From assembly GCF_020103725.1 (NCBI RefSeq), contig NZ_JAHXBG010000004.1, positions 186,001-250,000 of the forward strand: a stretch of DNA of 64,000 nucleotides, written 5' to 3'. Origin of the DNA: Hyalangium gracile (GTDB lineage: Bacteria > Myxococcota > Myxococcia > Myxococcales > Myxococcaceae). The notes under the pieces were generated by a model. The model had not been told where the DNA came from, searched no databases, and saw only the letters and a program-made list of their open reading frames with translations. How positions within the stretch are numbered: position 1 is the stretch's first letter; the number at the start of each line of letters is the position of its first letter. The translations under genes and the position numbers were made by a program. This document shows positions 1 to 64,000 of this stretch, piece after piece.

Positions 1-1176
1 AAGTACACGGATGTGGCGCCCATCGTCTCGCGGCCCTTCGCGCCCCTGGCCGTGGGCTCGAAGGTGGAGCTCCAGGCGCGGGTGGCGCAGCTCGCGCTGC
101 CGGGGCCCCGGCTCGTCTTCGTGGATGGCCGGCTCTCGCCGGAGCTGACCTCCCTGGAGGGGCTGGCCGCCGGGGTGACGGTGAAGCCGCTGCGTCAGGC
201 CATCCGGGAGGACGCGGAGGCGCTGGAGGCGGTGCTCGGCCGGAGGGCTCGCGCCGAGGCGCACCCCTTCGTCGCGCTCAACCTGGCGCTCCTGGACGAG
301 GGGGCCTTCGTGCACGTGCGGCCGGGCGCCGTGGCCCCGGGCCCCGTGCAGCTCGTCTTCCTGGCCTCCGGCGCGGACGCGACGCCGGTGCTCTCCAGCC
401 CGCGCGTGGTGGTGGTGGCGGGCGCCAACAGCGAGGCCTCGCTGGTGGAGCTGTACGCCGGAGCGGAGGGCAGCGCCTCGTTCACCAACGCGGTGACGGA
501 GGTGGTGCTCGGCGAGAACGCGCGGCTGCACCACTACAAGCTCCAGGTGGAGCCGGACGCGGCCTTCCACGTCGCGAGCCTCCACGCCGAGCAGGCGCGC
601 GACAGCCGGCTGGCCTCCCACGCCTTCGCGCTGGGCGGGGCGCTGGCGCGCAACGAGGTGAGCTCGGTGTTCGCGGGCGAGGGCGGCGAGTGCGTGCTCA
701 ACGGGCTCTATGTCGGGCGCGGCACGCAGCACCTGGACAACCGCACGGACCTGGACCACGCGATGCCTCGCTGCACCAGCCGCGAGCTGTACAAGGGCGT
801 GCTGGATGGGCGCTCGCGAGGCACCTTCCACGGGCGCGTGCTGGTGCGCCCGGACGCGCAGCGCACGGACGCGAGCCAGACGAACCGCAACCTCCTGCTC
901 TCGGAGGAGGCGCTGGTGGACACGCGCCCGCAGCTGGAGATTCTCGCGGATGACGTGAAGTGCGCGCACGGCGCGGCGGTGGGTCGGCTGGACGAGCAGG
1001 CTCTCTTCTACCTGCGGGCCCGGGGCATTCCCAAGGCCGAGGCGGAGCGGCTGCTCACCTACGCCTTCGCCAGCGAGGTGGTGGGCGCGGTGCGCCTGGA
1101 GCCTCTCCGGGCCCGGGTGGAGCAGATGCTGGCGGCGCGGTTGCCGGGCGGAGCCTGGCGGGAGGTGGTGGCATGA
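1..1176 (+). CDS. sufD: SufD, Fe-S cluster scaffold subunit (5' partial)
   Basis: The frame is open from base 1 (Lys-Tyr-Thr-Asp-Val before the first GTG at 13), so the gene is cut by the window edge and its start lies outside. The visible part ends with the beta-helix and C-terminal helical region typical of SufD/SufB: NAVTEVVLGENARLHHYK, then the conserved DNRTDLDH and CAHGAAVGRLDEQALFYL blocks. SufD acts with SufB and SufC as the scaffold on which SUF clusters are built in the cytoplasm; sufB and sufC probably lie just to the left. The stop overlaps the sufS start (ATGA at 1173-1176), which implies translational coupling. The assignment is strong; only the N-terminus is missing. Confidence 0.93.
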   Translation, partial: KYTDVAPIVSRPFAPLAVGSKVELQARVAQLALPGPRLVFVDGRLSPELTSLEGLAAGVTVKPLRQAIREDAEALEAVLGRRARAEAHPFVALNLALLDEGAFVHVRPGAVAPGPVQLVFLASGADATPVLSSPRVVVVAGANSEASLVELYAGAEGSASFTNAVTEVVLGENARLHHYKLQVEPDAAFHVASLHAEQARDSRLASHAFALGGALARNEVSSVFAGEGGECVLNGLYVGRGTQHLDNRTDLDHAMPRCTSRELYKGVLDGRSRGTFHGRVLVRPDAQRTDASQTNRNLLLSEEALVDTRPQLEILADDVKCAHGAAVGRLDEQALFYLRARGIPKAEAERLLTYAFASEVVGAVRLEPLRARVEQMLAARLPGGAWREVVA

Positions 1177-2402
1177 GCGGGGCTCGACTCAACGTGGCGA
1201 AGGTGCGCGCGGACTTCCCCATCCTCCAGCAGGAGGTGCGGGGCCGGCCGCTGGTGTACCTGGACAGCGCCGCCTCCGCGCAGAAGCCGCGGGCGGTGAT
1301 TGACGCCATCACGAACTTCTACACGCACGACAACGCCAACGTGCACCGCGGGGTGCACTTCCTCTCCGAGCGCTCCACCGTCGCCTTCGAGGCCGCGCGC
1401 GAGAAGGTGGCCCGCTTCCTCCACGCGAAGGACTCCAAGGAGATCGTCTTCGTGCGCGGCACCACCGAGGCCATCAACCTGGTGGCGCAGACCTTCGGTC
1501 GCAAGAACATCGGCCCGGGCGACGAGGTGCTCATCACCGGCCTGGAGCACCACGCCAACATCGTCCCCTGGCAGATGCTCTGCGAGCAGCAGGGCGCGAA
1601 GCTCAAGAACATCCCGGTGAACGCGGACGGAGACCTGGCTCTGGACCGGTTGGACGAGCTGCTCACGCCGCGCACCCGCATCCTCGCGCTGACGCACGTC
1701 TCCAACGCGCTGGGCACGGTGGTGCCGGTGAAGGAGCTCATCCGCCGGGCGCACGCCAAGGGCATCCCGGTGCTGGTGGACGGGGCGCAGGCGGTGACGC
1801 ACTTCCCCGTGGACGTGGTGGACCTGGACTGCGACTTCTACGCCTTCTCCGGGCACAAGCTCTTCGGGCCCATGGGCATCGGCGTCCTCTACGGCAAGAA
1901 GGAGCGCCTGGAGGCCATGCCTCCGTACCAGGGCGGCGGGGACATGATCCTCTCCGTGACGATGGAGAAGACCCTCTACAACCGAGTGCCCTACCGCTTC
2001 GAGGCGGGCACGCCGGACGTGGCGGGCGCGGTGGGGCTCGGCGCGGCCATCGACTACCTGGAGCGGGTGGGCATGGAGGCCATCGCGGCGCATGACCGCG
2101 AGCTGCTGGCCTACGCGGAGGAGGTGCTGGGGCGCGTGCCGGGCATCCGCATTCTCGGCCACGGCCGCGAGCGCTCCGGCGTGGTGTCCTTCGTGATGGA
2201 GGACATCCACCCGCACGACATCGGCACCATCCTGGACCGCGAGGGCGTGGCCGTGCGCACGGGCCACCACTGCGCCCAGCCGCTGATGCAGTGCTTCGGC
2301 GTGGCCGCCACGGTGCGCGCCTCGCTGGCGCTCTACAACACGCGCGAGGACGTGGACGCGCTGGTGCAGGGGCTCCACAAGGTGCGGGAGGTGTTCGGAT
2401 GA
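1173..2402 (+). CDS. sufS: SufS cysteine desulfurase
   Basis: A 409-aa class V aminotransferase-fold enzyme that removes sulfur from cysteine and supplies it to the SUF scaffold. The PLP lysine is Lys229 in SGHKLFGP and the persulfide cysteine is Cys367 in TGHHCAQPLM. The short loop around this cysteine is typical of SufS-type (group II) desulfurases rather than IscS. The open frame reaches back to 960, but the ATG at 1173 overlaps the sufD stop and gives the normal family start (ADFPILQQ near residue 13), so I chose it. Length is normal. The sufU start overlaps its stop (ATGA at 2399-2402). SufU-partnered SufS enzymes usually pass sulfur to SufU, which fits the next gene. Confidence 0.96.
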   Translation: MSGARLNVAKVRADFPILQQEVRGRPLVYLDSAASAQKPRAVIDAITNFYTHDNANVHRGVHFLSERSTVAFEAAREKVARFLHAKDSKEIVFVRGTTEAINLVAQTFGRKNIGPGDEVLITGLEHHANIVPWQMLCEQQGAKLKNIPVNADGDLALDRLDELLTPRTRILALTHVSNALGTVVPVKELIRRAHAKGIPVLVDGAQAVTHFPVDVVDLDCDFYAFSGHKLFGPMGIGVLYGKKERLEAMPPYQGGGDMILSVTMEKTLYNRVPYRFEAGTPDVAGAVGLGAAIDYLERVGMEAIAAHDRELLAYAEEVLGRVPGIRILGHGRERSGVVSFVMEDIHPHDIGTILDREGVAVRTGHHCAQPLMQCFGVAATVRASLALYNTREDVDALVQGLHKVREVFG

Positions 2403-2851
2403 GCTCGGACCTGCAGGACCTCTATCAAGAGGTGGTGCTGGACCACGGCAAGCGCCCGCGCAACTTCCGCGAGGTGGAGGGCGCCAACGCCCGCGCCCTG
2501 GGCCACAACCCGCTGTGCGGTGACCAGCTCACCGTCACGCTGAAGGTGGAGGACGGGGTCATCCGCGACGTCGGCTTCCAGGGACAGGGGTGCGCCATCT
2601 CGCGCGCGTCCGCGTCGCTGATGACGGGCGCGGTGAAGGACCGCACGCGCGAGGAGGCAGAGCAGCTCTTCGAGCAGGTGCACAAGCTGGTGACGGAGGG
2701 GCCGGCCGAGGTGGACACCGAGGCGCTCGGCAAGCTGGCCGTCCTGTCTGGAGTGAGTGAGTTCCCGGCGCGGGTGAAGTGCGCGAGCCTCGCGTGGCAC
2801 ACGCTGCGCGCGGCGCTCCGCGGTGAGGCGGAGTCGGTCTCCACGGAGTAG
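2399..2851 (+). CDS. sufU: SufU, IscU-like sulfur transfer protein
   Basis: A 150-aa protein of the IscU/NifU N-terminal family. Cys40 (GHNPLCGD, with Asp42), Cys65 (GQGCAISRAS) and Cys128 (VKCASLAWHTL) match the zinc/sulfur-binding ligands of SufU. The insert between the second and third cysteine distinguishes SufU from IscU. In Gram-positive systems SufU is a zinc-dependent sulfurtransferase that activates SufS; its presence beside sufS here suggests the same pairing. The start overlaps the sufS stop. The longer open frame back to 2291 lacks family similarity, so ATG 2399 was chosen. Confidence 0.94.
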   Translation: MSSDLQDLYQEVVLDHGKRPRNFREVEGANARALGHNPLCGDQLTVTLKVEDGVIRDVGFQGQGCAISRASASLMTGAVKDRTREEAEQLFEQVHKLVTEGPAEVDTEALGKLAVLSGVSEFPARVKCASLAWHTLRAALRGEAESVSTE

Positions 2852-2860
2852 GGAGGGCGC

Positions 2861-3415
2861 ATGAGAGGGCTGGTCGTCATCGAGCACGAGTGCGAGGCCA
2901 CGCTGATCCCCAGCGGGGATCGGGTGATGATCCCCGCGGGCACGGACCTGCGCGTGATGCAGACGCTGGGCGGCAACGTCACCGTGCAGTCTGAGTCCAC
3001 CGGGCAGCTGCTGCGCATCGACGCCAAGGACGCGTCCGTGCTGGGGCCGGAGTATGCCGAGGCGCCCAAACCCCCCGAGCCCGAGCCGGCGGCGGACGGC
3101 GCCTTCGACGAGGAGCGCGTCTGGGAGCAGCTCCGGACGGTGTACGACCCGGAGATTCCGGTGAACATCGTGGAGCTGGGGCTGGTGTACCAGTGCAAGG
3201 CCACGCCGCTGCCCGAGGGCGGTCAGCGCGTGGACATCGAGATGACGGTGACGGCGCCCGGCTGCGGCATGGGCCCGGTGCTCGTGGAGGACGTGCGGCG
3301 CAAGGTGTCGAGCGTCCCCGGCGTGAAGGAGGCCCACGTGGAGCTGGTGTGGGAGCCGCCCTGGGACCAGAGCCGCATGTCGGAAGTGGCGCGGCTCGAG
3401 CTCGGATGGATGTAG
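2861..3415 (+). CDS. sufT: SufT, MIP18/DUF59 Fe-S maturation protein
   Basis: A 184-aa protein with an N-terminal beta-rich extension (about residues 1-80, including GDRVMIPAGTDLRVMQTLGG) and a C-terminal MIP18/DUF59 domain (about 85-184). The domain shows VYDPEIPVNIVELGLVY and the hallmark TVTAPGCGMGPVLVEDV with its conserved cysteine. SufT proteins help mature Fe-S enzymes and commonly close SUF operons. It follows sufU by 9 bases with a GGAGGG-type ribosome site before ATG 2861, so it belongs to the operon. The converging kinase gene ends 13 bases downstream. Confidence 0.92.
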   Translation: MRGLVVIEHECEATLIPSGDRVMIPAGTDLRVMQTLGGNVTVQSESTGQLLRIDAKDASVLGPEYAEAPKPPEPEPAADGAFDEERVWEQLRTVYDPEIPVNIVELGLVYQCKATPLPEGGQRVDIEMTVTAPGCGMGPVLVEDVRRKVSSVPGVKEAHVELVWEPPWDQSRMSEVARLELGWM

Positions 3416-3428
3416 CGCCCTCGGGCGC

Positions 3429-4736
3429 TCACACGGGGGCTGGAGAAGGCGTCGCCAGATCGGCGGGGGCCTGAGGAAGGAGGACGCGGAAGGTAGCGCC
3501 CTTGCCGGGGGCGGAGTCGACGGTGATGTCGCCACCCAGGCCCAGGACGATGCCGTAGCAGACGCTCAGGCCGAGGCCTGTGCTGGAGCCCATGCGCTTG
3601 GTGGTGAAGAAGGGCTCGAAGACGCGGCCCAGGTGCTCCGGGGCAATGCCCTTGCCGTTGTCCTGGACTTCGATGACGACGCGGCCGTCCTCCTGAAGGC
3701 CGGTGGCCACGCGAAGGGAGGGAGCAGAGGAGGCCTCCTTGAGGGCCTGGGCGGCGTTGGCCAGCAGGCCGAAGAACACCTGCTGCAGGCCGTTCTCGCT
3801 GGCGAACACGGGAGGGACGTTCTTGAAGTCGCGCACCAGCTGGACGTCGGAGGCCAGCAGCGAGCGCACCTCGCCCAGGGCGTGCTCGAGCACCTCGTGG
3901 ACGTTGACGCGGGTGCGAGGGGCCTCGTCCAGGCGGGAGAACAGCTTGATGTTCTGGATGATGCGGCGGATGCGCTCGGCGCCCTCGTAGGACTCGGCGC
4001 ACACCTCGCGCAGCTCCTGCATGTCGTTGGGCGTGAGGCTGGAGGCCTCCAGCTGGGTGCGCAGGTAGCCGAGGTTGGCCAGGATGAAGCTCAGAGGGTT
4101 GTTGATCTCATGAGCCAGGCCGGCCGACAGGCGCCCCAGGGCCTCCAGGCGCTGGGACTGGACGAGGCGAGCGTTGGCGAGGGTGAGCTGGTGGGTGCGC
4201 TCCTCGACGGCGCGTGTGAGGTCCTCGAGGTGGAGGCGGTTGGTGCGAAGCAGCTCCCACTTCTCGGTGAGGGCGAAGGCGAGCTGGCGCACCTCGATGC
4301 CGTCGAAGGGCTTGCGAAGGATGAGCAGGCGCTGGGACAGGCCGAGCCTGAGCATCATCTCTTCCCAGGAGTAGTCGGCGTAGGCCGAGCAGATGACGAC
4401 CTGGATGTCGGGGTCATCCTTCCAGATGCGGGAGGTGGTCTCCACGCCATCGATGCCCGGAGGCATGCGGATGTCGATGAAGGCCAGGGCGTAGGGCTTG
4501 CCCTGCTGGCGGGCCGCGCGCGCCATCAGCAGCGCCTCTTCCCCCTGGAACGCCGAGTCCACCTCGAAGCCCGGCAGCTGGGTGGCGGCCTCCGCGTGGC
4601 CGAAGAGATCCGCCTCCATCGCGTCCAGCGAGTCGTTGGCCACGGGAGGCGAGAGGATCTTCCGGAAGTCCTGGTGGATGGTGCGGTTGTCGTCCACCAC
4701 CAGGATGCGGCGGTTGGGTGAACCGGGAGTGCTCAC
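3429..4736 (-). CDS. Receiver-histidine kinase, tandem copy 1
   Basis: A 435-aa soluble hybrid. Its N-terminal receiver (about 10-150) has acidic Asp15/Asp16, phospho-acceptor Asp88 in FIDIRMPPG and Lys in ILRKPFD. A coiled linker follows, then a kinase core with the phospho-histidine in GLAHEINNPLSF and the ATPase boxes LLANAAQAL, VQDNGKGI and STGLGLSVCYG. The receiver carries an insertion (about 29-56) between its first helix and second strand. The GTG at 4736 is preceded by GAGGAGGTCA, which decides the start over the longer open frame to 5096. No membrane segment is present, so it probably senses an internal signal or takes phosphate from another kinase. The gene at 5223-6527 is almost identical except in the insertion. 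Confidence 0.9.
   Translation of the reverse strand: MSTPGSPNRRILVVDDNRTIHQDFRKILSPPVANDSLDAMEADLFGHAEAATQLPGFEVDSAFQGEEALLMARAARQQGKPYALAFIDIRMPPGIDGVETTSRIWKDDPDIQVVICSAYADYSWEEMMLRLGLSQRLLILRKPFDGIEVRQLAFALTEKWELLRTNRLHLEDLTRAVEERTHQLTLANARLVQSQRLEALGRLSAGLAHEINNPLSFILANLGYLRTQLEASSLTPNDMQELREVCAESYEGAERIRRIIQNIKLFSRLDEAPRTRVNVHEVLEHALGEVRSLLASDVQLVRDFKNVPPVFASENGLQQVFFGLLANAAQALKEASSAPSLRVATGLQEDGRVVIEVQDNGKGIAPEHLGRVFEPFFTTKRMGSSTGLGLSVCYGIVLGLGGDITVDSAPGKGATFRVLLPQAPADLATPSPAPV
3469..4569. repeat. Direct repeat A, copy 1 (1.1 kb)
   Basis: This stretch matches 5257-6357 at a constant offset of 1788. By eye I find a single difference, A at 3534 versus G at 5322, which is synonymous. It covers most of the kinase gene from the C-terminal codons to codon 57 or so. 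A second identical block, 4652-4722 versus 6443-6513, covers the first receiver codons. Confidence 0.9.
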
Positions 4737-4990
4737 GACCTGACCTCCTCGTCCGACAGTGGCCACCCCATGCGCAGGCGTTGGGCCTCGGGGACGGACC
4801 GGACTCGAATGCTCAAGCGCTTCTCCTGTCTCTGACTTTCCACCAGCGCGTGCCGCGCGTTGCTCGACGAGTTGATTCGGATCTGGAGCAACTCGTGCCG
4901 GTTGATGACGGTGGGCGGGACAGTACCGTAGTTGCGTTGCCTGGGGCGCCAGTGCTGGCCGCCGCGAGGGCTCTCGACGTGCGTGTTCAT
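4733..4990 (-). CDS. Possible small ORF coupled to kinase copy 1
   Basis: An 85-codon frame from ATG 4990 whose stop (TGA) overlaps the GTG start of kinase copy 1, a translational-coupling arrangement. The product is basic and polar, with no recognised domain, signal peptide or membrane segment. The upstream ribosome site is weak (purine-rich GGGGGCGAG). Kinase copy 2 has no equivalent frame. I do not recognise it, and a chance frame in the long leader is equally possible. Confidence 0.28.
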   Translation of the reverse strand: MNTHVESPRGGQHWRPRQRNYGTVPPTVINRHELLQIRINSSSNARHALVESQRQEKRLSIRVRSVPEAQRLRMGWPLSDEEVRS

Positions 4991-5222
4991 CACTCGCCCC
5001 CCGGCAGTGCGCTGCGTCGTCTCGATGGCTTTGTGTTCGCCATGTCCCCTGGGCGTGCTTGCAGGGCTCCATCCCCACAACCCACCTGCACACCACGATT
5101 TTGTTCTGAAGATGACAGTATCTTCAAAGACCCCGGTAACTTTCGAGGGCCTTGAGGATGGGGGGACAGGTGGGATTCAGCCGCTCACCGCCGGATTGTC
5201 CCAAAAGACATGGGATGAAGAC
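4737..5222. other. 486-base spacer between the two kinase copies
   Basis: Apart from the possible small frame 4733-4990 and the dyad at 5107-5126, I see no gene, sigma-54 site or convincing -35/-10 pair. Bases 5085-5220 are richer in A/T than their surroundings, as expected of a promoter region for copy 1. Confidence 0.5.
5107..5126. promoter_or_regulatory. Inverted repeat upstream of kinase copy 1
   Basis: TGAAGAT and ATCTTCA form 7-base perfect arms around a 6-base spacer (GACAGT) in the A/T-richer part of the inter-kinase gap. Its length and spacing suit a dimeric regulator better than a terminator, because no T-run follows on either strand. The binding protein is unknown. Confidence 0.35.
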
Positions 5223-6527
5223 CTACCCAGGGGTCGTATGTGGGTGTTCCACGGCAGCCTGAGGAAGGAGGACGCGGAAGGTAGCGCCCTTGCCGGGGGC
5301 GGAGTCGACGGTGATGTCGCCGCCCAGGCCCAGGACGATGCCGTAGCAGACGCTCAGGCCGAGGCCTGTGCTGGAGCCCATGCGCTTGGTGGTGAAGAAG
5401 GGCTCGAAGACGCGGCCCAGGTGCTCCGGGGCAATGCCCTTGCCGTTGTCCTGGACTTCGATGACGACGCGGCCGTCCTCCTGAAGGCCGGTGGCCACGC
5501 GAAGGGAGGGAGCAGAGGAGGCCTCCTTGAGGGCCTGGGCGGCGTTGGCCAGCAGGCCGAAGAACACCTGCTGCAGGCCGTTCTCGCTGGCGAACACGGG
5601 AGGGACGTTCTTGAAGTCGCGCACCAGCTGGACGTCGGAGGCCAGCAGCGAGCGCACCTCGCCCAGGGCGTGCTCGAGCACCTCGTGGACGTTGACGCGG
5701 GTGCGAGGGGCCTCGTCCAGGCGGGAGAACAGCTTGATGTTCTGGATGATGCGGCGGATGCGCTCGGCGCCCTCGTAGGACTCGGCGCACACCTCGCGCA
5801 GCTCCTGCATGTCGTTGGGCGTGAGGCTGGAGGCCTCCAGCTGGGTGCGCAGGTAGCCGAGGTTGGCCAGGATGAAGCTCAGAGGGTTGTTGATCTCATG
5901 AGCCAGGCCGGCCGACAGGCGCCCCAGGGCCTCCAGGCGCTGGGACTGGACGAGGCGAGCGTTGGCGAGGGTGAGCTGGTGGGTGCGCTCCTCGACGGCG
6001 CGTGTGAGGTCCTCGAGGTGGAGGCGGTTGGTGCGAAGCAGCTCCCACTTCTCGGTGAGGGCGAAGGCGAGCTGGCGCACCTCGATGCCGTCGAAGGGCT
6101 TGCGAAGGATGAGCAGGCGCTGGGACAGGCCGAGCCTGAGCATCATCTCTTCCCAGGAGTAGTCGGCGTAGGCCGAGCAGATGACGACCTGGATGTCGGG
6201 GTCATCCTTCCAGATGCGGGAGGTGGTCTCCACGCCATCGATGCCCGGAGGCATGCGGATGTCGATGAAGGCCAGGGCGTAGGGCTTGCCCTGCTGGCGG
6301 GCCGCGCGCGCCATCAGCAGCGCCTCTTCCCCCTGGAACGCCGAGTCCACCTCGAAGTTGAGCGCCTGCTCCGGCTGCTCGGACTGCCCGAAGAGGCTGG
6401 CCTCCATCATGTCCAGCGTGGAGTCGCGCGAGCGATCCGGACAGAGGATCTTCCGGAAGTCCTGGTGGATGGTGCGGTTGTCGTCCACCACCAGGATGCG
6501 GCGGTTGGGTGAAGCGGATGTGCTCAC
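5223..6527 (-). CDS. Receiver-histidine kinase, tandem copy 2
   Basis: A 434-aa paralogue of the gene at 3429-4736 with the same receiver, phospho-histidine and ATPase motifs. The proteins match residue for residue from FEVDSAFQG to RVLLPQA and over the first 28 positions apart from two near the start. They differ in the receiver insertion (about 29-57) and in the last 12 or so residues. The GTG at 6527 has the same AGGAGGTCA ribosome site as copy 1. Duplicated kinases with one divergent patch could respond to different partners. Gene conversion between older paralogues would give the same pattern. Confidence 0.9.
   Translation of the reverse strand: MSTSASPNRRILVVDDNRTIHQDFRKILCPDRSRDSTLDMMEASLFGQSEQPEQALNFEVDSAFQGEEALLMARAARQQGKPYALAFIDIRMPPGIDGVETTSRIWKDDPDIQVVICSAYADYSWEEMMLRLGLSQRLLILRKPFDGIEVRQLAFALTEKWELLRTNRLHLEDLTRAVEERTHQLTLANARLVQSQRLEALGRLSAGLAHEINNPLSFILANLGYLRTQLEASSLTPNDMQELREVCAESYEGAERIRRIIQNIKLFSRLDEAPRTRVNVHEVLEHALGEVRSLLASDVQLVRDFKNVPPVFASENGLQQVFFGLLANAAQALKEASSAPSLRVATGLQEDGRVVIEVQDNGKGIAPEHLGRVFEPFFTTKRMGSSTGLGLSVCYGIVLGLGGDITVDSAPGKGATFRVLLPQAAVEHPHTTPG
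5257..6357. repeat. Direct repeat A, copy 2 (1.1 kb)
   Basis: Second copy of the block at 3469-4569. Between the two identical blocks lies a divergent segment, 4570-4651 in copy 1 and 6358-6442 in copy 2, which differ at most positions and by one codon in length. No insertion sequence or short target duplication flanks the repeat. Confidence 0.9.
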
Positions 6528-6675
6528 AACCTGACCTCCTCTCCTGGGCCGGGTGACGGGGGGCCACGCAGCAAGACCCGGGGATTGTGGTCAGGAATCG
6601 CCGACGACTTCAAAGCGAAGAAAAGGTTTTCCAGGCACCTATTCTCCGTGCTGGCCGTTTTCACTTCTGGGAAGA

Positions 6676-7341
6676 TTACACGGCCAGTGCCCCGCGCTCG
6701 CGAAGCTTGTAGCCGAGCGCGGCGACCGCCAGCCCCCCCGCGAGCCAGCGCAACCAGGACCGAGCCTCCTTGGGGCGCTCCCGGAGCTGGGATGCCGGGA
6801 GGTGCTCGGCGAAGAGCGAGACCATGGCCTTCTCGAAGGCCACCAGGTCGTGCGGCCCCCGGCTGGAGACCCAGGTGCCGTCGCGGACCACCGGGGTGTC
6901 CTCCCAGATGGCGCCCGCGTTGCGCAGGTCGTCCTGGATGCCGGGCCAGGAGGTGATGCGCCGCCCGCGCACCAGGTCCGCCGAGGCCAGCAGCCACGGG
7001 CCGTGGCAGATGACGGCGACGGGCCGCCCGAGCCGCTCGAAGTCGAGGACGAACTCCCGCGCCAGCTCGCTCTGGCGCAGCAGGTCCGGGTTGACGAAGC
7101 CGCCGGGGAGCAGCAGCGCGTCGTAGTCGGCCGCCTTCACCTCTCGGAGCGTGGCGTCCACGCCCACCTTCTTGCCGGGCAGCAGCAGGTTCATCCCGCG
7201 GATGGAGCCCGCCCGCAGCGAGATGATCTCCACCCGCGCGCCCTCGCGCCGCAGCTTCTTCACCGGACGCGTCAGCTCCACCTGCTCGAAGCCATCCGCC
7301 GCCAGCACCGCCACCCGAAGCCCCTTCAGCTGCTTGCCCAT
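6676..7341 (-). CDS. DJ-1/PfpI family protein with C-terminal helix
   Basis: A 221-aa protein. Residues about 8-180 form a DJ-1/PfpI domain, with the acidic residue in AADGFEQVEL and the nucleophilic elbow cysteine in AVICHGPWLL followed by His. The family includes glyoxalase/deglycase-like stress enzymes and the PfpI intracellular proteases; the sequence does not say which activity applies. After the domain comes an unusual extension with one predicted hydrophobic helix (LRWLAGGLAVAALGY), so the protein may be tail-anchored in the inner membrane. ATG 7341 has a GGGAGGG ribosome site. It lies 161 bases downstream of the TPR lipoprotein on the same strand and may have its own promoter. Confidence 0.85.
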   Translation of the reverse strand: MGKQLKGLRVAVLAADGFEQVELTRPVKKLRREGARVEIISLRAGSIRGMNLLLPGKKVGVDATLREVKAADYDALLLPGGFVNPDLLRQSELAREFVLDFERLGRPVAVICHGPWLLASADLVRGRRITSWPGIQDDLRNAGAIWEDTPVVRDGTWVSSRGPHDLVAFEKAMVSLFAEHLPASQLRERPKEARSWLRWLAGGLAVAALGYKLRERGALAV

Positions 7342-7502
7342 CGGCCCTCCCAAAGGAACGCGCTCCGGGTCCACCGAAGCGCCTCCCTGACTCTGGGGAT
7401 GGAGCCGGGGAGGGGGAATGGGGCATGGGGAGCCGGGCAGGCGAGGGCCCCGCGCCCTCCCAGCGCCCCAGGGGGACAGGTGGCCCTTCGTGGGAGCCCC
7501 CA

Positions 7503-10500
7503 CTAACGGGTGAGGACCAGATCCCTCGTCTGGATGAGGTCCACGTCGCCGGCGAACTGGGCGAAGGCGTCGTAGTCCTTGGGGTAGACGCGGTTGCGCG
7601 GCAGCCGCATGCCCTCCAGGAACGTCACCACGTTGCCCTCCTGCTTCTCCGAGCGCACGAAGCGGCCGAAGCGGCCCTTCACCTCCAGGGCGGCCTGCGG
7701 GTCCTGCAGCGTCCAGCCCGCCGGCAGGGTGAGCGTCGTGCGGTTGTTGCTGGCCTCGGAGTCCTCGAGGAACAGCGGCGTGTCGCGGGAGCTGAGCTGC
7801 ACGTAGCGCCGGCCGAGCATGGCCGGGAAGGTGACGGGCCCCAGCACCATGCGCTTGTCCTCGATGCGGGCGAAGCGCGGGACGTTGAACTCGTAGCGCA
7901 GGGTGAAGGCGGCCCCCACCTGCTCGGGGTGATCCAGCTTCACGGACGTCAGCTCCGCGCCGCCGAAGTACCGGGTGACGGCGCCCTGGAGCGCCTGCTT
8001 GCGGCTCTCGGCGGAGAGGGCATCGAAGGCCTCGGCGAGCTGCGCGCCCGTGAAGCCCATGTACACCTCCTCGCCCTGGGCCACGAGCGTGCCGTCCGGC
8101 TTGAGCTCCAGCTTGAGGTCCACCTGCTTGTTGACGCGCTCCACCAGCGGCGGCGTCTTCAGCTTCACCAGGGGCCGGCCCGGCTCGGGCAGCAGGTACA
8201 CGTCCCGCTCGCCCATGGCGTTCTCGGGCAGCTCGCCGAAGGGCCCGAAGCGCACCGTGGTGTCCACCCACACGGGCTCCTCGCCGGGCACCTCCACGTG
8301 CAGGCCCACGTAGGAGATGAGCGTCTCGGTGGGGAAGAGGTAGGGCGCCGGATCCGCGGAGAAGGGGCGCACCGCCGCCAGCCGCACGGGGATGCCCAGC
8401 GACTCCAGGGAGGCCTTGAGCAGCATCAGCCGGCTGCCCCGGTCCTGCGCCAGCGTGGAGATGGCCGACTGCGCCAGCCCCACGTCCCGCCCGGGGATGC
8501 GCTGCATGATGGCCGCGTGCAGGGCCTTCACCGCCTCCAGGCCCGACACGCCCTCCGTCACCTTGCGGGCGAAGGCCTGGACGTCCGCGTTCCACCGCGT
8601 CCGGTCGTGGAAGGAGTCCGCGTAGATGGCCGCCATGCGATCATTGCCCGTGGTGCCCGCGCCGACGATGACGAAGGGCAGGTACTCGTTGGAGGACCAG
8701 GGCGCGTCCGGCTCGGGGATGAAGGGCGGCACCTTGCGGGCCTCGTGGAAGAAGATCTCCACGTCCCCCTTCGTCTCGGGCGGGTTCACCTTCAGCCCGT
8801 GCGCGTCCACGCGCATGCCGGTGCCCTTGGGCGCCACCACGGTGTAGGTGGCCCAGTTGTTGGGCAGGTTGGCCACCTGGAAGAAGAAGGCGGACGCGGC
8901 GAAGCCCGGCTGCGCGGGGCCGCGGCCCGACTCGGAGAGCAGGTACTCCACCTCCACGTAGTCCCCCACGTTCACGCCCGGCAGGCTGATGTTGTCCTTG
9001 CCGGCGATGTTCTCCGGCTCCAGCACCGTGCCGTCCGCCTTGATGGTGCGCAGCGCCAGCACCTGGGCGTTGTTGGGCAGGTTCACCTCGGCGATATCCT
9101 CGATGCCGTTCTGCTCCAGCGCCTTCTGGATGGTGTGGATGCGGTTGACCAGCGTGCCGTCCGGGAACACCTGCACGGCGGCCGCGTCCAGCACGAACGT
9201 GGCGGCGGCGTTCTCCTCTCCGCGCGCCGACTCGTAGGCCGCGATGGCCGCCTTGCCGTCGACGGCGTAGTCCTGCAGCACCTCCTTGCCCGTCTTCGCG
9301 CGAATCACCGCGCGGCGCAGGGACAGGTCACTGCCCTCGAGCGACAGGGCCTTCTCGCGCAGCGCGAGCGCCTCGGCCGGGGCCCCGGCGTACTCGCGCA
9401 CGTCCGCCAGCCGCTTGTAGAAGAAGGCGAAGCGGGGCCACTGGCGCACCAGCTCCTTGAGCGTGGCCGCGGCGTCGTCGTAGCGGCGCAGCGAGACGTA
9501 GAGGTTCGCCAGGGTGGCGCCGGTGCTCACGTTGCCCGGGTCCCTCGCGAGCATCTCCGCGTAGAGCTGGGCCGCGGTGGCCAGGTCTCCCCGCTGGCGC
9601 GCGTGCTCGGCCACCCGGGCCTGCGAGTTGGGGCAGCCGGCGAAGTCCGCGACGAGCTGCTCCATGAGCTCCGAGGCGTCCCGCCGGCGGGCCAGGCTGT
9701 AGCGCAGCGACAGCGCCTCGCACAGCTTGGGCTGGGCCTCGAGCGCCGCGGAGAGCGCCTCCTCGGCCTGCGCATCCACCTGGAGCGCGATGGCCGCCCG
9801 GGCGCGCAGCATCTGCAGGGGGTAGCTCTCCGGGCCGGCGATCTCCAGGGCCGTCTTCAGCACCTCCTGCGCGGAGATGGGCTGGCTGTCGCTCAGGGCC
9901 AGCTCGGCGCGCAGCAGCAGCGCGGACACGTCACGCGGATCCTTGGCGAGCACCGCCTCGAGATCCCTCGTGGCCCGGCCGCGCGACACCTTGGTGGGCA
10001 CGGAGCGATCCTGCGCGGCCAGCTCCGCGCTCAGCATGAGCAGGGCCGGGGTTCCGCGCGCCGCGTCTCCCAGGCTCGCCAGCAGCAGTCGGGTGCCGTC
10101 GGGATCCCGCCCCACGCCGTCCCGCGCCGCCAGGTAGGTGGCCAGCAGCCCGCCCACCTCGGACTCGAGCGCGGCCGCGAGGTCCGCCGCGGTGGGGTAG
10201 AAGTTCGGAGCCTGGAGGGCGGCCGGCGCCTCGCCCGTCCAGGAGGGAGCGGGCCCCGTGGCGGCGGTGAAGCGCGCGTCCGACGGGCGGCCGTCCGCGC
10301 GCGGCAGGGTGAAGGAGATGGTGCCCGTGGCGCTCTCCTTGATGAGCTTCACCACGAAGCGGTGCTTGCCGGGGGCCAGCGTCACCGCGCGGCCGTTGAC
10401 GGTGGACTCGGCGCGGCTGAAGGCGCGGCGCTCGAAGAGCAGGGCGCCGTCCAGCAGCACCTTGAAGGAGGAGGTGGCCACGGAGCGCGCCAGGTAGACG

Positions 10501-11279
10501 CCGCCCTCGGTCACCTCCGCGTCGAAGGCGAGGATGTACACATCGCTCTCGGCCGGCTCTCCCTCCAGCCGGTGCCTGCCGTCCGGAGCCTGCAGGGTGC
10601 GCGGCGTGAGCGGGCCGTAGGGGCCGGTGAACGGGCCCGCCAGCGAGCCGTCCTTCTCCGGCGGGGTGATGTCGTCGAAGGACAGCACGTGGAAGGGCGA
10701 GAACGGACCCACGAGCGTCGCCACGTGGGCGGCGCCCACGTCCTGGACTCCGGCCGCCGTGCCCTTGGCGTCGCCGCGCACCAGGTGGACGCCCATCTGG
10801 CAGCCGCGCAGCAGCTGGGCGGCCTCGCCCGTCGCGCCCGCGTCGAGCGCCTTCTGGGTGCCCTCGAGGATCAGCTTGTCCAGCTCGGGCGAGGTGCCCA
10901 CCTGGTCGAGGATGTAGCGGGTGGCGGGCACGGCGAGCGGGTGGTTGGGCGCGCGCGCCACCAGCGCCAGCATCGCGGCGAGGGCCCGGTCCATGGCGCC
11001 CACGCGCCGCGCGAGCAGGCTCTGCCCCATGAGGGCGTACGGGTCACCCGGGTCCTTGGCGATCGCGGCGTCGAAGCGGGCCTGCGCGGCCTGGGCGTCT
11101 CCCTGCACCAGGTACGCATGGAAGCCCGCGAGCGCGAGCGTGCGGGCCTCGCCGCCGCCCTTCTGGGCCTGCTCGGCGGCGTTCTCGAGGAGATCGGTGG
11201 CGGACGGGGGACGGCGCGGGCAGCCGGTCAGGCCGGCGACGAGGGCGAGCAGCGCAAGGAGGCCGCGAGAGGTACGCAT
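7503..11279 (-). CDS. Large TPR lipoprotein with DUF3857/transglutaminase-like region
   Basis: A 1258-aa protein starting with a lipoprotein signal (lipobox LTGC, Cys20). About residues 25-180 and 330-620 are helical repeats of TPR character. About 640-1020 resemble the DUF3857-transglutaminase arrangement (NLPNNAQVLALRTIKADGT, then SLGIPVRLAAV, GLHVEV and WVDTT). The catalytic cysteine of transglutaminase-like domains is absent: the expected GDCKDK position reads DRGSRLMLL at about residue 946. His and Asp counterparts remain, so the domain is probably non-catalytic. The beta-rich C-terminus ends the protein. It is probably attached to the outer membrane facing the periplasm. It lies downstream of the Ser/Thr kinase gene, separated by 72 bases that contain a hairpin. 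Confidence 0.85.
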   Translation of the reverse strand: MRTSRGLLALLALVAGLTGCPRRPPSATDLLENAAEQAQKGGGEARTLALAGFHAYLVQGDAQAAQARFDAAIAKDPGDPYALMGQSLLARRVGAMDRALAAMLALVARAPNHPLAVPATRYILDQVGTSPELDKLILEGTQKALDAGATGEAAQLLRGCQMGVHLVRGDAKGTAAGVQDVGAAHVATLVGPFSPFHVLSFDDITPPEKDGSLAGPFTGPYGPLTPRTLQAPDGRHRLEGEPAESDVYILAFDAEVTEGGVYLARSVATSSFKVLLDGALLFERRAFSRAESTVNGRAVTLAPGKHRFVVKLIKESATGTISFTLPRADGRPSDARFTAATGPAPSWTGEAPAALQAPNFYPTAADLAAALESEVGGLLATYLAARDGVGRDPDGTRLLLASLGDAARGTPALLMLSAELAAQDRSVPTKVSRGRATRDLEAVLAKDPRDVSALLLRAELALSDSQPISAQEVLKTALEIAGPESYPLQMLRARAAIALQVDAQAEEALSAALEAQPKLCEALSLRYSLARRRDASELMEQLVADFAGCPNSQARVAEHARQRGDLATAAQLYAEMLARDPGNVSTGATLANLYVSLRRYDDAAATLKELVRQWPRFAFFYKRLADVREYAGAPAEALALREKALSLEGSDLSLRRAVIRAKTGKEVLQDYAVDGKAAIAAYESARGEENAAATFVLDAAAVQVFPDGTLVNRIHTIQKALEQNGIEDIAEVNLPNNAQVLALRTIKADGTVLEPENIAGKDNISLPGVNVGDYVEVEYLLSESGRGPAQPGFAASAFFFQVANLPNNWATYTVVAPKGTGMRVDAHGLKVNPPETKGDVEIFFHEARKVPPFIPEPDAPWSSNEYLPFVIVGAGTTGNDRMAAIYADSFHDRTRWNADVQAFARKVTEGVSGLEAVKALHAAIMQRIPGRDVGLAQSAISTLAQDRGSRLMLLKASLESLGIPVRLAAVRPFSADPAPYLFPTETLISYVGLHVEVPGEEPVWVDTTVRFGPFGELPENAMGERDVYLLPEPGRPLVKLKTPPLVERVNKQVDLKLELKPDGTLVAQGEEVYMGFTGAQLAEAFDALSAESRKQALQGAVTRYFGGAELTSVKLDHPEQVGAAFTLRYEFNVPRFARIEDKRMVLGPVTFPAMLGRRYVQLSSRDTPLFLEDSEASNNRTTLTLPAGWTLQDPQAALEVKGRFGRFVRSEKQEGNVVTFLEGMRLPRNRVYPKDYDAFAQFAGDVDLIQTRDLVLTR

Positions 11280-11283
11280 AGGG

Positions 11284-11310
11284 CCCGAAGGGATAATGCA
11301 ATCCCTCGGG
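11284..11310 (-). promoter_or_regulatory. Hairpin flush against the TPR lipoprotein start
   Basis: CCCG-A-AGGGAT and ATCCCT-CGGG pair with one bulge around a 6-base loop. The structure ends 4 bases from the start codon at 11279, and no ordinary ribosome site is visible between it and the ATG. It may be a terminator for the upstream kinase gene or a structure that controls initiation. No T-run follows. Confidence 0.4.
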
Positions 11311-11351
11311 CGCGGCTACATCTGCATGCAGGGTGTGTCCACCCCAGGCAA

Positions 11352-13166
11352 CTACCGCCCCTTCTTCTTGGGAGGCGGGGCCTTGGCCGGCGGCTTCTTG
11401 GCGGGGGGTGGGGCCTTGGCCACGGGCTTGGGGGCGGCGGGGGGGCGGGGCGTCAGCTCCGCCACGGTGGAGGTGGTGGCGGTGGCCGGGGCCTGCTTCA
11501 CGGAGTAGCTCAGGCCCTCCACGCGGCAGGTGCCCTCGATGCAGCCGACGGCGGAGCGGGGCACCTCGCCGAACTGCTTCTGCCAGTCGCGGCCGATGAT
11601 GAGCGGCTCGCCGACGGCGCGCCGGTCCTTGCCCGTGCCCACGAAGGCGCGCAGCACGCCTTCGGCGTCCACCTCCATCTCCAGGTGGGCGACGCCGGTG
11701 GGCGAGGCCTGGCCCAGCATGGTGCCGCGGCGCTCGCCGAGCGCCCACTCCAGCCGCAGCGGCGCGCCGGAGCCCTCCTGGATGAAGGCCACATAGCGCC
11801 CCGTGGAGCCCACGAGCATGAGGGCCACCTGAGGATCCGGCGGAGGCCCGTAGAGCACGGTGTGCAGCCGCGCGGTGGGCGTGAGCGGACTGCCGTCGGC
11901 GAGCACGTCCGCCTTGAGCAGGGCGATGTCGCCCTCCATGTCCACCACGTCCGCCACGGCCCGGCCCACGCGGGACTGGTTGCTCATCTCCAGGCCGGGG
12001 AACACCAGCGCCTTGCCCTCGGTGGTCACCGGCCGGCCGGTCGTCAGGAAGGAGACCGAATCCGGCCCCTCCCCCACCTCCAGGTACTTGCGCTCGGTGC
12101 CCTTGGCCAGCCGTCCGGGCAGGGTGCGCACCATGTCCGCCCCGAGCTCTCCGGTGAGGGCCGCTCCGGGCACCATCGGCGGGCGCTTCTCTCCGCTGCG
12201 CAGGTACGCCACCCCCAGCACGCCGAGGGCCGCCAGCACCACCAGCGTCATCACCACCTGGGCCACCGTGCGCACCACGCGGCGCGCGCCGACCTTGATG
12301 CGCTGCACGCGGGTGAGCGGCTGGGGCGGCTGGGAGGTGAGCACCGGAGCCAGGGGCTCCAGGTCCGCCATCAGCTCGGCGACGGTGGAGTAGCGGTCCG
12401 CGGGGTCCGGCTTGAGGCAGCGGGCGACGATGGCATCCAGCCGCGGATCGATGCCCGGCTTCGTCTTCGAGGGCGGATCAAACGTGCCCAGCGGCACCTC
12501 GCCCGTGAGCAGCTCGTAGAGGATGACGCCCAGCGAGAAGATGTCCGCGCGCTTGTCGGCGTTCTTGGCGTCCACCCGCTGCTCGGGCGCCATGTACGAC
12601 AGCGTGCCCATGGAGACGTGGGTGCTGGTGAGGTTGAAGCGCGAGTTGGCGTCGTCCAGGAACGAGGCCAGCCCGAAGTCCGTCACCTTGGCGAGGCCTC
12701 CGGCCTGGTGATCGAAGAGGATGTTCTCCGGCTTCAGGTCGCGGTGGATGACGCCGCGGTTGTGCGCGTACTCCACGCCCCGGCAGATCTCCATCATCAT
12801 CCGCAGGGCTTCCTTGGGCGTCAGCAGGGGTGAGCGCACCTGCTCGCGCAGCGAGGGCCCGTCGATGAACTCCATCACCAGGTAATAGGTGGTGTCCGTC
12901 TTCCCCTTGTCGACGATGGCGACGATGTTGGGGTGCGAGAGGGCCGCCAGCGCCGCGGCCTCCTTCTCGAAGCGCGCCACGAAGGCGCCATCCTTGGCGA
13001 GCTCCGGGTTGAGCAGCTTCACCGCGACGGTGCGGCCCAGCGAGAGCTGGACGGCCTTGTGGACCTCGCCCATGCCGCCCATGCCGACGAGGTTCTCGAG
13101 GCGATAGCCGCTGATGGGATCAGGAATGCGCGGCCGACTGATGGCGGTGGTATCCAGGGATGACAT
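11352..13166 (-). CDS. Membrane Ser/Thr protein kinase (PknB type)
   Basis: A 604-aa Hanks-type kinase. The kinase domain (about 20-290) has the glycine loop VGMGGMGEV, Lys50 in VAVKLLN, HRDLKPEN, DFGLAS and APEQ, so it should be active. A membrane helix follows at about 325-350 (VVMTLVVLAALGVLGVAYL). A roughly 200-aa beta-rich domain then lies outside the membrane, with a tail of Pro/Ala/Lys (about 560-604). This outer domain resembles a concanavalin-like fold in layout but I cannot name it. ATG 13166 was chosen because MSSLDTTAI leads into the kinase domain at the usual distance; the open frame continues to 13235. It may be cotranscribed with the TPR lipoprotein. Confidence 0.9.
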   Translation of the reverse strand: MSSLDTTAISRPRIPDPISGYRLENLVGMGGMGEVHKAVQLSLGRTVAVKLLNPELAKDGAFVARFEKEAAALAALSHPNIVAIVDKGKTDTTYYLVMEFIDGPSLREQVRSPLLTPKEALRMMMEICRGVEYAHNRGVIHRDLKPENILFDHQAGGLAKVTDFGLASFLDDANSRFNLTSTHVSMGTLSYMAPEQRVDAKNADKRADIFSLGVILYELLTGEVPLGTFDPPSKTKPGIDPRLDAIVARCLKPDPADRYSTVAELMADLEPLAPVLTSQPPQPLTRVQRIKVGARRVVRTVAQVVMTLVVLAALGVLGVAYLRSGEKRPPMVPGAALTGELGADMVRTLPGRLAKGTERKYLEVGEGPDSVSFLTTGRPVTTEGKALVFPGLEMSNQSRVGRAVADVVDMEGDIALLKADVLADGSPLTPTARLHTVLYGPPPDPQVALMLVGSTGRYVAFIQEGSGAPLRLEWALGERRGTMLGQASPTGVAHLEMEVDAEGVLRAFVGTGKDRRAVGEPLIIGRDWQKQFGEVPRSAVGCIEGTCRVEGLSYSVKQAPATATTSTVAELTPRPPAAPKPVAKAPPPAKKPPAKAPPPKKKGR

Positions 13167-13281
13167 GGGTGCTTTGAGAGGGGGCCCAGGGTAGCAGACC
13201 TCGGGGCGAGACGAACCCCCCAGGGTGTGAATCACCCCGTCCCTTCCGTCATACCTGGAATGCGGCCCGGTGAAACCCGGC

Positions 13282-13863
13282 TCAGCGGCCGGCGCCCAGC
13301 GCCATCATCTCGGCCAGCTGGGTGCGCGTCTGCGACAGCGAGGAGCGCATCTGCCGGTGGCGCAGCGCCGTGCCGAGCCCGCCTGCCAGGGCCTTGAGCA
13401 GGGTGGTCTCCTCGGCCGTCCACACGCGGGCGCGGCGGCAGTCCTCGATGCCGACAAAGCCCCACTTCTCCTTGCCCACCTGCAGGGGCGCCAGCAGCAC
13501 CGACTGCGTCTTGTGGTCGGTGAGCAGCAGCTTCATCCGCACCGGCGCGGCGCTCGTCAGGCAGGAGACCGTCTGGCCCTGCAGCAGCGCCTCGGACCAC
13601 AGCGGCGCCAGCTCGCGCAGGGAGATCTGCCGCATCGTCGGCGAGTCCGTGAGCGCCGTCAGCCCCGGCGAGCTCCAGGCGTAGCGGGCGTCGGCCACCA
13701 TGCGGCCTTTGATGGGGAAAGGCTGGTGCTCGAAGATGGACACCCGGTCCACTCCCATCGCCGTGCCGACCTGGGCCAGCGCCGACGTCACCGTGGTGGG
13801 GGTGAAGCCCGTCTCCATCAGCAGCTTGGACGCTTCAGAGATCTTCGCGAACGCTTCGATCAT
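13282..13863 (-). CDS. Stand-alone GAF domain protein
   Basis: A 193-aa protein that is almost entirely one GAF domain (about 5-165; VGTAMGVDRVSIFEH, SVLLAPLQVGKEKWGFVGIEDC, WTAEETTLLKALAGGLGTAL), followed by a short coiled segment. GAF domains bind small ligands or dimerise. No output domain is attached, so it probably works by contact with a partner such as a kinase. It is monocistronic, with a sigma-70-like promoter at 13928-13957. An alternative description would be a detached sensor module of a histidine kinase. Confidence 0.8.
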   Translation of the reverse strand: MIEAFAKISEASKLLMETGFTPTTVTSALAQVGTAMGVDRVSIFEHQPFPIKGRMVADARYAWSSPGLTALTDSPTMRQISLRELAPLWSEALLQGQTVSCLTSAAPVRMKLLLTDHKTQSVLLAPLQVGKEKWGFVGIEDCRRARVWTAEETTLLKALAGGLGTALRHRQMRSSLSQTRTQLAEMMALGAGR

Positions 13864-13927
13864 CGGCGGCTCCGGGGGAGAGCGATTGGCCGGCTTGTGC
13901 AGGAAAATGACGTATCCTGTAATGACA

Positions 13928-13957
13928 GATTAAGCATGATTTCGGCTTTTCTGTCAA
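13928..13957 (-). promoter_or_regulatory. Sigma-70-type promoter for the GAF gene
   Basis: On the minus strand TTGACA (13952-13957) is followed after 18 bases by TTAATC (13928-13933), or after 17 by CTTAAT. The site lies about 65 bases before ATG 13863 in an A/T-rich island of an otherwise GC-rich region. Inverted TGACAG/CTGTCA hexamers bracket it and may mark an operator. Confidence 0.5.
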
Positions 13958-14008
13958 ATCTCGATCTCGCTGTATTTCGAGTGGGCCGGTGTGGGAGCGC
14001 CTGCGGAG

Positions 14009-14058
14009 AAAAAAGACAAGGGGACGCCCTCCGGGTTCGGGAGGAGGACGCCCCCTTG
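14009..14058 (-). terminator. Intrinsic terminator after small exported protein 1
   Basis: On the minus strand a 16-base-pair imperfect stem (arms at about 14017-14032 and 14043-14058, loop around CCGAACC) is followed by a run of six T (14009-14014). It lies 24 bases past the stop codon of the 14082-14285 gene, which is normal for a Rho-independent terminator. Confidence 0.75.
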
Positions 14059-14081
14059 CGGCTCCGAGAGGAGCGCGGGAA

Positions 14082-14285
14082 CTACTTGGTCTCGGCCGCG
14101 GTCTTGGGGGCCTCGGCCTTCTTGCCGTCCTTGGCGTCGACCGGCTTCGCCTCGGCCGGCTTCGCCTCGGCCTGCTTGGTCTCGGCGGCGGCCGGCTTGG
14201 CCTCGGCGGGCTTGGCGGCCTTGGCCGGCTCGCTGGCGAAGGCGGTGGTGGCGACGAGGGCGACGGCGACCATGAGCTTCTTCAT
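14082..14285 (-). CDS. Small exported Ala/Lys/Glu-rich protein 1
   Basis: A 67-aa protein with a clean Sec signal peptide (MKKLMVAVALVATTAFA, cleavage near residue 17). A low-complexity tail of Ala-Glu-Lys-Pro repeats follows, with no cysteine and no recognised domain. ATG 14285 was chosen over the upstream in-frame ATG because the Lys-Lys signal peptide starts there and GGAGATACC precedes it. It is a paralogue of the 14599-14874 gene in signal peptide, composition, gene structure and promoter. A sigma-54 promoter lies 66 bases upstream and a terminator follows. Function is unknown. A charged periplasmic or envelope-associated stress protein is possible, but that is inference. Confidence 0.75.
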   Translation of the reverse strand: MKKLMVAVALVATTAFASEPAKAAKPAEAKPAAAETKQAEAKPAEAKPVDAKDGKKAEAPKTAAETK

Positions 14286-14350
14286 GACGGGTATCTCCAG
14301 GTACGGGGGAGTGGAACAGCGCGACAAGCGCCGTGTCCGTTGGGAGGCAA

Positions 14351-14366
14351 AGCACTCCCCGTGCCA
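14351..14366 (-). promoter_or_regulatory. Sigma-54 promoter of small exported protein 1
   Basis: Minus-strand TGGCACGGGGAGTGCT matches the -24/-12 consensus TGGCACG-N4-TTGCW except for G at the first T of the -12 element. GG and GC are exactly 10 bases apart. The -12 element lies 66 bases before ATG 14285. Confidence 0.75.
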
Positions 14367-14418
14367 CGCGGAACCCCGCGATTTCTGGACTTCCTGCTCC
14401 AGGGCCTGGGGAGCTTCT

Positions 14419-14430
14419 CCTCAAGTGAGG
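14419..14430. promoter_or_regulatory. Palindrome, possible activator site
   Basis: CCTCA-AG-TGAGG is a perfect 12-base dyad centred about 84 bases upstream of the predicted start of transcription for the sigma-54 promoter at 14351-14366. That position suits an NtrC-type enhancer site, but one short palindrome in GC-rich DNA is weak evidence. Confidence 0.3.
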
Positions 14431-14537
14431 CGTGGGCCTGGTGAAACCCTCCTCACGGCGTGTCGCTACGACTTCGGATGACACCCACCCCGGCTTCGTC
14501 GAGGGCTGAGCCGAGCCGCGCCGGGCCCGCAAAGCAA

Positions 14538-14569
14538 CGAGGGCGCCCCCTGGACAGGAGACGCCCTCG
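14538..14569 (-). terminator. Hairpin after small exported protein 2
   Basis: CGAGGGCG (14538-14545) and CGCCCTCG (14562-14569) form an 8-base stem 30 bases past the stop of the 14599-14874 gene. Only a broken T-run follows on the minus strand (TTGCTTTG), so termination may be partial or Rho-assisted. Confidence 0.5.
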
Positions 14570-14598
14570 CGCCGATTCGCCTGGAGGCGAAGTGAGAA

Positions 14599-14874
14599 CT
14601 ACTTGGCGCCCTCGGCAGGCTTCGCCTCGGCCTTCTTGGAGGACTTCTTGGTGCTGGTCTTCTTCTCGGTCTTGGTCTCCGTCTTGGTCTCGGCGGCCGG
14701 AGCGGCAGTCTCGGTCTTGGTCTCGGTCTTCGTCTCGGTGGTGGCCTTGCTGTCAGCGGCGGGGGCCGGCTGGGCGGCGGGGGCCGGCTGGGCGGCCGGG
14801 GCCGGCTGGGCGGCCGGGGCCTGGGCGAAGGCGGTGGTGGCGGCGAACACGGCGGCGACGATGAGCTTCTTCAT
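14599..14874 (-). CDS. Small exported Ala/Pro/Lys/Thr-rich protein 2
   Basis: A 91-aa paralogue of protein 1. It has a signal peptide MKKLIVAAVFAATTAFA (cleavage near residue 17), a repeat block of Pro-Ala-Ala-Gln units (about 20-38), then Thr-Glu-Thr-Lys units and a strongly basic C-terminus (KKTSTKKSSKKAEAK). The DNA repeats every 21 bases or so in the first block, so copy number could vary between strains. ATG 14874 matches the signal peptide start. It carries the same type of sigma-54 promoter, 63 bases upstream. The neighbouring divergent lipoprotein/kinase/NtrC operon is the obvious candidate regulator. Function is unknown; a basic periplasmic filler or envelope-binding protein would fit the composition. 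Confidence 0.75.
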   Translation of the reverse strand: MKKLIVAAVFAATTAFAQAPAAQPAPAAQPAPAAQPAPAADSKATTETKTETKTETAAPAAETKTETKTEKKTSTKKSSKKAEAKPAEGAK

Positions 14875-14936
14875 GGTGGAATCTCCGTTTTCAGGCAGGG
14901 ACGGCGCGAGGTGCGCCCGTGTGCACCTGGCGCTAG

Positions 14937-14952
14937 AGCACCCCGCGTGCCA
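14937..14952 (-). promoter_or_regulatory. Sigma-54 promoter of small exported protein 2
   Basis: Minus-strand TGGCACGCGGGGTGCT has the same form as the site at 14351-14366: full TGGCACG at -24, GTGCT at -12, and GG and GC exactly 10 bases apart. It sits 63 bases before ATG 14874. Confidence 0.75.
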
Positions 14953-14994
14953 CGGCGGCTCGCTCGGAGCGCTCGGCTCCGCGCGCCCTCTGTC

Positions 14995-15042
14995 GGGGAG
15001 AAGATCCACATTTGGAATTCCAACGATGAGGATGTTCTCCCC
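14995..15042. promoter_or_regulatory. 48-base dyad between divergent genes, likely activator site
   Basis: Nested inverted repeats: outer GGGGAGAA/TTCTCCCC (14995-15002, 15035-15042), middle ATCC/GGAT (15004-15007, 15030-15033) and a central perfect palindrome TTGGAATTCCAA (15012-15023). The outer pairs share an axis at 15018.5. It lies about 92 bases upstream of the predicted start from the sigma-54 promoter at 14937-14952, a usual enhancer distance, and 57 bases before the divergent lipoprotein gene. Confidence 0.6.
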
Positions 15043-15098
15043 AGGCCTACTCTGGCGGTCTTTGACGGCCCCCCCCTCGCTGCTGCAATGTGCGGGTC

Positions 15099-15551
15099 AT
15101 GCGGTACCTCTTCATCGCTGCGGTGGCCGCGGTGTGCGGGCTGGGGTGCGCGACGGTGCCCCCTTCCGCGCCCCCGCTGATCCAGGCCCAGGTGCAGGAA
15201 GTGGAGACGTGGCAGCGCCGCTATGAGGAGGCGCGCGCGCGCTCCGAGGAGCTGGCCTGTCAGCTGGCGGCGGCGGAGGCGGCCCTCGAGGTGCGAGCGC
15301 TGGAGCGCGCCGAGTCCGAGCAGTCCGAGCAGCTCCTCAATGAGGAGCTGGTGCGCCTGCAGTCGGATCGCCACCTGCTGGAGGAGCACAACGCGCAGCT
15401 CCAGGTCCGGCAGCGCGAGCTGGCGCAGATGCACGAGCAGATGTCGGACGTGTGGTTCGAGTCGGCGCTGTCCCGGGCGCGGCGGCACAGCGCGCCGCCA
15501 GAGCAGCCGCCGGCCCCCAGCCAGGGCGGCGGGCAGGGGGCCTCGCCCTGA
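15099..15551 (+). CDS. Coiled-coil lipoprotein
   Basis: A 150-aa lipoprotein (lipobox GLGC, Cys17 from ATG 15099). A long heptad-type coiled coil occupies about 35-120 (ETWQRRYEEARARSEEL onward), followed by a Pro/Gln/Gly-rich tail. The frame also allows a GTG 9 bases earlier; the ATG gives the standard short signal peptide. It lies 7 bases before a sensor kinase gene and an NtrC gene, so it may be an envelope component sensed by or acting with them. No enzymatic domain is visible. Confidence 0.78.
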   Translation: MRYLFIAAVAAVCGLGCATVPPSAPPLIQAQVQEVETWQRRYEEARARSEELACQLAAAEAALEVRALERAESEQSEQLLNEELVRLQSDRHLLEEHNAQLQVRQRELAQMHEQMSDVWFESALSRARRHSAPPEQPPAPSQGGGQGASP

Positions 15552-15558
15552 GCGCTTC

Positions 15559-16971
15559 GTGAACGCGCGCGCTCCCATCCGCGGCTACCGGGCCGGGTTC
15601 CTCTTCGCGGTGGCGCTCCTGTCCGCCGTGGCGGGCTTCACGCTGTGGACGGAGGTGCGGGCCGGCCAGCAGGTGGACGCGCTGGTGCGCCAGGCGCTGG
15701 AGCGCGCGAGCCTCATCGGCCGCATCCGCGTGGATGCGCTCTCGCTGGAGAGCGCCATCGAGGCCCACATCCGCGCCAAGGACGACGAGGGGCGCCAGGC
15801 GGCCAACGCGGTGATGGAGGACATCCTCGAGAGCATCCGCCGCTCCACCGAGGCCTACACGCGCAACCTGCCGCCGGGAGAGAAGGTGGAGTGGGAGCGC
15901 TTCAACGCCGCGTGCCAGACGCTGGCGGACCAGGTCCGCGCCGCCGCGGTGCTCTCCAACCGCAGCGAGGCGGAGCTCGCCCGGCACCACCTGTCGGACA
16001 GGGTGCGGCCGCTGGTGATGGAGGTGGACACGCTGGCCACGCGGCTGTCGCGGGAGAACGCGGACGAGGCGCAGGAGCTCGTCGGGCGCCTGGCCTCCAT
16101 GCGGGTGCGGACCACGTCGCTGGGCGCGGGGGTGACGCTGGTGGCGGTGCTCATCTCGCTGCTGGTGGGCTGGCACATCACCTCGGTGCTGCGGCGGCAG
16201 GAGGACACCATCCAGCGGCAGCTCGAGGAGGTGAGCCGGGCCAACCAGGAGCTGGACGCGTTCACCCGCCGGGTGGCGCATGACTTGATGGGGCCGCTGG
16301 CGCCGCTCAAGGGCTACCTCACGCTCATCCGGCGCACGGGAGGCGTGAAGGACGCCGGCGCGCTGGAGATGCTGTCCCAGTGCGAGTCGAGCGCCGTGCG
16401 GATGGGCGAGCTCATCGAGGCGCTGCTGCGCTTCTGCCGCTCCGGCACGCGGGGCGAGCGGACGGTGGCGGAGCTGGACACGGCGGTGAGCACGGTGCTG
16501 CTGGAGCTGTCGCAGACGGCCGCCGCGCAGGGGGTGACGCTGGAGCGCGAGCTGGAGCCGGGCGTGCGGGTGGACTGCCCCAACCAGCTGCTGCAGGTGG
16601 TGGCGCGCAACCTGGTGTCCAACGCGGTGAAGTACACGGCGGGGCGGCCCTCGCCGCGCGTCTCCGTGCGGGTCTCCGGGGTGGGCAGTGAGGCCGTGCT
16701 TCGGGTGGAGGACAATGGTATCGGCATGAGCGCGGCCACGCGGGGCTCGCTCTTCCAGCCGTTCTTCCGCGCGCCCGAGGCGCGGAGCCTGCCGGGCCAC
16801 GGGCTGGGGCTGGCCACCGCGAAGCGGCTGGTGGAGGCGCACGGGGGCACGCTGAGCGTGGACTCGCAGGAAGGGGTAGGGACGACGATGACGGTTCGCT
16901 TTCCGAAGGTAGCCGTGGCGGAGGCCGTGAGCGCCGAGGCGGCTCCGTCCGCGCGCCGGGTGGCGCCATGA
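15559..16971 (+). CDS. Membrane sensor histidine kinase
   Basis: A 470-aa kinase starting at GTG 15559, just after the lipoprotein stop; the much longer open frame is a shadow of the lipoprotein gene. Two membrane helices (about 10-28 and 190-215) flank a helical periplasmic domain of about 160 residues, as in four-helix-bundle or CHASE3-like sensors. A coiled segment follows, then the phospho-histidine box RRVAHDLMGPLAPLKGY and ATPase boxes NLVSNAVKYT, VEDNGIGM and GHGLGLATAKRL. The next gene, an NtrC-type regulator, overlaps its stop (ATGA), so they form a cognate pair. The 5' end of the operon faces the two sigma-54-driven small genes. Confidence 0.88.
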   Translation: MNARAPIRGYRAGFLFAVALLSAVAGFTLWTEVRAGQQVDALVRQALERASLIGRIRVDALSLESAIEAHIRAKDDEGRQAANAVMEDILESIRRSTEAYTRNLPPGEKVEWERFNAACQTLADQVRAAAVLSNRSEAELARHHLSDRVRPLVMEVDTLATRLSRENADEAQELVGRLASMRVRTTSLGAGVTLVAVLISLLVGWHITSVLRRQEDTIQRQLEEVSRANQELDAFTRRVAHDLMGPLAPLKGYLTLIRRTGGVKDAGALEMLSQCESSAVRMGELIEALLRFCRSGTRGERTVAELDTAVSTVLLELSQTAAAQGVTLERELEPGVRVDCPNQLLQVVARNLVSNAVKYTAGRPSPRVSVRVSGVGSEAVLRVEDNGIGMSAATRGSLFQPFFRAPEARSLPGHGLGLATAKRLVEAHGGTLSVDSQEGVGTTMTVRFPKVAVAEAVSAEAAPSARRVAP

Positions 16972-18308
16972 CGGCCGCGCGCATCCTCGCCGTGGACGAT
17001 GACCCTCACGCGAGGGATCTGCTCCAGCGGCTGCTGGGCACGCTGGGCGAGGTGCTGGTGGCCTCCGACCCGAAGGGTGCCTCCGAGCGGCTGGCCGAGG
17101 AGGGGCCGTTCGACCTGGTGTTCACGGACATGGCGATGCCCAGCCCGGGTGACGGGTTGCAGGTGCTCCAGGCGGTGAAGGCGAAGCTGCCGGACACGCC
17201 GGTCATCGTGGTGACGGCGTTCGGGAACATCGAGGGCGCGCTGGACAGCATCCAGCAGGGGGCCTTCGACTACCTGGCCAAGCCCTTCGACGTGGACGCC
17301 ATCCTGCGGGTGGCGCGGCGGGCGCTGGAGCAGAAGCGGCTGGTGGAGGAGAACCGCTCGCTGCGCAAGCAGGTGGAGCGCAGCTCGCTGGTGGGCCGCA
17401 GCCCGGCGCTGCTGGAGGTCTACAAGCAGGTGGCGCGGGCGGCGACGACGCAGGTGCCGGTGCTGATTACGGGCGAGACGGGCACGGGCAAGGAGATGGT
17501 GGCGCGCGCGCTGCACAAGCGCTCGCCGCGCGCCAGCGGGCCGTTCATCCCGGTGGACTGTGGCGCCATCGCCGAGACGCTGATGGAGAGCGAGCTGTTC
17601 GGGCACGCGCGAGGCTCCTTCACGGGGGCGACGGGGGCGCGGCGTGGCCTGTTCGAGGAGGCCAGCGGCGGCACGCTGTTCCTGGACGAGATTGGCGACG
17701 TGGGGCCCAAGGTGCAGTCGCAGCTGCTGCGCGTGCTGCAGGAGGGGGAGATCCGCCGGGTGGGGGAGAGCGCGCCGCTGAAGGTGGACGTGCGGGTGGT
17801 GGCGGCGACGAACAAGGACTTGAAGGACCGGGTGGCGGAGGGGCTGTTCCGCGAGGACCTGATGTACCGGCTGGACGTGGTGCACCTGCACCTGCCGCCG
17901 CTGCGCGAGCGCCGGGAGGACATTCCGGCGCTGGTGGAGCACTTCGCGGCGCTGCACGCGCGGGGCGGGGTGCGGCCGGTGGTGACGCCGGAGGCGATGT
18001 CTCGGCTGACGGCGTACGACTGGCCGGGCAACGTGCGGCAGCTGGAGAACGTGGTGGCGCGGGCGCTGGCGCTCAACGTGACGGGCGTGCTGGGGCCGCA
18101 GGACTTCCCGGAGCCCATCGGGGACGCGTCCAAGAAGGCCACGGGGCTGGCGGAGGACATGCCCAGCCTGGCGGAGCTGTCCCGCCGCTACGCGGCCCAC
18201 GTGCTGCAACACGTGGGCGGCAACAAGAGCGAGGCGGCGCGGCTGCTCGAGGTGGACCGCAAGACGCTCTACAAGCTGCTGGAGACGCCCGAGCCGGAGG
18301 AGCGCTGA
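16968..18308 (+). CDS. NtrC-type sigma-54 response regulator
   Basis: A 446-aa regulator: receiver (about 1-125; Asp in FTDMAMPSPG, Lys in LAKPFD), AAA+ domain (about 145-375; Walker A GETGTGKE, the sigma-54 contact loop GSFTGA, Walker B GGTLFLDEIGD, arginine region PLRERREDIPALVEHF) and a Fis-type helix-turn-helix at the end (NKSEAARLLEVDRKTLYKLL). It activates sigma-54 RNA polymerase. It overlaps the kinase gene by 4 bases. The nearest sigma-54 promoters in the window drive the two small exported proteins at 14082-14874, so those are candidate targets. Confidence 0.93.
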   Translation: MTAARILAVDDDPHARDLLQRLLGTLGEVLVASDPKGASERLAEEGPFDLVFTDMAMPSPGDGLQVLQAVKAKLPDTPVIVVTAFGNIEGALDSIQQGAFDYLAKPFDVDAILRVARRALEQKRLVEENRSLRKQVERSSLVGRSPALLEVYKQVARAATTQVPVLITGETGTGKEMVARALHKRSPRASGPFIPVDCGAIAETLMESELFGHARGSFTGATGARRGLFEEASGGTLFLDEIGDVGPKVQSQLLRVLQEGEIRRVGESAPLKVDVRVVAATNKDLKDRVAEGLFREDLMYRLDVVHLHLPPLRERREDIPALVEHFAALHARGGVRPVVTPEAMSRLTAYDWPGNVRQLENVVARALALNVTGVLGPQDFPEPIGDASKKATGLAEDMPSLAELSRRYAAHVLQHVGGNKSEAARLLEVDRKTLYKLLETPEPEER

Positions 18309-18316
18309 GCCTGGCG

Positions 18317-19483
18317 CTACGCCCGAGGGAAGCGCAGCGTGAAGGTGGTGCCCTTCCCGGGCTCGGAGTCCACCGTGATGGCGCCGCCGCTGCGCCGCAC
18401 GAAGGTGTCCACCATGGCCAGCCCCAGGCCGGTGCCCTTGTCCCCCTTGGTGGTGAAGAAGGGCTCGAAGAGGTGCTGCTTCACCTCGGGGGGCATGCCC
18501 TGGCCGGTGTCGGCCACCTGCAGCCACCCGCCGTGCTCGGAGGTGCCCGTGCGCACGGTGATGGTGCCACCCTCCGCGGGCATCGCCTCCTGGGCGTTGA
18601 CGACCAGGTTCACCAGCGCCGTCACCACCTCCGCGCCTCGGACGAGGGCGCGCACCGGGCCTCCATGCATCACCTCCAGGTGCACGCGGCTGTGCTCGCC
18701 CAGCCGGGGACGGCAGAGCGCCGCCGCCTCGTCCACCAGCACGTTCAGGTCCACCTCCTCCGTGCGCACCTCTCGGGACTGGTGCCCGAAGAGTCGCAGC
18801 CGCTCCACCGTCTCCACGCCGTGCTTCACCACCTGCTTCATCTGGCCGGCGAGCTCCACCACCTTCTCGGGGTTCTTCGCCAGGCGCTTCACGATGTCGA
18901 TCTGGAGCGACAGCGGGTTGAAGATGTTGCGCAGGTCATGCGCGATGCCGGCGGACATCTCTCCCAGGGCGCGCAGCCGCTCGGTGCGCACCAGCAGCTC
19001 CCGCGTGGACTGCAGCTCCGCCATGCTGCGCTCCAGCGTCCTGCGGTGGAAGGCCTGGTCCAGCGCCACCGCCCCCAGGTCCGAGATGCCTCGCGCCATC
19101 AGCGGCCGGTAGTCGCTGAAGCCTCCCGGCTCGCGGAAGCAGAGCACCAGGACGCCATACAGGTTGGTGCTGCTCACCAGCGGCAGGGTCTTCACCTCCG
19201 CGTACCGCGAGCCGCAGGAGGAGTGGATCTGCAGCTCCATCTCCCGCCCGATCGTCTCCGTCGAGAACTGTCCGGAGCACGCCTCGGGCGGCATGTCCCG
19301 AGTGGCCGCGACCCGGAGGCCGTCTCCCTCCGCCACCTCCAGCACCATGGCTGCCTGGGCCCCCAGGTGGTCGACCGCCGTGTCGGCCAGCAGCCGAAGG
19401 ATCTTCTCGGGGTCCTGCGCTTCGGAGATCAGCTGGGCGAAGCGCACGCAGGCGGTGATGACCTGGGCAACCGAATTCTCCAT
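18317..19483 (-). CDS. GAF-domain histidine kinase
   Basis: A 388-aa soluble kinase. A GAF-type sensor (about 10-165; LGAQAAMVLEVAEGDGLRV, SSTNLYGVLVLCF) leads through a coiled linker to the phospho-histidine box MSAGIAHDLRNIFNPLSL. ATPase motifs NLVVNAQEAM, VADTGQGMPP and GTGLGLAMVDTFV follow. The residues after the histidine (Asp-Leu-Arg-Asn) are typical of NtrB-like kinases, which pair with NtrC regulators. It is convergent with the NtrC gene (8 bases) and divergent from the stressosome operon. Cysteines in the GAF domain (ACSGQF, SSCGSRY) could bind metal or sense redox state, but this is inference. Confidence 0.87.
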   Translation of the reverse strand: MENSVAQVITACVRFAQLISEAQDPEKILRLLADTAVDHLGAQAAMVLEVAEGDGLRVAATRDMPPEACSGQFSTETIGREMELQIHSSCGSRYAEVKTLPLVSSTNLYGVLVLCFREPGGFSDYRPLMARGISDLGAVALDQAFHRRTLERSMAELQSTRELLVRTERLRALGEMSAGIAHDLRNIFNPLSLQIDIVKRLAKNPEKVVELAGQMKQVVKHGVETVERLRLFGHQSREVRTEEVDLNVLVDEAAALCRPRLGEHSRVHLEVMHGGPVRALVRGAEVVTALVNLVVNAQEAMPAEGGTITVRTGTSEHGGWLQVADTGQGMPPEVKQHLFEPFFTTKGDKGTGLGLAMVDTFVRRSGGAITVDSEPGKGTTFTLRFPRA

Positions 19484-19575
19484 ATGAGGCCATCATGACC
19501 ATTTGGCGAAACTGAACAAGGCGCTTGTCCTGCGTTCCATCCGCTGCCTACCTTGGGCAGGCCGGGAGGGAGATG

Positions 19576-20502
19576 ATGCTTTCCACACGGGAGTACATGA
19601 ACAGGCTGGGCTTCACCGAGCAGGAGCTCGCCAGCCGCCGGGCCTATTTCCAGCTCGCCGACGAGGACCTCTCCCGCCTGGCGGCCCTGCGGCCCTTCGC
19701 CGAGCGCCACAATGACGCCGTGGTGGACGCCTTCTACCAGGAGCTGATCCTCAAGCACGCGGACAGCCGGCTCTTCTTCACGGACCAGGCCTCGCTCCAG
19801 CGGGCGGTCGCCGCGCAGAAGCGCTACTTCCTGGAGCTGTTCTCCGGCGCCTGCGACCTGGACTACCTGGAGAACCGCCTGAAGGTGGGCGCCACCCACC
19901 AGCGCATCGGCGTGGCGCCCAAGTGGTACCTGGGGGCCTACGCGCACTACCTGCGGCTCATCTCCACGCGGCTGCTGGCGGAAAAGGGCCACTCCGCGGA
20001 GACGCAGGGCCAGCTCCAGAGCATCCAGAAGATCATCTTCTTCGACATGGCGATCGCCATCGAGACGTACATCGCGGCGGGCATGGACGCGCTGGCGCGG
20101 CACCAGGCGGCCATCCGCGAGCTGTCCACGCCCGTCATCCAGGTGGCGGAGAAGGTGCTGCTGCTGCCGCTGATCGGCACCATCGACACCGCGCGGGCCA
20201 TGCAGGTGATGGAGAGCGTGCTGATGCGCGTGGTGGACCGGCAGGCCCGCGTCCTCATCCTGGACATCGCGGGGGTGCCGGTGGTGGACACCCGGGTGGC
20301 CAACCACCTGCTTCAGACGACCGAGGCGGTGCGGCTGCTGGGGGCGGCCACCATCCTCACCGGCATCAGCCCCCAGGTGGCGCAGACGATGGTGCAGCTC
20401 GGCGTGGACCTGTCGGCGATGCACACGCGCGCCAACCTCGAGGAGGGGCTGGAGCTGGCGCTGGACCTGACGGGCCGGGTCATCCGGCCGAAGGAGAAGT
20501 GA
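19576..20502 (+). CDS. rsbR: RsbR-type stressosome sensor with globin domain
   Basis: A 308-aa protein. The N-terminus (about 1-170) is a sensor globin: the proximal haem histidine is His108 in VGATHQRIGVAPKWYLGAY, the classic globin-coupled-sensor motif. The C-terminus (about 185-300) is a STAS domain with VPVVDTRVANHL and TGISPQVAQT, whose threonines match the RsbR phosphorylation sites. Such proteins build the stressosome shell and sense oxygen or another gas through haem. ATG 19576 was chosen because GGAGGG ends 5 bases upstream; ATG 19573 is too close to it. The stop overlaps the rsbS start. Confidence 0.9.
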   Translation: MLSTREYMNRLGFTEQELASRRAYFQLADEDLSRLAALRPFAERHNDAVVDAFYQELILKHADSRLFFTDQASLQRAVAAQKRYFLELFSGACDLDYLENRLKVGATHQRIGVAPKWYLGAYAHYLRLISTRLLAEKGHSAETQGQLQSIQKIIFFDMAIAIETYIAAGMDALARHQAAIRELSTPVIQVAEKVLLLPLIGTIDTARAMQVMESVLMRVVDRQARVLILDIAGVPVVDTRVANHLLQTTEAVRLLGAATILTGISPQVAQTMVQLGVDLSAMHTRANLEEGLELALDLTGRVIRPKEK

Positions 20503-20879
20503 TGCAGTCAGGGCTCATTCCCATCCTCCGCATTGGCTCCACCCTGCTGGCCACCATCCAGACGGAGCTGCGGGACACGACCGCCCAGGCCTTCCAGCAG
20601 GACGTGCTCAAGGCCATCGAGAAGTCCCGGGCGCGGGGGCTCATCATCGACATCACCGGCCTGGACATGGTGGACACGTTCGTGGCGCGCATCCTCACGG
20701 ACACCGGGCGCATGGCCCTGCTGATGGGGGCCCACACGGTGCTGTGCGGCATGCGGCCGGAGGTGGCCGCCACGCTGGTGCGGATGGGCTTCGTCATGCA
20801 GGGGGTGCACACGGCGCTGAACATCGACGACGGCATGGAGCTGCTGGCCAGGCTCCAGCGCGCCCAGGCGAAGGGGTGA
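20502..20879 (+). CDS. rsbS: RsbS-type STAS scaffold protein
   Basis: A 125-aa single STAS domain (SGLIPILRIGSTLLATIQTEL, GLIIDITGLDMVDTF) matching RsbS, the minor stressosome scaffold that binds RsbT. The regulatory serine of Bacillus RsbS (Ser59) is threonine here (Thr59 in MVDTFVARIL), which is still phosphorylatable. The start overlaps the rsbR stop (TGATG) and rsbT follows after 7 bases, so the three form one operon in the canonical order. Confidence 0.9.
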   Translation: MQSGLIPILRIGSTLLATIQTELRDTTAQAFQQDVLKAIEKSRARGLIIDITGLDMVDTFVARILTDTGRMALLMGAHTVLCGMRPEVAATLVRMGFVMQGVHTALNIDDGMELLARLQRAQAKG

Positions 20880-20886
20880 GGACCGC

Positions 20887-21303
20887 ATGCCCGTTCGTGT
20901 CCTCTCGACGCAGGAGATGAAGCTCGACAGCGAGGACGACGTGGTGCTCATCCGCCGCGCCGTGCGGGCGCTGGCGGATCGCCGCGGGTTCGACTCGTTT
21001 GCCTCCGCGGCCCTCACCACCGCCGTCACCGAGCTGGGCCGCAACGTCTGGGTGCATGCCCGGCGGGGCAAGGCCATCATCGAGGAGCTGGAGGACGCGC
21101 TGAAGCCGGGCCTGCGCGTGGAGTTCCGGGACGAGGGGCCAGGCATTCCCGACATCGACTGGGCCATGGCGGGCGGCAACAGCACCGCGTCGTCGCTGGG
21201 GCTGGGGCTGTCCGGGACGAAGCGCCTGGTGGATGAGTTCCACCTCCAGTCCGAGGTCGGACGAGGAACGACGGTCCGCATCACCAAATGGAAGCGCTTC
21301 TAA
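20887..21303 (+). CDS. rsbT: RsbT-type switch kinase
   Basis: A 138-aa GHKL ATPase/kinase with N box TTAVTELGRNVWVHA, G1 box FRDEGPGIPD and G2 box GLGLGLSGTKRLVDEF. RsbT phosphorylates RsbR and RsbS, is then released, and switches on a downstream phosphatase. The downstream gene overlaps its last 16 bases, so translation is coupled. Confidence 0.9.
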   Translation: MPVRVLSTQEMKLDSEDDVVLIRRAVRALADRRGFDSFASAALTTAVTELGRNVWVHARRGKAIIEELEDALKPGLRVEFRDEGPGIPDIDWAMAGGNSTASSLGLGLSGTKRLVDEFHLQSEVGRGTTVRITKWKRF

Positions 21304-22304
21304 ACCGCTGGCTGGAGGGGACCGACGCCGTCCTCACCCTGGACGAGGCCTCCATCTCGCAGGCCCGCGAGCGCGTGCGGGCGGTGGGGCGCGAGCAGGG
21401 GCTGGCCGGGCCCGAGGTGGAGCGGCTGGCCATCGTGGTGAGTGAGCTGGGGCACAACCAGCTCGCCCATGCCCACGGGGGAGCGATCGCGGTGCTGCCG
21501 GTGTCGCGTGGCGGCGTGGCGGGGGTGGAGGTGATCGCGGCGGACCGGGGCAAGGGCATCGCCGATCCGGTGGCGGCGCTGCGAGGCCCGGGCAGCGTGA
21601 CGGGCTCGCTGGGCCAGGGGCTGGCGGGGGTGGTGCGGCAGGCGGACGAGGTGGACTTCGATGTGCGCTGGGGCGAGGGCACCTGCGTGCGCGCGCGCAA
21701 GTACGTCACGCCGCCCTCCTACCGCGCTGAGGTGGGGGTGATCGGCCGGGCGTACCCGGGCGAGCCCGTGAGCGGAGATCACGCCCTGTGGCAGTGGGGA
21801 GACAACGAGCTGGTGGTGGGCGTGGTGGACGGGCTGGGGCATGGGGTGGACGCGCACGAGGCGGCGGATCGGACCATCGAGCTGTTGCGCGCCCAGCCGC
21901 TGTTGTCCCCCGAGCTGCTGCTGCAGCGGTGCGACGCCGGACTGAAGGGGACGCGGGGCGCGGCCCTGGCCGTGGCCCGGCTGCAGCGAGGGAGCGGGGC
22001 GCTGGTGCATGCCTGCGTCGGGAACATCGCCACCCTGCTGTGCCGGCCCGGGCAGGTGGAGGCGCTGGCCTGCACTCCTGGGGTGCTCGGCATCGCGCAG
22101 CCGCGGCTGCGAATCCGCCGCTCCGAGGCCTCGCTCCGGCCCGGAGAGCTGCTGGTGATGCATTCCGATGGCCTGAACACGCGCACCACGGTGGAGGACG
22201 CGGTGCTCCTGCGGCGCCACCCGCTCGAGGTGGCCTACGAGCTGATGACCCGCTTCGGAAAGAACCACGACGACGCCCTGGTGCTGGTCGCGCGGTCGGG
22301 CTGA
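21288..22304 (+). CDS. GHKL ATPase-PP2C phosphatase fusion (RsbX/RsbU-like)
   Basis: A 338-aa two-domain protein. The N-terminal 135 residues are a second RsbT/RsbW-like ATPase (VVSELGHNQLAHAHGG, AADRGKGIADP, GLGQGLAGV). About 145-338 is a SpoIIE/PP2C phosphatase with metal-binding aspartates in VVGVVDGLGHGVDA and in HSDGLNT and NHDDALVLV. Phosphatases at this position (RsbX) reset the stressosome by dephosphorylating RsbR/RsbS. The ATPase fusion makes the protein a compact module also seen outside Firmicutes. No RsbU, RsbV, RsbW or sigma-B gene lies in the window, so the output is probably different or encoded elsewhere. Confidence 0.87.
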   Translation: MEALLNRWLEGTDAVLTLDEASISQARERVRAVGREQGLAGPEVERLAIVVSELGHNQLAHAHGGAIAVLPVSRGGVAGVEVIAADRGKGIADPVAALRGPGSVTGSLGQGLAGVVRQADEVDFDVRWGEGTCVRARKYVTPPSYRAEVGVIGRAYPGEPVSGDHALWQWGDNELVVGVVDGLGHGVDAHEAADRTIELLRAQPLLSPELLLQRCDAGLKGTRGAALAVARLQRGSGALVHACVGNIATLLCRPGQVEALACTPGVLGIAQPRLRIRRSEASLRPGELLVMHSDGLNTRTTVEDAVLLRRHPLEVAYELMTRFGKNHDDALVLVARSG

Positions 22305-22364
22305 GGCGGGGATCAGGCAGGTCCGAGGAAGTCTCTTCAAGCCCACCCTCCTGCCGGACACTGG

Positions 22365-22395
22365 CCGAACTGGTCTGCTTGTCATACCAGTTCGG
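22365..22395. repeat. REP-like hairpin, copy 1
   Basis: A perfect 10-base inverted repeat, CCGAACTGGT and ACCAGTTCGG, around loop CTGCTTGTCAT, 60 bases after the phosphatase stop and between convergent genes. Outer bases extend the pairing with one G-U pair. The loop TCTGCTTGT recurs in the hairpin at 56337-56374. It may act as a bidirectional terminator or be a dispersed palindromic repeat. Confidence 0.65.
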
Positions 22396-22486
22396 TACCG
22401 GTTCACTCACAGGGCGCCTCCCGGGCCAGGCCGTTCCCCTGGCACAGGCGCCTCCTTCCAGGGGGCAGGAAGTCCTTCGGCAGGAC

Positions 22487-24139
22487 TCAGGGTGGGTACC
22501 TGCCCGTGCTCGGAGGCGGGGGTGGGCGTGCGAGGAGCTCCTTTCGGCGCTGGAGGACGTCCTTCACGGGATCCCACGTGCCACAGACCCAGGGCAGGAC
22601 GTCGTCCACGATGGCCTTGCGGACCTCCCGGGCGGCCTCCTGCTCGGAGAGGCGGGGCGCTTCCTCGCTGGAGCCGAGGGCCATGGTGATGACGGACCGG
22701 CTGCCGAGCGCGCGGCAGGCGCTGAGCACGGTGGAGCCCAGGAAGCCTCCCTCCGCCGAGTGGAGCGGTTCAGCCCGGCTCTTCCACTCCGCGAGTTGCG
22801 CGTCGCTGGGGATGCAGAGGGTGGCGAAGGTGGTGGCCCACGAGGCCGAGAACGCGGAAGGTGCGCAGAGCTGGCTTGGGGTGAGGTCCGCCCGCTCGAC
22901 GGCGATTCGAGCGCTCGTGTCGTTGGGATCGTTCAGCCAGTCCGCCACGAGCTGGAGGGCATCCCGGGGCGAGCCGTGCAGGGAGTACTCGGTCTCCCAG
23001 AGGTTCTCCACGCGCCGGGCCGCCGCCAGCGCGATGCGCACGCAGAGCTCGCGTCCGTACGGGAGGAAGCCCGCGGCCCAGCGAGAGAGCGCCTTGTCCG
23101 GAGGTTCGGTGGGCTCCAGGAGCGAGGGCTCCTCCAGGAGCCGGACGGCGCGCTCATCCCGGAGTTGCTCCGCGGTGGGCGCGGGCTTCTCGGCGAAGAG
23201 CTGTCCCCGGGCGATGCTGTCGACGGCGGTCATGAGGAAGCCCTCGGCGCGAGAGCCGGGCGGGAGGCGGCGCAGGGCGGGAAGGAGGGGCTCGGCCCTG
23301 ACGCCGAGCTGCTCCACGAGCTGGAGGGCGCGGAGGGTGGCCAGCAGGCGCCGATCGTCCCGATCGGACTTCTCCACGAGGAGGAGTTCCTCCTGGAGGA
23401 ACCCGAGGGCGCGCGGCGCGTCGAAGGCGAACAGGGCGGTGATGGCCTCGAGCCGGTTGGCGTCATCCAGGATGACCTGCTCCTCGATCGCCGTGCGCAC
23501 CTCCGGGTCGGGCGCCGGGAGTCGGGCCAGGAGGTGGAGCACATGGCGGCGCACCCGCTTGTTCGGGTCGGTCAGCCGCTCGAGCGCCGCGCGGCGGAGC
23601 TCGGGAGGAAGAGGGGCGGCGAGCCTGGACAGGGCCTGCGCGGCGTCGGCGCGGACCTCCGGCTCGTTCCTGCTCTTCAGGCAGGAGAGCAGCTGGCGGA
23701 CGGCGAGGGTGCTCGGGTGAACGGGGAACGTCGTCAGGGCGCGAAGCGTGAGGCGGCGCAGGGTGGTGCTGGGGACGGAGAGGGTCTCCAGGAGGGCGGG
23801 GATGGCGCAGGTGGGAAGCGGCTGGATCCGCGCCAGGGTCAGCACACAGTGGCCGCGGATCCAGATGTCGTGCTGGCTCCGGGTGGACAGGCGCTTCGTG
23901 CGCAGCGTCTCGACCAGGGCGGGGACGGCTGGGAGTCCGGCCTGGATCAACCGCTCCGCGGGCTCGGGAGCGGAGAAGTAATGGCCCAGAGGGTAGCTGC
24001 TGTACTCCGAGATCCACTCCCGGAAGGCCTTCCCCCCCACCTTCCAGCCCGTGCGCTGGAGGGCGCGGTCCAGCCGCCGCAGGGACTCGAGGTCGTCTGG
24101 TCGGGCCTTGCGCCTCAGGTGTTCGAGTTCATCGCTCAT
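22487..24139 (-). CDS. HEAT-repeat protein of unknown function
   Basis: A 550-aa alpha-helical protein without signal peptide or membrane segment. About residues 60-310 contain HEAT-like helical pairs (GLPAVPALVETLRTKR, AIPALLETLSVPSTTLRRLTLRAL, EVRADAAQALSRLA, KRVRRHVLHLLARL). The second half is helical without a named domain, with VDDVLPWVCGTWDPVKDVL near the end. Such repeats act as scaffolds for protein or nucleic-acid contact. ATG 24139 starts a natural helical N-terminus; the open frame runs further but through the intergenic dyad. It is divergent from yhhN. I do not recognise a specific role. Confidence 0.75.
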   Translation of the reverse strand: MSDELEHLRRKARPDDLESLRRLDRALQRTGWKVGGKAFREWISEYSSYPLGHYFSAPEPAERLIQAGLPAVPALVETLRTKRLSTRSQHDIWIRGHCVLTLARIQPLPTCAIPALLETLSVPSTTLRRLTLRALTTFPVHPSTLAVRQLLSCLKSRNEPEVRADAAQALSRLAAPLPPELRRAALERLTDPNKRVRRHVLHLLARLPAPDPEVRTAIEEQVILDDANRLEAITALFAFDAPRALGFLQEELLLVEKSDRDDRRLLATLRALQLVEQLGVRAEPLLPALRRLPPGSRAEGFLMTAVDSIARGQLFAEKPAPTAEQLRDERAVRLLEEPSLLEPTEPPDKALSRWAAGFLPYGRELCVRIALAAARRVENLWETEYSLHGSPRDALQLVADWLNDPNDTSARIAVERADLTPSQLCAPSAFSASWATTFATLCIPSDAQLAEWKSRAEPLHSAEGGFLGSTVLSACRALGSRSVITMALGSSEEAPRLSEQEAAREVRKAIVDDVLPWVCGTWDPVKDVLQRRKELLARPPPPPSTGRYPP

Positions 24140-24161
24140 GGCCGGCCACCCTGACTCTAAT

Positions 24162-24184
24162 CTCCCAGGGAACTGACCTGGGAG
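24162..24184. promoter_or_regulatory. Inverted repeat in the HEAT/yhhN divergent spacer
   Basis: CTCCCAGG and CCTGGGAG are perfect 8-base arms around a 7-base spacer, midway between divergent start codons 82 bases apart. Its place and form suit an operator serving both genes. Confidence 0.45.
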
Positions 24185-24221
24185 GCAGCGGGCCTGTGCA
24201 CTTCCACCATAGGATGCGGGC

Positions 24222-24902
24222 ATGGGCATGAGGCTGGATGGCAGGACCGGGTTTCTGGCGGGGGCAGGCATCCTGGGAGGCGTGCTCTTCCTGGTGGCGG
24301 TGGAGCTGGAGGCCTTCCATCTCCGGCTGGGGACCAAGGCCATCCCCATCGTCTGCCTGCTGCTGTGGATGTGGCCGCCGCGCGAGCGCTACGCGCGGCT
24401 GATCTGCGTGGGGCTCGTGCTCTCGCTGGTGGGAGACCTGCTGCTGGAGGTGGACTCGAGCCTGTTCCTGCCCGGCCTGGGAGCCTTCCTGTGCGCCCAC
24501 GTCGCGTACGTGGCCGCCTACCTCATGGTGACCCGGGTCCCGAGCCTGACGCGGGGAGTGCCCTTCGCGCTCCTGGGCGTGGGCGCCACGGTGTTCCTCT
24601 GGCCCGGGCTGGGAGGGCTGGCGCTGCCGGTGACGGCCTATGTGGTCGTCATCTGCACGATGGCGTGGCGCTCCGCCGCCATGGTGGGAGCGGAGGGCCT
24701 CGCGCGGCGCGAGCAGTGGCTGGCGCTGGCGGGGGCGCTGATGTTCGCCGCGAGTGACGGGCTGCTCGCCATCAAGCTCTTCGTTCAGCCCGTGGCAGGC
24801 GGCAGCTACGCCATCATGCTGCTGTACTGGGCTGGACAGCTCTGCATCGCCCTCTCGGCGCGAGAGCCGACGGAGACAGCGCGCGCGCTTGTACCCGGCT
24901 AA
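24222..24902 (+). CDS. YhhN/TMEM86 family lysoplasmalogenase
   Basis: A 226-aa membrane protein with about eight hydrophobic helices. The YhhN family signatures GLVLSLVGDLLLEVD and GALMFAASDGLLAI contain the conserved acidic residues of the proposed active site. Members hydrolyse the vinyl-ether bond of lysoplasmalogens. Myxobacteria make ether lipids and plasmalogens, so the substrate would be present in the cell. It lies 40 bases before the glutathione reductase gene on the same strand and may be cotranscribed. Confidence 0.82.
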   Translation: MGMRLDGRTGFLAGAGILGGVLFLVAVELEAFHLRLGTKAIPIVCLLLWMWPPRERYARLICVGLVLSLVGDLLLEVDSSLFLPGLGAFLCAHVAYVAAYLMVTRVPSLTRGVPFALLGVGATVFLWPGLGGLALPVTAYVVVICTMAWRSAAMVGAEGLARREQWLALAGALMFAASDGLLAIKLFVQPVAGGSYAIMLLYWAGQLCIALSAREPTETARALVPG

Positions 24903-24942
24903 GGTCCCCTCCCGGATTTCCGGGCTCGAAGGGAGCAGACCC

Positions 24943-26349
24943 ATGCCTCAGTACGACTTCGATCTGTTCACGATTGGCGCGGGCTCGGGTGGCGTGGCCT
25001 CCAGCCGCCGGGCCGGCTCCCATGGCGCACGCGTGGCCATCTGCGAGTCGGATCGGGTGGGCGGCACCTGTGTCCTGCGCGGCTGCGTGCCCAAGAAGCT
25101 GCTCGTCTACGGCGCGCACTTCCGCCACGACTTCGAGGACTCGGTCGGCTTCGGCTGGTCCGTCCCCGAGCCCAAGCACGACTGGAAGAAGCTCCAGGCG
25201 GCCAAGGACAAGGAGCTGGACCGGCTCAACGGGGTGTACAAGCGGCTGCTGCGGGACTCGGGCGTGCAGCTCATCGAGGGGCACGGGCGCATCGTCGACC
25301 CTCACACGGTGCAGGTGGGTGAGCAGCGCTACACGGCGGCGCACATCCTGGTGTCCACGGGCTCGCATCCCTTCCTGCCCGAGCTGCCCGGCATCGAGCA
25401 TGCCATCACGTCGGACGGCGCGCTGAGCCTGAAGGAGCTGCCGCGCAGGCTCATCATCGTGGGCGGGGGCTACATCGGCGTGGAGTTCGCCGGCATCTTC
25501 AACGCGCTGGGCGTCAAGGTGATGATCCTCATCCGTGGCGACACGGTGCTGCGCGGCTTCGATGACGACGTGCGCGCGTTCCTCACCCAGGAGATGCGCA
25601 AGAAGGGCATCGACATCCGCTCCGAGGTGTTCGTGCGCGACATCGAGAAGCGCTCGGACGGGACGCTGAGCGTGCTCACGCGGATGGGAGACACGCTCGA
25701 GGCGGACGCGGTGCTGTTCGCCACGGGCCGCGTCCCCAACACCCGAGGGCTGGGGCTGGAGGAGGTGGGCGTGAAGCTGGATGCGCGCGGAGCGGTGGTG
25801 GTGGACGAGGGCTCCCGCTCGTCCGTGGAGAACATCTATGCGGTGGGGGATGTGACGGACCGGCTCAACCTCACGCCGGTGGCCATCGCCGAGGGCCGGG
25901 CGCTGGCGGAGACGCTCTTCAACGACAACCCCATGCGGATGGACCACTCCGGGGTGCCGTCCGCGGTGTTCAGCCAGCCGCCGGTGGGCACGGTGGGGCT
26001 CACGGAGCTCGAGGCGTGCCAGCTGCACGGGGCCGTCGACGTGTACGTGTCCAGCTTCCGGCCCATGAAGCACACGCTGAGCGGCCGGGAGGAGCGCTCG
26101 ATGATGAAGCTCATCGTCGAGCGGAAGAGCGGCAAGGTGCTGGGCTTCCACATGGTGGGGGCGGACGCGCCGGAGATCATCCAGGGGCTGGCGGTGGCGC
26201 TGAAGTGCGGCGTCACCAAGCAGCAGCTCGACTCCACGGTGGGCATCCACCCCACGGCCGCCGAGGAGTTCGTCACCATGCGTGACAGGCGCCCCGACCC
26301 CCAGACGAGCGCGACCGATGAGCTGGGCCGCGAGGCCGTGAAGAAGTGA
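24943..26349 (+). CDS. gor: Glutathione-disulfide reductase
   Basis: A 468-aa class I pyridine nucleotide-disulfide oxidoreductase. It has the FAD motif GAGSGGVASSRRA, the redox disulfide GGTCVLRGCVPKK, the NAD(P)-binding GGGYIGVEFAGIF, the second FAD site IYAVGDVT, and the C-terminal catalytic His-Glu in GIHPTAAEEFVT. VLRGCVPKK and the overall pattern match glutathione reductases better than dihydrolipoamide dehydrogenase or mercuric reductase. ATG 24943 begins the normal MPQYDFDLFTIG; the longer open frame is not coding. It would keep thiols reduced in the cytoplasm. Confidence 0.9.
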   Translation: MPQYDFDLFTIGAGSGGVASSRRAGSHGARVAICESDRVGGTCVLRGCVPKKLLVYGAHFRHDFEDSVGFGWSVPEPKHDWKKLQAAKDKELDRLNGVYKRLLRDSGVQLIEGHGRIVDPHTVQVGEQRYTAAHILVSTGSHPFLPELPGIEHAITSDGALSLKELPRRLIIVGGGYIGVEFAGIFNALGVKVMILIRGDTVLRGFDDDVRAFLTQEMRKKGIDIRSEVFVRDIEKRSDGTLSVLTRMGDTLEADAVLFATGRVPNTRGLGLEEVGVKLDARGAVVVDEGSRSSVENIYAVGDVTDRLNLTPVAIAEGRALAETLFNDNPMRMDHSGVPSAVFSQPPVGTVGLTELEACQLHGAVDVYVSSFRPMKHTLSGREERSMMKLIVERKSGKVLGFHMVGADAPEIIQGLAVALKCGVTKQQLDSTVGIHPTAAEEFVTMRDRRPDPQTSATDELGREAVKK

Positions 26350-26415
26350 GCCACGGAGCCGGGAGGCTGGTAGGGTCCGCGCCCCATCCAACCTCCTTTT
26401 CCTGAGAGGGACTCC

Positions 26416-27309
<894 letters not shown>

Positions 27310-27325
27310 GGCCGCCCGGCCGTCC

Positions 27326-28462
27326 TCACGCCGCCGTCTTGTGGAAGCGGCGGGAGGCCACCGTGAGCACCGCCGCGCCAAAGAGGGCCAGGAGGAGGAC
27401 CTGGGGCCACAGGTCCGAGAGGCTCGCGCCCTTGAGCAGCACGCCGCGCAGCACCTCGACGTAGAAGCGCACGGGGTTGAGCCAGGTGAGCCACGCCAGC
27501 CAGTCCGGCATGGCGCGCAGGGGCGTGAGCACGCCAGAGAGCAGGATGGCGGGTAGCAGGAAGAGGAAGCCGCCCACGAAGGCCTGCTGCTGGGTGCGGC
27601 TCAACGTGGCGATGAGCAGGCCTACCCCCAGCGTGGACATGATGTAGAGCAGCGTGGCACCCGCCACCAGCCCGAGGTTGCCTCGCAGCGGCACCTCGAA
27701 CACCCAGGTGCCCACGGTGAGCGCGAGCCCCACGTCCACCAGCCCGATGAGCACGAACGGCGTCACCTTTCCCACCATCAAGATGCCTGGCTTGAGCGGC
27801 GTCACCTGGAGCTGCTCCAGCGTGCCGCTCTCCCGCTCGCGGGCCAGGCCCATGGCCATCGTCACCGTGGTGACGATGAGCAGCAGCATGGCCATGATGC
27901 CGGGAATCACATACACGGCCGTGGACAGCGTCGGGTTGTAGAGGACCCGGGGCACCAGCTCCAGCGCCTGTCGGGGTGGCGTCTCCCCGCGTGCCTGCGC
28001 CTGCTCCTGGAGGCGCTGCACGGCCCGCGCCGCCGCGTGCCGGGCCACCGCATCCACGGCGGTGGACGAGCGCACCGGATCCGAGCCATCCACCAGGGCC
28101 TGCACTTGAGCGCCCTCGCCGCGCAGCAGCTCCCTCTGGAAGTCCGGGGGGAACACCAGCGCCACCGCGGCGTCGCCTTGTACCAGCAGCTCCTCGGCGG
28201 CGCGCTCGTCCGCCGGCTCCGCCTTCAGCTCCAGCGTGTCGCTGGCGAGCAGACCGCGCGCGTGAGCCAGGCTCTCCTGGCTGCGGTCCCGGTCCACCAC
28301 GGCGGTGGGCACATGGCGCACGTCGAAGTTGACGGCGAAGCCCAGGACGAACAGCTGCACCAGCGGCGCGAAGGTGAGCAGGGCCAGCACGCGCTTGTCG
28401 CGCACCGTCTGCCTCACCTCCTTCACCACCACGGCGCGGTACTGCACGAGGAGCGGGTGCAT
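27326..28462 (-). CDS. ABC-2 efflux permease B
   Basis: A 378-aa permease of the YbhS/YhhJ type. One N-terminal helix (about 22-45) is followed by a large extracytoplasmic domain (about 45-170; VVDRDRSQESLAHARGLL) and a bundle of five helices (about 175-375). The signature RERESGTLEQLQVTPLKP lies in a cytoplasmic loop. It is the last gene of a five-gene operon, 16 bases after the sister permease, with which it should form a heterodimer. Confidence 0.9.
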   Translation of the reverse strand: MHPLLVQYRAVVVKEVRQTVRDKRVLALLTFAPLVQLFVLGFAVNFDVRHVPTAVVDRDRSQESLAHARGLLASDTLELKAEPADERAAEELLVQGDAAVALVFPPDFQRELLRGEGAQVQALVDGSDPVRSSTAVDAVARHAAARAVQRLQEQAQARGETPPRQALELVPRVLYNPTLSTAVYVIPGIMAMLLLIVTTVTMAMGLARERESGTLEQLQVTPLKPGILMVGKVTPFVLIGLVDVGLALTVGTWVFEVPLRGNLGLVAGATLLYIMSTLGVGLLIATLSRTQQQAFVGGFLFLLPAILLSGVLTPLRAMPDWLAWLTWLNPVRFYVEVLRGVLLKGASLSDLWPQVLLLALFGAAVLTVASRRFHKTAA

Positions 28463-28478
28463 GCGGACGGTCCTCCTC

Positions 28479-29615
28479 TCAGTCCAGCCGGCGCTGGAAG
28501 CGCGCCATGGCGGCCATCAGCACCAGCGCCGCGAAGAGGGTGAGCGCCACGAGCTGGGGCCACAGCTCGGGGAAGCCATTGCCGCGCAGCAGCACCCCGC
28601 GCAGCGTGCCCACGAAGTAGCGCGCGGGGATGATCGTGCTGAGCAGGCGCAGCGGCAGCGGCAGGTTCTCGATGGGGAAGATGAAGCCCGACAGCAGCAT
28701 GGAGGGCAGCACGGACGTCATCGTCGCCATCTGCGTGGCCACCACCTGGTTGCGTGTCACCACGGAGATGAGCAGCCCCTGGCCCAGCATGCCGATGAGG
28801 AACAGCAGCGCCCCGAGCCCCAGCACCACCAGGCTGCCGCGCACTGGCACGTCGAACACCCAGGCGCCCACGGTGAGGACGAGCAGCACCTGCAGGATGC
28901 CGATGCCCAGGTAGGGCAGCAGCTTGCCCACGACGATCTCCATGCGCCCCACGGGCGTGGCGAACAGCTGCTCCATGGAGCCGCGCTCCCACTCGCGCGC
29001 CACGGTGAGCGCGGTGATGAGCACGGCGACGATGGCGAGCAGGTACGACGCCAGTCCGGGCACCAGGTACAGCGCCGAGCGTCCCGTCGGGTTGAAGAGC
29101 GTGCGGACGCGCACCTCCAGCGGCGGCGCCGGCAGGGACATTCCCGGAGGGGCGAACCGCTGGGAGGCGGCCTGCACCAGGGCCTGGGCCTTGGCGAGCG
29201 CCTGCGTGGCGGTGTTGCCGTCCGCGCCATCCACCAGCAGCTGCACCCGGGCTTCGCCGCGAGCGATGTCCCGCGAGAACCCACGAGGCACCACCAGCAC
29301 CGCCACCGCCTGTCCGCGCCGCAGCTCTCGGAGCGCTTCCTCGGGAGCGGCGCCCTCATGGACGGGGGTGAACTCGCCGGCCGCGGTGAAGTGGCGAACC
29401 AGCTCTCGCGAGGCCGTGCTCCGGTCCTGGTCCACCACCGCCAGCTCCAGGTGGTCCACATCGAAGCTGATGCCGAAGCCGAAGAGCACCAGCATCAGCA
29501 CCGGCATGGCCAGCGCCAGGTACAGCGTGCGGATGTCCCGGCGGATGTGCTGCACCTCCTTGCCCGCCATGGCGAGGGTGCGGCCCAGGGTGCGTCGGAG
29601 GGCGGAGGAGGCCAT
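28479..29615 (-). CDS. ABC-2 efflux permease A
   Basis: A 378-aa paralogue of the downstream permease with the same layout. An N-terminal helix (about 30-50) leads to an extracytoplasmic domain (VVDQDRSTASRELVRHF) and the C-terminal helix bundle with REWERGSMEQLFATPVGRM. It pairs with permease B. It starts 6 bases after the stop of the ATPase gene. Confidence 0.9.
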   Translation of the reverse strand: MASSALRRTLGRTLAMAGKEVQHIRRDIRTLYLALAMPVLMLVLFGFGISFDVDHLELAVVDQDRSTASRELVRHFTAAGEFTPVHEGAAPEEALRELRRGQAVAVLVVPRGFSRDIARGEARVQLLVDGADGNTATQALAKAQALVQAASQRFAPPGMSLPAPPLEVRVRTLFNPTGRSALYLVPGLASYLLAIVAVLITALTVAREWERGSMEQLFATPVGRMEIVVGKLLPYLGIGILQVLLVLTVGAWVFDVPVRGSLVVLGLGALLFLIGMLGQGLLISVVTRNQVVATQMATMTSVLPSMLLSGFIFPIENLPLPLRLLSTIIPARYFVGTLRGVLLRGNGFPELWPQLVALTLFAALVLMAAMARFQRRLD

Positions 29616-29621
29616 GGCGCG

Positions 29622-30554
29622 TCACTCCTTCCGGCCCGCGGCCGACGTGAGGGCCAGGAAGACGTCATCGAGCGTGGGCGCGGCCTCTTCCAGCTCCAGC
29701 GGCTCCACGCCTCGGGCACGCAGCAGGTCCGCGAGTGCCTCCGCGGACAGGCGCTCCGGGTCCACACGCACGCTGGCTCCGGCTCCGAAGCGGCTCACGT
29801 CCAGCACGCCCGGCGTGCTCTTCAAGTCATCGAGCGCCCGGGACAGTCCGGGGCCGCGCACCTCCAGCACCCGCCCCGGAGCATGCGTGCGCTTGAGGCC
29901 CTCGGGCGTGTCCAGCGCCACCAGCCGCCCGTCCACCATGATGCCGATGCGCGCGCAGTACTCGGCCTCATCCATATAGTGGGTGGTGACGAAGACGGTG
30001 GTGCCCTGGGCGGACAGCTCGCGGATGAGCTGCCAGAAGCCGCGCCGCTGCAGCGGATCCACTCCGGCGGTGGGCTCGTCCAGGAAGACGATGCGGGGGC
30101 GGTGCATCACGGCGCTCGCCAGCGCCACGCGCTGCTGGATGCCTCCGGGCAGCCTTCCCGTCACCTCGTCCTGCACGGAGCTCAGCTGCATGCGCTCCAG
30201 CATCTCGTCGATGCGCGCGTGCAGGGCAGCTCCGTGAGAGCCGTAGGCCGAGGCGAAGAACTCCAGGTTTGCCCGCACCGTCAGGTCCAGGTAGAGCGAG
30301 AAGCGCTGGGACATGTAGCCGATGCCGGCCTTGACGCGCTCCGGCTCTCGCCCCACGTCGAAGCCCGCCACCCGCGCGTGCCCTCCCGAGGGCTTCAGCA
30401 GCCCGCAGAGCATCCGGATGGTGGTGGACTTGCCGGCGCCATTGGCTCCCAGGTAGCCGAAGATCTCCCCCGCCCCCACGGAGAAGCTCACGTCGTCCAC
30501 CGCCGTGAAGCCACCGAAGCGGCGCGTCAGGTGCTCGACCTCGATGGCGCTCAT
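29622..30554 (-). CDS. ABC-2 efflux ATPase 2
   Basis: A 310-aa ATPase with Walker A GANGAGKS, Walker B RIVFLDEPTAGVD and switch histidine VFVTTHYMDEAE. The signature motif is LPGGIQQR rather than LSGGQ. A C-terminal extension (about 220-310) is typical of drug or polyketide exporters. In E. coli YbhF two ATPase halves are fused; here they are separate genes that overlap by 4 bases (30551-30554). Confidence 0.92.
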   Translation of the reverse strand: MSAIEVEHLTRRFGGFTAVDDVSFSVGAGEIFGYLGANGAGKSTTIRMLCGLLKPSGGHARVAGFDVGREPERVKAGIGYMSQRFSLYLDLTVRANLEFFASAYGSHGAALHARIDEMLERMQLSSVQDEVTGRLPGGIQQRVALASAVMHRPRIVFLDEPTAGVDPLQRRGFWQLIRELSAQGTTVFVTTHYMDEAEYCARIGIMVDGRLVALDTPEGLKRTHAPGRVLEVRGPGLSRALDDLKSTPGVLDVSRFGAGASVRVDPERLSAEALADLLRARGVEPLELEEAAPTLDDVFLALTSAAGRKE

Positions 30555-31297
30555 GCGGCCCTCCCTCGGATGAGCTCGAGGAACACCGCCTCGAAGTTGC
30601 CCGGCGCCACGCCCTGCGCCCGGGCCAGCTCGCGCGGCGCGCCCTCGGCGATCACCTCGCCCGCGTACAGGAGCCCCACCCGGTGGCAGCGCGCCGCCTC
30701 GTCCATGTAGGGAGTGGACACCACCAGCGTCATGCCCTCGTGCACCAGCCCGTACAGCAGCTCCCACAGCTCGCGGCGGCTCACCGGATCCACGCCGTTG
30801 GTGGGCTCGTCCAGCAGCAGCACGCGCGGCCGGTGAAGCAGCGCGCACGCCAGCGCCAGCTTCTTGTACATGCCTCCGGAGAGCGCGTCCGCGCGCCTGT
30901 CCGTGAAGCGCTCCAGCCGGGTGATGGAGAGCAGGCGCTCCCGCCGCGCCTCGAAGTCCGCGCGGGCCAGCCCGAACAGCCGCGCGAAGAAGCGCAGGTT
31001 CTCGTCCACGCTCAGATCGCCGTAGAGGCTGTTGCGCTGGGGCACCAGCCCGAGCTGCTCGCGCACCGGGCTGCGCGGGTGCGCCGGATCCTCTCCGAGC
31101 ACCCGCACCTGGCCCTCGTCCGGGCGCATCAGCCCCGACAGCATGCGGATGGCCGTCGTCTTCCCCGCGCCGTCCGGGCCTACCAGGCCGTAGACCTCGC
31201 CGGAGCGCACCGCCAGGCACACGCCTCGCAGGGCCTGGGTGGCGCCGAAGGAGCGGCGCACGCCGGACAGCTCCAGGTCCACGGCGTGCGCGCTCAT
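30551..31297 (-). CDS. ABC-2 efflux ATPase 1
   Basis: A 248-aa ATPase with Walker A GPDGAGKTT, signature LSGGMYKKLALA and Walker B RVLLLDEPTNGVD. The switch region reads VVSTPYMDEA, with Pro-Tyr where a Thr-His pair is common, so hydrolysis at this site may be degenerate and ATPase 2 may carry the active site. It overlaps both flanking genes by 4 bases, which implies coupled translation. Confidence 0.92.
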   Translation of the reverse strand: MSAHAVDLELSGVRRSFGATQALRGVCLAVRSGEVYGLVGPDGAGKTTAIRMLSGLMRPDEGQVRVLGEDPAHPRSPVREQLGLVPQRNSLYGDLSVDENLRFFARLFGLARADFEARRERLLSITRLERFTDRRADALSGGMYKKLALACALLHRPRVLLLDEPTNGVDPVSRRELWELLYGLVHEGMTLVVSTPYMDEAARCHRVGLLYAGEVIAEGAPRELARAQGVAPGNFEAVFLELIRGRAA

Positions 31298-32355
31298 GGC
31301 CGTCGCTCCGCCACCGCGCCGGCGCGCGGCGAGAGGGTGATGTCCACGGGCATGCCCGGCAGCAGCAGCCCGTCGGGATCCTCGATGCGGACCTCCACCG
31401 GATAGACGAGCCGGTCGCGGTCGCTCCGGGTCTGCACGTTGCGAGGCGTGAACTCCGCCACGGTCGCCACGGTGACCACGCGGGCCTGGAAGCTGCGATC
31501 GGGATACGCGTCCGCGCGGACGATGGCGGGCTCCCCGGGACGCACGGCGGCCAGCTCCGCGTTCGGCAGATAGAAGGTGGCGCGCGAGTTCCGCGTATCC
31601 ACCAGCCGCGCGAGCACCGCGCCGGGCATGGCCAGCTCCCCCACCTCCAGCACCAGCGTCTCCACCGTGCCCGCCAGGGGCGCGTGCAGCTCGCACTCGG
31701 CGACGGACAGGCGCGCGCGGCGCACCGTGGCCTCGGTGGCCTGGACGGCCTGGGTGGCGGCGGAGGCCTGCTCGCGGCTGGCGCGCTCCTGCTCGGCGGC
31801 GGCTCGCGCCTGACGGCTGGCGGCGGTGCTCGTGTGCTGGGAGGCGGCGAGCTGCTGGCTCAGGGCATCCGCCTGGGCGCGCGCCTGGTCTCTCGTGGCC
31901 ACGGCGACGGCCTCTCCCATCTGCTCCATGCGCGCGGCCTGCCGGGAGGCGAGCCCCTGCTGCGCGGCGAGCGACTCGAGCTGCGCCTGGGTGCCGCTGG
32001 CCTGCGCCGTGGCGGCCTCACTGGCGCGCAGGGAGGCGAGGGCGGCGGCATCCGCGGCGTGAGCCTGGGCGCGCGCCATGGCCAGCCGGGCCTCGGCCTC
32101 GGCGAGCAGGGCCTCGGGCTCGGTGCAGTCCAGGGTGGCCAGGAGCGCGCCCTTCTCCACGCGGGCTCCCTCCTTCACGTGCAGGGCGAGCACCCGCGCG
32201 TTGAGCCGCGAGCGCACGTCCACGGCGGTGCCCTCCACCACGCCCGAGCCGCCCGGCGGGCCTTCCGCCGCTCGGCGATCGCGCACCAGCCGCAGTCCCA
32301 GCAAGGTGCCCAGCACGACCACCAGGGCGATGAACAGCACGACGACGCGGCGCAT
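31294..32355 (-). CDS. HlyD-type periplasmic adaptor of the efflux operon
   Basis: A 353-aa membrane fusion protein. A single N-terminal helix (about 4-22) anchors it. The lipoyl half-motifs are at about 40-70 (RSRLNARVLALHVKEGARVEKGALLA) and 215-245 (LHAPLAGTVETLVLEVGELAMPG). An Ala/Gln-rich coiled-coil hairpin lies between (about 75-205), and a beta-barrel region completes it. The arrangement matches YbhG/YhiI, which link ABC-2 permeases to an outer-membrane channel. It is the first gene of the operon, and a sigma-54 promoter lies about 50 bases upstream. No TetR-type repressor of the CecR kind is present. No outer-membrane channel gene is nearby either. Confidence 0.9.
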   Translation of the reverse strand: MRRVVVLFIALVVVLGTLLGLRLVRDRRAAEGPPGGSGVVEGTAVDVRSRLNARVLALHVKEGARVEKGALLATLDCTEPEALLAEAEARLAMARAQAHAADAAALASLRASEAATAQASGTQAQLESLAAQQGLASRQAARMEQMGEAVAVATRDQARAQADALSQQLAASQHTSTAASRQARAAAEQERASREQASAATQAVQATEATVRRARLSVAECELHAPLAGTVETLVLEVGELAMPGAVLARLVDTRNSRATFYLPNAELAAVRPGEPAIVRADAYPDRSFQARVVTVATVAEFTPRNVQTRSDRDRLVYPVEVRIEDPDGLLLPGMPVDITLSPRAGAVAERRP

Positions 32356-32406
32356 GCTCCCTCCTCGAGCCGCCGCGGACCGCGCGGCGTCCCAAGGCGA
32401 GAGACA

Positions 32407-32421
32407 GCAAGGCACATGCCG
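32407..32421 (-). promoter_or_regulatory. Sigma-54 promoter of the efflux operon
   Basis: Minus-strand CGGCATGTGCCTTGC keeps GG at -24 and TTGC at -12 with the required 10-base spacing between GG and GC. The flanks deviate (CGGCAT for TGGCAC). The -12 element is about 53 bases before ATG 32355. Confidence 0.55.
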
Positions 32422-32476
32422 TAGGTGCGCTCCGAAGGCACCTGGGAAGACCCTGTCGGGAGCCCGCGCGTCCCCC

Positions 32477-32492
32477 TGCCGGGAATCCGGCA
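32477..32492. promoter_or_regulatory. Palindrome midway between divergent sigma-54 promoters
   Basis: TGCCGG-GAAT-CCGGCA is a perfect 6-base-arm dyad. Its centre is about 61-64 bases from each -24 element and therefore about 87-89 bases from both predicted transcription starts. This is where an NtrC-type activator serving both operons would be expected to bind. Confidence 0.5.
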
Positions 32493-32544
32493 CCCCCTGT
32501 TCGAGATCCCGGCGGTCGCCACCTCTCCATCGAGCGGAGAGCCC

Positions 32545-32560
32545 TGGCACCCCCCTTGCT
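32545..32560 (+). promoter_or_regulatory. Sigma-54 promoter of the kinase/NtrC operon
   Basis: TGGCACCCCCCTTGCT matches the consensus TGGCAC-N5-TTGCW at every conserved base, with GG and GC 10 bases apart. The predicted transcription start is near 32571, giving a leader of about 255 bases before the kinase ATG, or 35 before the small frame at 32606. Confidence 0.8.
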
Positions 32561-32605
32561 CTCGGAGGCTGAGGCGCATGTGCGCTCCAGAAGGCCCGAG
32601 GCCCC

Positions 32606-32830
32606 ATGATCAGCCTGCTCCTGTTCCTCTATGCACCGCTCCGCGCACCCCGAAAGGCGCGGCCGCACCCGAGCCGTCCCGCGAGGCAGCGCCCCGAGCT
32701 CCGGCTGGTCGAGCCGTCCGAGCCGACAGAGCCGAGCTCCCGCTCGGGTGCCAGGGCCTCCCGGAAGCGTCGCAAAGCGGGAAGCTCGGCGCCGCTCGCC
32801 ATTGTCGGAGGCCGCGCTGGCATGCCATGA
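32606..32830 (+). CDS. Possible small leader ORF before the sensor kinase
   Basis: A 74-codon frame from ATG 32606, about 35 bases past the sigma-54 transcription start. Its TGA overlaps the kinase ATG (32827-32830). The N-terminus is hydrophobic (MISLLLFLYAPL); the rest is rich in Arg, Pro and Ser. A GAGG lies 6 bases upstream. The position suggests a translated, coupled leader, but the composition is also what chance frames look like in this genome. Confidence 0.35.
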   Translation: MISLLLFLYAPLRAPRKARPHPSRPARQRPELRLVEPSEPTEPSSRSGARASRKRRKAGSSAPLAIVGGRAGMP

Positions 32831-34194
32831 ACCGTGGCTGGCGGAGAGCGGAGGCTGTCGTGTACACGCAGGTACTGCGCAACTTCGATGACATCCAGCT
32901 CAAGCACCTGGGGCGGACGTTCGGCCGAATGGTGCGCATACGCCTGCGAATTGGTGTCGGGCTGGCGGTGGTGGCGACGGTGGCGACCCTGCTGGACCCC
33001 GCGCCCTGGCGGCTGGTGTGGCTGGGCGTGACGGTGCTCGGTGCCGGCGCGTTCATCCTCTACGAGGAGCGTCGGTTCGCCCGCGAGGGGTTCACGGCCC
33101 GGAGCCTTCCGATCAACCTCTGGGTGGCCCTGCTCATGGAGCAGAGCCTGCTGCTGGGCACGGGAGGGATCAGCAGTCCGCTCCTCCCCACGCTCCTGGC
33201 CATCACCTTCGTTGGCAGCGTGGCCGCCCAGCCCCGGCAGCGATGGCGGTTGCTGGCGGCGGCGCTCGGCGCGCTCACGGCGATGTCCGTGGCCCAGCTC
33301 TCCGGGTGGCTCCCGGGACTGCCGCTGCGCTACCTCGGCTCGGCTCCGCCCGCCCTGGTCGCCACCTGCGCGACGGTGATGGGGCTGCTGTGCATCGCGG
33401 CCACCGTCGTGGGAGGCGTGCTGCGCCGGACCTTCGACAACATGCTCGCGGAGGCCCTGGCGCACCGGGATGAGCTGCTGTCCACCCACCGGGCCCACGC
33501 GCGGGAGCTGGAGGCGCTGTCCGGCGAGATCGCCCACGAGCTGAAGAACCCGCTGGCCACGGTGAAGGGGCTCACCCAGCTCATGGCGCGCGAGGCCGGC
33601 CGTCCCCAGTCGGTCGAGCGGCTCCAGGTCCTCTCGGGGGAGGTGGCGCGCATGCAGGGCATCCTCGAGGAGTTCCTCAACTTCTCCCGGCCCCTGGTGC
33701 CGCTCTCGGTGAGCGCGGTGGACCTGGGGGCGCTGTGCGACGAGGCGCTGGTGCTCCACGAGGGCCTGGCGGGCGAGCGCGGCGTGCGGCTGGAGCGGCG
33801 GGGCTCGGCGCAGGTGAGCGCGGCGTGTGATCCGCGCAAGGTGAGGCAGGTGCTCATGAACCTCCTGCACAACGCCATCGAGGCCAGTCCCCCGGGGGGC
33901 CAGGTGACGGTGACGGTGGAGCCCACGCCCGCAGGGGATGCGCGGGTGCGGGTGCGGGACGAGGGGCCGGGGCTCGCGCCGGAGGTGGAGGGGCGCGCCT
34001 TCGAGGCGGGAGTCACCACCAAGGCTCGGGGCTCGGGGCTGGGGCTGACGGTGGCGCGGGCGCTGGCGCGGCAGCACGGCGGCGAGGTGACGCTGACCAA
34101 CGGGACACCGGGCGGGTGCGTGGCGGAGCTGCTGCTCCCGCGCGAGCTGCCCGCGGGCGCGCTGGGGCCCGTGCGCGAGGTGGCCCATGGCTAA
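32827..34194 (+). CDS. Membrane sensor histidine kinase of the efflux locus
   Basis: A 455-aa kinase from ATG 32827. Six or so hydrophobic helices (about 35-205; IGVGLAVVATVATLLD, LVWLGVTVLGAGAFILYEE, SSPLLPTLLAITFVGSVAA and others) form an integral membrane sensor with little outside the membrane, as in kinases that sense membrane-soluble signals. The core has the phospho-histidine box LSGEIAHELKNPLATVKGL and ATPase boxes NLLHNAIEAS, VRDEGPGLAP and GSGLGLTVARAL. The open frame extends 400 bases upstream but through the promoter region. It overlaps the NtrC gene by 8 bases. Confidence 0.9.
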   Translation: MNRGWRRAEAVVYTQVLRNFDDIQLKHLGRTFGRMVRIRLRIGVGLAVVATVATLLDPAPWRLVWLGVTVLGAGAFILYEERRFAREGFTARSLPINLWVALLMEQSLLLGTGGISSPLLPTLLAITFVGSVAAQPRQRWRLLAAALGALTAMSVAQLSGWLPGLPLRYLGSAPPALVATCATVMGLLCIAATVVGGVLRRTFDNMLAEALAHRDELLSTHRAHARELEALSGEIAHELKNPLATVKGLTQLMAREAGRPQSVERLQVLSGEVARMQGILEEFLNFSRPLVPLSVSAVDLGALCDEALVLHEGLAGERGVRLERRGSAQVSAACDPRKVRQVLMNLLHNAIEASPPGGQVTVTVEPTPAGDARVRVRDEGPGLAPEVEGRAFEAGVTTKARGSGLGLTVARALARQHGGEVTLTNGTPGGCVAELLLPRELPAGALGPVREVAHG

Positions 34195-35638
34195 AGGAAC
34201 TCCGGAGAGTCCCCGCCCTCGGGTGCTGGTCGTGGATGACGACGCGGGAGTGCGCTACACGCTGCGAGAGACGCTGGCGACGCTGCCGGGAGTCGAGGTG
34301 GACGAGGCCGCGGACGGCACGGTGGCCCTGGAGCGGCTGGCGGCGCACTCGTGCGATCTGGTGATCACCGACCTGCGCATGCCGAGGATGGATGGCCTGG
34401 AGCTGGTGCGTCGGCTGCAGGGGCTGCCCCATCCGCCGCGGGTCATCGTCATCACCGCGCACGGCTCCGAGCGCTTCGCGGTGGAGGCGATGAAGGCGGG
34501 AGCGTACGACTACTTCCGCAAGCCCTTCGACGTGGACGAGCTCTTGGCGGTGGTGGGCCGGGCGCTGGAGACGGTCCGTCTGCGGCGGGACAACGAGCGG
34601 CTGGCGGGAGAGCTGAACCTGTCGCGCTCGATGGTGTTCGCGTCGGAGGCGATGAGCCGGCTGGCGCAGCTCGTCCAGCGGGCGGGGCCCAGGGACGTCA
34701 CGGTGCTCATTACCGGAGAGAGCGGCACCGGCAAGGAGCGGGTGGCGGAGGCGCTGGTGAGGGCCTCGCCTCGAGCGGGCCGGCCATACCTGCGCTTCAA
34801 CTGCGCCGCGCTCACGCACGAGCTGGCGGAGGCGGAGCTGTTCGGCCACGCGCGGGGCGCGTTCACCGGGGCGCACAAGGACCGGCTGGGGCTGTTCCGA
34901 GAGGCGGACGGCGGCACGCTGCTGCTGGACGAGGTGGGCGAGCTGGCCCCTCCGCTCCAGGCCAAGCTGCTGCGAGTGCTCCAGGAGGGCGAGGTGCGGC
35001 CGGTGGGGGAGGACCGGGCCATCAAGGTCGATGTGCGCATCATCGCCGCCACGCACCGGGACCTGCGCAAGCTGGCCGCGGAGGGCAGGTTCCGAGAGGA
35101 CCTTTACTACCGGTTGAATGTGGTGCACCTGCGCGTGCCCTCGCTGCGAGAGCGTCCGGAGGACATCCCGGTGCTGGCGCGCATGTTCCTGGATCGCTTC
35201 AGTGACCGGTTTCACACGGGGCCGCTGAAGGTGCCCGCGGGCTTCCACGAGCGGCTGCTCGCCTGGCCCTGGCCGGGGAACGTGCGTGAGCTGGAGAACA
35301 CCCTGGAGAGCCTGGTGGCGCTCTCCAACGAGGGAGAGCTGGAGCTGAGCCTGATCCCAGGCTCTGAATCTTCCACGCCGGCTGCGGGGACGGCGGTGGT
35401 GGTGGGCAGCCCGGAGGACCCTGGTCGCGAGCCAACGGCCTCGGCGAGCCTGGGGCTCAAGGAGCGGGTGGAGGCCTACGAGCGAGGTCTCATCCTGGAC
35501 GCGATGCGTCTGGCCGGGGGGAACCGGAGCGAGGCGGCCCGGCGGCTGGGGATCGGCCGCGCGACGCTGCACGACAAGCTCCGCAAGTATGGGATGGACG
35601 TGGCAGCTTCCTCGGGGGAAGGGGGATCCACGGGGTAA
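34187..35638 (+). CDS. NtrC-type sigma-54 response regulator of the efflux locus
   Basis: A 483-aa regulator: receiver (about 10-125; Asp in VITDLRMPRMDG, Lys in FRKPFD), AAA+ domain (about 145-380; GESGTGKE, contact loop GAFTGA, GGTLLLDEVGE, SLRERPEDIPVLARMF), a flexible linker rich in Ser/Gly/Pro, and a Fis-type helix-turn-helix (GNRSEAARRLGIGRATLHDKL). All elements for sigma-54 activation are intact. A perfect sigma-54 promoter precedes its own operon and a weaker one precedes the divergent efflux operon, so auto-activation and control of efflux are both plausible. Confidence 0.94.
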   Translation: MAKGTPESPRPRVLVVDDDAGVRYTLRETLATLPGVEVDEAADGTVALERLAAHSCDLVITDLRMPRMDGLELVRRLQGLPHPPRVIVITAHGSERFAVEAMKAGAYDYFRKPFDVDELLAVVGRALETVRLRRDNERLAGELNLSRSMVFASEAMSRLAQLVQRAGPRDVTVLITGESGTGKERVAEALVRASPRAGRPYLRFNCAALTHELAEAELFGHARGAFTGAHKDRLGLFREADGGTLLLDEVGELAPPLQAKLLRVLQEGEVRPVGEDRAIKVDVRIIAATHRDLRKLAAEGRFREDLYYRLNVVHLRVPSLRERPEDIPVLARMFLDRFSDRFHTGPLKVPAGFHERLLAWPWPGNVRELENTLESLVALSNEGELELSLIPGSESSTPAAGTAVVVGSPEDPGREPTASASLGLKERVEAYERGLILDAMRLAGGNRSEAARRLGIGRATLHDKLRKYGMDVAASSGEGGSTG

Positions 35639-35667
35639 GCTGCGGATCTACTGTCCAGGCGGCCTCG

Positions 35668-36147
35668 ATGACTCCTTCACCTCCTCCGATTCCCGCCCCC
35701 CGTCCAGAGGACGTCGCCACCCCCGCGGCCATTGTCGCGGCGCTCTACGACGTCATCTCCGGGCCGAGGGGACAGGCTCGTGACTGGAACCGCTTCCGGT
35801 CCCTCTTCGCGCCGGGGGCGAGGCTGATCCCCTCCGGCAGGCGCCCGGACGGCCACACCGGCCACCGCGTGCTCACCCCCGAGGAGTACATCGCCCGGTC
35901 CGACAGGCTGCTCGCCGAGGAGGGCTTTCGGGAGCGGGAGCTCCACCGTCATGAGGAGCGCTTCGGCACGCTCGCGCACATCTTCAGCACCTACGAGGGC
36001 TTGCGCGACGGAGACACGAAGCCCTTCGTGCGAGGCATCAACAGCATCCAGGCGGTGCACGATGGCAAGCGGTGGTGGCTGCTGACGGTCGCATGGACGC
36101 CAGAGACGGCGGAGTACCCCCTGCCCTCGAAGTACCTCCGCCCGTGA
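35668..36147 (+). CDS. NTF2-like (SnoaL/DUF4440-type) protein
   Basis: A 159-aa single-domain protein with the alpha+beta cone pattern of NTF2-like folds: helix ATPAAIVAALYDVISGP, DWNRFRSLFAPGARLI, LTPEEYIARSDRLL, then beta strands with FVRGINSIQAVHDGKRWWLLTVAWTPE. Folds of this kind serve as ketosteroid-isomerase-like enzymes or ligand pockets; the sequence does not fix a function. No signal peptide is evident. It is tail-to-tail with yjbQ, with no spacer at all. Confidence 0.72.
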   Translation: MTPSPPPIPAPRPEDVATPAAIVAALYDVISGPRGQARDWNRFRSLFAPGARLIPSGRRPDGHTGHRVLTPEEYIARSDRLLAEEGFRERELHRHEERFGTLAHIFSTYEGLRDGDTKPFVRGINSIQAVHDGKRWWLLTVAWTPETAEYPLPSKYLRP

Positions 36148-36561
36148 TCAGCCCACGACGGAGACGGTGACGCGGCGCCGGTGCGGCGCGGTGCGGTGCT
36201 CCCACACGTAGATGCCCTGCCACGTGCCGAGGTCCGCCGCGCCGTCCTGGACGGGGATGGACAGCGAGTTCTGGGTGAGCACCGTGCGCACGTGGGCCGG
36301 CATGTCGTCCGGGCCCTCGGCGTCGTGCTGGAAGAGCGAGTCCCCATCCTTCACCAGGCGGGAGAAGAAGGCCTCCAGGTCCCTGCGCACGTCCGGGTCG
36401 GCGTTCTCGCAGAGGATGAGGGACGCGCTGGTGTGGTGCAGGAACACGGTGCACAGGCCCTGGCGGGCGCCGCTCTCCTTCACGGCGCGCTGCACCTCGG
36501 GGGTGATGTCGTGGAACCCCCGTCCCCGGGTGGACACCGTCAGCTCCCGTGAGTGGTACAC
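36148..36561 (-). CDS. yjbQ: YjbQ/UPF0047 family protein
   Basis: A 137-aa protein with the UPF0047 signature LCTVFLHHTSASLILCENADPDVRRDL and the second conserved block GTWQGIYVWEHR. The histidine and acidic residues form the conserved pocket. E. coli YjbQ has weak thiamine-phosphate-synthase activity; the physiological role is uncertain. It is the last gene of an apparent operon with the esterase (13 bases upstream) and the cyclophilin. Confidence 0.88.
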   Translation of the reverse strand: MYHSRELTVSTRGRGFHDITPEVQRAVKESGARQGLCTVFLHHTSASLILCENADPDVRRDLEAFFSRLVKDGDSLFQHDAEGPDDMPAHVRTVLTQNSLSIPVQDGAADLGTWQGIYVWEHRTAPHRRRVTVSVVG

Positions 36562-36574
36562 GGCGTGCGCCTCC

Positions 36575-37309
36575 TCAGCGGGCTTCCAGCCGCGCCACCA
36601 GGAAGTCCGCCATCCGCTTCAGTTCCTCGGGCGCGATGGTGTGCGGCCCATCGAAAGGTACGAACTCCACCCCCAGGCCGGCCTCCGTCAGCAGCTCGTG
36701 CAGGCGCTCGGCGGCCTGGAAGGGGAGGATGTCGTCATACCGCCCGTGGCCCTGGAAGACGGGCATGCCCTTGCGAGCCGCCGCCCGGGCCTTCCACTCC
36801 TCGCGGGCGATGAGCGTGCCGGAGAGGATGCACAGGCCGGAGGGAGGCTCCTCCAGGCGCAGCGCCACGTCGGTCGTCACCATGCCGCCCTGGCTGAAGC
36901 CGCCCAGCACGATGCGGCCGTAGGGCAGCCTCGTCGCGGCCGACAGCGCGGAGATGGCGCTCATCACCGCCCGGCGCGCGGCGGGGAGCCCCTCGGGCAC
37001 CGCGCGCGCGTACTCGTCCCAGTCGCGCTGGCGGCCCGTGAGCAGCTCCATGGGCAGGTGAAACCAGGCCCGGCTGGAGGGCATCCCCAGCTCCATCAGC
37101 GACAGGGGGGCCGCGGGGAAGACGAAGCGAGCCCGCTTCGCCAGCTCCGGGCGGAGCATCATCAGCTCGGCGGCCAGGGGCACCAGGTCGGTGGCCGGAG
37201 CCCCGTAGCCGTGGCACAGGAGGACGGCGAGCTCCGGCTCGGTGCCGGGAGGCAGGGCATCGACGACCTGGCAGTCCAGCTCGCCGAGCCGGGTGGAGAC
37301 GCGTCTCAT
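36575..37309 (-). CDS. Phospholipase/carboxylesterase family hydrolase
   Basis: A 244-aa alpha/beta hydrolase. The nucleophile is Ser in LGGFSQGGMVT, with the Asp in GRYDDILPF and His in FDGPHTIAPEE completing the triad. LLCHGYGAPATDL forms the oxyanion region. This matches the small carboxylesterases related to YpfH/EstB. It has no signal peptide, so it is cytoplasmic. It lies between the cyclophilin (7 bases) and yjbQ (13 bases). Confidence 0.88.
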   Translation of the reverse strand: MRRVSTRLGELDCQVVDALPPGTEPELAVLLCHGYGAPATDLVPLAAELMMLRPELAKRARFVFPAAPLSLMELGMPSSRAWFHLPMELLTGRQRDWDEYARAVPEGLPAARRAVMSAISALSAATRLPYGRIVLGGFSQGGMVTTDVALRLEEPPSGLCILSGTLIAREEWKARAAARKGMPVFQGHGRYDDILPFQAAERLHELLTEAGLGVEFVPFDGPHTIAPEELKRMADFLVARLEAR

Positions 37310-37316
37310 GGCGCGC

Positions 37317-38066
37317 CTACGGCTGCTTGTCGGAGATGGTGACCTTCTTGATTACCACCGGGGTGACGGGGGCGTTTCCGCCGCTGGTCGGCACCTTGGA
37401 GATCTTCTCCACCACGTCATAGCCCTTCACCGTCTCACCGAAGATGGTGTGGTGGTTGTTGAGCCAGGGCGTGGGCGCCACGGTGATGAAGAACTGGCTG
37501 CCGTTGGTGGCGGGGCCGCGGTTGGCCATGGCGAGGATGCCGGGCTTCTCGAAGGTGCGGCCGCTCTTGAACTCGTCCTCGAAGGTGTAGCCCGGGCCGC
37601 CGATGCCCTTACCGAGCGGGTCGCCGCCCTGGATCATGAACTTGGGGATGACGCGGTGGAAGATCGTCCCGTCGTAGAGTGGGCGCGTCGTCATCTGCAG
37701 GGTGGTGGGGTCCTTCCACTCCTTCTGGCCGGTGGCCAGGCCCACGAAGTTGGCCACGGTCTTCGGCGCATCCTTGGAGAAGAGCTTCACGACGATGGTG
37801 CCCTCGCTCGTGTCGAGGGTGGCGTAGAGGTCCTTGCCCTCCATCGCATCCTTCTGGAAGCCCGTCAGCTCGGCCTGGGCGGGCGGCGGGGGGGTGGTCG
37901 GGGGAGCGGGGGGCTCGGGGGGCCTGGCCTGCGGGGGCTCCGGAGGCTTCACCGAGGTAGCGGCGGACTCGGGAGGCTTGGCCTGGGTGGTCTCCTTCTC
38001 CTTGTCCTTGGAGCAGGCGGTGAGGGCGAGCAGCAACAGTCCAGTGGTCAGGATTCGGGTGCGCAT
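37317..38066 (-). CDS. Cyclophilin-type peptidyl-prolyl isomerase lipoprotein
   Basis: A 249-aa protein with a lipoprotein signal (LTAC, Cys18), a Pro/Glu/Lys-rich spacer (about 20-68) and a cyclophilin domain (about 80-247). The domain has the active-site segments FHRVIPKFMIQGGDP and ANRGPATNGSQFFIT. It should speed proline isomerisation during protein folding in the periplasm, tethered to a membrane. It leads the putative operon with the esterase and yjbQ. Confidence 0.93.
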   Translation of the reverse strand: MRTRILTTGLLLLALTACSKDKEKETTQAKPPESAATSVKPPEPPQARPPEPPAPPTTPPPPAQAELTGFQKDAMEGKDLYATLDTSEGTIVVKLFSKDAPKTVANFVGLATGQKEWKDPTTLQMTTRPLYDGTIFHRVIPKFMIQGGDPLGKGIGGPGYTFEDEFKSGRTFEKPGILAMANRGPATNGSQFFITVAPTPWLNNHHTIFGETVKGYDVVEKISKVPTSGGNAPVTPVVIKKVTISDKQP

Positions 38067-38148
38067 GGCGGGCGCATCCTAACGCCAAACCGGCGCGTTC
38101 GCTCGACTTTCTGTAGCATTTCCGGTGGTTTACGGTGGGCAAAGCCCG

Positions 38149-39678
38149 TCAGATGATCCACCCCCAGGGCTCATCGAAGTCCGGGGAGTTCCACTCCTGA
38201 AGGATGTTCTCGCCCTGGTCGAGCACGGCCTGGACGAGGGCGTCCACGTCCGCGCGGGTTGCGCGGTGGTTCACATTGCAGGCGCGGATGGCGAAGGCGC
38301 CGTTCACGATGGTCGAGGAGGGCACGGCCAGGCCTCGCTCCTGGACGCGGAGGAGGAGCTCCGTGTTGAGCCGATCGAGCTGCTCGGCCGGGAGGCCCTC
38401 TGGCCGGAACCGGAAGCACGCCACGTTGAGCGGCGCGGGAGCGAGGAGCTCGAGGCGGGGGTGCTCCTCGATCTTCCGGACGAGGTAGCGCGTCTGCTCG
38501 ACGTTCTGCTCGATGATGCGCGCGAAGAGCTCCACGCCGTAGGCCTTGAGACACATCCAGGCCTTGAGCGCCTTGAAGGCGCGAGTGAGGTCCACGCCCC
38601 GGTCCGAGAAGGGGAAGCCGCCCGCGCTGACGCCTCGGGGCTGCCGGGCGATGTAGCTGGGCGCGAAGGCGAACGTCCCGGTGTGGGCCTCCGGGTGACG
38701 GACGAGCAGGCACGCGATCTCGAAGGGGAGGTACATCCACTTGTGGAGATCGAAGGCCAGCGAGTCCGCGCGCTCGAGGCCCGAGAGGAGGGGCGCGAGC
38801 TTCGGGGACAGCCGGGCGAGGGCGCCGAAGGCCCCATCCACATGGAACCAGAGGTCCTGCTCCTGGCAGAAGTCCGCGAGCGCCCGCAGGTCATCGATGG
38901 CGCCGGTGTTCACGGTGCCGGCCGAGCCGACGACACAGATGGGCCGGTGCCCGGCGGCCCGGTCTGCGGCGACAGCGTCCCGGAGCGCGGCGACGTTCAT
39001 CCGGAACTGCGTGTCGACGGGGATGCGCCGCAGCCAGTCGGTGCCGATGCCGAGCAACTCGACGCCCTTCTGCACCCAGCCGTGCGTCTCGGTGGAGCAG
39101 TACACGGTGAGCCGAGGTCCGCCGCCCTGGAGGCCCTGCTTGCGCATGTCCATGCCGGACTTCGCGTGCCGGGCCACGGCCAGGCCGAGGATGCTGGCCA
39201 TGGTGCCGCCGGACTCGAGGACACCGCTCGCGTTCTCCGGGAAGCCCATCAGCGCCGCGAGCCAGGAGACGACCTTCTGCTCGACCAGGGCGGGGGCCTG
39301 GTTGAAGCCAGCCAGGTGAGGATTCATCCCGGAGGCGAGCATGTCGGCCAGCATCGCGAGCGGGATGCCGTTGCCCTGCACCCAGCCGAAGAAGCGCGGG
39401 TGGAGATTGCCATTGGGGTAGGGGAGGACGTTGCGGCGGAAGTCCTCGTAGGCCCGAGCCTCGCCTTGTGGGAGCCGCGGAAGGGGCTCGTTCAAGAGGT
39501 CTGTCTTGATGGAGTCGGGAACCTGTCTCCAGGCGGGCTGCTCGCGAAGGGTTGAGAGGTGGTCAACCATGTCATCGAGCATCCGATGCCCCAAGGCCCT
39601 GAAGTCCTCCCAGCTGCGGGGATCCAGGTTGAACTCTTGAGCGCTCGGACTCGCCACCTCATCCTTGTCACGCGCCAT
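38149..39678 (-). CDS. PLP-dependent group II amino acid decarboxylase
   Basis: A 509-aa enzyme. The PLP lysine is Lys313 in FDLHKWMYLP, with the upstream His in STETHGWVQKG and the Asp in WFHVDGAFGA that hold the cofactor. N-terminal blocks (HPRFFGWVQGNGIP, NQAPALVEQKVVSWLAALMGFP) are typical of aromatic, glutamate and sulfinoalanine decarboxylases. The substrate cannot be read from the sequence. ATG 39678 was chosen because MARDKDEV follows normally. It is divergent from the LuxR-type regulator and could supply an amine to the acyl synthase at 41782-42588; that link is inference. Confidence 0.88.
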   Translation of the reverse strand: MARDKDEVASPSAQEFNLDPRSWEDFRALGHRMLDDMVDHLSTLREQPAWRQVPDSIKTDLLNEPLPRLPQGEARAYEDFRRNVLPYPNGNLHPRFFGWVQGNGIPLAMLADMLASGMNPHLAGFNQAPALVEQKVVSWLAALMGFPENASGVLESGGTMASILGLAVARHAKSGMDMRKQGLQGGGPRLTVYCSTETHGWVQKGVELLGIGTDWLRRIPVDTQFRMNVAALRDAVAADRAAGHRPICVVGSAGTVNTGAIDDLRALADFCQEQDLWFHVDGAFGALARLSPKLAPLLSGLERADSLAFDLHKWMYLPFEIACLLVRHPEAHTGTFAFAPSYIARQPRGVSAGGFPFSDRGVDLTRAFKALKAWMCLKAYGVELFARIIEQNVEQTRYLVRKIEEHPRLELLAPAPLNVACFRFRPEGLPAEQLDRLNTELLLRVQERGLAVPSSTIVNGAFAIRACNVNHRATRADVDALVQAVLDQGENILQEWNSPDFDEPWGWII

Positions 39679-39812
39679 GCTGTCTCCGTGGGACTGCCGG
39701 CGCGGGACTCTCGTGCACCCCAGGGTCAATGGCCACCCGGATCTTGCGCTGCGTGGCCTGTATCCGAGGAGTGTTTAGCTGGCGCCGCCTGGGCACGCTC
39801 GGCATAAGTGTG

Positions 39813-39828
39813 AGATCCGGATGGATCT
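39813..39828. promoter_or_regulatory. Inverted repeat upstream of the LuxR-type gene
   Basis: AGATCC-GGAT-GGATCT has perfect 6-base arms 52 bases before the LuxR-type ATG (39880), in the 201-base spacer shared with the divergent decarboxylase. It is a possible autoregulatory site. It is shorter than a classic 20-base lux box. Confidence 0.35.
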
Positions 39829-39879
39829 TTTGAGGTGGTAGAAGGATGCCGGGCAGTGGGGCTGTGAGGAGGGTACGCT

Positions 39880-40971
39880 ATGGAGGGTCTGGGCGAGCGA
39901 TCGCTTGTGGAACTGATGGCGGTGCTGAGCAGCTCGCTGGACCTGAACGAAGTGCAGACGCGCTTTTACGAACACCTCTCCCGGCCCCTGGGCGCGGATC
40001 ATGCGGCCCTGTGCGTGTCCAAACCCGGACGTGCCCAGGACTACGACTGGATGGTGGCGCAGATACCGCAGGCCTTCTTCGCCCATTACTCCGAGCTGGC
40101 GGGCGAGGATTTCGTGCTGCGTTCCGTGGTGCGGCACCGCAACATGGTGCTGCGTGACTCCGAGATGGTGTCGCGCACCGAGCTCAAGCGCAGCCCCCTG
40201 TACGCGCACTGCCGGAACCTGGGCATGCCCATGGAGTACGTGATGGCGGTGCTGCTGGACCAGGGACTCGACTGGCATGGTGGCTTGACGTTGTACCGCG
40301 ACAGCCAGCGGCATCCGTTCACGGATGACGAGCGGATCTTCTTGCAGCGCTTGACGCCGATGCTGGCGAGCACGCTGCGCAACTGTCGGTTGCTGGGGAA
40401 GGTGGCCCAGAGCGGTCAGCTCCTGGAGGCGCTCTGCCGCCAGAACGACTTCGAGCTTGTCGTGCTGAACCCACCATCGACCGAGGTGATGCGCACGTCC
40501 CGGGCGACGGAGTTGCTCGAGAGGTGGTTTCTGCGCCTCGAGTGCAGTCACTCCGGCCTGCCGATCGCGCTGTTGGGGCAGCTGGGGCAGCTGGTGGCCA
40601 CGGGAGGGCCCGTGGTCTTCGGGCAGGACACGCTCGTGCGCGAGAAGGGGACGCGACGCCTGGTTACCACCTTCGTTCCGCTCCCTCCCCAGGACGGGAA
40701 GCAGCTCTGGGCCTTGGTGCTGCAGGAGTCCTCCATCATTCCGGAGAAGTGGCGCAAGCAACTGACCGAGCGCGAGGTAGAGGCGGTGGAGGCGGTGATG
40801 CAAGGCTGGGACAACCAGACCATCTCCAGCGAGCTGCAGTGCGCGCTCGACACGGTGAAGGTGCATCTGAGGCACAGCTACAGCAAGCTGGGAGTGGGCA
40901 GCCGGGCCAAGCTGATCTCCGCGGCCTCGGAGCTGAACGGGGAAATACATAGGTTGGGAGTGGGCGGGTGA
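39880..40971 (+). CDS. LuxR-type regulator with GAF-like sensor domain
   Basis: A 363-aa transcription factor. About residues 10-180 form a GAF-like domain of the kind found in non-canonical LuxR proteins (GADHAALCVSKPG, FFAHYSELAGEDFVLRSV, FTDDERIFLQRLTPMLASTL). The C-terminus (about 295-350) is a LuxR helix-turn-helix (LTEREVEAVEAVMQGWDNQTISSEL, TVKVHLRHSYSKLGV). It is not the canonical acyl-homoserine-lactone-binding domain, so its ligand is open. The ribosome site AGGAGGG lies 6 bases before ATG 39880. Position beside an acyl synthase suggests it responds to that product or controls its gene. Confidence 0.86.
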   Translation: MEGLGERSLVELMAVLSSSLDLNEVQTRFYEHLSRPLGADHAALCVSKPGRAQDYDWMVAQIPQAFFAHYSELAGEDFVLRSVVRHRNMVLRDSEMVSRTELKRSPLYAHCRNLGMPMEYVMAVLLDQGLDWHGGLTLYRDSQRHPFTDDERIFLQRLTPMLASTLRNCRLLGKVAQSGQLLEALCRQNDFELVVLNPPSTEVMRTSRATELLERWFLRLECSHSGLPIALLGQLGQLVATGGPVVFGQDTLVREKGTRRLVTTFVPLPPQDGKQLWALVLQESSIIPEKWRKQLTEREVEAVEAVMQGWDNQTISSELQCALDTVKVHLRHSYSKLGVGSRAKLISAASELNGEIHRLGVGG

Positions 40972-41005
40972 GCCGTCCTCCAGCTCACGCGCCCTCCCTT
41001 CGGGC

Positions 41006-41710
41006 TCAGGTCGCCAGGGTTGGATTCGCGCCCTCCTCCTCGGGGAAGAGGCTCAGGTAGAGAGCACGCGTGGTGCGGGCCGAGAGCAGGATGGCGGCCT
41101 GCTCCTCCGGCTCCTCCAGGGAGCGCAGCACCGTGGCCAGCTCGGCCACATGCTCGCCGTCCGCGCCCGCGTGCCCGCGCAGGAAGGTGACGGCCTTGTG
41201 GATGTTCGGGATGGCATTCCGAGCGAGCAGTCGCTCCACGGCCAGTCCCGCGCGATGGACGGAGAGGTACTCCAGGACATACGCCGTGCCGAGGAACGCG
41301 GTGGGGGTACCGGCCTCCGAGGTGAAGCGGTTCCACGCCACGTAGGCGGCCACCGAGGGGCGAAGCTCGAAGCGCTCCACCTGGTCGCGCGTCCACCCCA
41401 GGTTCTTCAGGTCCGCCAGGAGCCACCGCTCATGGCCCCGCTCCTCCGAGGCCTTCTGGAGCAGCAGCTCCGCGAGCACCGGGTAGCGCCCGAGCCGCTT
41501 CATCCGCTGGCCCGAGAGCGCCAGCAGCGGCGTCGTCCACCGGACGTAGTGGTACGTCTGCGCCAGCCACGCGGCATAGCCGTCCGTGTCGATGCTCCCG
41601 TCGAAGAGGCGCCGCGCCGCCGGGTGCGTGTCCAGGGTCTCCACCAGCGCACGGGCCTCGTGCTCCAGCGTGCTCGTCCAGTCCATCGGGTTCTGTCTCT
41701 GCGTCTGCAT
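41006..41710 (-). CDS. Haem-oxygenase-like iron enzyme
   Basis: A 234-aa all-helical protein of the iron-containing redox (haem-oxygenase-like, TENA/PqqC-related) group. Candidate metal ligands lie in QTYHYVRWTTPLLALSG, ASEERGHERWLLADLKNLG and HAGADGEHVAELATVL, giving the Glu/His pattern of haem-oxygenase-like diiron oxidases. Related enzymes make terminal alkenes, cleave amino acids or modify fatty acyl chains. The substrate is unknown here. ATG 41710 has AGGAGA six bases upstream. It follows the acyl synthase gene by 71 bases on the same strand, with a hairpin between, so the two are probably cotranscribed. Confidence 0.78.
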   Translation of the reverse strand: MQTQRQNPMDWTSTLEHEARALVETLDTHPAARRLFDGSIDTDGYAAWLAQTYHYVRWTTPLLALSGQRMKRLGRYPVLAELLLQKASEERGHERWLLADLKNLGWTRDQVERFELRPSVAAYVAWNRFTSEAGTPTAFLGTAYVLEYLSVHRAGLAVERLLARNAIPNIHKAVTFLRGHAGADGEHVAELATVLRSLEEPEEQAAILLSARTTRALYLSLFPEEEGANPTLAT

Positions 41711-41724
41711 GTACGTCTCCTGTT

Positions 41725-41744
41725 CGGGACCGTCGCCGGTCCCG
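41725..41744 (-). promoter_or_regulatory. Hairpin between acyl synthase and iron enzyme genes
   Basis: CGGGACC and GGTCCCG form a perfect 7-base stem with a 6-base loop. It lies just upstream of the ribosome site of the 41006-41710 gene. No T-run follows, so it may lower downstream expression or stabilise the processed message rather than terminate. Confidence 0.4.
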
Positions 41745-41781
41745 CTCGAGTGGGGTGAGGGTGAAGGGGAGAGGGTGCTGC

Positions 41782-42588
41782 TCAGGCGGCGCGGGGGGCG
41801 CCAGCCTCCAGGGCATCGAACAGGGCCAGGGTATTGGCCGGGATCTCATCCAGCGCGGCGATCAGCGGCATGGAGAAGCGTCGGAAGTGGGAGTCGTAGT
41901 GGGGCTCACCGATGAAGCGAGCGCCCATCCGGTGCGCGAAGAGCGCCAGGGGCCGAGGCATCCGCAGGCCGTCGAGCTGTCCCGCGCGTGCACGGGCGCG
42001 CGCCGAAGGGGAGTAGAGCTCGGCGCTGGGGCTGGCGGGTGGCGCCGGGTGCTCGCGAGGCTGCACCTTCCAGCGCTCGCTCACCCACTTCTTGTGCGCG
42101 GCCAGCTGGAAGACGAGGGAGGCGTCCTCGGCCGAGTCGGTCTCCGTGTTCGCGGAGGCGATCCAGTGCGTCACTCCGAGGCGTCGGCTCTCCTGATACA
42201 GGCCGGCCTGCAGGTGGACGAGCGCCTCGGAGTGGCGCCATTCCTTGAGGATGCAGAAGCGAGTGCTCTCGGCGAGCTGGATTCCCGGTCCTCCTACTCC
42301 CGACAGATCGAGCTTCTGCTCCAGGGCAATGCCGAGGGGGGCGCCGGTGGACTGGGCCACCTCGGGGCTGGGAAGCAGCAGGCGGGAGGTGGCCACGGGC
42401 CGGGAGCCCGCGTACACGACGAGGTGCACGGTGGTGTCCAGGGTGTCGAAGCAGTCCACCTCGCGGGGGGCCGCGGGCAGTGGGCCGTCGATGAGCCGCA
42501 GCTCTTCGCCGAAGACGGCCCAACGAACGCGGAGCGCATCGTCGAGCTGACGTTGGGTGGTAGCAACCAGGCAATACACGGGCGTCAC
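41782..42588 (-). CDS. LuxI/FeeM-fold N-acyltransferase (autoinducer-synthase-like)
   Basis: A 268-aa GNAT-fold protein whose first 115 residues carry the LuxI-family pattern at almost the same spacing: Arg22 and Phe26 (RWAVFGEEL), Glu43-Asp45-Asp48 (REVDCFDTLD), Arg69 (GSRPVATSRLLLP) and Glu107/Arg110 (AESTRFCIL). These residues bind S-adenosylmethionine and shape the acyl pocket in acyl-homoserine-lactone synthases. FeeM-type N-acyl-amino-acid synthases share the fold. The C-terminal half is longer than in LuxI (about 190 aa in most) and has RMGARFIGEPHYDSHF. The start is GTG 42588 with GGAGGAGAGG upstream. It is plausibly a synthase of an acylated amine or amino acid that acts as a signal. 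Confidence 0.75.
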   Translation of the reverse strand: MTPVYCLVATTQRQLDDALRVRWAVFGEELRLIDGPLPAAPREVDCFDTLDTTVHLVVYAGSRPVATSRLLLPSPEVAQSTGAPLGIALEQKLDLSGVGGPGIQLAESTRFCILKEWRHSEALVHLQAGLYQESRRLGVTHWIASANTETDSAEDASLVFQLAAHKKWVSERWKVQPREHPAPPASPSAELYSPSARARARAGQLDGLRMPRPLALFAHRMGARFIGEPHYDSHFRRFSMPLIAALDEIPANTLALFDALEAGAPRAA

Positions 42589-42741
42589 GGGTCCTCTCCT
42601 CCAGAGGGCACATGGGTGAGTACGGAAATGGAGCGACGAGAGATGGACGGAGCGCGCGCGGGCACGCTCCGCCCGAGAGGGCGCGGTTCATGGCCGCGGC
42701 CCTCTTGCTCTCTTCGTCGTCGGACCCGAATTTCGTGGGAA

Positions 42742-43458
42742 TTATTTCTGCTTCGTGAAGGACACGTGATCCACGTACACGCCCTTGGGCGCAGCGTCCT
42801 TCAGGGGTAGGTCCCTCTTCAGCGCCTCCATGGCCCAACCCAACTCGAAAGGCTGGGTCGAGTAGAGCGCGTAGACGTCCTCGCGGCCGAGGGTGCCGTC
42901 CAGGATGATCTCCACAGGCAATCGCGGCTGGAGCGCATCGAAGGGGACCGCTTCCTTGCCGTCGTAAGGGTGGTAGACGCTGACGACACCTTGGGCGTTC
43001 CTGCTCAGCACCGCGACGAAGCCGCTCGCTGCGGCGCGCACCTTGAAGTGCAGGGAGGTCTCGGGTGCCAGCGGCACGTCGGGAGAAACCGGGACGAAGC
43101 TGCCGTCGGAAGCTACGTAGAACAGCGTGAGAATCACCGAACCCTTCGCGGTGTACGGACTGGAAGGGAGCGGGCGTACCAACCAGACGGCTGTCGCGGC
43201 GAATGCGGGAACGAGCAGCGCGAGCCACATCCATCCCCCCGACCGCCAACGTTTCTTCTGGAGACGCTCCACGATGGTTCGGGAGGGGTGCTGGAGGAGG
43301 ACCGCGGCCGAGTCCGCGCGCAGCTCCGCCAGGCGCTGCTGGTCCTTGGGCGAGCGCTCCAGTGTGGCTTCCAGGCGCGTCCTGGCCTCGGCCTGGAGTG
43401 AGTCCGTGAGATAGCGCTCCAGCAGTGCATCCGGGATGCGTCTCGTTCCTGTCGTCAT
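42742..43458 (-). CDS. Anti-sigma-like membrane protein with DUF4384-like domain
   Basis: A 238-aa single-pass protein. A helical cytoplasmic part (about 1-70; IPDALLERYLTDSLQAEARTRL) resembles the sigma-binding region of anti-sigma factors but has no His-Cys-Cys zinc motif. One membrane helix follows (about 76-96, WMWLALLVPAFAATAVWLV), then a beta-rich outer domain (about 105-215; LHFKVRAAASGFVAVLSRNAQG) similar to DUF4384-type modules. The start overlaps the ECF sigma stop (ATGA at 43455-43458) with GAGGAGG upstream, the standard sigma/anti-sigma layout. Confidence 0.78.
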   Translation of the reverse strand: MTTGTRRIPDALLERYLTDSLQAEARTRLEATLERSPKDQQRLAELRADSAAVLLQHPSRTIVERLQKKRWRSGGWMWLALLVPAFAATAVWLVRPLPSSPYTAKGSVILTLFYVASDGSFVPVSPDVPLAPETSLHFKVRAAASGFVAVLSRNAQGVVSVYHPYDGKEAVPFDALQPRLPVEIILDGTLGREDVYALYSTQPFELGWAMEALKRDLPLKDAAPKGVYVDHVSFTKQK

Positions 43459-43997
43459 GGAGAAGCCTCCTCGAGCCGGGAACTACGCCTGCGGGCGCGC
43501 TCGGCGAAGTCGCGAAGCAGGTCCGCCACTTGCTTACGGTCGAGATCCAGGATCTCGCCCACCTCCGACTTCGTATGTCCCTCCACGAAGTGGAGGACCG
43601 CGGCGGTGAGCACCTGAGGAGACTCTCCCTCGGTGAGCAGCGCCAGGTCTCTCAGCGCCTCGACTCGCGACAGTCCTCCTTCGTGTGACGTGGCCCACGA
43701 GCCTGGGCGCCCATCGTCGTCCTCCGATGGCTCGAGCGAGCCCAGGACGCCGGACCAGCGGGCGTTTCGGCGCAGCCGGTCCACCGCTTTGTAGGTGGCC
43801 ATCTGGTAGAGGACGGTGAAGGCAGAGGCTTCACCGCGCAGGGACGCCTGGGTGCGCATGTACGCGAGGAACGTGTCGTGCGTCACATCGAAGGCCTCCT
43901 GGTCGTCTCGAAGCAGCGCACGGGCGCGGCGGTGGATGGTGGGCCCGAAGCGCCGGTACAGCGCATCGAGCGTGTCGATCTGTGAGTGAGCGAGCAT
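43455..43997 (-). CDS. ECF RNA polymerase sigma factor
   Basis: A 180-aa sigma factor. Region 2 (about 10-85) is seen in YRRFGPTIHRRARALLRD, AFDVTHDTFLAYM and LYQMATYKAVDRLRRN. Region 4 (about 120-172) is seen in SPQVLTAAVLHFVEGHTKSEVGEILDLDRKQVADLL. An acidic linker separates them (PSEDDDGRPG). It lies between the Kelch gene (51 bases) and the anti-sigma-like gene (4-base overlap), so one operon is likely. Its targets may include the divergent caspase-WD40 gene; no matching repeated promoter motif could be confirmed by eye. Confidence 0.88.
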   Translation of the reverse strand: MLAHSQIDTLDALYRRFGPTIHRRARALLRDDQEAFDVTHDTFLAYMRTQASLRGEASAFTVLYQMATYKAVDRLRRNARWSGVLGSLEPSEDDDGRPGSWATSHEGGLSRVEALRDLALLTEGESPQVLTAAVLHFVEGHTKSEVGEILDLDRKQVADLLRDFAERARRRSSRLEEASP

Positions 43998-44048
43998 GTC
44001 CTGCCGTGGACTGGGAGCGAGTACCTGAGGGGAACCAATCGGCCGGAG

Positions 44049-45863
44049 TCAGGGCTGATACAGCTCCGCGCTGCTCAGGGGCGTACTGCCGTTGCGTCCT
44101 CCAACGATCAGCACTTCTCCCGTGCGAAGCAGGGTCGCTGTGTGCCGGGTGCGAGGCGTCGCCATGTTGTCGGTGGGGGTCCATGTGCCTGAAACCGGGC
44201 TGTAGACCTCCGCGCTTGCGGCAGCCTGGTCGTTGCGCCCCTCTCCACCGACCACCAGCACGGCGCCCGATGGCAACACCGTGACCGAGTGAGCGCTGCG
44301 GCCGATGCTCATCTTGGAGATGCCAGGGGTCCACGCCCTCGTGTCAGGATCGTAGATGACCGCGATGGTCTGTGTCGTCTTGCCGTCATCCCCGCCCATC
44401 AGCAGGACCCGGTTCGAATGCAGCAGGACGGCCCTGTGCGCGAACACCCCCGCGCTCAGCTCTCCGGGCACGGGCGTCCAGGCACCCGAGTCCTGCGCGT
44501 ACAGCTCCGCGCTGGCGAGATTGCCATTGCTGGAGACACCGCCCACGACGAACACTTCGCCAGACGGCAGCAGGACCGCTTCGTGATAGAGGCGCTCGGA
44601 CGACATGTTGCCGGTGCTCGACCAGCTGCCTTTGGCAGGATCGTACACCTCCGCGCTCGCGAGCTTGTTATCGGAGGCGTCCTCTCCGCCGGCGAACAGC
44701 ACCTTCCCTGAAAGGAGCGCGGTGGCCGTGTGGTGCTGCCGGCTGGTGAGCATGTTGCCCGCGGGCTCCCAGGTGCCCGTGTCCGGGTCATACAACTCGG
44801 CGCTGGACAGAACACCTTCCTCGTTCTCACCTCCCGCCACCAGCACCTTTCCAGAGGGGAGCAGGGTGGCCGTATGGTGATGACGGCCAGTCTTCATGGT
44901 GTCGGTGGGTGACCAGGTGCGCGTGGTGGGGTCGTAGAGCTCGGCCTCGGCGAGACTTCCACTCGAGTCCACTCCCCCAGCGACCAGCACCTTGCCCGAG
45001 TTCAGCAGGGTGGCCGTATGGCCTTCACGGCCTTTGACCATGCTGCCCGTGGGCACCCAGTGGAGCTGGGCATTCGTCGCGACGGTGGCTGCAGGAGTCT
45101 CGAGCTCTTTTCGGACGCGTATCCGCTCCTGCTCGAGGACGCGCCCTACTGGAGGGGAACTCACCACGGGCGTCTTGATATCGGGGAACAACTTGAGCGC
45201 CTCACGAAAAGCTTGCGTGGCTCGGGCTTTTTCGTGCTCCCCCGTGATGGCGTTGAGGACTCCTTCGTAGAGGGTCAAGGTGACGCGTTGTTCGTCGTGC
45301 CGGACAAAGGGTTTGGCCTCCTCGACGTTCTTGAAGCAGGCGTCATACTCCCGGTTCTCGATGCACCGGTCGAGTTCGTCCTTGGCATTCCCGAAGTTCT
45401 TCTGCACGTGGCCGCGGATGGGGGGGACAGAGAAATCCTGCATGGAGGACTCTCGTGGATAAGTGCCCGCGTTGACGTCTGCCTGTGCCTGTTCGAACTC
45501 ACGCTCCACCTCGGGGGAGATCGATGTCTTCGTCGGCAGCTTCGCCCGGGGAGACAGAAACAGCGCTTTTCGAAAGGCAGCGGCAGCGCGAGCCTGGTGT
45601 TGGTACCCCAGGCTCGCGAGCACGAGCCCTTCATAGAGGGCCACCGTGGCGATCTGCTGCTCTCCCTTGGCGAGCTCCCTCGCTTGTCCCAGGCTCTTCA
45701 GTGCCTGGTCGTATTCCTTGGTTTCGAAGAGTTGCCTGCTTTCGTTGATGGCGGATTCGAAGGTTGCCTGGGGCTGGGCCTGGGCCTGGGCGGCAGGAGC
45801 GTTCATAAGTAAGAGCAACCCACTGGCTATGACGGCTGGGACGTGACGTAATAGGTAGTCCAT
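44049..45863 (-). CDS. Exported TPR-Kelch repeat protein
   Basis: A 604-aa protein with a signal peptide (cleavage near AQA, about residue 28). A TPR-like helical region occupies about 35-255, in two similar halves (EYDQALKSLGQARELAKGEQQ and REYDACFKNVEEAKPFVRHDEQ). Seven Kelch repeats follow (about 275-604, each with HTATLL, GKVLVAGG and AELYDP elements), which should close into a seven-bladed propeller. It is probably periplasmic or at the cell surface, where the propeller binds a partner. It heads the ECF operon and is divergent from the caspase-WD40 gene, with 103 bases between start codons. Confidence 0.85.
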   Translation of the reverse strand: MDYLLRHVPAVIASGLLLLMNAPAAQAQAQPQATFESAINESRQLFETKEYDQALKSLGQARELAKGEQQIATVALYEGLVLASLGYQHQARAAAAFRKALFLSPRAKLPTKTSISPEVEREFEQAQADVNAGTYPRESSMQDFSVPPIRGHVQKNFGNAKDELDRCIENREYDACFKNVEEAKPFVRHDEQRVTLTLYEGVLNAITGEHEKARATQAFREALKLFPDIKTPVVSSPPVGRVLEQERIRVRKELETPAATVATNAQLHWVPTGSMVKGREGHTATLLNSGKVLVAGGVDSSGSLAEAELYDPTTRTWSPTDTMKTGRHHHTATLLPSGKVLVAGGENEEGVLSSAELYDPDTGTWEPAGNMLTSRQHHTATALLSGKVLFAGGEDASDNKLASAEVYDPAKGSWSSTGNMSSERLYHEAVLLPSGEVFVVGGVSSNGNLASAELYAQDSGAWTPVPGELSAGVFAHRAVLLHSNRVLLMGGDDGKTTQTIAVIYDPDTRAWTPGISKMSIGRSAHSVTVLPSGAVLVVGGEGRNDQAAASAEVYSPVSGTWTPTDNMATPRTRHTATLLRTGEVLIVGGRNGSTPLSSAELYQP

Positions 45864-45966
45864 GAGCCGATGCTATGAAGAATGCAGGAGCGCGTCCACC
45901 CCTCGCGAGAAGGGTTGGCCGCTGCGGAGAAGAACACCCGGTGGATTCAGCGGTGGGAGAGCACAC

Positions 45967-48900
45967 ATGAGGGCCCAAGCGTTCTGGGGGCTCTTTCTGC
46001 TCACCTTCCTGCTCTCTGGGAATGCGCTCGCAGCCAATCGCCTGGCGGTGGTCGTGGGGGCCAACAAGGGTTCGACGGCGGATCTCCCGCTGCAATACGC
46101 CGAGGAGGATGCTCGCCGAGTCGGTGCCGTCCTCACCGAGCTGGGAGGTTTCGCCGCCGAAGATGTCGCGATCCTCAATGGACCAGACGACAAGCGCCTT
46201 TTCGAGAAGCTGGACGAGGTGGGGAAGAAGCTCGCCGGTGCTCCCGCGGAGGGCAGCTTGTTCGTCTTCTACTATTCAGGCCATGGGGATGCCGAGCAGC
46301 TGCACCTGGGCGGAACTTCGGTGCCCTTGGACAAGCTGTACCATCGCCTGCGTCAGCTGCCCGCGAAAGTGAAGGTGGGAATCATCGACGCCTGCAGGAG
46401 CGGCTCCATTCTCGCCACCAAGGCAGGGCGCCGCGGCACCTCGTTCGGCGTCAGCATGACCGATGAACTGAACGCCACGAGTTCCGAGGTGAGTGGCACC
46501 GTCTTTCTGACCTCCTCGGGAGAGGACGAACTGTCGATCGAGGTTCGTGCGCTCAAGGGCTCGTTCTTCACGAACCACCTGGTGAGCGGACTCCGCGGCG
46601 TGGCGGATAGCAATGGCGATAAGCAGGTCAGCCTCGAGGAGGTGTACACCTACGCCTACGAGCAGACGGTCCGCGACACGATCGATGCGCCCGCTGGCGC
46701 GCAGCACCCGTCCTATAAGAAGGAGCTGAAGGGACACGGCAACCTCTATCTCGCGGCGTTGCCGGCCCGCTCGAGGCTGCAGTTCCCAAGTGGAAGCCAG
46801 CGTTGCTACGTCACCTCGTCGGACGAACTCCAGCTCGTCGCGGAGGTGATGGCGAGGCAGCAGCGCAGCACGGAACTCGCACTTCCTCCGGGGAACTACC
46901 TGCTCAAATGCCGCGAGGACACGACGCTCAAGGTGGCGTCTTTTCGGGTCAAGGCAGGAGAGGCAGTGGACACCACCCAGCTGTCCTTCAACCAGCAGAA
47001 GCCCTTCTCGGAGGGGGTGCTCAAAGGGGCTCTGGGGAGGCTGGACAAGCTCACCGCGATCAACTTGATGCGTGATGCCAGGCAGATACTGACCTCGGAT
47101 CCCCAGAACATGGACCGCGGAGTGCTGCTCGCCGTGCAGTCGCTGAAGGTGAATCCGTCTCCAGAAGCTCATCAGGTCCTCGTCCAGGGACTGGAGCAGC
47201 TGCCTCGCTCCAAGCTCTGCTTCAGCCACGACGCTCCCGTGCTCGCTGCCGCGTGGAGCCCGGACGGGGAGCGCCTGGCCACTGTGACCTCGGGCAATGT
47301 CGTCCGCGTCTGGAGTCTGAAGACTCGTGAGACGCTCGCCGAGCTCTCCCTCGACGGCAAGGTGAAGGAGCTGGCCTGGCGCAAGGATGGAACACGCCTC
47401 ACCCTTCGAGACCCCGAGAGCAGGGTCATGTACTGGGACGTCAAACCGGGGCAGCGGGATTCGCATACGCAGAAGGAGAGTGCTCTCTACGCTGTCGCCT
47501 TGGATCCCACAGGCGTGCATGAGGCCCTCATGGATCCGGGCGAGGCGCTCCTCCTCAGAAGGCAGTCGGACGGCGTTGGGGTGCTGCGAGAGAGTTCCAT
47601 GCGGCCGACCGCGCGCTTCAGCGCGAATGGACGGTTCCTGGCGGCCATGAGCATCTCTGGCCGGGCGCGGGTCTGGGAGGTGGGCACCTCCTGGAAGGAG
47701 GAAGTGGCTGTGAAGCCCTTCGAGTCGTCCTCCAAGGCCATGCTGGCCATCGGTCCTGACAGCAGGTTTCTGGCACTGGGGCAGGAGGGGGAAAGAACGG
47801 TGCAGGTCTGGGATGTACCCGGTGCGCGCCAGACCTCGCCTCTGAATCATGATGGGCCCGTCACCGCCCTGGCCTTTGCTTCAACCATCAGCCTGCTGAC
47901 CGCGAGCGAGGACAAGACAGTCCGGCTCTGGGAATCAACCACGGGACACGAACTCCGCCGGTTGTCTCACGAGGCGGCGGTCAACTCCATGGCTGTCTCT
48001 TTGGACGGACAGTGGCTGGCGACCACGTGGCAGGAAGGAAGCGCGGCCGCTCTCTGGAACCTCCGCACCGGCATCCAGACGCGGCTGAGCCATGGTGGCG
48101 CTGTGACGGCTGTCGCCTGGAGCCCTCGTGAGGAGCGGGTGGCCACAGCCAGCGAGGATGGAACGGCTTGCGTGTGGGAAGTCCCCAAGGCGGAGGTGGC
48201 ACGGGTGACGAGCCTGGGCCAACACACGGGCATGGTCTTCGCCCGGGGAGGACGGCTTCTGGTGATCGCCAAAGCGGCTGAACCCACCTGTATCCTGGAT
48301 GCTTCCACTGGCAACAAGCTGGCGTGCCTGAACGACTCAGAGGGGGCACACCTCCTCACGGTCAGCCCGGATGGAAAGCGCCTGGCCACCGCGTCAGGAA
48401 CTCTTGCGCGGGTGTGGGATGCGTCTTCGTCAAAGGAGGTCTCCCGCATGCAGCATGAGGGCTTCATCCATGCCCTGGAGTTCAGTCCGGATGGCGCTCG
48501 CATGGCGAGCGCGAGCCGGGACGGGACGGTACGGCTCTGGGATGCAACCACGGGACGCGCGTTGCCATGGGGGATGAAGCATGAGGGGCCCGTGAAGACC
48601 GTGGCCTTCAGCGGGGACGGCAAGCGTCTGGCCACGGGAGGGGAGGACACGACAGCCCGTGTCTGGGATGTGGAGACAGGCAAGGAACTGCTCAAGCTGG
48701 CGCACCCGGCCTTGTCCTGTGATGAGCCCATCGGGGTGGCGCAGGAGTCCTGTGAGCAGCCGCACATGGCAGGCACCCCCGCGGCGGTGGAGTCCGTGCG
48801 CTTGAGTCCTGATGGACGGCGTCTGGCCACCGCGACCCTGGATGGTGTGGTACGGCTCTGGGACACCCAGAGTGGGAGGCTGGTGCTGGATCAGCCCCAG

Positions 48901-49371
48901 GCCACGCGCATCCGGAGCATGGTCTTCACCCCGGACGGCCAGGGGCTGGCCATCGCCAATAGCGAGCCCGTGGTGAGCATCTGGGAGGCGGAGACTGGAC
49001 GAGACCTGCCTTCCGTGGAGGCGCAGGAGAGCATCTCCTTCCTGGAGTACAGCCAGGATGAGAAGTACCTGCTGACTCTGAGCGAGAAGGGGACGGTGAG
49101 CGTCTGGGAGGCGGGTTCTCGAGTAGAGATCTCTCGGACCTTGGAAGGAGTGAGTACGCACCCCCCTCTCCTCAGCCCGGACGGCCAGTTCCTGGCCACC
49201 GTGCATGATCCGGGCACCGGGAGAGGTCTGACCTACTCCATCCACTCCTGGCGTACGGAGGACCTCATCAAGAAGGCCTGCGAGCGCCTCGAGCGTAACT
49301 TGAGCCAGGAGGAGTGGAACTCACACGTGTTGGAGAAGAATTACGAGAAGACGTGCGCGAATCTACCTTGA
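45967..49371 (+). CDS. Exported caspase-like peptidase with WD40 propellers
   Basis: A 1134-aa protein. A Sec signal peptide (MRAQAFWGLFLLTFLLSGNALA) is followed by a C14 caspase-like domain (about 24-260) with the catalytic dyad His106 (FYYSGHGD) and Cys143 (IIDACRSG). A linker domain (about 265-410; RCYVTSSDELQLVAEV, PGNYLLKC) leads to about a dozen WD40 repeats (about 415-1100; AAAWSPDGERLATV, VVRVWSLKTRETL and relatives), probably two propellers. ATG 45967 was chosen for the signal peptide and a GGTGGGAG upstream; the frame is open to 45862. Bacterial caspase-WD40 proteins are usually cytoplasmic; an exported one is unusual. It would cleave after basic residues if it behaves like other metacaspase/orthocaspase relatives. 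Confidence 0.88.
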   Translation: MRAQAFWGLFLLTFLLSGNALAANRLAVVVGANKGSTADLPLQYAEEDARRVGAVLTELGGFAAEDVAILNGPDDKRLFEKLDEVGKKLAGAPAEGSLFVFYYSGHGDAEQLHLGGTSVPLDKLYHRLRQLPAKVKVGIIDACRSGSILATKAGRRGTSFGVSMTDELNATSSEVSGTVFLTSSGEDELSIEVRALKGSFFTNHLVSGLRGVADSNGDKQVSLEEVYTYAYEQTVRDTIDAPAGAQHPSYKKELKGHGNLYLAALPARSRLQFPSGSQRCYVTSSDELQLVAEVMARQQRSTELALPPGNYLLKCREDTTLKVASFRVKAGEAVDTTQLSFNQQKPFSEGVLKGALGRLDKLTAINLMRDARQILTSDPQNMDRGVLLAVQSLKVNPSPEAHQVLVQGLEQLPRSKLCFSHDAPVLAAAWSPDGERLATVTSGNVVRVWSLKTRETLAELSLDGKVKELAWRKDGTRLTLRDPESRVMYWDVKPGQRDSHTQKESALYAVALDPTGVHEALMDPGEALLLRRQSDGVGVLRESSMRPTARFSANGRFLAAMSISGRARVWEVGTSWKEEVAVKPFESSSKAMLAIGPDSRFLALGQEGERTVQVWDVPGARQTSPLNHDGPVTALAFASTISLLTASEDKTVRLWESTTGHELRRLSHEAAVNSMAVSLDGQWLATTWQEGSAAALWNLRTGIQTRLSHGGAVTAVAWSPREERVATASEDGTACVWEVPKAEVARVTSLGQHTGMVFARGGRLLVIAKAAEPTCILDASTGNKLACLNDSEGAHLLTVSPDGKRLATASGTLARVWDASSSKEVSRMQHEGFIHALEFSPDGARMASASRDGTVRLWDATTGRALPWGMKHEGPVKTVAFSGDGKRLATGGEDTTARVWDVETGKELLKLAHPALSCDEPIGVAQESCEQPHMAGTPAAVESVRLSPDGRRLATATLDGVVRLWDTQSGRLVLDQPQATRIRSMVFTPDGQGLAIANSEPVVSIWEAETGRDLPSVEAQESISFLEYSQDEKYLLTLSEKGTVSVWEAGSRVEISRTLEGVSTHPPLLSPDGQFLATVHDPGTGRGLTYSIHSWRTEDLIKKACERLERNLSQEEWNSHVLEKNYEKTCANLP

Positions 49372-49386
49372 GTGCGTTCAGCTCGC

Positions 49387-50379
49387 TCACGACTCCAGGG
49401 CCAGCGCCACTACCGCCTCGGTCACGTCGCCCGGGTGGTAGTTGGCGAAGCCCGGCAGCCCCACCAGCGTCGGCTCCGCGTGGTCCATGTCGCTCAGCCG
49501 CACCACCCGCGAGCCCGGAACCTCCGCGTCCACCTGCGCCACCAGCCCGTCAGTCGCCAGCCCGTAGCGCTCGGACATGTAGCGGGCCACCGGCCACAGC
49601 ATCGAGCGGCGTGAGGAGCGCGAGGTGGCCAGCGACACCGTGGGCACCTCCCCCGCGTACGGGTAGCGCCCCACGAACTCCCTGCGCGCCGAGTAGCTCA
49701 GGTCCTCCACCGAGCGGGACACCCCGTAGAACAGCAGCGGGAACGCGAGGCTCAGCATGCGCCGCAGCTCCGGCGTGTCCGTCAAGTCATGCGCGATGGG
49801 CGAGCCCCCATACGGCGCCTGGATGGCCACCACCGCGCGCACGTGCCGCCGCAGCTCCGGGTACATCGCCAGCGTGGACAGGCTCTCCACCGCGCCCTTG
49901 CTATGGCCCACCAGCACCACCGAGCGCTTGAAGAAGGCCGCGTCCTCCAGCGCGTGGCGCACCACCTCGATGTTGTCCGCCAGCGAGGCCTCCGTGTCCA
50001 CCTGCACCTCGCGCGTCTCCAGCCCCCGGCGCTCCAGCCTCCGCTGGTTGTCCTCCAGGTAGCCGAACATCTCGTCCCCCAGCAGCCCCTTCACCATCAG
50101 GTACAGGTGGCCGCGCGCCTCGGACGGCAGCACCGGCTCGCCCCGGCGCACCCGCGTGTAGAGCTCCTGGAAGCGGGGCGTCACCTCCCGGGTGGGCGCG
50201 GACTCGGCTCGGAACCAGCCGGCCATCCCCGCGCAGCCCGTCCCCCGCCAGCCCTCGGCCGGCGGCAGGCCTCGGATGGCCTGTACCAGCCGTGCGATGG
50301 CTCCGGGGGCGGGGGCCGGAGCGGCGGCCGGCTCGGCGGAGGGCAGCGGCTCGGCGGGACGGGGCTCCGGCTTCGTCAT
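49387..50379 (-). CDS. Alpha/beta hydrolase (esterase/lipase-like)
   Basis: A 330-aa hydrolase. A Pro/Ala-rich N-terminus (about 1-25) is followed by an alpha/beta fold with the nucleophile Ser in VVLVGHSKGAVESL. YLMVKGLLGDEMFGYLEDN forms the start of the fold, and a candidate His lies in LSDMDHAEPTL. The GHSKG elbow and length suggest a lipase or triacylglycerol-type esterase. The ATG at 50379 gives a natural start; an in-frame earlier start (50412) is possible. It has no signal peptide. It is divergent from the polyamine operon. Confidence 0.78.
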   Translation of the reverse strand: MTKPEPRPAEPLPSAEPAAAPAPAPGAIARLVQAIRGLPPAEGWRGTGCAGMAGWFRAESAPTREVTPRFQELYTRVRRGEPVLPSEARGHLYLMVKGLLGDEMFGYLEDNQRRLERRGLETREVQVDTEASLADNIEVVRHALEDAAFFKRSVVLVGHSKGAVESLSTLAMYPELRRHVRAVVAIQAPYGGSPIAHDLTDTPELRRMLSLAFPLLFYGVSRSVEDLSYSARREFVGRYPYAGEVPTVSLATSRSSRRSMLWPVARYMSERYGLATDGLVAQVDAEVPGSRVVRLSDMDHAEPTLVGLPGFANYHPGDVTEAVVALALES

Positions 50380-50492
50380 GACACCCGCAGCGTACCGGGT
50401 GGGGGCCCACATCCGCCAACCCCCCTCCGCAAGCCCTCGCCCCTGCGGGCCGGGCTCGTGCTAGAAAGCCCTCAGTCTGGGAGGTTTCCACG

Positions 50493-50843
50493 CTGACCAC
50501 GGGACAGGAATGGCTGGTGGACGCGAGCGGCTGCGTGCCCGAGCGCCTCAAGGACCGGGCGGCCCTGGCCGGCCTCTTCGAGGAGCTCATCGTCCTCTTG
50601 GAGCTGAAGGTGGTGGGACAGCCCCAGTGGCATGTGTTCCCCGAGCCCGGCGGCATCACCGGCCTGACGCTCCTGGCCGAGAGCCACCTGGCCATCCACA
50701 CCTTCCCCGAGCACGGCTTCGCCGCGCTCAACGTCTACTGCTGCCGCACCCGCCCTCGCCCGGACTTCGAGGCGCTGGTGGCCCGGTACCTGGGCGCCCG
50801 GGAGTGCGTGGTGCGTGAGCTCGCACGGGGGGTGAAGGCGTGA
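50493..50843 (+). CDS. speD: SpeD-type S-adenosylmethionine decarboxylase
   Basis: A 116-aa pyruvoyl enzyme precursor. LLAESHLAIHTFPEHGFAALNVYCC contains the self-cleavage serine (Glu-Ser-His) and the catalytic His and Cys of SpeD. Decarboxylated SAM would feed the aminopropyltransferase in the same operon. A CTG start at 50493 is proposed: GGGAGG lies 8 bases upstream and it restores the family N-terminus (TTGQEWLVDASGC). The first ATG/GTG in frame (GTG 50517) has no ribosome site and removes the first strand. The stop overlaps the GTG of the DUF4178 gene. Confidence 0.85.
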   Translation: MTTGQEWLVDASGCVPERLKDRAALAGLFEELIVLLELKVVGQPQWHVFPEPGGITGLTLLAESHLAIHTFPEHGFAALNVYCCRTRPRPDFEALVARYLGARECVVRELARGVKA

Positions 50844-52747
50844 CGCAAGGGCCTTGTCCCTCGTGTGGTGCTCCGGTCGAGTTCACGGCGGGCTCCGCGC
50901 AGGTGGTCGTCTGCAGCTACTGCCAGACGGTGGTGGCCAGGAAGGGCATCAACCTCGAGGCGCACGGGAAGATTGGCGCCATCGTGGACACCGACTCGCC
51001 GCTGCGCCTGGGGCTCGAGGGCCGCTACAACAAGGTCGGCTACAAGCTGGTGGGCCACATCCAGAAGGACCACGGCGCCGGCCCCTGGGACGAGTGGTAC
51101 GTGGAGTTCGACGACGGCCGCACCGGCTGGCTCAGCGAGTCCGAGGGCGCCTTCCACCTCATGTTCGAGTCCGGGGTGGAGCGGGGGCTCCAGCTGGATG
51201 ACATGCACCCGGGCCAGCGCCTGCGGCTGCAGAACCGCCCCTTCGTGGTGGAGGAGCGAGGCCACGGGCGCGTGGTGTCCGCCGCCGGCCAGCTCCCCAG
51301 CGACGTGGATCCGTCCCAGGACGGCTACTACGTGGACGCCACCGGCCCCAAGGGCGTCTTCGCCACGCTGGACTTCGGCACGCGCCTGCAGGATCCCGAG
51401 CTGTTCCTGGGCCAGCGGCTCAAGCTGGAGCAGCTCGGCATCCCCCTGGACCAGGTGCGCCCCCGGGTGCGCAAGGTGTCGCTGCAGCAGGCGCGGTGCA
51501 CCCAGTGCAACGGCGCGCTGGAGCTGCGCGCCCCGGACAAGACCAGGCGCGTGGCGTGCCCGTACTGCGGCGCCCTGCTCGACGCCAGCCACGGCAAGCT
51601 GGCCTTCCTCCAGCTGCTCGAGAAGCCGGACCACCCGCCGCTCATCCCCCTGGGCGCCAAGGGCCGGCTCAAGGAGGTGGAGTGGATCTGCATCGGCTAC
51701 ATGGTGCGCTCGTGCACCGTGGAGGGCACGCGCTACCCGTGGGAGGAGTACCTGCTCTACAACCGGGAGCACGGCTTCACCTGGCTGATGCTCTCCAACG
51801 GGCACTGGGTGCACCTCACGCCCATCGACGCGGGAGACGTCGCCCTGGTGCCGCAGGTGGCCGCCCACTACGATCACCGCCGCTACAAGGCCTTCCAGTC
51901 GGTGTCGGCCGTCACGGAGACGGTGCTGGGCGAGTTCTACTGGGAGGTGCACGAGGGCGAGCGGGCGCAGGCCATCGAGTACGTGGCGCCGCCCTACTCG
52001 GTGAACGAGGACGCCACGGACACCGAGGTGTCCTTCACCCACGGCGAGTACCTGCTGCCCTCCGTCATCCAGGAGGCCTTCAAGCTCAAGGAGCCGCTGC
52101 CGACGCCCCACGGCATCGCTCCCAGCCAGCCCAACCCCCACAGCTCCGGCTCCTCGTGGAAGTGGGCCGGCATCTGGGCCACGGTGCTGCTGCTCCTGAC
52201 GGTGCTCGTCCACGCGAGCGCCGCCAACCAGCAGGTGCTGGACATGACGGTGAGGCTGGGGCCCGAGGCGGCGTCCGGAACGCCGAGCGCCATGCAGTTC
52301 AGCGAGCCATTCCGCATCGAGAGCCGCGGCAACGTGCGCGCGGACGTGGTCGCCGGCGCCTTGAACAACGACTGGCTGGGCGTGCAGGGCGATCTGGTGA
52401 ACCAGGAGACGGGCGAGGTGACCAGCTTCTACGAGGAGCTCAGCTACTACAGCGGGCGGGACTCGGAGGGCTCGTGGTCCGAGGGGAACACGATCGGGAC
52501 GGCGTACCTGTCCGCGGTGGAGCCCGGCACCTACGTGCTGCGCACCACGGCGGCCTTCCCCGGGGGCGGAGCGCTGCAGCAGATGGCGGGGCGCAACTAC
52601 CGGGTGGTGCTCACCAGCGATGTGCCTCGCGGCATGTGGTTCTTCTTCGCGCTGGTGCTGCTGCTGGTGGGGCCGCTCATCGCGTTCATGCGCCACTCGG
52701 GCTTCGAGTCCACCCGGTGGTCCGAGAGCAACCTGACGAATTCATGA
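50840..52747 (+). CDS. DUF4178 protein with two zinc ribbons and membrane anchors
   Basis: A 635-aa protein. Two repeats each begin with a zinc ribbon (CPSCGAPVEF...CSYC at about 6-29; CTQCNGALEL...CPYC at about 219-245) followed by a DUF4178 beta domain (WDEWYVEFDDGRTGWLSESEG and PWEEYLLYNREHGFTWLMLSNGHW). Two membrane helices follow (about 437-458 and 601-622) with an outer domain between them. DUF4178 proteins occur in operons with DUF350, SpeD and aminopropyltransferases. The molecular role is unknown; membrane stress or surface polyamine modification has been suggested for such loci. GTG 50840 overlaps the speD stop. Confidence 0.85.
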   Translation: MTQGPCPSCGAPVEFTAGSAQVVVCSYCQTVVARKGINLEAHGKIGAIVDTDSPLRLGLEGRYNKVGYKLVGHIQKDHGAGPWDEWYVEFDDGRTGWLSESEGAFHLMFESGVERGLQLDDMHPGQRLRLQNRPFVVEERGHGRVVSAAGQLPSDVDPSQDGYYVDATGPKGVFATLDFGTRLQDPELFLGQRLKLEQLGIPLDQVRPRVRKVSLQQARCTQCNGALELRAPDKTRRVACPYCGALLDASHGKLAFLQLLEKPDHPPLIPLGAKGRLKEVEWICIGYMVRSCTVEGTRYPWEEYLLYNREHGFTWLMLSNGHWVHLTPIDAGDVALVPQVAAHYDHRRYKAFQSVSAVTETVLGEFYWEVHEGERAQAIEYVAPPYSVNEDATDTEVSFTHGEYLLPSVIQEAFKLKEPLPTPHGIAPSQPNPHSSGSSWKWAGIWATVLLLLTVLVHASAANQQVLDMTVRLGPEAASGTPSAMQFSEPFRIESRGNVRADVVAGALNNDWLGVQGDLVNQETGEVTSFYEELSYYSGRDSEGSWSEGNTIGTAYLSAVEPGTYVLRTTAAFPGGGALQQMAGRNYRVVLTSDVPRGMWFFFALVLLLVGPLIAFMRHSGFESTRWSESNLTNS

Positions 52748-52763
52748 GGAGGGGAGCAAGGAG

Positions 52764-52925
52764 ATGAAATTCTTTGGCGGGCTCGTGGTGCTGGCCTACG
52801 CGTTCATGGCCTTCACCGGCTGGGAGCCCTTCGCGACAGAGGAGCGAGGCAAGGTGCCGGATGACGTGCGTCGCGGGCCGGGCGGTGTCCTGCTCTGGAC
52901 CGGTGGATTCCAAGGAGGCAAGTGA
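52764..52925 (+). CDS. 53-aa small membrane protein of the DUF350 operon
   Basis: A short gene with a strong ribosome site (AGGAGGGGAGCAAGGAG) before ATG 52764. The product has one hydrophobic helix (about 5-18, GGLVVLAYAFMAFTGW) and then a conserved-looking tail (GKVPDDVRRGPGGVLLWTGGFQGGK). The stop overlaps the DUF350 start (TGATG), so translation is coupled. Comparable one-helix proteins with this kind of Pro-Val-Arg and Gly-Gly tail are common in DUF350/DUF4178 operons. A role as a small partner of the DUF350 channel-like protein is inference. Confidence 0.75.
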   Translation: MKFFGGLVVLAYAFMAFTGWEPFATEERGKVPDDVRRGPGGVLLWTGGFQGGK

Positions 52926-53152
52926 TGCTGCTACTGGGTGTGGTGGTCAGCTGGCAGGGGCTGCTGGCGAGCGTCATCTACTCGCTCATCGGCCTGGCGG
53001 TCTTCGTCCTGGGCTTCTTCGTCATGCGCTTCATCCTCCCGTATGACATCCACAAGGAGATCGAGACGGACCAGAACACGGCGCTGGGCATCGTCATCGG
53101 CTCCTTCATCATCGGGCTGGCCATCATCATCGCGGCGGCCATCTCGGGCTGA
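52925..53152 (+). CDS. DUF350 (YjfL) membrane protein
   Basis: A 75-aa protein with two hydrophobic helices (about 5-35 and 50-73). The conserved DUF350 segment lies between them (FILPYDIHKEIETDQNTALGIVIGS). E. coli YjfL has four helices and two DUF350 units; this is a single unit, so it probably dimerises. ATG 52925 overlaps the previous stop; a GTG three bases earlier is also in frame. Function is unknown; the family co-occurs with polyamine and membrane-stress genes. Confidence 0.85.
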   Translation: MLLLGVVVSWQGLLASVIYSLIGLAVFVLGFFVMRFILPYDIHKEIETDQNTALGIVIGSFIIGLAIIIAAAISG

Positions 53153-53179
53153 GCGCGCGCCGTGGAGTGAAGTGAAGAC

Positions 53180-54676
53180 TTGAACAAGACGCTGCTGTTC
53201 GTCACCGTCCTCGTCATCGCCACGTGTGGGCTCATCTACGAGCTCATCGTGGGGGCGCTCGCCAGCTACCTGCTGGGGGACTCCATCACCCAGTTCTCCA
53301 CCGTCATCGGCGGCTACCTCTTCGCGATGGGGATTGGCAGCTACCTGTCGCGCTTCCTGGAGAAGGGGCTGGCCCAGCGCTTCGTGGAGATAGAGCTGGC
53401 CGTGGCGCTGGTGGGCGGCCTGTGCGCCCCGATTCTGTTCCTCACGTTCACGGTGACGAACGTGTTCCAGGTGGTGCTGTACGGCAGCGTGTTGGTGATT
53501 GGCACGCTGGTGGGGCTGGAGATTCCCCTGCTGCTGCGCATCCTCCAGGACCAGGTGAAGTTCAAGGACCTGGTCAGCCAGGTGCTGACGTTCGACTACC
53601 TGGGGGCGCTGTTGGCGAGCGTGGCCTTCCCGCTGTTCTTCGTGCCGAAGCTGGGGCTGGTGCGCACCTCGCTGTTCTTCGGGCTGCTCAACGCGCTGGT
53701 GGGCCTGTGGAGCACGTGGCTGCTGGCGCCGGTGCTGGGCCACCCGCTGCGGCTGCGGGTGAAGGCGGTGGGCCTGTCGCTGTTCCTGGTGGTGGGGCTG
53801 GCGCTGGGCGATCGGCTGACGACGTTCTACGAGGAGCAGCTGTTCGCCGACGAGGTGGTGAGCGCCTCCAGCTCGCCGTACCAGCGCATCGTCCTCACGC
53901 GGGGCAAGCGGGGCTTCTCGTTGTTCCTCAATGGCAACCTGCAGTTCGCCAGCGTGGACGAGTACCGCTACCACGAGTCGCTGGTGCACCCGGCCATGGT
54001 GCGGGCCGGCTCGGTGGCGCGGGTGCTGATTCTGGGCGGCGGGGACGGGCTGGCCGCGCGCGAGGTGCTGCGCTACCCGGAGGTGCAGTCGGTGACGCTG
54101 GTGGATCTGGATCCCGCCATCACCGGGCTGGCCACGAAGTACGAGGAGCTGGCCCGGCTGAACCACCATGCGCTGACGCACCCGAAGACGCGGGTCATCA
54201 ACACGGACGCGATGAAGTTCCTGGAGGAGGGGGACTCGCTGTTCGACGTGGTCATCGTCGACTTCCCGGACCCGAACAACTTCGCGCTGGGCAAGCTGTA
54301 CACCACGGGCTTCTACAAGCTGCTCAAGAAGCGGATGGCCAAGGATGGGGTGGCGGTGGTGCAGAGCACCAGCCCGCTGTTCGCGCGGCGCTCGTTCTGG
54401 TGCGTGGAGGCCACGCTCAAGGCGTCGGGCTTCTGGACGCTGCCGTACCATGCGCTGGTGCCCTCCTTCGGCGAGTGGGGCTATGTGCTGGTGGCTCACG
54501 AGCCCGCGCTGAGCCGCCGCTCGCTGCCGGAGGGCCTGCTCTTCCTGGATGAGCCCACCATGGAGGGGCTCTCGCGGTTCCCGCCGGACATGGACCGGCT
54601 GCCGGCGGAGGTGAACCGGCTGAACAACCAGGTGCTGGTGCACTACTACGAGGAGGAGTGGCGTCGGTGGAACTGA
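53180..54676 (+). CDS. Membrane-anchored polyamine aminopropyltransferase
   Basis: A 498-aa spermidine-synthase-like enzyme preceded by about seven membrane helices (about 5-215). The catalytic domain (about 225-495) has the SAM-binding block VLILGGGDGLAAREVLRYP, the acidic partner VTLVDLDPAI and the catalytic Asp region VVIVDFPDPNNFALGKLYT. Such fused enzymes transfer an aminopropyl group from decarboxylated SAM to an acceptor at the membrane. The start is TTG at 53180 (no ATG or GTG gives the full first helix). SpeD upstream would provide the donor. The stop overlaps the flavin oxidase gene. Confidence 0.88.
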   Translation: MNKTLLFVTVLVIATCGLIYELIVGALASYLLGDSITQFSTVIGGYLFAMGIGSYLSRFLEKGLAQRFVEIELAVALVGGLCAPILFLTFTVTNVFQVVLYGSVLVIGTLVGLEIPLLLRILQDQVKFKDLVSQVLTFDYLGALLASVAFPLFFVPKLGLVRTSLFFGLLNALVGLWSTWLLAPVLGHPLRLRVKAVGLSLFLVVGLALGDRLTTFYEEQLFADEVVSASSSPYQRIVLTRGKRGFSLFLNGNLQFASVDEYRYHESLVHPAMVRAGSVARVLILGGGDGLAAREVLRYPEVQSVTLVDLDPAITGLATKYEELARLNHHALTHPKTRVINTDAMKFLEEGDSLFDVVIVDFPDPNNFALGKLYTTGFYKLLKKRMAKDGVAVVQSTSPLFARRSFWCVEATLKASGFWTLPYHALVPSFGEWGYVLVAHEPALSRRSLPEGLLFLDEPTMEGLSRFPPDMDRLPAEVNRLNNQVLVHYYEEEWRRWN

Positions 54677-56301
54677 CGCGGCGGGAGCTGGTTGCCGCGT
54701 TCCTGGGCTCGGCGGTGGCGGCCAGTGCGTGCAAGCGGACGCGGCCTCGCGAGCCGGTGCCGGGCGCCATCGTAGACAAGGCCGTGGAGGTGGGGCACCG
54801 CCTGCGTGGGGGGCCGCTGCCACGGGCCGAGACGGTGGAGCCGGTGGAGGTGCTCATCGTCGGCGCGGGCGCGGCGGGCCTGTCCGCGGCGTGGCGGCTG
54901 ATGGGGGCGGGGCTGAAGGACGTGCGGGTGGTGGAGCTGGAGGATGAGCTCGGGGGGACGTCGCGCTCGGGGAAGAACTCGGTGTCCCAGTACCCGTGGG
55001 GCGCGCACTACCTGCCGGCGCCGATGACGGAGCAGGGCGCGGTGCTGCGGCTGCTGCGGGAGATGGGCGCCGTCACCGGGGCGGATGCCGAGGGCTACCC
55101 CACCTTCGCGGAGGAGCTGCTCATCCGCGAGCCGGACGAGCGGCTCTTCTACCAGGGCGAGTGGTACGAGGGGCTGTACCTGCGAGCGGGCGCGAGCGCG
55201 GAGGACCTGGCGGAGGTGCAGCGCTTCGAGGCGCGGATGAACGCGTTCGCGGCGGCCAGGGATTCAAAGGGGCGCAAGGCGTTCGCGGTGCCCACGGCGC
55301 TGTCGAGCGATGACGCGGAGTGGACGGCGCTCGACAAGGTGAGCATGGCGCAGTGGATGGAGGCCGAGGGCTTCCGCTCGCCGCGCCTGAAGTGGGTGGT
55401 GGACTACGCCTGCCGGGATGACTACGGCACGACGGCGGAGGGCGTCTCCGCGTGGGCGGGCATCTGGTACTTCGCCGCGCGGCAGGTGGGGAAGGGCGAG
55501 CGCAGCGAGGGCTTCCTGAGCTGGCCCGAGGGCAACGGGCGGCTGATCCGGCAGTTGCTGTCCTCGCTGCCTCCGGGGCGGGTGGAGCGCAACGTGCTGG
55601 TGCACACGGTGGAGCCGGGCGCGGAGGGCTGCCGGGTGGAGGCGCTGGAGGCGGGGACGGGGAAGCCTCGGGCGTTCCAGGCGCGGCAGGTGGTGTTCAC
55701 GGGGCCGCGCTTCGTGGCGGGACGCGTGGTGGCGCCGTGGCGGGAGCAGCGGCCCGAGTGGATGGGCGCGTTCGAGTACGGGCCGTGGGTGGTGGCCAAC
55801 CTCACGCTGTCGAGCCCGCCGAAGTCCAGGGGCTTCCCGCTGTCGTGGGACAACGTCTTCTACGAGAGCCGGAGCCTGGGCTACGTGGTGGCCACGCACC
55901 AGACGCTGCGGCAGTACGAGGGCGGCCCGACGGTGCTCACGTGGTACCTGCCGATGGCGGGCAGGGACGTGAAGGCCGAGCGCGAGAAGGTGCTGTCGGC
56001 GGGGTACGGGGAGTGGGAGGGGCTGGTGATGGCCGACCTGATGCTGGCGCACCCCGGCATCACCGAGCAGGCGCTGCGGCTGGAGGTGATGCGGTGGGGG
56101 CACGCGATGATCCGGCCCTCCCCGGGCTTCATGTGGGGCCCGGCACGCTTCGCGGCGCAGGAAAGCCTGGGCCGCTCGCTGCACTTCGCTCACACGGACC
56201 TGGGAGGCATGGCGCTCTTCGAGGAGTCCAACTGGTTCGGGGTGAAGGCGGCGGAGCGGGTGCTGAAGGAATTGGGGCACTCCGCCGCGAGCTGGCTGTA
56301 G
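54667..56301 (+). CDS. Tat-exported lipoprotein flavin oxidoreductase
   Basis: A 544-aa amine-oxidase-like flavoprotein. The N-terminus has a twin-arginine motif (LTRRELVAAF) and a lipobox (AASAC, Cys22), so it should be exported folded and lipid-anchored. The FAD motif VLIVGAGAAGLSAAWRLM is at about 60-80, with the downstream ELEDELGGTSRSGKN. The C-terminus has SLGRSLHFAHTDLGGMALFEESNWFG. GTG 54667 was chosen because AGGAGG ends 10 bases upstream; GTG 54658 lies inside that ribosome site. It overlaps the aminopropyltransferase and ends the operon. It may oxidise polyamines or a modified polyamine in the periplasm, but the substrate is unproven. Confidence 0.83.
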   Translation: MELTRRELVAAFLGSAVAASACKRTRPREPVPGAIVDKAVEVGHRLRGGPLPRAETVEPVEVLIVGAGAAGLSAAWRLMGAGLKDVRVVELEDELGGTSRSGKNSVSQYPWGAHYLPAPMTEQGAVLRLLREMGAVTGADAEGYPTFAEELLIREPDERLFYQGEWYEGLYLRAGASAEDLAEVQRFEARMNAFAAARDSKGRKAFAVPTALSSDDAEWTALDKVSMAQWMEAEGFRSPRLKWVVDYACRDDYGTTAEGVSAWAGIWYFAARQVGKGERSEGFLSWPEGNGRLIRQLLSSLPPGRVERNVLVHTVEPGAEGCRVEALEAGTGKPRAFQARQVVFTGPRFVAGRVVAPWREQRPEWMGAFEYGPWVVANLTLSSPPKSRGFPLSWDNVFYESRSLGYVVATHQTLRQYEGGPTVLTWYLPMAGRDVKAEREKVLSAGYGEWEGLVMADLMLAHPGITEQALRLEVMRWGHAMIRPSPGFMWGPARFAAQESLGRSLHFAHTDLGGMALFEESNWFGVKAAERVLKELGHSAASWL

Positions 56302-56336
56302 TCCGGGGCTCGCCGAGGCCACCCTCCCGGCTCAGT

Positions 56337-56374
56337 TGGACTGAACCTGTCTGCTTGTATGACAGGTTGGTCCA
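56337..56374. repeat. REP-like hairpin, copy 2
   Basis: TGGAC-TG-AACCTGTC and GACAGGTT-G-GTCCA pair (8 plus 5 bases with a small internal loop) around loop TGCTTGTAT, 36 bases after the oxidase stop. The loop core TCTGCTTGT is shared with the hairpin at 22365-22395 while the stems differ. It probably marks the end of the polyamine operon transcript. Confidence 0.65.
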
Positions 56375-56516
56375 GCAGGCGGCACCGAGGCGTACTCCCA
56401 GTGGATCCAACCGGCCTCAAGTTCTTCAATGACACCGAGAAGGCTCCGCGCGGCATCCCTGCGAGTGGAGCAAGAGTCGTGGGCTGGTAGCTTCGCGGCA
56501 CTCGGGAGGCACTGGG

Positions 56517-57374
56517 ATGAAAGCAGGGCGTGCGAGTCAGACGGCGTCGTTGGTGGCGTTCCTGCGAGCGCTGGCGGATCTCGGCTTCTCCTCCGTGCCC
56601 GGGTTTCGCGACCCCACCGCTCGCCACCTGCTGGCTCCTCCCTGGTCGCTCCTGCTCCGCCTCGCCGAGCGGCGGCGGCAGAGGGCTGTTGCCATGGCTC
56701 GCAAGGGCTCCTCGGTGGGGGTCGATCAGCTCGCGCTGCGGACCATGCTCATCGATGCGTACCTTCGCGAGGCGCTCGCGCGGGGGGTGCGTCAGGTCGT
56801 CATCCTGGGCGCGGGGCTGGATGGCCGTGCCTACCGCATCCAGGAACTCGCGGGCGCCGCGGTCTTCGAGGTCGACCACCCCGCCACCCAGAGCTTCAAG
56901 AGGGCACGCCTGGGCTCGCTGACTCCGACCACCCAGCGCCTTCACTTCGTCACCGTCAACTTCGAGAAGGACTCTCTCGACGAGGCGCTCCAGCAGGCCG
57001 GCCATCGCCCCGATGAGCCCACGTTCTTCATCTGGGAGGGCGTGGTGATGTACCTCACGGATGAGGCGGTGCGCCGCACGCTCCAGCGGGTCGCCGCTCG
57101 CGCTGCTCCCGGCTCTGGCCTCGTCGTCAACTATGCGACCCCCGGCGCAAGCGGCGGAAGAACGATGAGCTTCGTCCTTCGCCTGTGGAGCGAGCCCATG
57201 CTGGGTGAGCGGCCCACGTCCACGATGAAGGCCCTGCTCGAGGAAGCCGGCTTCGAGGCGGTCGAGGATTCCGGTATCCCCGAGTGGGCAAAGCGCTTCG
57301 GCGCCCAGTCCCATGGCGCGACCCACTACCGGCTGATGCTGGCTCGGACTCGAAGCTCCGACGCGAAGCGCTGA
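56517..57374 (+). CDS. Class I SAM-dependent methyltransferase (LCMT type)
   Basis: A 285-aa methyltransferase of the leucine-carboxyl-methyltransferase-like family. It has the SAM-binding block VVILGAGLDGRAYRI, the acidic EVDHPATQSFKRARL and IWEGVVMYLTDEAVRRTL. The family is expanded in actinobacteria and myxobacteria, often in secondary metabolism. No cluster partner is visible here. ATG 56517 begins MKAGRASQTASLVAFLRAL, normal for the family. The substrate is unknown. Confidence 0.88.
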   Translation: MKAGRASQTASLVAFLRALADLGFSSVPGFRDPTARHLLAPPWSLLLRLAERRRQRAVAMARKGSSVGVDQLALRTMLIDAYLREALARGVRQVVILGAGLDGRAYRIQELAGAAVFEVDHPATQSFKRARLGSLTPTTQRLHFVTVNFEKDSLDEALQQAGHRPDEPTFFIWEGVVMYLTDEAVRRTLQRVAARAAPGSGLVVNYATPGASGGRTMSFVLRLWSEPMLGERPTSTMKALLEEAGFEAVEDSGIPEWAKRFGAQSHGATHYRLMLARTRSSDAKR

Positions 57375-57383
57375 GGCGCTCGG

Positions 57384-57941
57384 TCAGCCCTGCTCCGCCG
57401 CTCGCCGGAGTTCACGGAACAGGCGCGCCAGATCCTTCAGCTGATAGTGCGCGTTGAGCCCGCTCGGGTTGGGCAGCACCCAGAGCCGCGAGTCCTCCAG
57501 CGTCTCTGGCTGGAGCCCCAGCGTGGCGTCAGGCCTCCCGAAGGCGGCGCGGTAGGCGCTGATCCCCAGCAGCGCGATGAAGCGCGGACGGTAGCGTCGG
57601 ACCTTGGTGACCAGGCGCCGGCCGCCCTTGACCAGCTCCTTCGGCGCGAGCTGGTCCGCCGTCGCCGTGGCGCGATCCACCACGTTGGTGATGCCGTACC
57701 CGAGCGCGAGCAGCTCCTCCTGCTCCGAGGGCGCCAGCAGCCGTCGAGTGATGCCGGCGGCGTGCAGCGTGGGCCAGAACCGGTTGCCCGGCCTCGCGAA
57801 GTGGTATCCCACCACCGCGGAGTACAGGCTCGGGTTGATGCCGCAGAAGAGGACCCGCAGCCCTGGCGCGATGAGGTCCGGCATGCTTCGCCCGATGGCG
57901 GCGCGCAGCTCTTCCGGAGTGGGTTTTCGAGGTGAGGGCAT
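57384..57941 (-). CDS. mug: Mug-type G/U mismatch DNA glycosylase
   Basis: A 185-aa protein of the uracil-DNA glycosylase superfamily, Mug/TDG branch. Motif 1 is GINPSLYSAVVGYHFARPGNRFW, where Asn replaces the catalytic Asp of family 1. Motif 2 is NPSGLNAHY. It removes uracil, thymine or alkylated bases from mismatches with guanine. ATG 57941 begins MPSPRKPTPEELRAAIG. It is convergent with the methyltransferase (9 bases) and divergent from the ABC importer. Confidence 0.92.
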   Translation of the reverse strand: MPSPRKPTPEELRAAIGRSMPDLIAPGLRVLFCGINPSLYSAVVGYHFARPGNRFWPTLHAAGITRRLLAPSEQEELLALGYGITNVVDRATATADQLAPKELVKGGRRLVTKVRRYRPRFIALLGISAYRAAFGRPDATLGLQPETLEDSRLWVLPNPSGLNAHYQLKDLARLFRELRRAAEQG

Positions 57942-58025
57942 CGGCAGGCAACCTAATGGGTAGGCGGGCTGGCAGTCTACCGGGTCCGTTTCCTGGTCGA
58001 CGTCTGGCCGGGACATGGGTTGCCG

Positions 58026-58053
58026 GTGACATTCCGTGCCCGTGCCGCATAAT
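58026..58053 (+). promoter_or_regulatory. Possible sigma-70 promoter of the ABC importer
   Basis: GTGACA (58026-58031), 16 bases, then CATAAT (58048-58053). The predicted start of transcription is close to the ATG at 58063, where no ribosome site is seen, so the mRNA may be leaderless. This favours ATG 58063 over the in-frame GTG 58036. Confidence 0.4.
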
Positions 58054-58062
58054 CGGCCGCGC

Positions 58063-59112
58063 ATGTCACGCCTCTCGCTCCTTTCGCGCGCCGGCCTCGT
58101 GTCCGTGCTCGTCCTCCTGGCCTCGTGCCGCATCGAGTCGGCTGCGCCTTCGGATGCGTCCGCCTCGACGGCTCGCGAAGGGACGCCCGAGGGCGATGTG
58201 TGGGTCTACACCTCCATGTACCAGCACGTGCTCGATGCGTTCGAGCCGCTGCTCAAGGAGAAGCTCCCCAACGTGCGGGTCCACTGGTACCAGGCGGGCA
58301 GTGAGAAGGTCGCCAGCCGCCTCGAGGCCGAGCGGGCCGCGGGCGCTGTCCGCGCGGATGTGATCGCCACCTCAGACCCCTTCCTCTACGAGCGGCTCGC
58401 TCGCGAGGGGGCCTTCCTCCGCTACGCTTCTTCAAACGTGCTCCGGGTTCCTCGCTCGCTGCTGGAACTCGATGCGCACTACGCCGCGATGCGGCTATCC
58501 ACCATGGTCCTCGTCCATCGGACGGGCGCCGCGGCTTCGCCCGCCTCCTTCGCCGGGCTCGTGGGGGAAGGGTGGAAGGGGCGCGCTGCCATTGGAGATC
58601 CGCTCACCTCGGGCACAGCGTTCACGTGGGCCGTGTTCATGCAATCGAAGTATGGCGACGGGTTCTTCTCCCAGCTGCGCGCCAAGGGCGCCATCGTCGC
58701 GGGTGGCAACGCCGCCGTTCTGCAGAAGGTGGAGAGTGGAGAGGTGGACGTCGGTGTCCTGCTGCTCGAGAACGCTCTCACCGCCAAGGCACGAGGCAGC
58801 CCCATCGAGATCGTCTGGCCTGAGGACGGTGCTGTCGTCATCCCCGGTCCCATCGCCATCTTCCGCTCGACGCGCAATGCAGTGGCTGCCAAGGCGCTCG
58901 TGGACCTGCTCCTGTCGCCCGAGGGCCAGCGCATCATCGCGGAGAAGGGAGACATGCATGCCGTGGATCCCCGGCTCGGAGGGCCTCGTGGTGAGTTCGG
59001 GCTGGAGACGCTGATGTCCCGCTCCCAGCCGTGGAGCCCCGCCCTCGTCGAGCTGGGCCTCACGCGCGGAGGGGCTCTCAAGGAAACGTTCAGCAAGGCG
59101 TTCTCGCGATGA
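58063..59112 (+). CDS. Iron(III)-type ABC importer, substrate-binding lipoprotein
   Basis: A 349-aa family 1 solute-binding protein. A lipoprotein signal (LLASC, Cys22) is followed by the FbpA-like fold (VWVYTSMYQHVLDAFEPLL, GSEKVASRLEAERAAGAVRADVIATSDP, VWPEDGAVVIPGPIAIF, SPEGQRIIAEKGDMHAV). Relatives bind ferric ions or 2-aminoethylphosphonate; the ligand residues cannot be told apart by eye. It heads a three-gene operon; the permease start overlaps its stop (ATGA at 59109-59112). Confidence 0.87.
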   Translation: MSRLSLLSRAGLVSVLVLLASCRIESAAPSDASASTAREGTPEGDVWVYTSMYQHVLDAFEPLLKEKLPNVRVHWYQAGSEKVASRLEAERAAGAVRADVIATSDPFLYERLAREGAFLRYASSNVLRVPRSLLELDAHYAAMRLSTMVLVHRTGAAASPASFAGLVGEGWKGRAAIGDPLTSGTAFTWAVFMQSKYGDGFFSQLRAKGAIVAGGNAAVLQKVESGEVDVGVLLLENALTAKARGSPIEIVWPEDGAVVIPGPIAIFRSTRNAVAAKALVDLLLSPEGQRIIAEKGDMHAVDPRLGGPRGEFGLETLMSRSQPWSPALVELGLTRGGALKETFSKAFSR

Positions 59113-60782
59113 GTGTGCGTGCGCACGCCTCACGGTGGCTCGGGCTCGGCGTCTGGCTGGTGCCGCTCGTGTTCTTCGCCATCGGTCCGGTGGTCCTGCT
59201 GATCCTGCGAAGCGTGGGCTCTTTCGATTCCGTCCCGCTCTCCTCCCTCTCCGGCGAGGTAGGGGCATTCGTGAACACGCTCAGCACTTCGCTCGGGGCA
59301 GCGTTGTTCGCGTTCGCGCTGGGAACTCCCCTGTCGCTGCTCCTGTTTCGGACCGACCTTCCGCTCCGAGGCGGCTTTGCCGTGCTCTTCACGCTGCCCT
59401 CCGCCATCCCGCCGTTCATCTGGGGCATGGGGTGGATCTCCCTGGCCAGCCCGCGTGCCGGCTATCTGAACCGGCTGCTGGGGGAGGGAACACTCGACAT
59501 CTATGGGCCGGTGGGAATCGCGTTCGTCATGGGCCTGTCGGGGCTTCCGCTCGTGCTGCTCGCGGGAGCCGCCGCGCTCCGGCGAGTCGATCCCGCTCTG
59601 GAGGAGGCCGCGCGGGTGTGTGGCGCTTCTCCCGTTCGTGCGCTGCTCGCGGCGACGGTTCCTCTCACGATGCCATCGCTGCTCTCGGGCGCGGTGATGG
59701 TGTTCCTCATGGCGGCGTCCGCGTTCGGCGTCCCGTACATCCTCGGCGTGTCCGCGACGCCCCCCACGCGCGTCCTCACCACGCGCATCTTCGAGCTCGT
59801 CCTCATGGGCGGGGAGGGGAGCCTCTCTCGTGCCGTGGTGCTGTCCACCGCGCTCCTGGTGCTCACTCCCGTCGCGCTGTGGGCCACCTGGGCACTGGGG
59901 CGCTCCGGCCGTGTTCGGCTGAGCGCGGGCAAGGGCGTCTCTCCCCGGCTCTTTCCCCTGGGGCGGGCCCGGCTCCCCATCACCGTCGCGGTGGGCTTGG
60001 TGTGCACGCTCCTCGTCCTGCTCCCGCTCGGCGCCGTGGCCCTCACCTCCGTTCAGCGCAGCTTTGGCGCCGCGCTGGCGTGGGAGAGCTTCACGCTCAA
60101 GAACTGGTCCGGTGTGCTCCTCGAGCCGCGAACCCTGCACGCCACTGGACGCAGCCTCCTGCTCGCCGCTGGCGCGGGCCTGCTCGTCTGTGGCTTCGGG
60201 CTCGCCAGTGCCGTGCTCCAGCGCCACTTCAGGCGCCTCGGGGCTGGCATCGAGGCGCTCGCTGTGTGGCCCTACGCCGTCCCCGGGACGGTGCTCGCCA
60301 TGGCGCTCCTCATCGTGTTCTCGAGGGACTTGCGGTTCATCCTCCTCGATCGGGTCGCCTTCGTGCTGGTGCTCGCCCACACGCCCTGGCTGCTCCTCAT
60401 CTCCTATGCGGCGAAGTATCTGGCGCTGGGGACTCGCAACAGCTCTGAGGCGCTGGCGCAGATTGATCCCTCGCTCGCGGAGGCCGCGCGGGTCAGTGGT
60501 GCCGGTCCCCTGCGGGCCTTCCTCGACGCGCCCCTGCCGCTGCTCCGGCCCGCTCTCTTCGCCGCGTTCCTCCTGGCCTTCCTGGCTTGCGCCACGGAGA
60601 TCACCATGTCCGTCCTCCTCGTCCCGGCAGGCTCCCAGGTGCTCGGCACGCTCCTGTTCGAGCTCCAGAGCTACGCGGACCCCGCCGCCGCCGCCGTGCT
60701 CGCCTGCGCGTTCGTGGCGCTGGTGCTGGTCGGACAGGCTCTCCTGGCGCTCGCTCGGCGCCGAGCCTTGGAGGTGCGGTGA
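59109..60782 (+). CDS. ABC importer permease, two fused halves
   Basis: A 557-aa permease with about 12 helices in two similar halves. Each half carries the EAA loop that contacts the ATPase: LEEAARVCGASPVRALLAATVPLTMPSL (about 182-209) and LAEAARVSGAGPLRAFLDAPLPLLRPAL (about 457-484). This is the FbpB/ThiP/PhnV-like fused form. The upstream open frame is not coding; ATG 59109 overlaps the binding-protein stop. The ATPase gene overlaps its stop (TGATG). Confidence 0.9.
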   Translation: MSVRAHASRWLGLGVWLVPLVFFAIGPVVLLILRSVGSFDSVPLSSLSGEVGAFVNTLSTSLGAALFAFALGTPLSLLLFRTDLPLRGGFAVLFTLPSAIPPFIWGMGWISLASPRAGYLNRLLGEGTLDIYGPVGIAFVMGLSGLPLVLLAGAAALRRVDPALEEAARVCGASPVRALLAATVPLTMPSLLSGAVMVFLMAASAFGVPYILGVSATPPTRVLTTRIFELVLMGGEGSLSRAVVLSTALLVLTPVALWATWALGRSGRVRLSAGKGVSPRLFPLGRARLPITVAVGLVCTLLVLLPLGAVALTSVQRSFGAALAWESFTLKNWSGVLLEPRTLHATGRSLLLAAGAGLLVCGFGLASAVLQRHFRRLGAGIEALAVWPYAVPGTVLAMALLIVFSRDLRFILLDRVAFVLVLAHTPWLLLISYAAKYLALGTRNSSEALAQIDPSLAEAARVSGAGPLRAFLDAPLPLLRPALFAAFLLAFLACATEITMSVLLVPAGSQVLGTLLFELQSYADPAAAAVLACAFVALVLVGQALLALARRRALEVR

Positions 60783-61819
60783 TGGCCGCCATCGTCCTCG
60801 AAGGCCTGTTCAAGGCGTTCGGCGCCACGCCCGTGGTTCGCGGCCTCTCCCTCGAGGTGAGTGAGGGGGAACTCGTCTCGCTCCTCGGGCCTTCCGGGTG
60901 TGGCAAGACGACGACGCTGCGGATGCTGGCCGGCCTGGAGCATCCGGACTCGGGCGTCATCCGCATTGGCGGTGAGGTGGTGGCGGGCCCCGGCGTCCGT
61001 GTTCCTCCCGAGCGGCGCGGACTCGGCATGGTGTTCCAGAGCTATGCCGTCTGGCCGCACCGCTCCGTGGAGGCGAACGTCGCGTATCCCCTCTCGTTGC
61101 GCCGCCTGCCGAAGACGCAGATCGCCGAGCGCGTCCGGGAGGCCCTCCGCTGGGTGCGGCTCGAGGCGCTCGCCACCCGGATGCCCCACGAGCTGTCCGG
61201 CGGGCAGCTCCAGCGCGTCGCGCTCGCCCGGGCGCTCGTGTCCAGCCCTCGGGTGCTCCTGCTCGATGAGCCGCTGTCGAACCTCGACGCCGCGCTCCGT
61301 GAGGAGCTGCGCGCCGAGATCGCCGCCCTGCGCTCCCGTCTGGGCACCACGATGGTCTTCGTCACGCACGATCAGGCGGAGGCGCTCGCGCTCTCGGACC
61401 GGATCGCGGTGATGAACCGCGGCGTCATCGAGCAGGTGGACACTCCCGAGCGGTTGTATCGAGAGCCCCGGACGCCCTTCGTCGCCGCCTTCGTGGGCGG
61501 AGCCAACGTCTTCGCAGGAGAGGCTCGCCAGGGCGCGTTCCACTGCTCAGGCCGGGAGGTCGTGTTCCCACTGCCGGAGGAGCTGCGCGGCAGCACCGGG
61601 CCCGGCACGCTGATGTTCCGCCCGGAAGACGTCGAGCTCGGTACCGAGGGCACGCCGCTCCCGCTCTCCGCGCGCCTGTTCCTCGGCCACGCGGCGGAGT
61701 ACCGCTTCCCCGTGGGCGACACGCTCCTGCGTGCCGTGGGTCCCTCCATCGAGGCCCGCGCCGGGCAGGTGCTCCAGGTCCGCATCCGCAAGGCGAAGCT
61801 GTTCCCCGCCCAGGGCTGA
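60782..61819 (+). CDS. ABC importer ATPase
   Basis: A 345-aa ATPase. It has Walker A GPSGCGKTT, Q loop MVFQSYAVWPHRSV, signature LSGGQLQRVALARAL, Walker B RVLLLDEPLSNLD and switch VTHDQAEAL. A C-terminal regulatory TOBE-like domain (about 245-345; MFRPEDVELG) is present, as in FbpC/PotA-type importers. With the two preceding genes it makes a complete importer. Confidence 0.92.
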   Translation: MAAIVLEGLFKAFGATPVVRGLSLEVSEGELVSLLGPSGCGKTTTLRMLAGLEHPDSGVIRIGGEVVAGPGVRVPPERRGLGMVFQSYAVWPHRSVEANVAYPLSLRRLPKTQIAERVREALRWVRLEALATRMPHELSGGQLQRVALARALVSSPRVLLLDEPLSNLDAALREELRAEIAALRSRLGTTMVFVTHDQAEALALSDRIAVMNRGVIEQVDTPERLYREPRTPFVAAFVGGANVFAGEARQGAFHCSGREVVFPLPEELRGSTGPGTLMFRPEDVELGTEGTPLPLSARLFLGHAAEYRFPVGDTLLRAVGPSIEARAGQVLQVRIRKAKLFPAQG

Positions 61820-61895
61820 GATCCTCGGCCACGAGCCTGCTCCTGGTGGCACAATGGCGCCCGACGCCCTCCGCGCCTTGTCCTGGGAGCCTGCC

Positions 61896-63515
61896 ATGTC
61901 GAATCACCTCGAACAGATCTTCTCCGCCGCGGTCGAGCCCCCGGCCTCCGCTCGCATCCCCGACTTCACAGAGCAGCGCGAGTACCTGATCGACGGAAAG
62001 CTCCTGACCTGGCAGGGCGACCTGGCCCCGGTGCGCAGCCCCATCTGCGTGAAGACGGACAAGGGGCTCGAGCAGAAGATCATCGGCTCCACTCCGCTGC
62101 TCACCTCCAAGGAGTCCCTGGCCGCGCTCGACGCCGCCGTGCGCGCGTATGACCTTGGTCGCGGCGCCTGGCCCACCATGCGCGTGGCCGAGCGCATCGA
62201 GCACGTGGAGCGCTTCATCGCGCGCATGCAGGAGCAGCGGCAGCTCGTCGTGAACCTCCTCATGTGGGAGATCGGCAAGACGCAGAAGGATGCGGAGAAG
62301 GAGTTCGACCGCACGCGCGACTACATCGTCGAGACGCTCAACGCCCTCAAGGAGCTGGATCGCAACTCCATCCGCTTCGTCCAGGAGCAGGGCATCATGG
62401 GGCAGGTGCGCCGTGTGCCGCTCGGCGTGGCCCTGTGCATGGGCCCCTACAATTACCCCCTCAACGAGACGTTCTCCACGCTCTTCCCCGCCCTCCTCAT
62501 GGGCAACACCGTCGTCTTCAAGCCGGCCAAGTTCGGCGTGCTCCTCATCCGCCCCCTGCTGGAGGCCTTCCGCGACAGCTTCCCTCCCGGCGTCATCAAC
62601 ATCATCTACGGCCGGGGCCGCGAGACGGTGGGAGCCCTCATGGAGAGCGGCAAGGTGGACGTGTTCGCCTTCATCGGCACCAACCAGGGCGCCAGCGAGC
62701 TCAAGAAGATGCACCCCAAGCCGCACCGCCTCAAGGCCGTGCTCGGCCTGGACGCGAAGAACCCGGCCGTCCTCCTGGAGGACGCGGACCTCGACAACGC
62801 CGTGAGCGAGTGCGTCACCGGCACGCTGTCCTTCAACGGCCAGCGGTGCACCGCGCTGAAGATCCTCCTGGTGCACCGGAAGATCCTCCAGCCCTTCCTC
62901 GAGAAGTTCACCGCCGCCGTCGGCAAGCTCAAGCCCGGCATGCCCTGGGAACCCGGTGTGGCCCTCACGCCGCTGCCGGAGCCGGGCAAGCCCGCGTTCC
63001 TCAAGGGGCTCGTCGACGATGCCCTCCAGCACGGAGCCCAGGTGCTCAATCCCCACGGCGGGGAGATCCACGGCTCCTTCTTCTCCCCGGCCATCGTCTC
63101 GCCGGTGAACGAGCGCATGCGCCTGTACCACGAGGAGCAGTTCGGCCCGGTCATCCCCATCCTCCCCTTCGATGACGATGAGGAGGCCATCCGCTACGTG
63201 GTGAACTCGCAGTTCGGCCAGCAGCTGAGCATCTTCGGCAAGGACTCCAAGCGCATCGCGCGCCTCATCGATGCCAGCGCCAACCAGGTCGGTCGCATCA
63301 ACCTCAACACCCAGTGCCAGCGCGGGCCCGACACCTTCCCCTTCAACGGACGCAAGGACTCGGCGGAGGGCACGCTCTCGGTCTCGGACGCGCTGCGCGT
63401 GTTCTCCATCCGCACGCTCGTCGCGACGAAGACGACGGCCGAGAACAAGGCCATCGTCCACAACATCCTCACCCAGCGCGAGTCCTCGTTCCTCTCGACG
63501 GACTACATCTTCTGA
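61896..63515 (+). CDS. gapN: GapN-type NADP-dependent aldehyde dehydrogenase
   Basis: A 539-aa aldehyde dehydrogenase of the non-phosphorylating glyceraldehyde-3-phosphate dehydrogenase group. The catalytic cysteine is Cys318 in FNGQRCTALK. The cofactor/substrate blocks GVALCMGPYNYPLNETFSTLFPALL, FKPAKFG and TQCQRGPDTFPFNGRKDS match GapN relatives, including the arginine that binds the substrate phosphate. The usual catalytic glutamate in ELGGKNP is missing: this protein has GLDAKNPAVLL. ATG 61896 was chosen because MSNHLEQIFSAA is a normal start; the open frame extends upstream. It would make 3-phosphoglycerate and NADPH directly. Confidence 0.86.
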   Translation: MSNHLEQIFSAAVEPPASARIPDFTEQREYLIDGKLLTWQGDLAPVRSPICVKTDKGLEQKIIGSTPLLTSKESLAALDAAVRAYDLGRGAWPTMRVAERIEHVERFIARMQEQRQLVVNLLMWEIGKTQKDAEKEFDRTRDYIVETLNALKELDRNSIRFVQEQGIMGQVRRVPLGVALCMGPYNYPLNETFSTLFPALLMGNTVVFKPAKFGVLLIRPLLEAFRDSFPPGVINIIYGRGRETVGALMESGKVDVFAFIGTNQGASELKKMHPKPHRLKAVLGLDAKNPAVLLEDADLDNAVSECVTGTLSFNGQRCTALKILLVHRKILQPFLEKFTAAVGKLKPGMPWEPGVALTPLPEPGKPAFLKGLVDDALQHGAQVLNPHGGEIHGSFFSPAIVSPVNERMRLYHEEQFGPVIPILPFDDDEEAIRYVVNSQFGQQLSIFGKDSKRIARLIDASANQVGRINLNTQCQRGPDTFPFNGRKDSAEGTLSVSDALRVFSIRTLVATKTTAENKAIVHNILTQRESSFLSTDYIF

Positions 63516-63534
63516 GGCACTCGCCGCTCGGCGC

Positions 63535-63813
63535 TCAGTCCCGGTAGCCCGGGTCGAAGCTCATCGCCGGCTGGCCCGGCAGGCACATCGGCCCGGGCCC
63601 GAGCGAGCCGTACCAGGCCGCCGCCATCATCGGCCGTGCACGGTGGCCGGGCCTCTCCGCGGGCTCCAGCTCGCGGGTGGCCGGGTGGGGGGCGAAGAGG
63701 CTCTGCTCCTTCACCCAGGCCCCCAGGCGGCTCAGTGCCAGCAGGAACTGGGACTCACGCCGGGGCAGCGGCGGCGCAAACCCCGGAGAAGTGCTCGTGG
63801 TGACATGACTCAT
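63535..63813 (-). CDS. Small hypothetical protein
   Basis: A 92-aa frame with ATG 63813 and an AGGA-type site upstream. No recognised domain. It has one short helical section (ESQFLLALSRLGAWVKEQ) and is otherwise rich in Pro, Gly and Ala. It converges on the gapN gene (19 bases between stops). Upstream lies an A/T-richer region with inverted repeats, which supports its being expressed. Confidence 0.55.
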   Translation of the reverse strand: MSHVTTSTSPGFAPPLPRRESQFLLALSRLGAWVKEQSLFAPHPATRELEPAERPGHRARPMMAAAWYGSLGPGPMCLPGQPAMSFDPGYRD

Positions 63814-63852
63814 GGGAGGGTTCCTCGAATCTGCCCAGTGGTTCCAATCGCT

Positions 63853-63867
63853 TAACGCGGTGCGTTA
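63853..63867. promoter_or_regulatory. Palindrome upstream of the small hypothetical gene
   Basis: TAACGC-GGT-GCGTTA is a perfect 6-base-arm inverted repeat 40 bases before ATG 63813. This is an operator-like position for the minus-strand gene. The binding protein is unknown. Confidence 0.4.
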
Positions 63868-63888
63868 GCGCCTTCAACCCATTATCGG

Positions 63889-63918
63889 GCGACAGCCACG
63901 TGGGTTTCGTGCTGTCGC
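63889..63918 (-). terminator. Hairpin after the right-edge partial frame
   Basis: GCGACAGC and GCTGTCGC form a perfect 8-base stem with a 14-base loop, 12 bases past the stop of the possible partial gene at 63931-64000. No T-run follows, so it may be a Rho-assisted terminator or an mRNA 3' end. Confidence 0.35.
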
Positions 63919-63930
63919 GGAAGACGGGTT

Positions 63931-64000
63931 TTACTGGATTGGGCTGACATCACACCGGCCGGAGGCCTGGCGGGTGAGGTCCTCGGCCACGGTGCGCAGC
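63931..64000 (-). CDS. Possible 3' end of a gene entering from the right
   Basis: On the minus strand the last 70 bases read LRTVAEDLTRQASGRCDVSPIQ and a TAA at 63931-63933, with G/C-rich third positions like the rest of the window. A helical end is plausible but too short to identify. Neither the start nor the family can be seen. Confidence 0.4.
   Translation of the reverse strand, partial: LRTVAEDLTRQASGRCDVSPIQ

Follow-up and report, generated by a model that had tools for sequence, protein, structure and literature searches.

A conserved N-acyltransferase, diiron enzyme, and LuxR unit of myxobacteria as a candidate chemical signaling circuit

Among the closest described systems to the locus that we analyze here are the FeeM N-acyl amino acid synthases (PF21926), with the exosortase-associated acyltransferases (TIGR03694), and LuxI/LuxR quorum sensing. 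The initial annotation of this DNA held that myxobacteria are not known for classic acyl-homoserine-lactone (AHL) signaling, a statement that needs qualifying. According to a published study, E. coli expressing AgpI of Archangium gephyra or VitI of Vitiosangium produces AHLs, and AgpI is a 210-aa LuxI-class AHL synthase for which no receptor was found in its genome (PMC7862692). In a published survey, BLAST is reported to have detected homologues of CAI-1 synthase and of LuxR. Like AgpI and VitI, the synthase described below is a myxobacterial GNAT-fold enzyme of autoinducer type, but it belongs to a different, widespread family without PF00765 and with a linked LuxR.

The window, a stretch of 64,000 nucleotides from Hyalangium gracile, carries four open reading frames between 38149 and 42588, on the strands and in the order given by the initial annotation, and Pfam assigns them to PF13444 (Acetyltransf_5), PF14518 (Haem_oxygenas_2), PF00196 (GerE), and PF00282. 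The proposed synthase, a predicted FeeM/LuxI-fold N-acyltransferase of 268 aa (41782 to 42588, minus strand), is followed 71 nt downstream on the same strand by its probable operon partner, a heme-oxygenase-like diiron oxidase/oxygenase (HDO) of 234 aa (41006 to 41710). A LuxR-type regulator (39880 to 40971, plus strand) is convergent with both and lies 34 nt past the HDO gene; an iron enzyme behind the synthase and a LuxR-type regulator facing the pair had both been correctly recognized. Divergent from luxR is a group-II pyridoxal phosphate (PLP) decarboxylase (38149 to 39729, minus strand; PF00282, 211.9 bits), for which an in-frame ATG at 39678 is a likelier start than 39729. Two further genes directly upstream of the synthase had been missed, namely, those for an ECF sigma factor (43455 to 43997, minus strand; PF04542, 31.6 bits; TIGR02937, 47.8 bits) and a putative anti-sigma factor (42742 to 43458, minus strand). 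The latter has a hydrophobic segment and a weakly DUF4384-like C terminus (18.9 bits; cut-off, 27), and its matches to anti-sigma models are weak. Neither sigma-70 promoters nor intrinsic terminators were found in 39500 to 44100.

On its predicted model (pLDDT, 87), the synthase has the FeeM/AHL-synthase fold and is nearest to FeeM. It exceeds the cut-off for PF13444 (30.9 bits; cut-off, 22.4) and falls just below that for FeeM PF21926 (26.2 bits; cut-off, 27), and all 17 family members scanned match both models at E < 0.01, the best PF21926 match having an E value of 8.4e-8. When the model was searched against known structures, as had been proposed for the LuxI and FeeM families, VIA-align ranked FeeM (2g0b_C) first (Z 16.0; rmsd, 2.7; 168 aligned), ahead of RpaI (Z 13.9) and a plain GNAT (Z 13.8); FeeM alone stands clear. 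Sequence searches of solved structures gave only weak GNAT matches and one ribosomal-protein row (E 0.6), PADLOC matched neither the synthase nor the HDO, and a scan of named genomes yielded 3 loci. The common fold notwithstanding, the synthase is longer than the listed FeeM chains (170 to 189 residues) and is partnered with an HDO, a LuxR, and a sigma factor, and we noticed no exosortase context.

The HDO matches PF14518 (61.6 bits; cut-off, 28.9). Its closest solved chain is the uncharacterized PDB entry 3dde (E 1.5e-16), with UndA at an E value of about 1e-3. Judged by sequence, it carries the full three-His/three-carboxylate diiron ligand set, E90-x2-H93, E147, and H180-x3-D184-x2-H187, kept in 83 to 85 of 85 sequences (E90, 85; H93, 85; E147, 84; H180, 84; D184, 83; H187, 85). 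The corresponding ligands of AetD are D76-x2-H79, E140, and H172-x3-E176-x2-H179 (PMC10654658). The HDO has PF14518 and the 3H/3C ligands in common with UndA, AetD, BesC, SznF, and CADD, and its short ligand spacings are those of AetD, but it is paired with an N-acyltransferase. Outside the phylum, homologues appear in 25 plasmid records. In the thermostable-hemolysin/AMP-binding/HDO/SDR operons of Alteromonas and Variovorax plasmids, an HDO of about 28 to 29% identity likewise sits beside acyl-handling enzymes; however, these operons have another acyltransferase family (PF12261 in one tested) and an extra adenylating enzyme and SDR, and no LuxR is annotated in the two regions examined.

The regulator contains a GerE helix-turn-helix at residues 294 to 348 (PF00196, 51.8 bits; cut-off, 23.5), the region also covered by its single weak PADLOC match. 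It is preceded by a GAF/autoinducer-binding-like N-domain (about 1 to 177) and a middle domain (about 181 to 285) whose secondary structure suggests a PAS-like fold. In the predicted model (pLDDT, 82), residues 2 to 172 match CepR2 (Z 17.3) and LasR (Z 16.5) ahead of the best plain GAF domain (Z 14.9), so that the ligand domain is nearest in predicted fold to AHL receptors, although it may be a GAF domain of other function. By sequence, the N-domain leans weakly to GAF, and the ligand domain alone gives weak GAF matches only. The autoinducer-binding domain PF03472 was found neither in the LuxR of the window nor in any of 17 LuxR members at E ≤ 0.1. A possible correspondence of W57, Y70, and D77 to AHL-contacting residues of LasR/TraR was considered and set aside.

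Comparison across the phylum establishes that the synthase, the HDO, and the convergent LuxR are a real conserved unit, beyond chance. The concern that this gene set might be absent as a unit from related genomes is not borne out, since synthase, HDO, and LuxR recur together in 69 of the 95 places with a full-length synthase (21 fragment or marginal rows being excluded by hand count). The HDO lies directly downstream in 84 places, once as a remnant (L098), and is missing there in 11; a convergent LuxR is present within 2.6 kb in 73 and missing in 22. By row count, one and the same set of 61 genomes, out of 195 from the phylum, contains the three families, and one further genome has the LuxR family without synthase or HDO. 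Because the genes are linked, some of this joint inheritance is to be expected, and all 61 genomes belong to one family. Where genomes carry two full copies (17 genomes), the pairing of synthase and LuxR was alike in 116/116 informative comparisons, 20 of the 136 in total having been set aside. The two synthase-LuxR pairs of these 17 genomes are intact and apparently insulated.

The unit also has a companion operon. A dedicated ECF sigma factor, an M78 peptidase (PF06114, with a capP-like score), and a middle protein that gave no family match in searches occur in the same 56 genomes, all within the 61 with the module, and the set is absent from every other genome searched. The operon is often divergent from the synthase and is joined in many places by a HerA helicase. 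M78 peptidase switches of the IrrE/ImmA/CapP type and HerA helicases belong to bacterial defence and damage responses. The companion operon shares M78, the capP-like score, and HerA with such systems, but here the M78 operon is paired with an ECF sigma factor and a LuxR/N-acyltransferase module. It was not found in the genome of the window, which, like the other four of the remaining 5/61 genomes, has a different ECF sigma factor beside the synthase. Relatives of this second sigma factor lie upstream of the synthase in 8/95 places, the window included (two on the opposite strand), and some of these relatives also have the anti-sigma gene adjoining the sigma gene. By row count, this type occurs in 36 of 195 genomes, 19 of them without the module. 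We rejected it as a general partner; with 8/95 synthases, it is a side-branch.

Two promoter motifs are shared by these loci. A palindrome, first spotted by eye in 16 synthase and 15 luxR upstreams, occurs at luxR promoters and sigma promoters of relatives. With at most 2 mismatches, it is present at 36/39 sigma promoters beside a synthase and at 16/20 away from an intact synthase (0.05 expected), the latter being hand-picked from search rows and including at least 2 loci (L207 and L208) that adjoin broken synthase copies. Among held-out luxR upstreams, from which the original 16 + 15 and relatives of >85% identity were excluded, 22/34 carry it with at most 3 mismatches (2.35 expected). Control windows from the same loci, true sites included, gave 109/2820 at ≤2 and 240/2820 at ≤3 mismatches. 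In synthase upstreams, the palindrome with at most 2 mismatches is found in 24/39 with the sigma gene in the flank and in 0/54 elsewhere, and it thus belongs to the loci that carry this sigma gene. In a separate set of 38 nonredundant synthase upstreams, one was too short to count.

The second motif is an ECF-like element, CGMACT-N14-CGAA, which in its strict consensus precedes the synthase in 77/95 places, or 77/87 without and 0/8 with the window-type sigma factor. With looser spacing, it occurs at 32/39 sigma promoters beside a synthase and 14/20 away from an intact one. A conserved RNA structure preceding the synthase gene was considered and rejected in favor of the promoter-like element, given 3 predicted pairs and little covariation, and Rfam gave no match at gathering scores in 36000 to 46500. 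The window departs from this pattern. Its synthase upstream lacks the strict consensus and has a variant, CGAAAT-N13-CGAA (42713 to 42735, minus strand), as the counterpart. There is no good palindrome at its luxR or synthase promoter; the degenerate luxR-promoter counterpart (39761 to 39776) has 5/12 mismatches by hand count and was not scored as a site, the best candidate, with 4 mismatches, lying elsewhere. Since the window lacks a good palindrome and the strict element, and its genome lacks the usual sigma operon, the circuit is documented mainly for relatives.

We propose, at about even confidence, that these genes form a LuxR-coupled biosynthetic circuit with a positive loop, probably intercellular. 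Here we infer the substrates, product, and chemistry, the binders of the motifs, and the binding, diffusion, and signaling role of the ligand. Like FeeM, OlsB, and AHL synthases, the GNAT enzyme would N-acylate an amino acid or amine, with acyl-ACP or acyl-CoA as the donor of the chain. The HDO would then oxidize this N-acyl compound or the amine portion of it; hydroxylation, desaturation, and oxidative decarboxylation to an enamide are examples of such a step. The oxidized product would bind the ligand domain of LuxR. LuxR would act at the palindrome, which precedes both luxR and the gene of the dedicated ECF sigma factor. This sigma factor would fire the ECF-type promoters both of its own operon, with the M78 peptidase, the middle protein, and in many places HerA, and of the synthase-HDO operon, closing a positive, quorum-like loop. 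In the five genomes that include that of the window, another ECF sigma factor, accompanied in the window by an anti-sigma gene, lies beside the synthase instead. Such a circuit would resemble LuxI/LuxR quorum sensing in the fold superfamily of its synthase, in an adjacent LuxR whose ligand domain has the same predicted fold, and, in relatives, in a luxR-promoter palindrome. It differs in lacking PF00765 and PF03472, in its longer regulator, and in the diiron enzyme in the operon, and an ECF sigma factor seems to be interposed between LuxR and synthase.

Alternatively, the product might be an N-acyl metabolite or lipid, such as an antibiotic or surfactant, made under stress control, with LuxR and the sigma factor sensing something else and no signaling involved. 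We regard this as possible, at well below even confidence. FeeM and OlsB relatives produce lipids, the LuxR N-domain is GAF-like in sequence, and an IrrE-like M78 peptidase, often with HerA, in the sigma operon fits a stress or DNA-related response; furthermore, characterized HDOs are mostly natural-product enzymes, to go by the accessible part of a published account (PMC13108848). Against this reading, no further biosynthetic gene stands beside the unit at comparable frequency in 21 wide loci (11 examined in full), the LuxR copies are paired as strictly as the enzymes, and the fold of the LuxR N-domain is nearest to AHL receptors.

An OlsB-like synthesis of ornithine-lipid-type aminolipids, with the HDO hydroxylating the lipid, seems unlikely. 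The best NCBIfam matches of the synthase are indeed OlsB models (27.4 and 25.7 bits), and it is 28% identical to an OlsB-like acyltransferase of Variovorax; its sole plasmid match outside the phylum is from Variovorax as well (27% identity). However, the synthase remains far under the cut-offs of these models (350 and 320), whereas the Variovorax protein scores 169 to 175, and the LuxR/sigma pairing and the patchy 61/195 distribution fit a signal or metabolite better.

We consider it very unlikely that the synthase is a true SAM-using AHL synthase with a diverged LuxR receptor. The eight LuxI-family residues on which the initial annotation was based (Arg22, Phe26, Glu43, Asp45, Asp48, Arg69, Glu107, and Arg110) are all present in the window protein, and BjaI, RpaI, MesI, TofI, and LasI are among its structural matches. 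Seven of the eight are kept family-wide, but Asp45 occurs in only 12/95, and in the BLAST alignment the OlsB-like acyltransferase shares 7/8, all except Glu43. Hence, the pattern does not discriminate LuxI. The label of a LuxI-fold synthase likewise holds for the predicted fold, shared by FeeM and AHL synthases, but not beyond it, as PF00765 gave no match at E ≤ 1, the match to the AHL-synthase model NF052393 reached 17.2 bits (cut-off, 250), and AHL synthases tie with plain GNATs in a comparison led by FeeM. Moreover, we know of no LuxI locus that includes an HDO partner.

Finally, a four-gene locus in which the divergent decarboxylase supplies the amine, as originally framed, is hardly credible and largely refuted as a conserved feature, since the adjacency is seen in the window only: the decarboxylase adjoins the module in 0/23 relative loci with flanks, and in 12 decarboxylase loci (about 1.5 kb of flank each) its orthologues lie elsewhere, with luxR adjoining only in the window's own, so that we rejected it as a module member and treat it as a neighbor.

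In conclusion, the module looks like an undescribed chemical signaling circuit of social, predatory myxobacteria; a limited literature search found no description of a synthase-HDO-LuxR module. The unit, a sigma factor confined to module genomes among those searched, and the common promoter motifs make it a testable candidate for a native signal. Because the HDO sits in the operon, this signal is probably of a new chemical class. Domain searches may also miss LuxR receptors that do not match PF03472; one search of this kind found no LuxR receptor in A. gephyra (PMC7862692). Conceivably, and we put this forward tentatively, the module is a family-wide myxobacterial chemical language, in which an HDO-oxidized N-acyl amine or amino acid would be the diffusible ligand of a new LuxR subfamily and would act via a dedicated ECF sigma factor driving its own synthesis as well as the co-inherited operon of M78 peptidase, middle protein, and HerA, possibly as a population-wide alarm or defence signal in response to DNA damage, phage, or prey DNA.

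All four genes that the initial annotation combined into one signalling locus (38149-42588) are present: a GNAT-family synthase (41782-42588, minus strand; Acetyltransf_5 PF13444, 30.9 bits against a cut-off of 22.4; FeeM PF21926, 26.2 bits against 27), a haem-oxygenase-like diiron enzyme of the Haem_oxygenas_2 family (HDO; 41006-41710, minus strand; 61.6 bits) and, by family assignment, a LuxR/GerE regulator (39880-40971, plus strand) and a group-II PLP decarboxylase (38149-39729, minus strand). The decarboxylase has to be dropped from the locus, as it adjoins the module in none of 23 loci, and luxR was found in only 1 of 12 decarboxylase loci, namely the window's own. Missing from that locus was a putative anti-sigma and ECF sigma gene pair (42742-43997, minus strand), which adjoins the synthase on its 5' side and is read in the same direction. 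The stretch 43455-49371 holds the ECF sigma, the putative anti-sigma and, at 44049-45863, a kelch-repeat protein whose N-terminal part is TPR-like; a divergent long protein (45862-49371) resembles, by eye, a caspase-type peptidase with WD40-like repeats.

The remaining three genes do recur as a unit. Among 195 genomes of the phylum, the synthase profile matched in 64; by row count, 61 hold strong or partial copies and all belong to the window's own family, the other three being marginal and located elsewhere. The HDO profile matched in 66 genomes, strongly in the same 61 and weakly in five others, and the LuxR profile (E<=1e-40) in 62, the same 61 plus G033. Synthase-free relatives such as G002 and G041 showed no strong HDO or LuxR matches either. 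The family of the window was assigned from its relatives, among them named loci in Archangium, Myxococcus and Pyxidicoccus. Flanks were fetched for 95 full-length synthase places, window included: at 84 the synthase is followed immediately by a co-directional HDO (one a remnant), 73 have a LuxR in convergent orientation no more than 2.6 kb away, and 69 have both. At one locus (L047) LuxR is on the same strand. Two of the 11 places without an adjoining HDO (L129 and L141) have HDO and LuxR about 4 to 5 kb past the synthase, as though an insertion separates them. One genome (G005) has a lone synthase, with HDO and LuxR adjoining each other elsewhere, and another (G004) shows the same split next to a complete second module. 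Broken synthase copies (G057:C8, G159:C324, G142:C816 and G151:C1:6420920-6421404), some near the system's HDO, LuxR or sigma, suggest that second copies decayed repeatedly. Over the 70 loci with all three genes, distance correlations are 0.935 for synthase and HDO and 0.883 for synthase and LuxR. Seventeen genomes carry two complete modules. Of their 136 genome pairs, 20 were set aside, and in all 116 informative ones synthase and LuxR agree on which copies correspond; linkage accounts for part of the pairing signal.

The predicted LuxI fold was upheld in part. The first Foldseek matches of the synthase model (pLDDT 87) were the AHL synthase BjaI and FeeM, but VIA-align placed FeeM first (Z 16.0) and the AHL synthase RpaI (13.9) on a par with plain GNATs (at most 13.8). 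Likewise, of the eight residues read as LuxI-family, all but D45 (kept in only 12 of 95 synthases) hold family-wide: R22, D48, R69, E107 and R110 in all 95, F26 in 94 and E43 in 89 (Asp in six). Their specificity for LuxI did not hold, since a Variovorax protein that is OlsB-like (OlsB models give it 175 and 169 bits, under their cut-offs) has, when aligned by BLAST, every one of the eight except E43; the pattern thus marks a wider N-acyltransferase group. Against AHL-synthase models the window synthase scores far under the cut-off. It is best read as an N-acyltransferase that would take an acyl chain from acyl-ACP or acyl-CoA to an amine, and that resembles FeeM rather than LuxI.

Profile searches with the HDO gave a match to 3dde at E 1.5e-16 and a weak one, at E about 1e-3, to UndA, a fatty-acid decarboxylase. 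Residues E90, H93, E147, H180, D184 and H187 are each conserved in 83 to 85 of 85 sequences. These putative ligands come in the same order and with the same short spacings as D76, H79, E140, H172, E176 and H179 of AetD, according to an excerpt of PMC10654658, and they fit the 3H/3C ligand set in an excerpt of the HDO review (PMC13108848). A working dimetal site is likely on these grounds, the reaction not being deducible from sequence. Alteromonas and Variovorax plasmids (L090:5726-9559 and L091:5888-9568) carry a thermostable-haemolysin/AMP-binding/HDO/SDR operon with an HDO about 28-29% identical to that of the window; the "thermostable haemolysin" there better fits a biosynthetic acyltransferase than a toxin. 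The Variovorax sp. PDNC026 plasmid (L089:4976-8762) carries an HDO gene and, in the same direction, genes for what looks by eye like a methyltransferase, for a protein with weak ATP-grasp similarity and for an OlsB-like member of Acetyltransf_5, and is an independent link between HDO and the N-acyltransferase family of the synthase.

For the N-terminal domain of LuxR, PF03472 gave no match among 17 members, which showed weak GAF matches instead, and a sequence search with the domain alone returned GAF proteins only, weakly. The nearest solved structures are the AHL-receptor domains of CepR2 (Z 17.3) and LasR (16.5), with plain GAF domains at 14.9, which supports a predicted small-ligand sensor, the ligand not being named by the structure match. 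LuxR is the sole full-length match to its profile in the window's genome; a partial relative lies elsewhere (G000:C1:535734-536366; profile positions 148-357, ligand domain outside the match).

Across the flanks of 21 wide loci, one operon recurred, in most cases oriented divergently to the synthase. In one locus (L035:9274-14485) it encodes an ECF sigma factor of 215 aa, an M78/IrrE-like-domain protein of 364 aa (also capP-like), a protein of 393 aa without family match and a HerA-type ATPase of 767 aa. This operon, which other loci have at the corresponding position, is a strict companion of the module by genome and might itself serve in defence or in the response to DNA damage. Its genes were seen, in that order, in the fetched flanks of 39, 36, 36 and 28 of 95 places, counts limited by flank length. 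Genome-wide searches for the sigma (E<=1e-20), for the M78 protein (E<=1e-30) and for the no-family protein (E<=1e-20) each gave 56 of the 195 genomes; compared by hand, the three sets are identical and fall wholly within the 61 module genomes. The other five (the window's, G000, plus G020, G053, G155 and G160) each have a relative of the window-type ECF sigma adjoining the synthase, so that every module genome has one of the two sigma types. Both types are found in G006, G139 and G150, with the window-type one beside another synthase copy.

A palindrome, TACCNCTNNAGNGGTA, was first noticed by eye. With up to three mismatches, it marks 30 of the 49 non-redundant upstream regions of luxR, where about 3.0 would be expected, and 16 of the 37 of the synthase, against about 2.15. 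With the sequences inspected by eye and their relatives removed, it was still found in 22 of 34 luxR (2.35 expected) and 9 of 22 synthase upstreams (1.03 expected). At up to two mismatches it precedes 36 of 39 companion sigmas near a synthase; of those with no intact synthase nearby, 16 of 20 have it against 0.05 expected, or 11 of 14 when redundant sequences are removed. At this threshold, synthase upstreams have it in 24 of 39 cases with the companion sigma in the flank versus 0 of 54 otherwise, which assigns the palindrome to the promoters of luxR and of the sigma gene. When the pattern was relaxed slightly, seven genomes gave 0 to 8 matches each, overall no more than a control pattern did, and 9 of the 34 places, assigned from coordinates, are at module promoters. 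The window contains no good palindrome. In G020, a genome without the companion operon, luxR is nevertheless preceded by a perfect palindrome, which suggests that LuxR is the protein that binds it. In Archangium lansingense, a second family LuxR lies near the module (G125:C1:2423105-2425040), and about 0.8 kb beyond its end comes a third exact palindrome.

A second element, CGMACT-N14-CGAA, lies at -60 to -95 before the synthase at 77 of 95 places, and was recovered in 12 of 22 held-out sequences and 0 of 4400 shuffles. It is present at 77 of 87 synthase places without the window-type sigma versus 0 of 8 with it. If the spacer may vary from 13 to 15, the element also stands upstream of the companion sigma, at 14 of 20 loci away from an intact synthase (0.07 expected) and at 32 of 39 near a synthase; in the latter, both genes share one intergenic stretch and their counts are not independent, so the 20 loci of the first group are the cleaner test. 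Being absent with the window-type sigma and present before the companion sigma, the element is a good candidate for the promoter of the latter, which would then be autoregulated. A variant is found in the window (42713-42735). Between element and start codon, at about -60 to -35, several loci (L038, L040, L041, L093 and others) have a short GC-rich hairpin-like repeat upstream of the synthase, with no clear covariation.

A search of the open-access literature for the synthase-HDO-LuxR unit by itself found no description of it. The nearest publications are the paper on AgpI (PMC7862692), a member of a different family from the module synthase, and a survey of Myxococcaceae signalling (PMC7694542). 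The computation itself establishes the unit, the folds, the metal-ligand set, the co-occurrence and the motifs, and from these the substrate, the reaction, the LuxR ligand, the protein that binds each motif and diffusion of the product are inferred. The main rival explanation holds that the module is a metabolite pathway and that its LuxR and sigma regulators sense something else; we consider this possible, if rather doubtful. The two motifs are most simply accounted for by a circuit in which the product, perhaps after diffusion, would act on LuxR, LuxR on the sigma factor and the sigma factor on the synthase; to this circuit as a whole we give an even chance, less confidence than to the enzyme classes.
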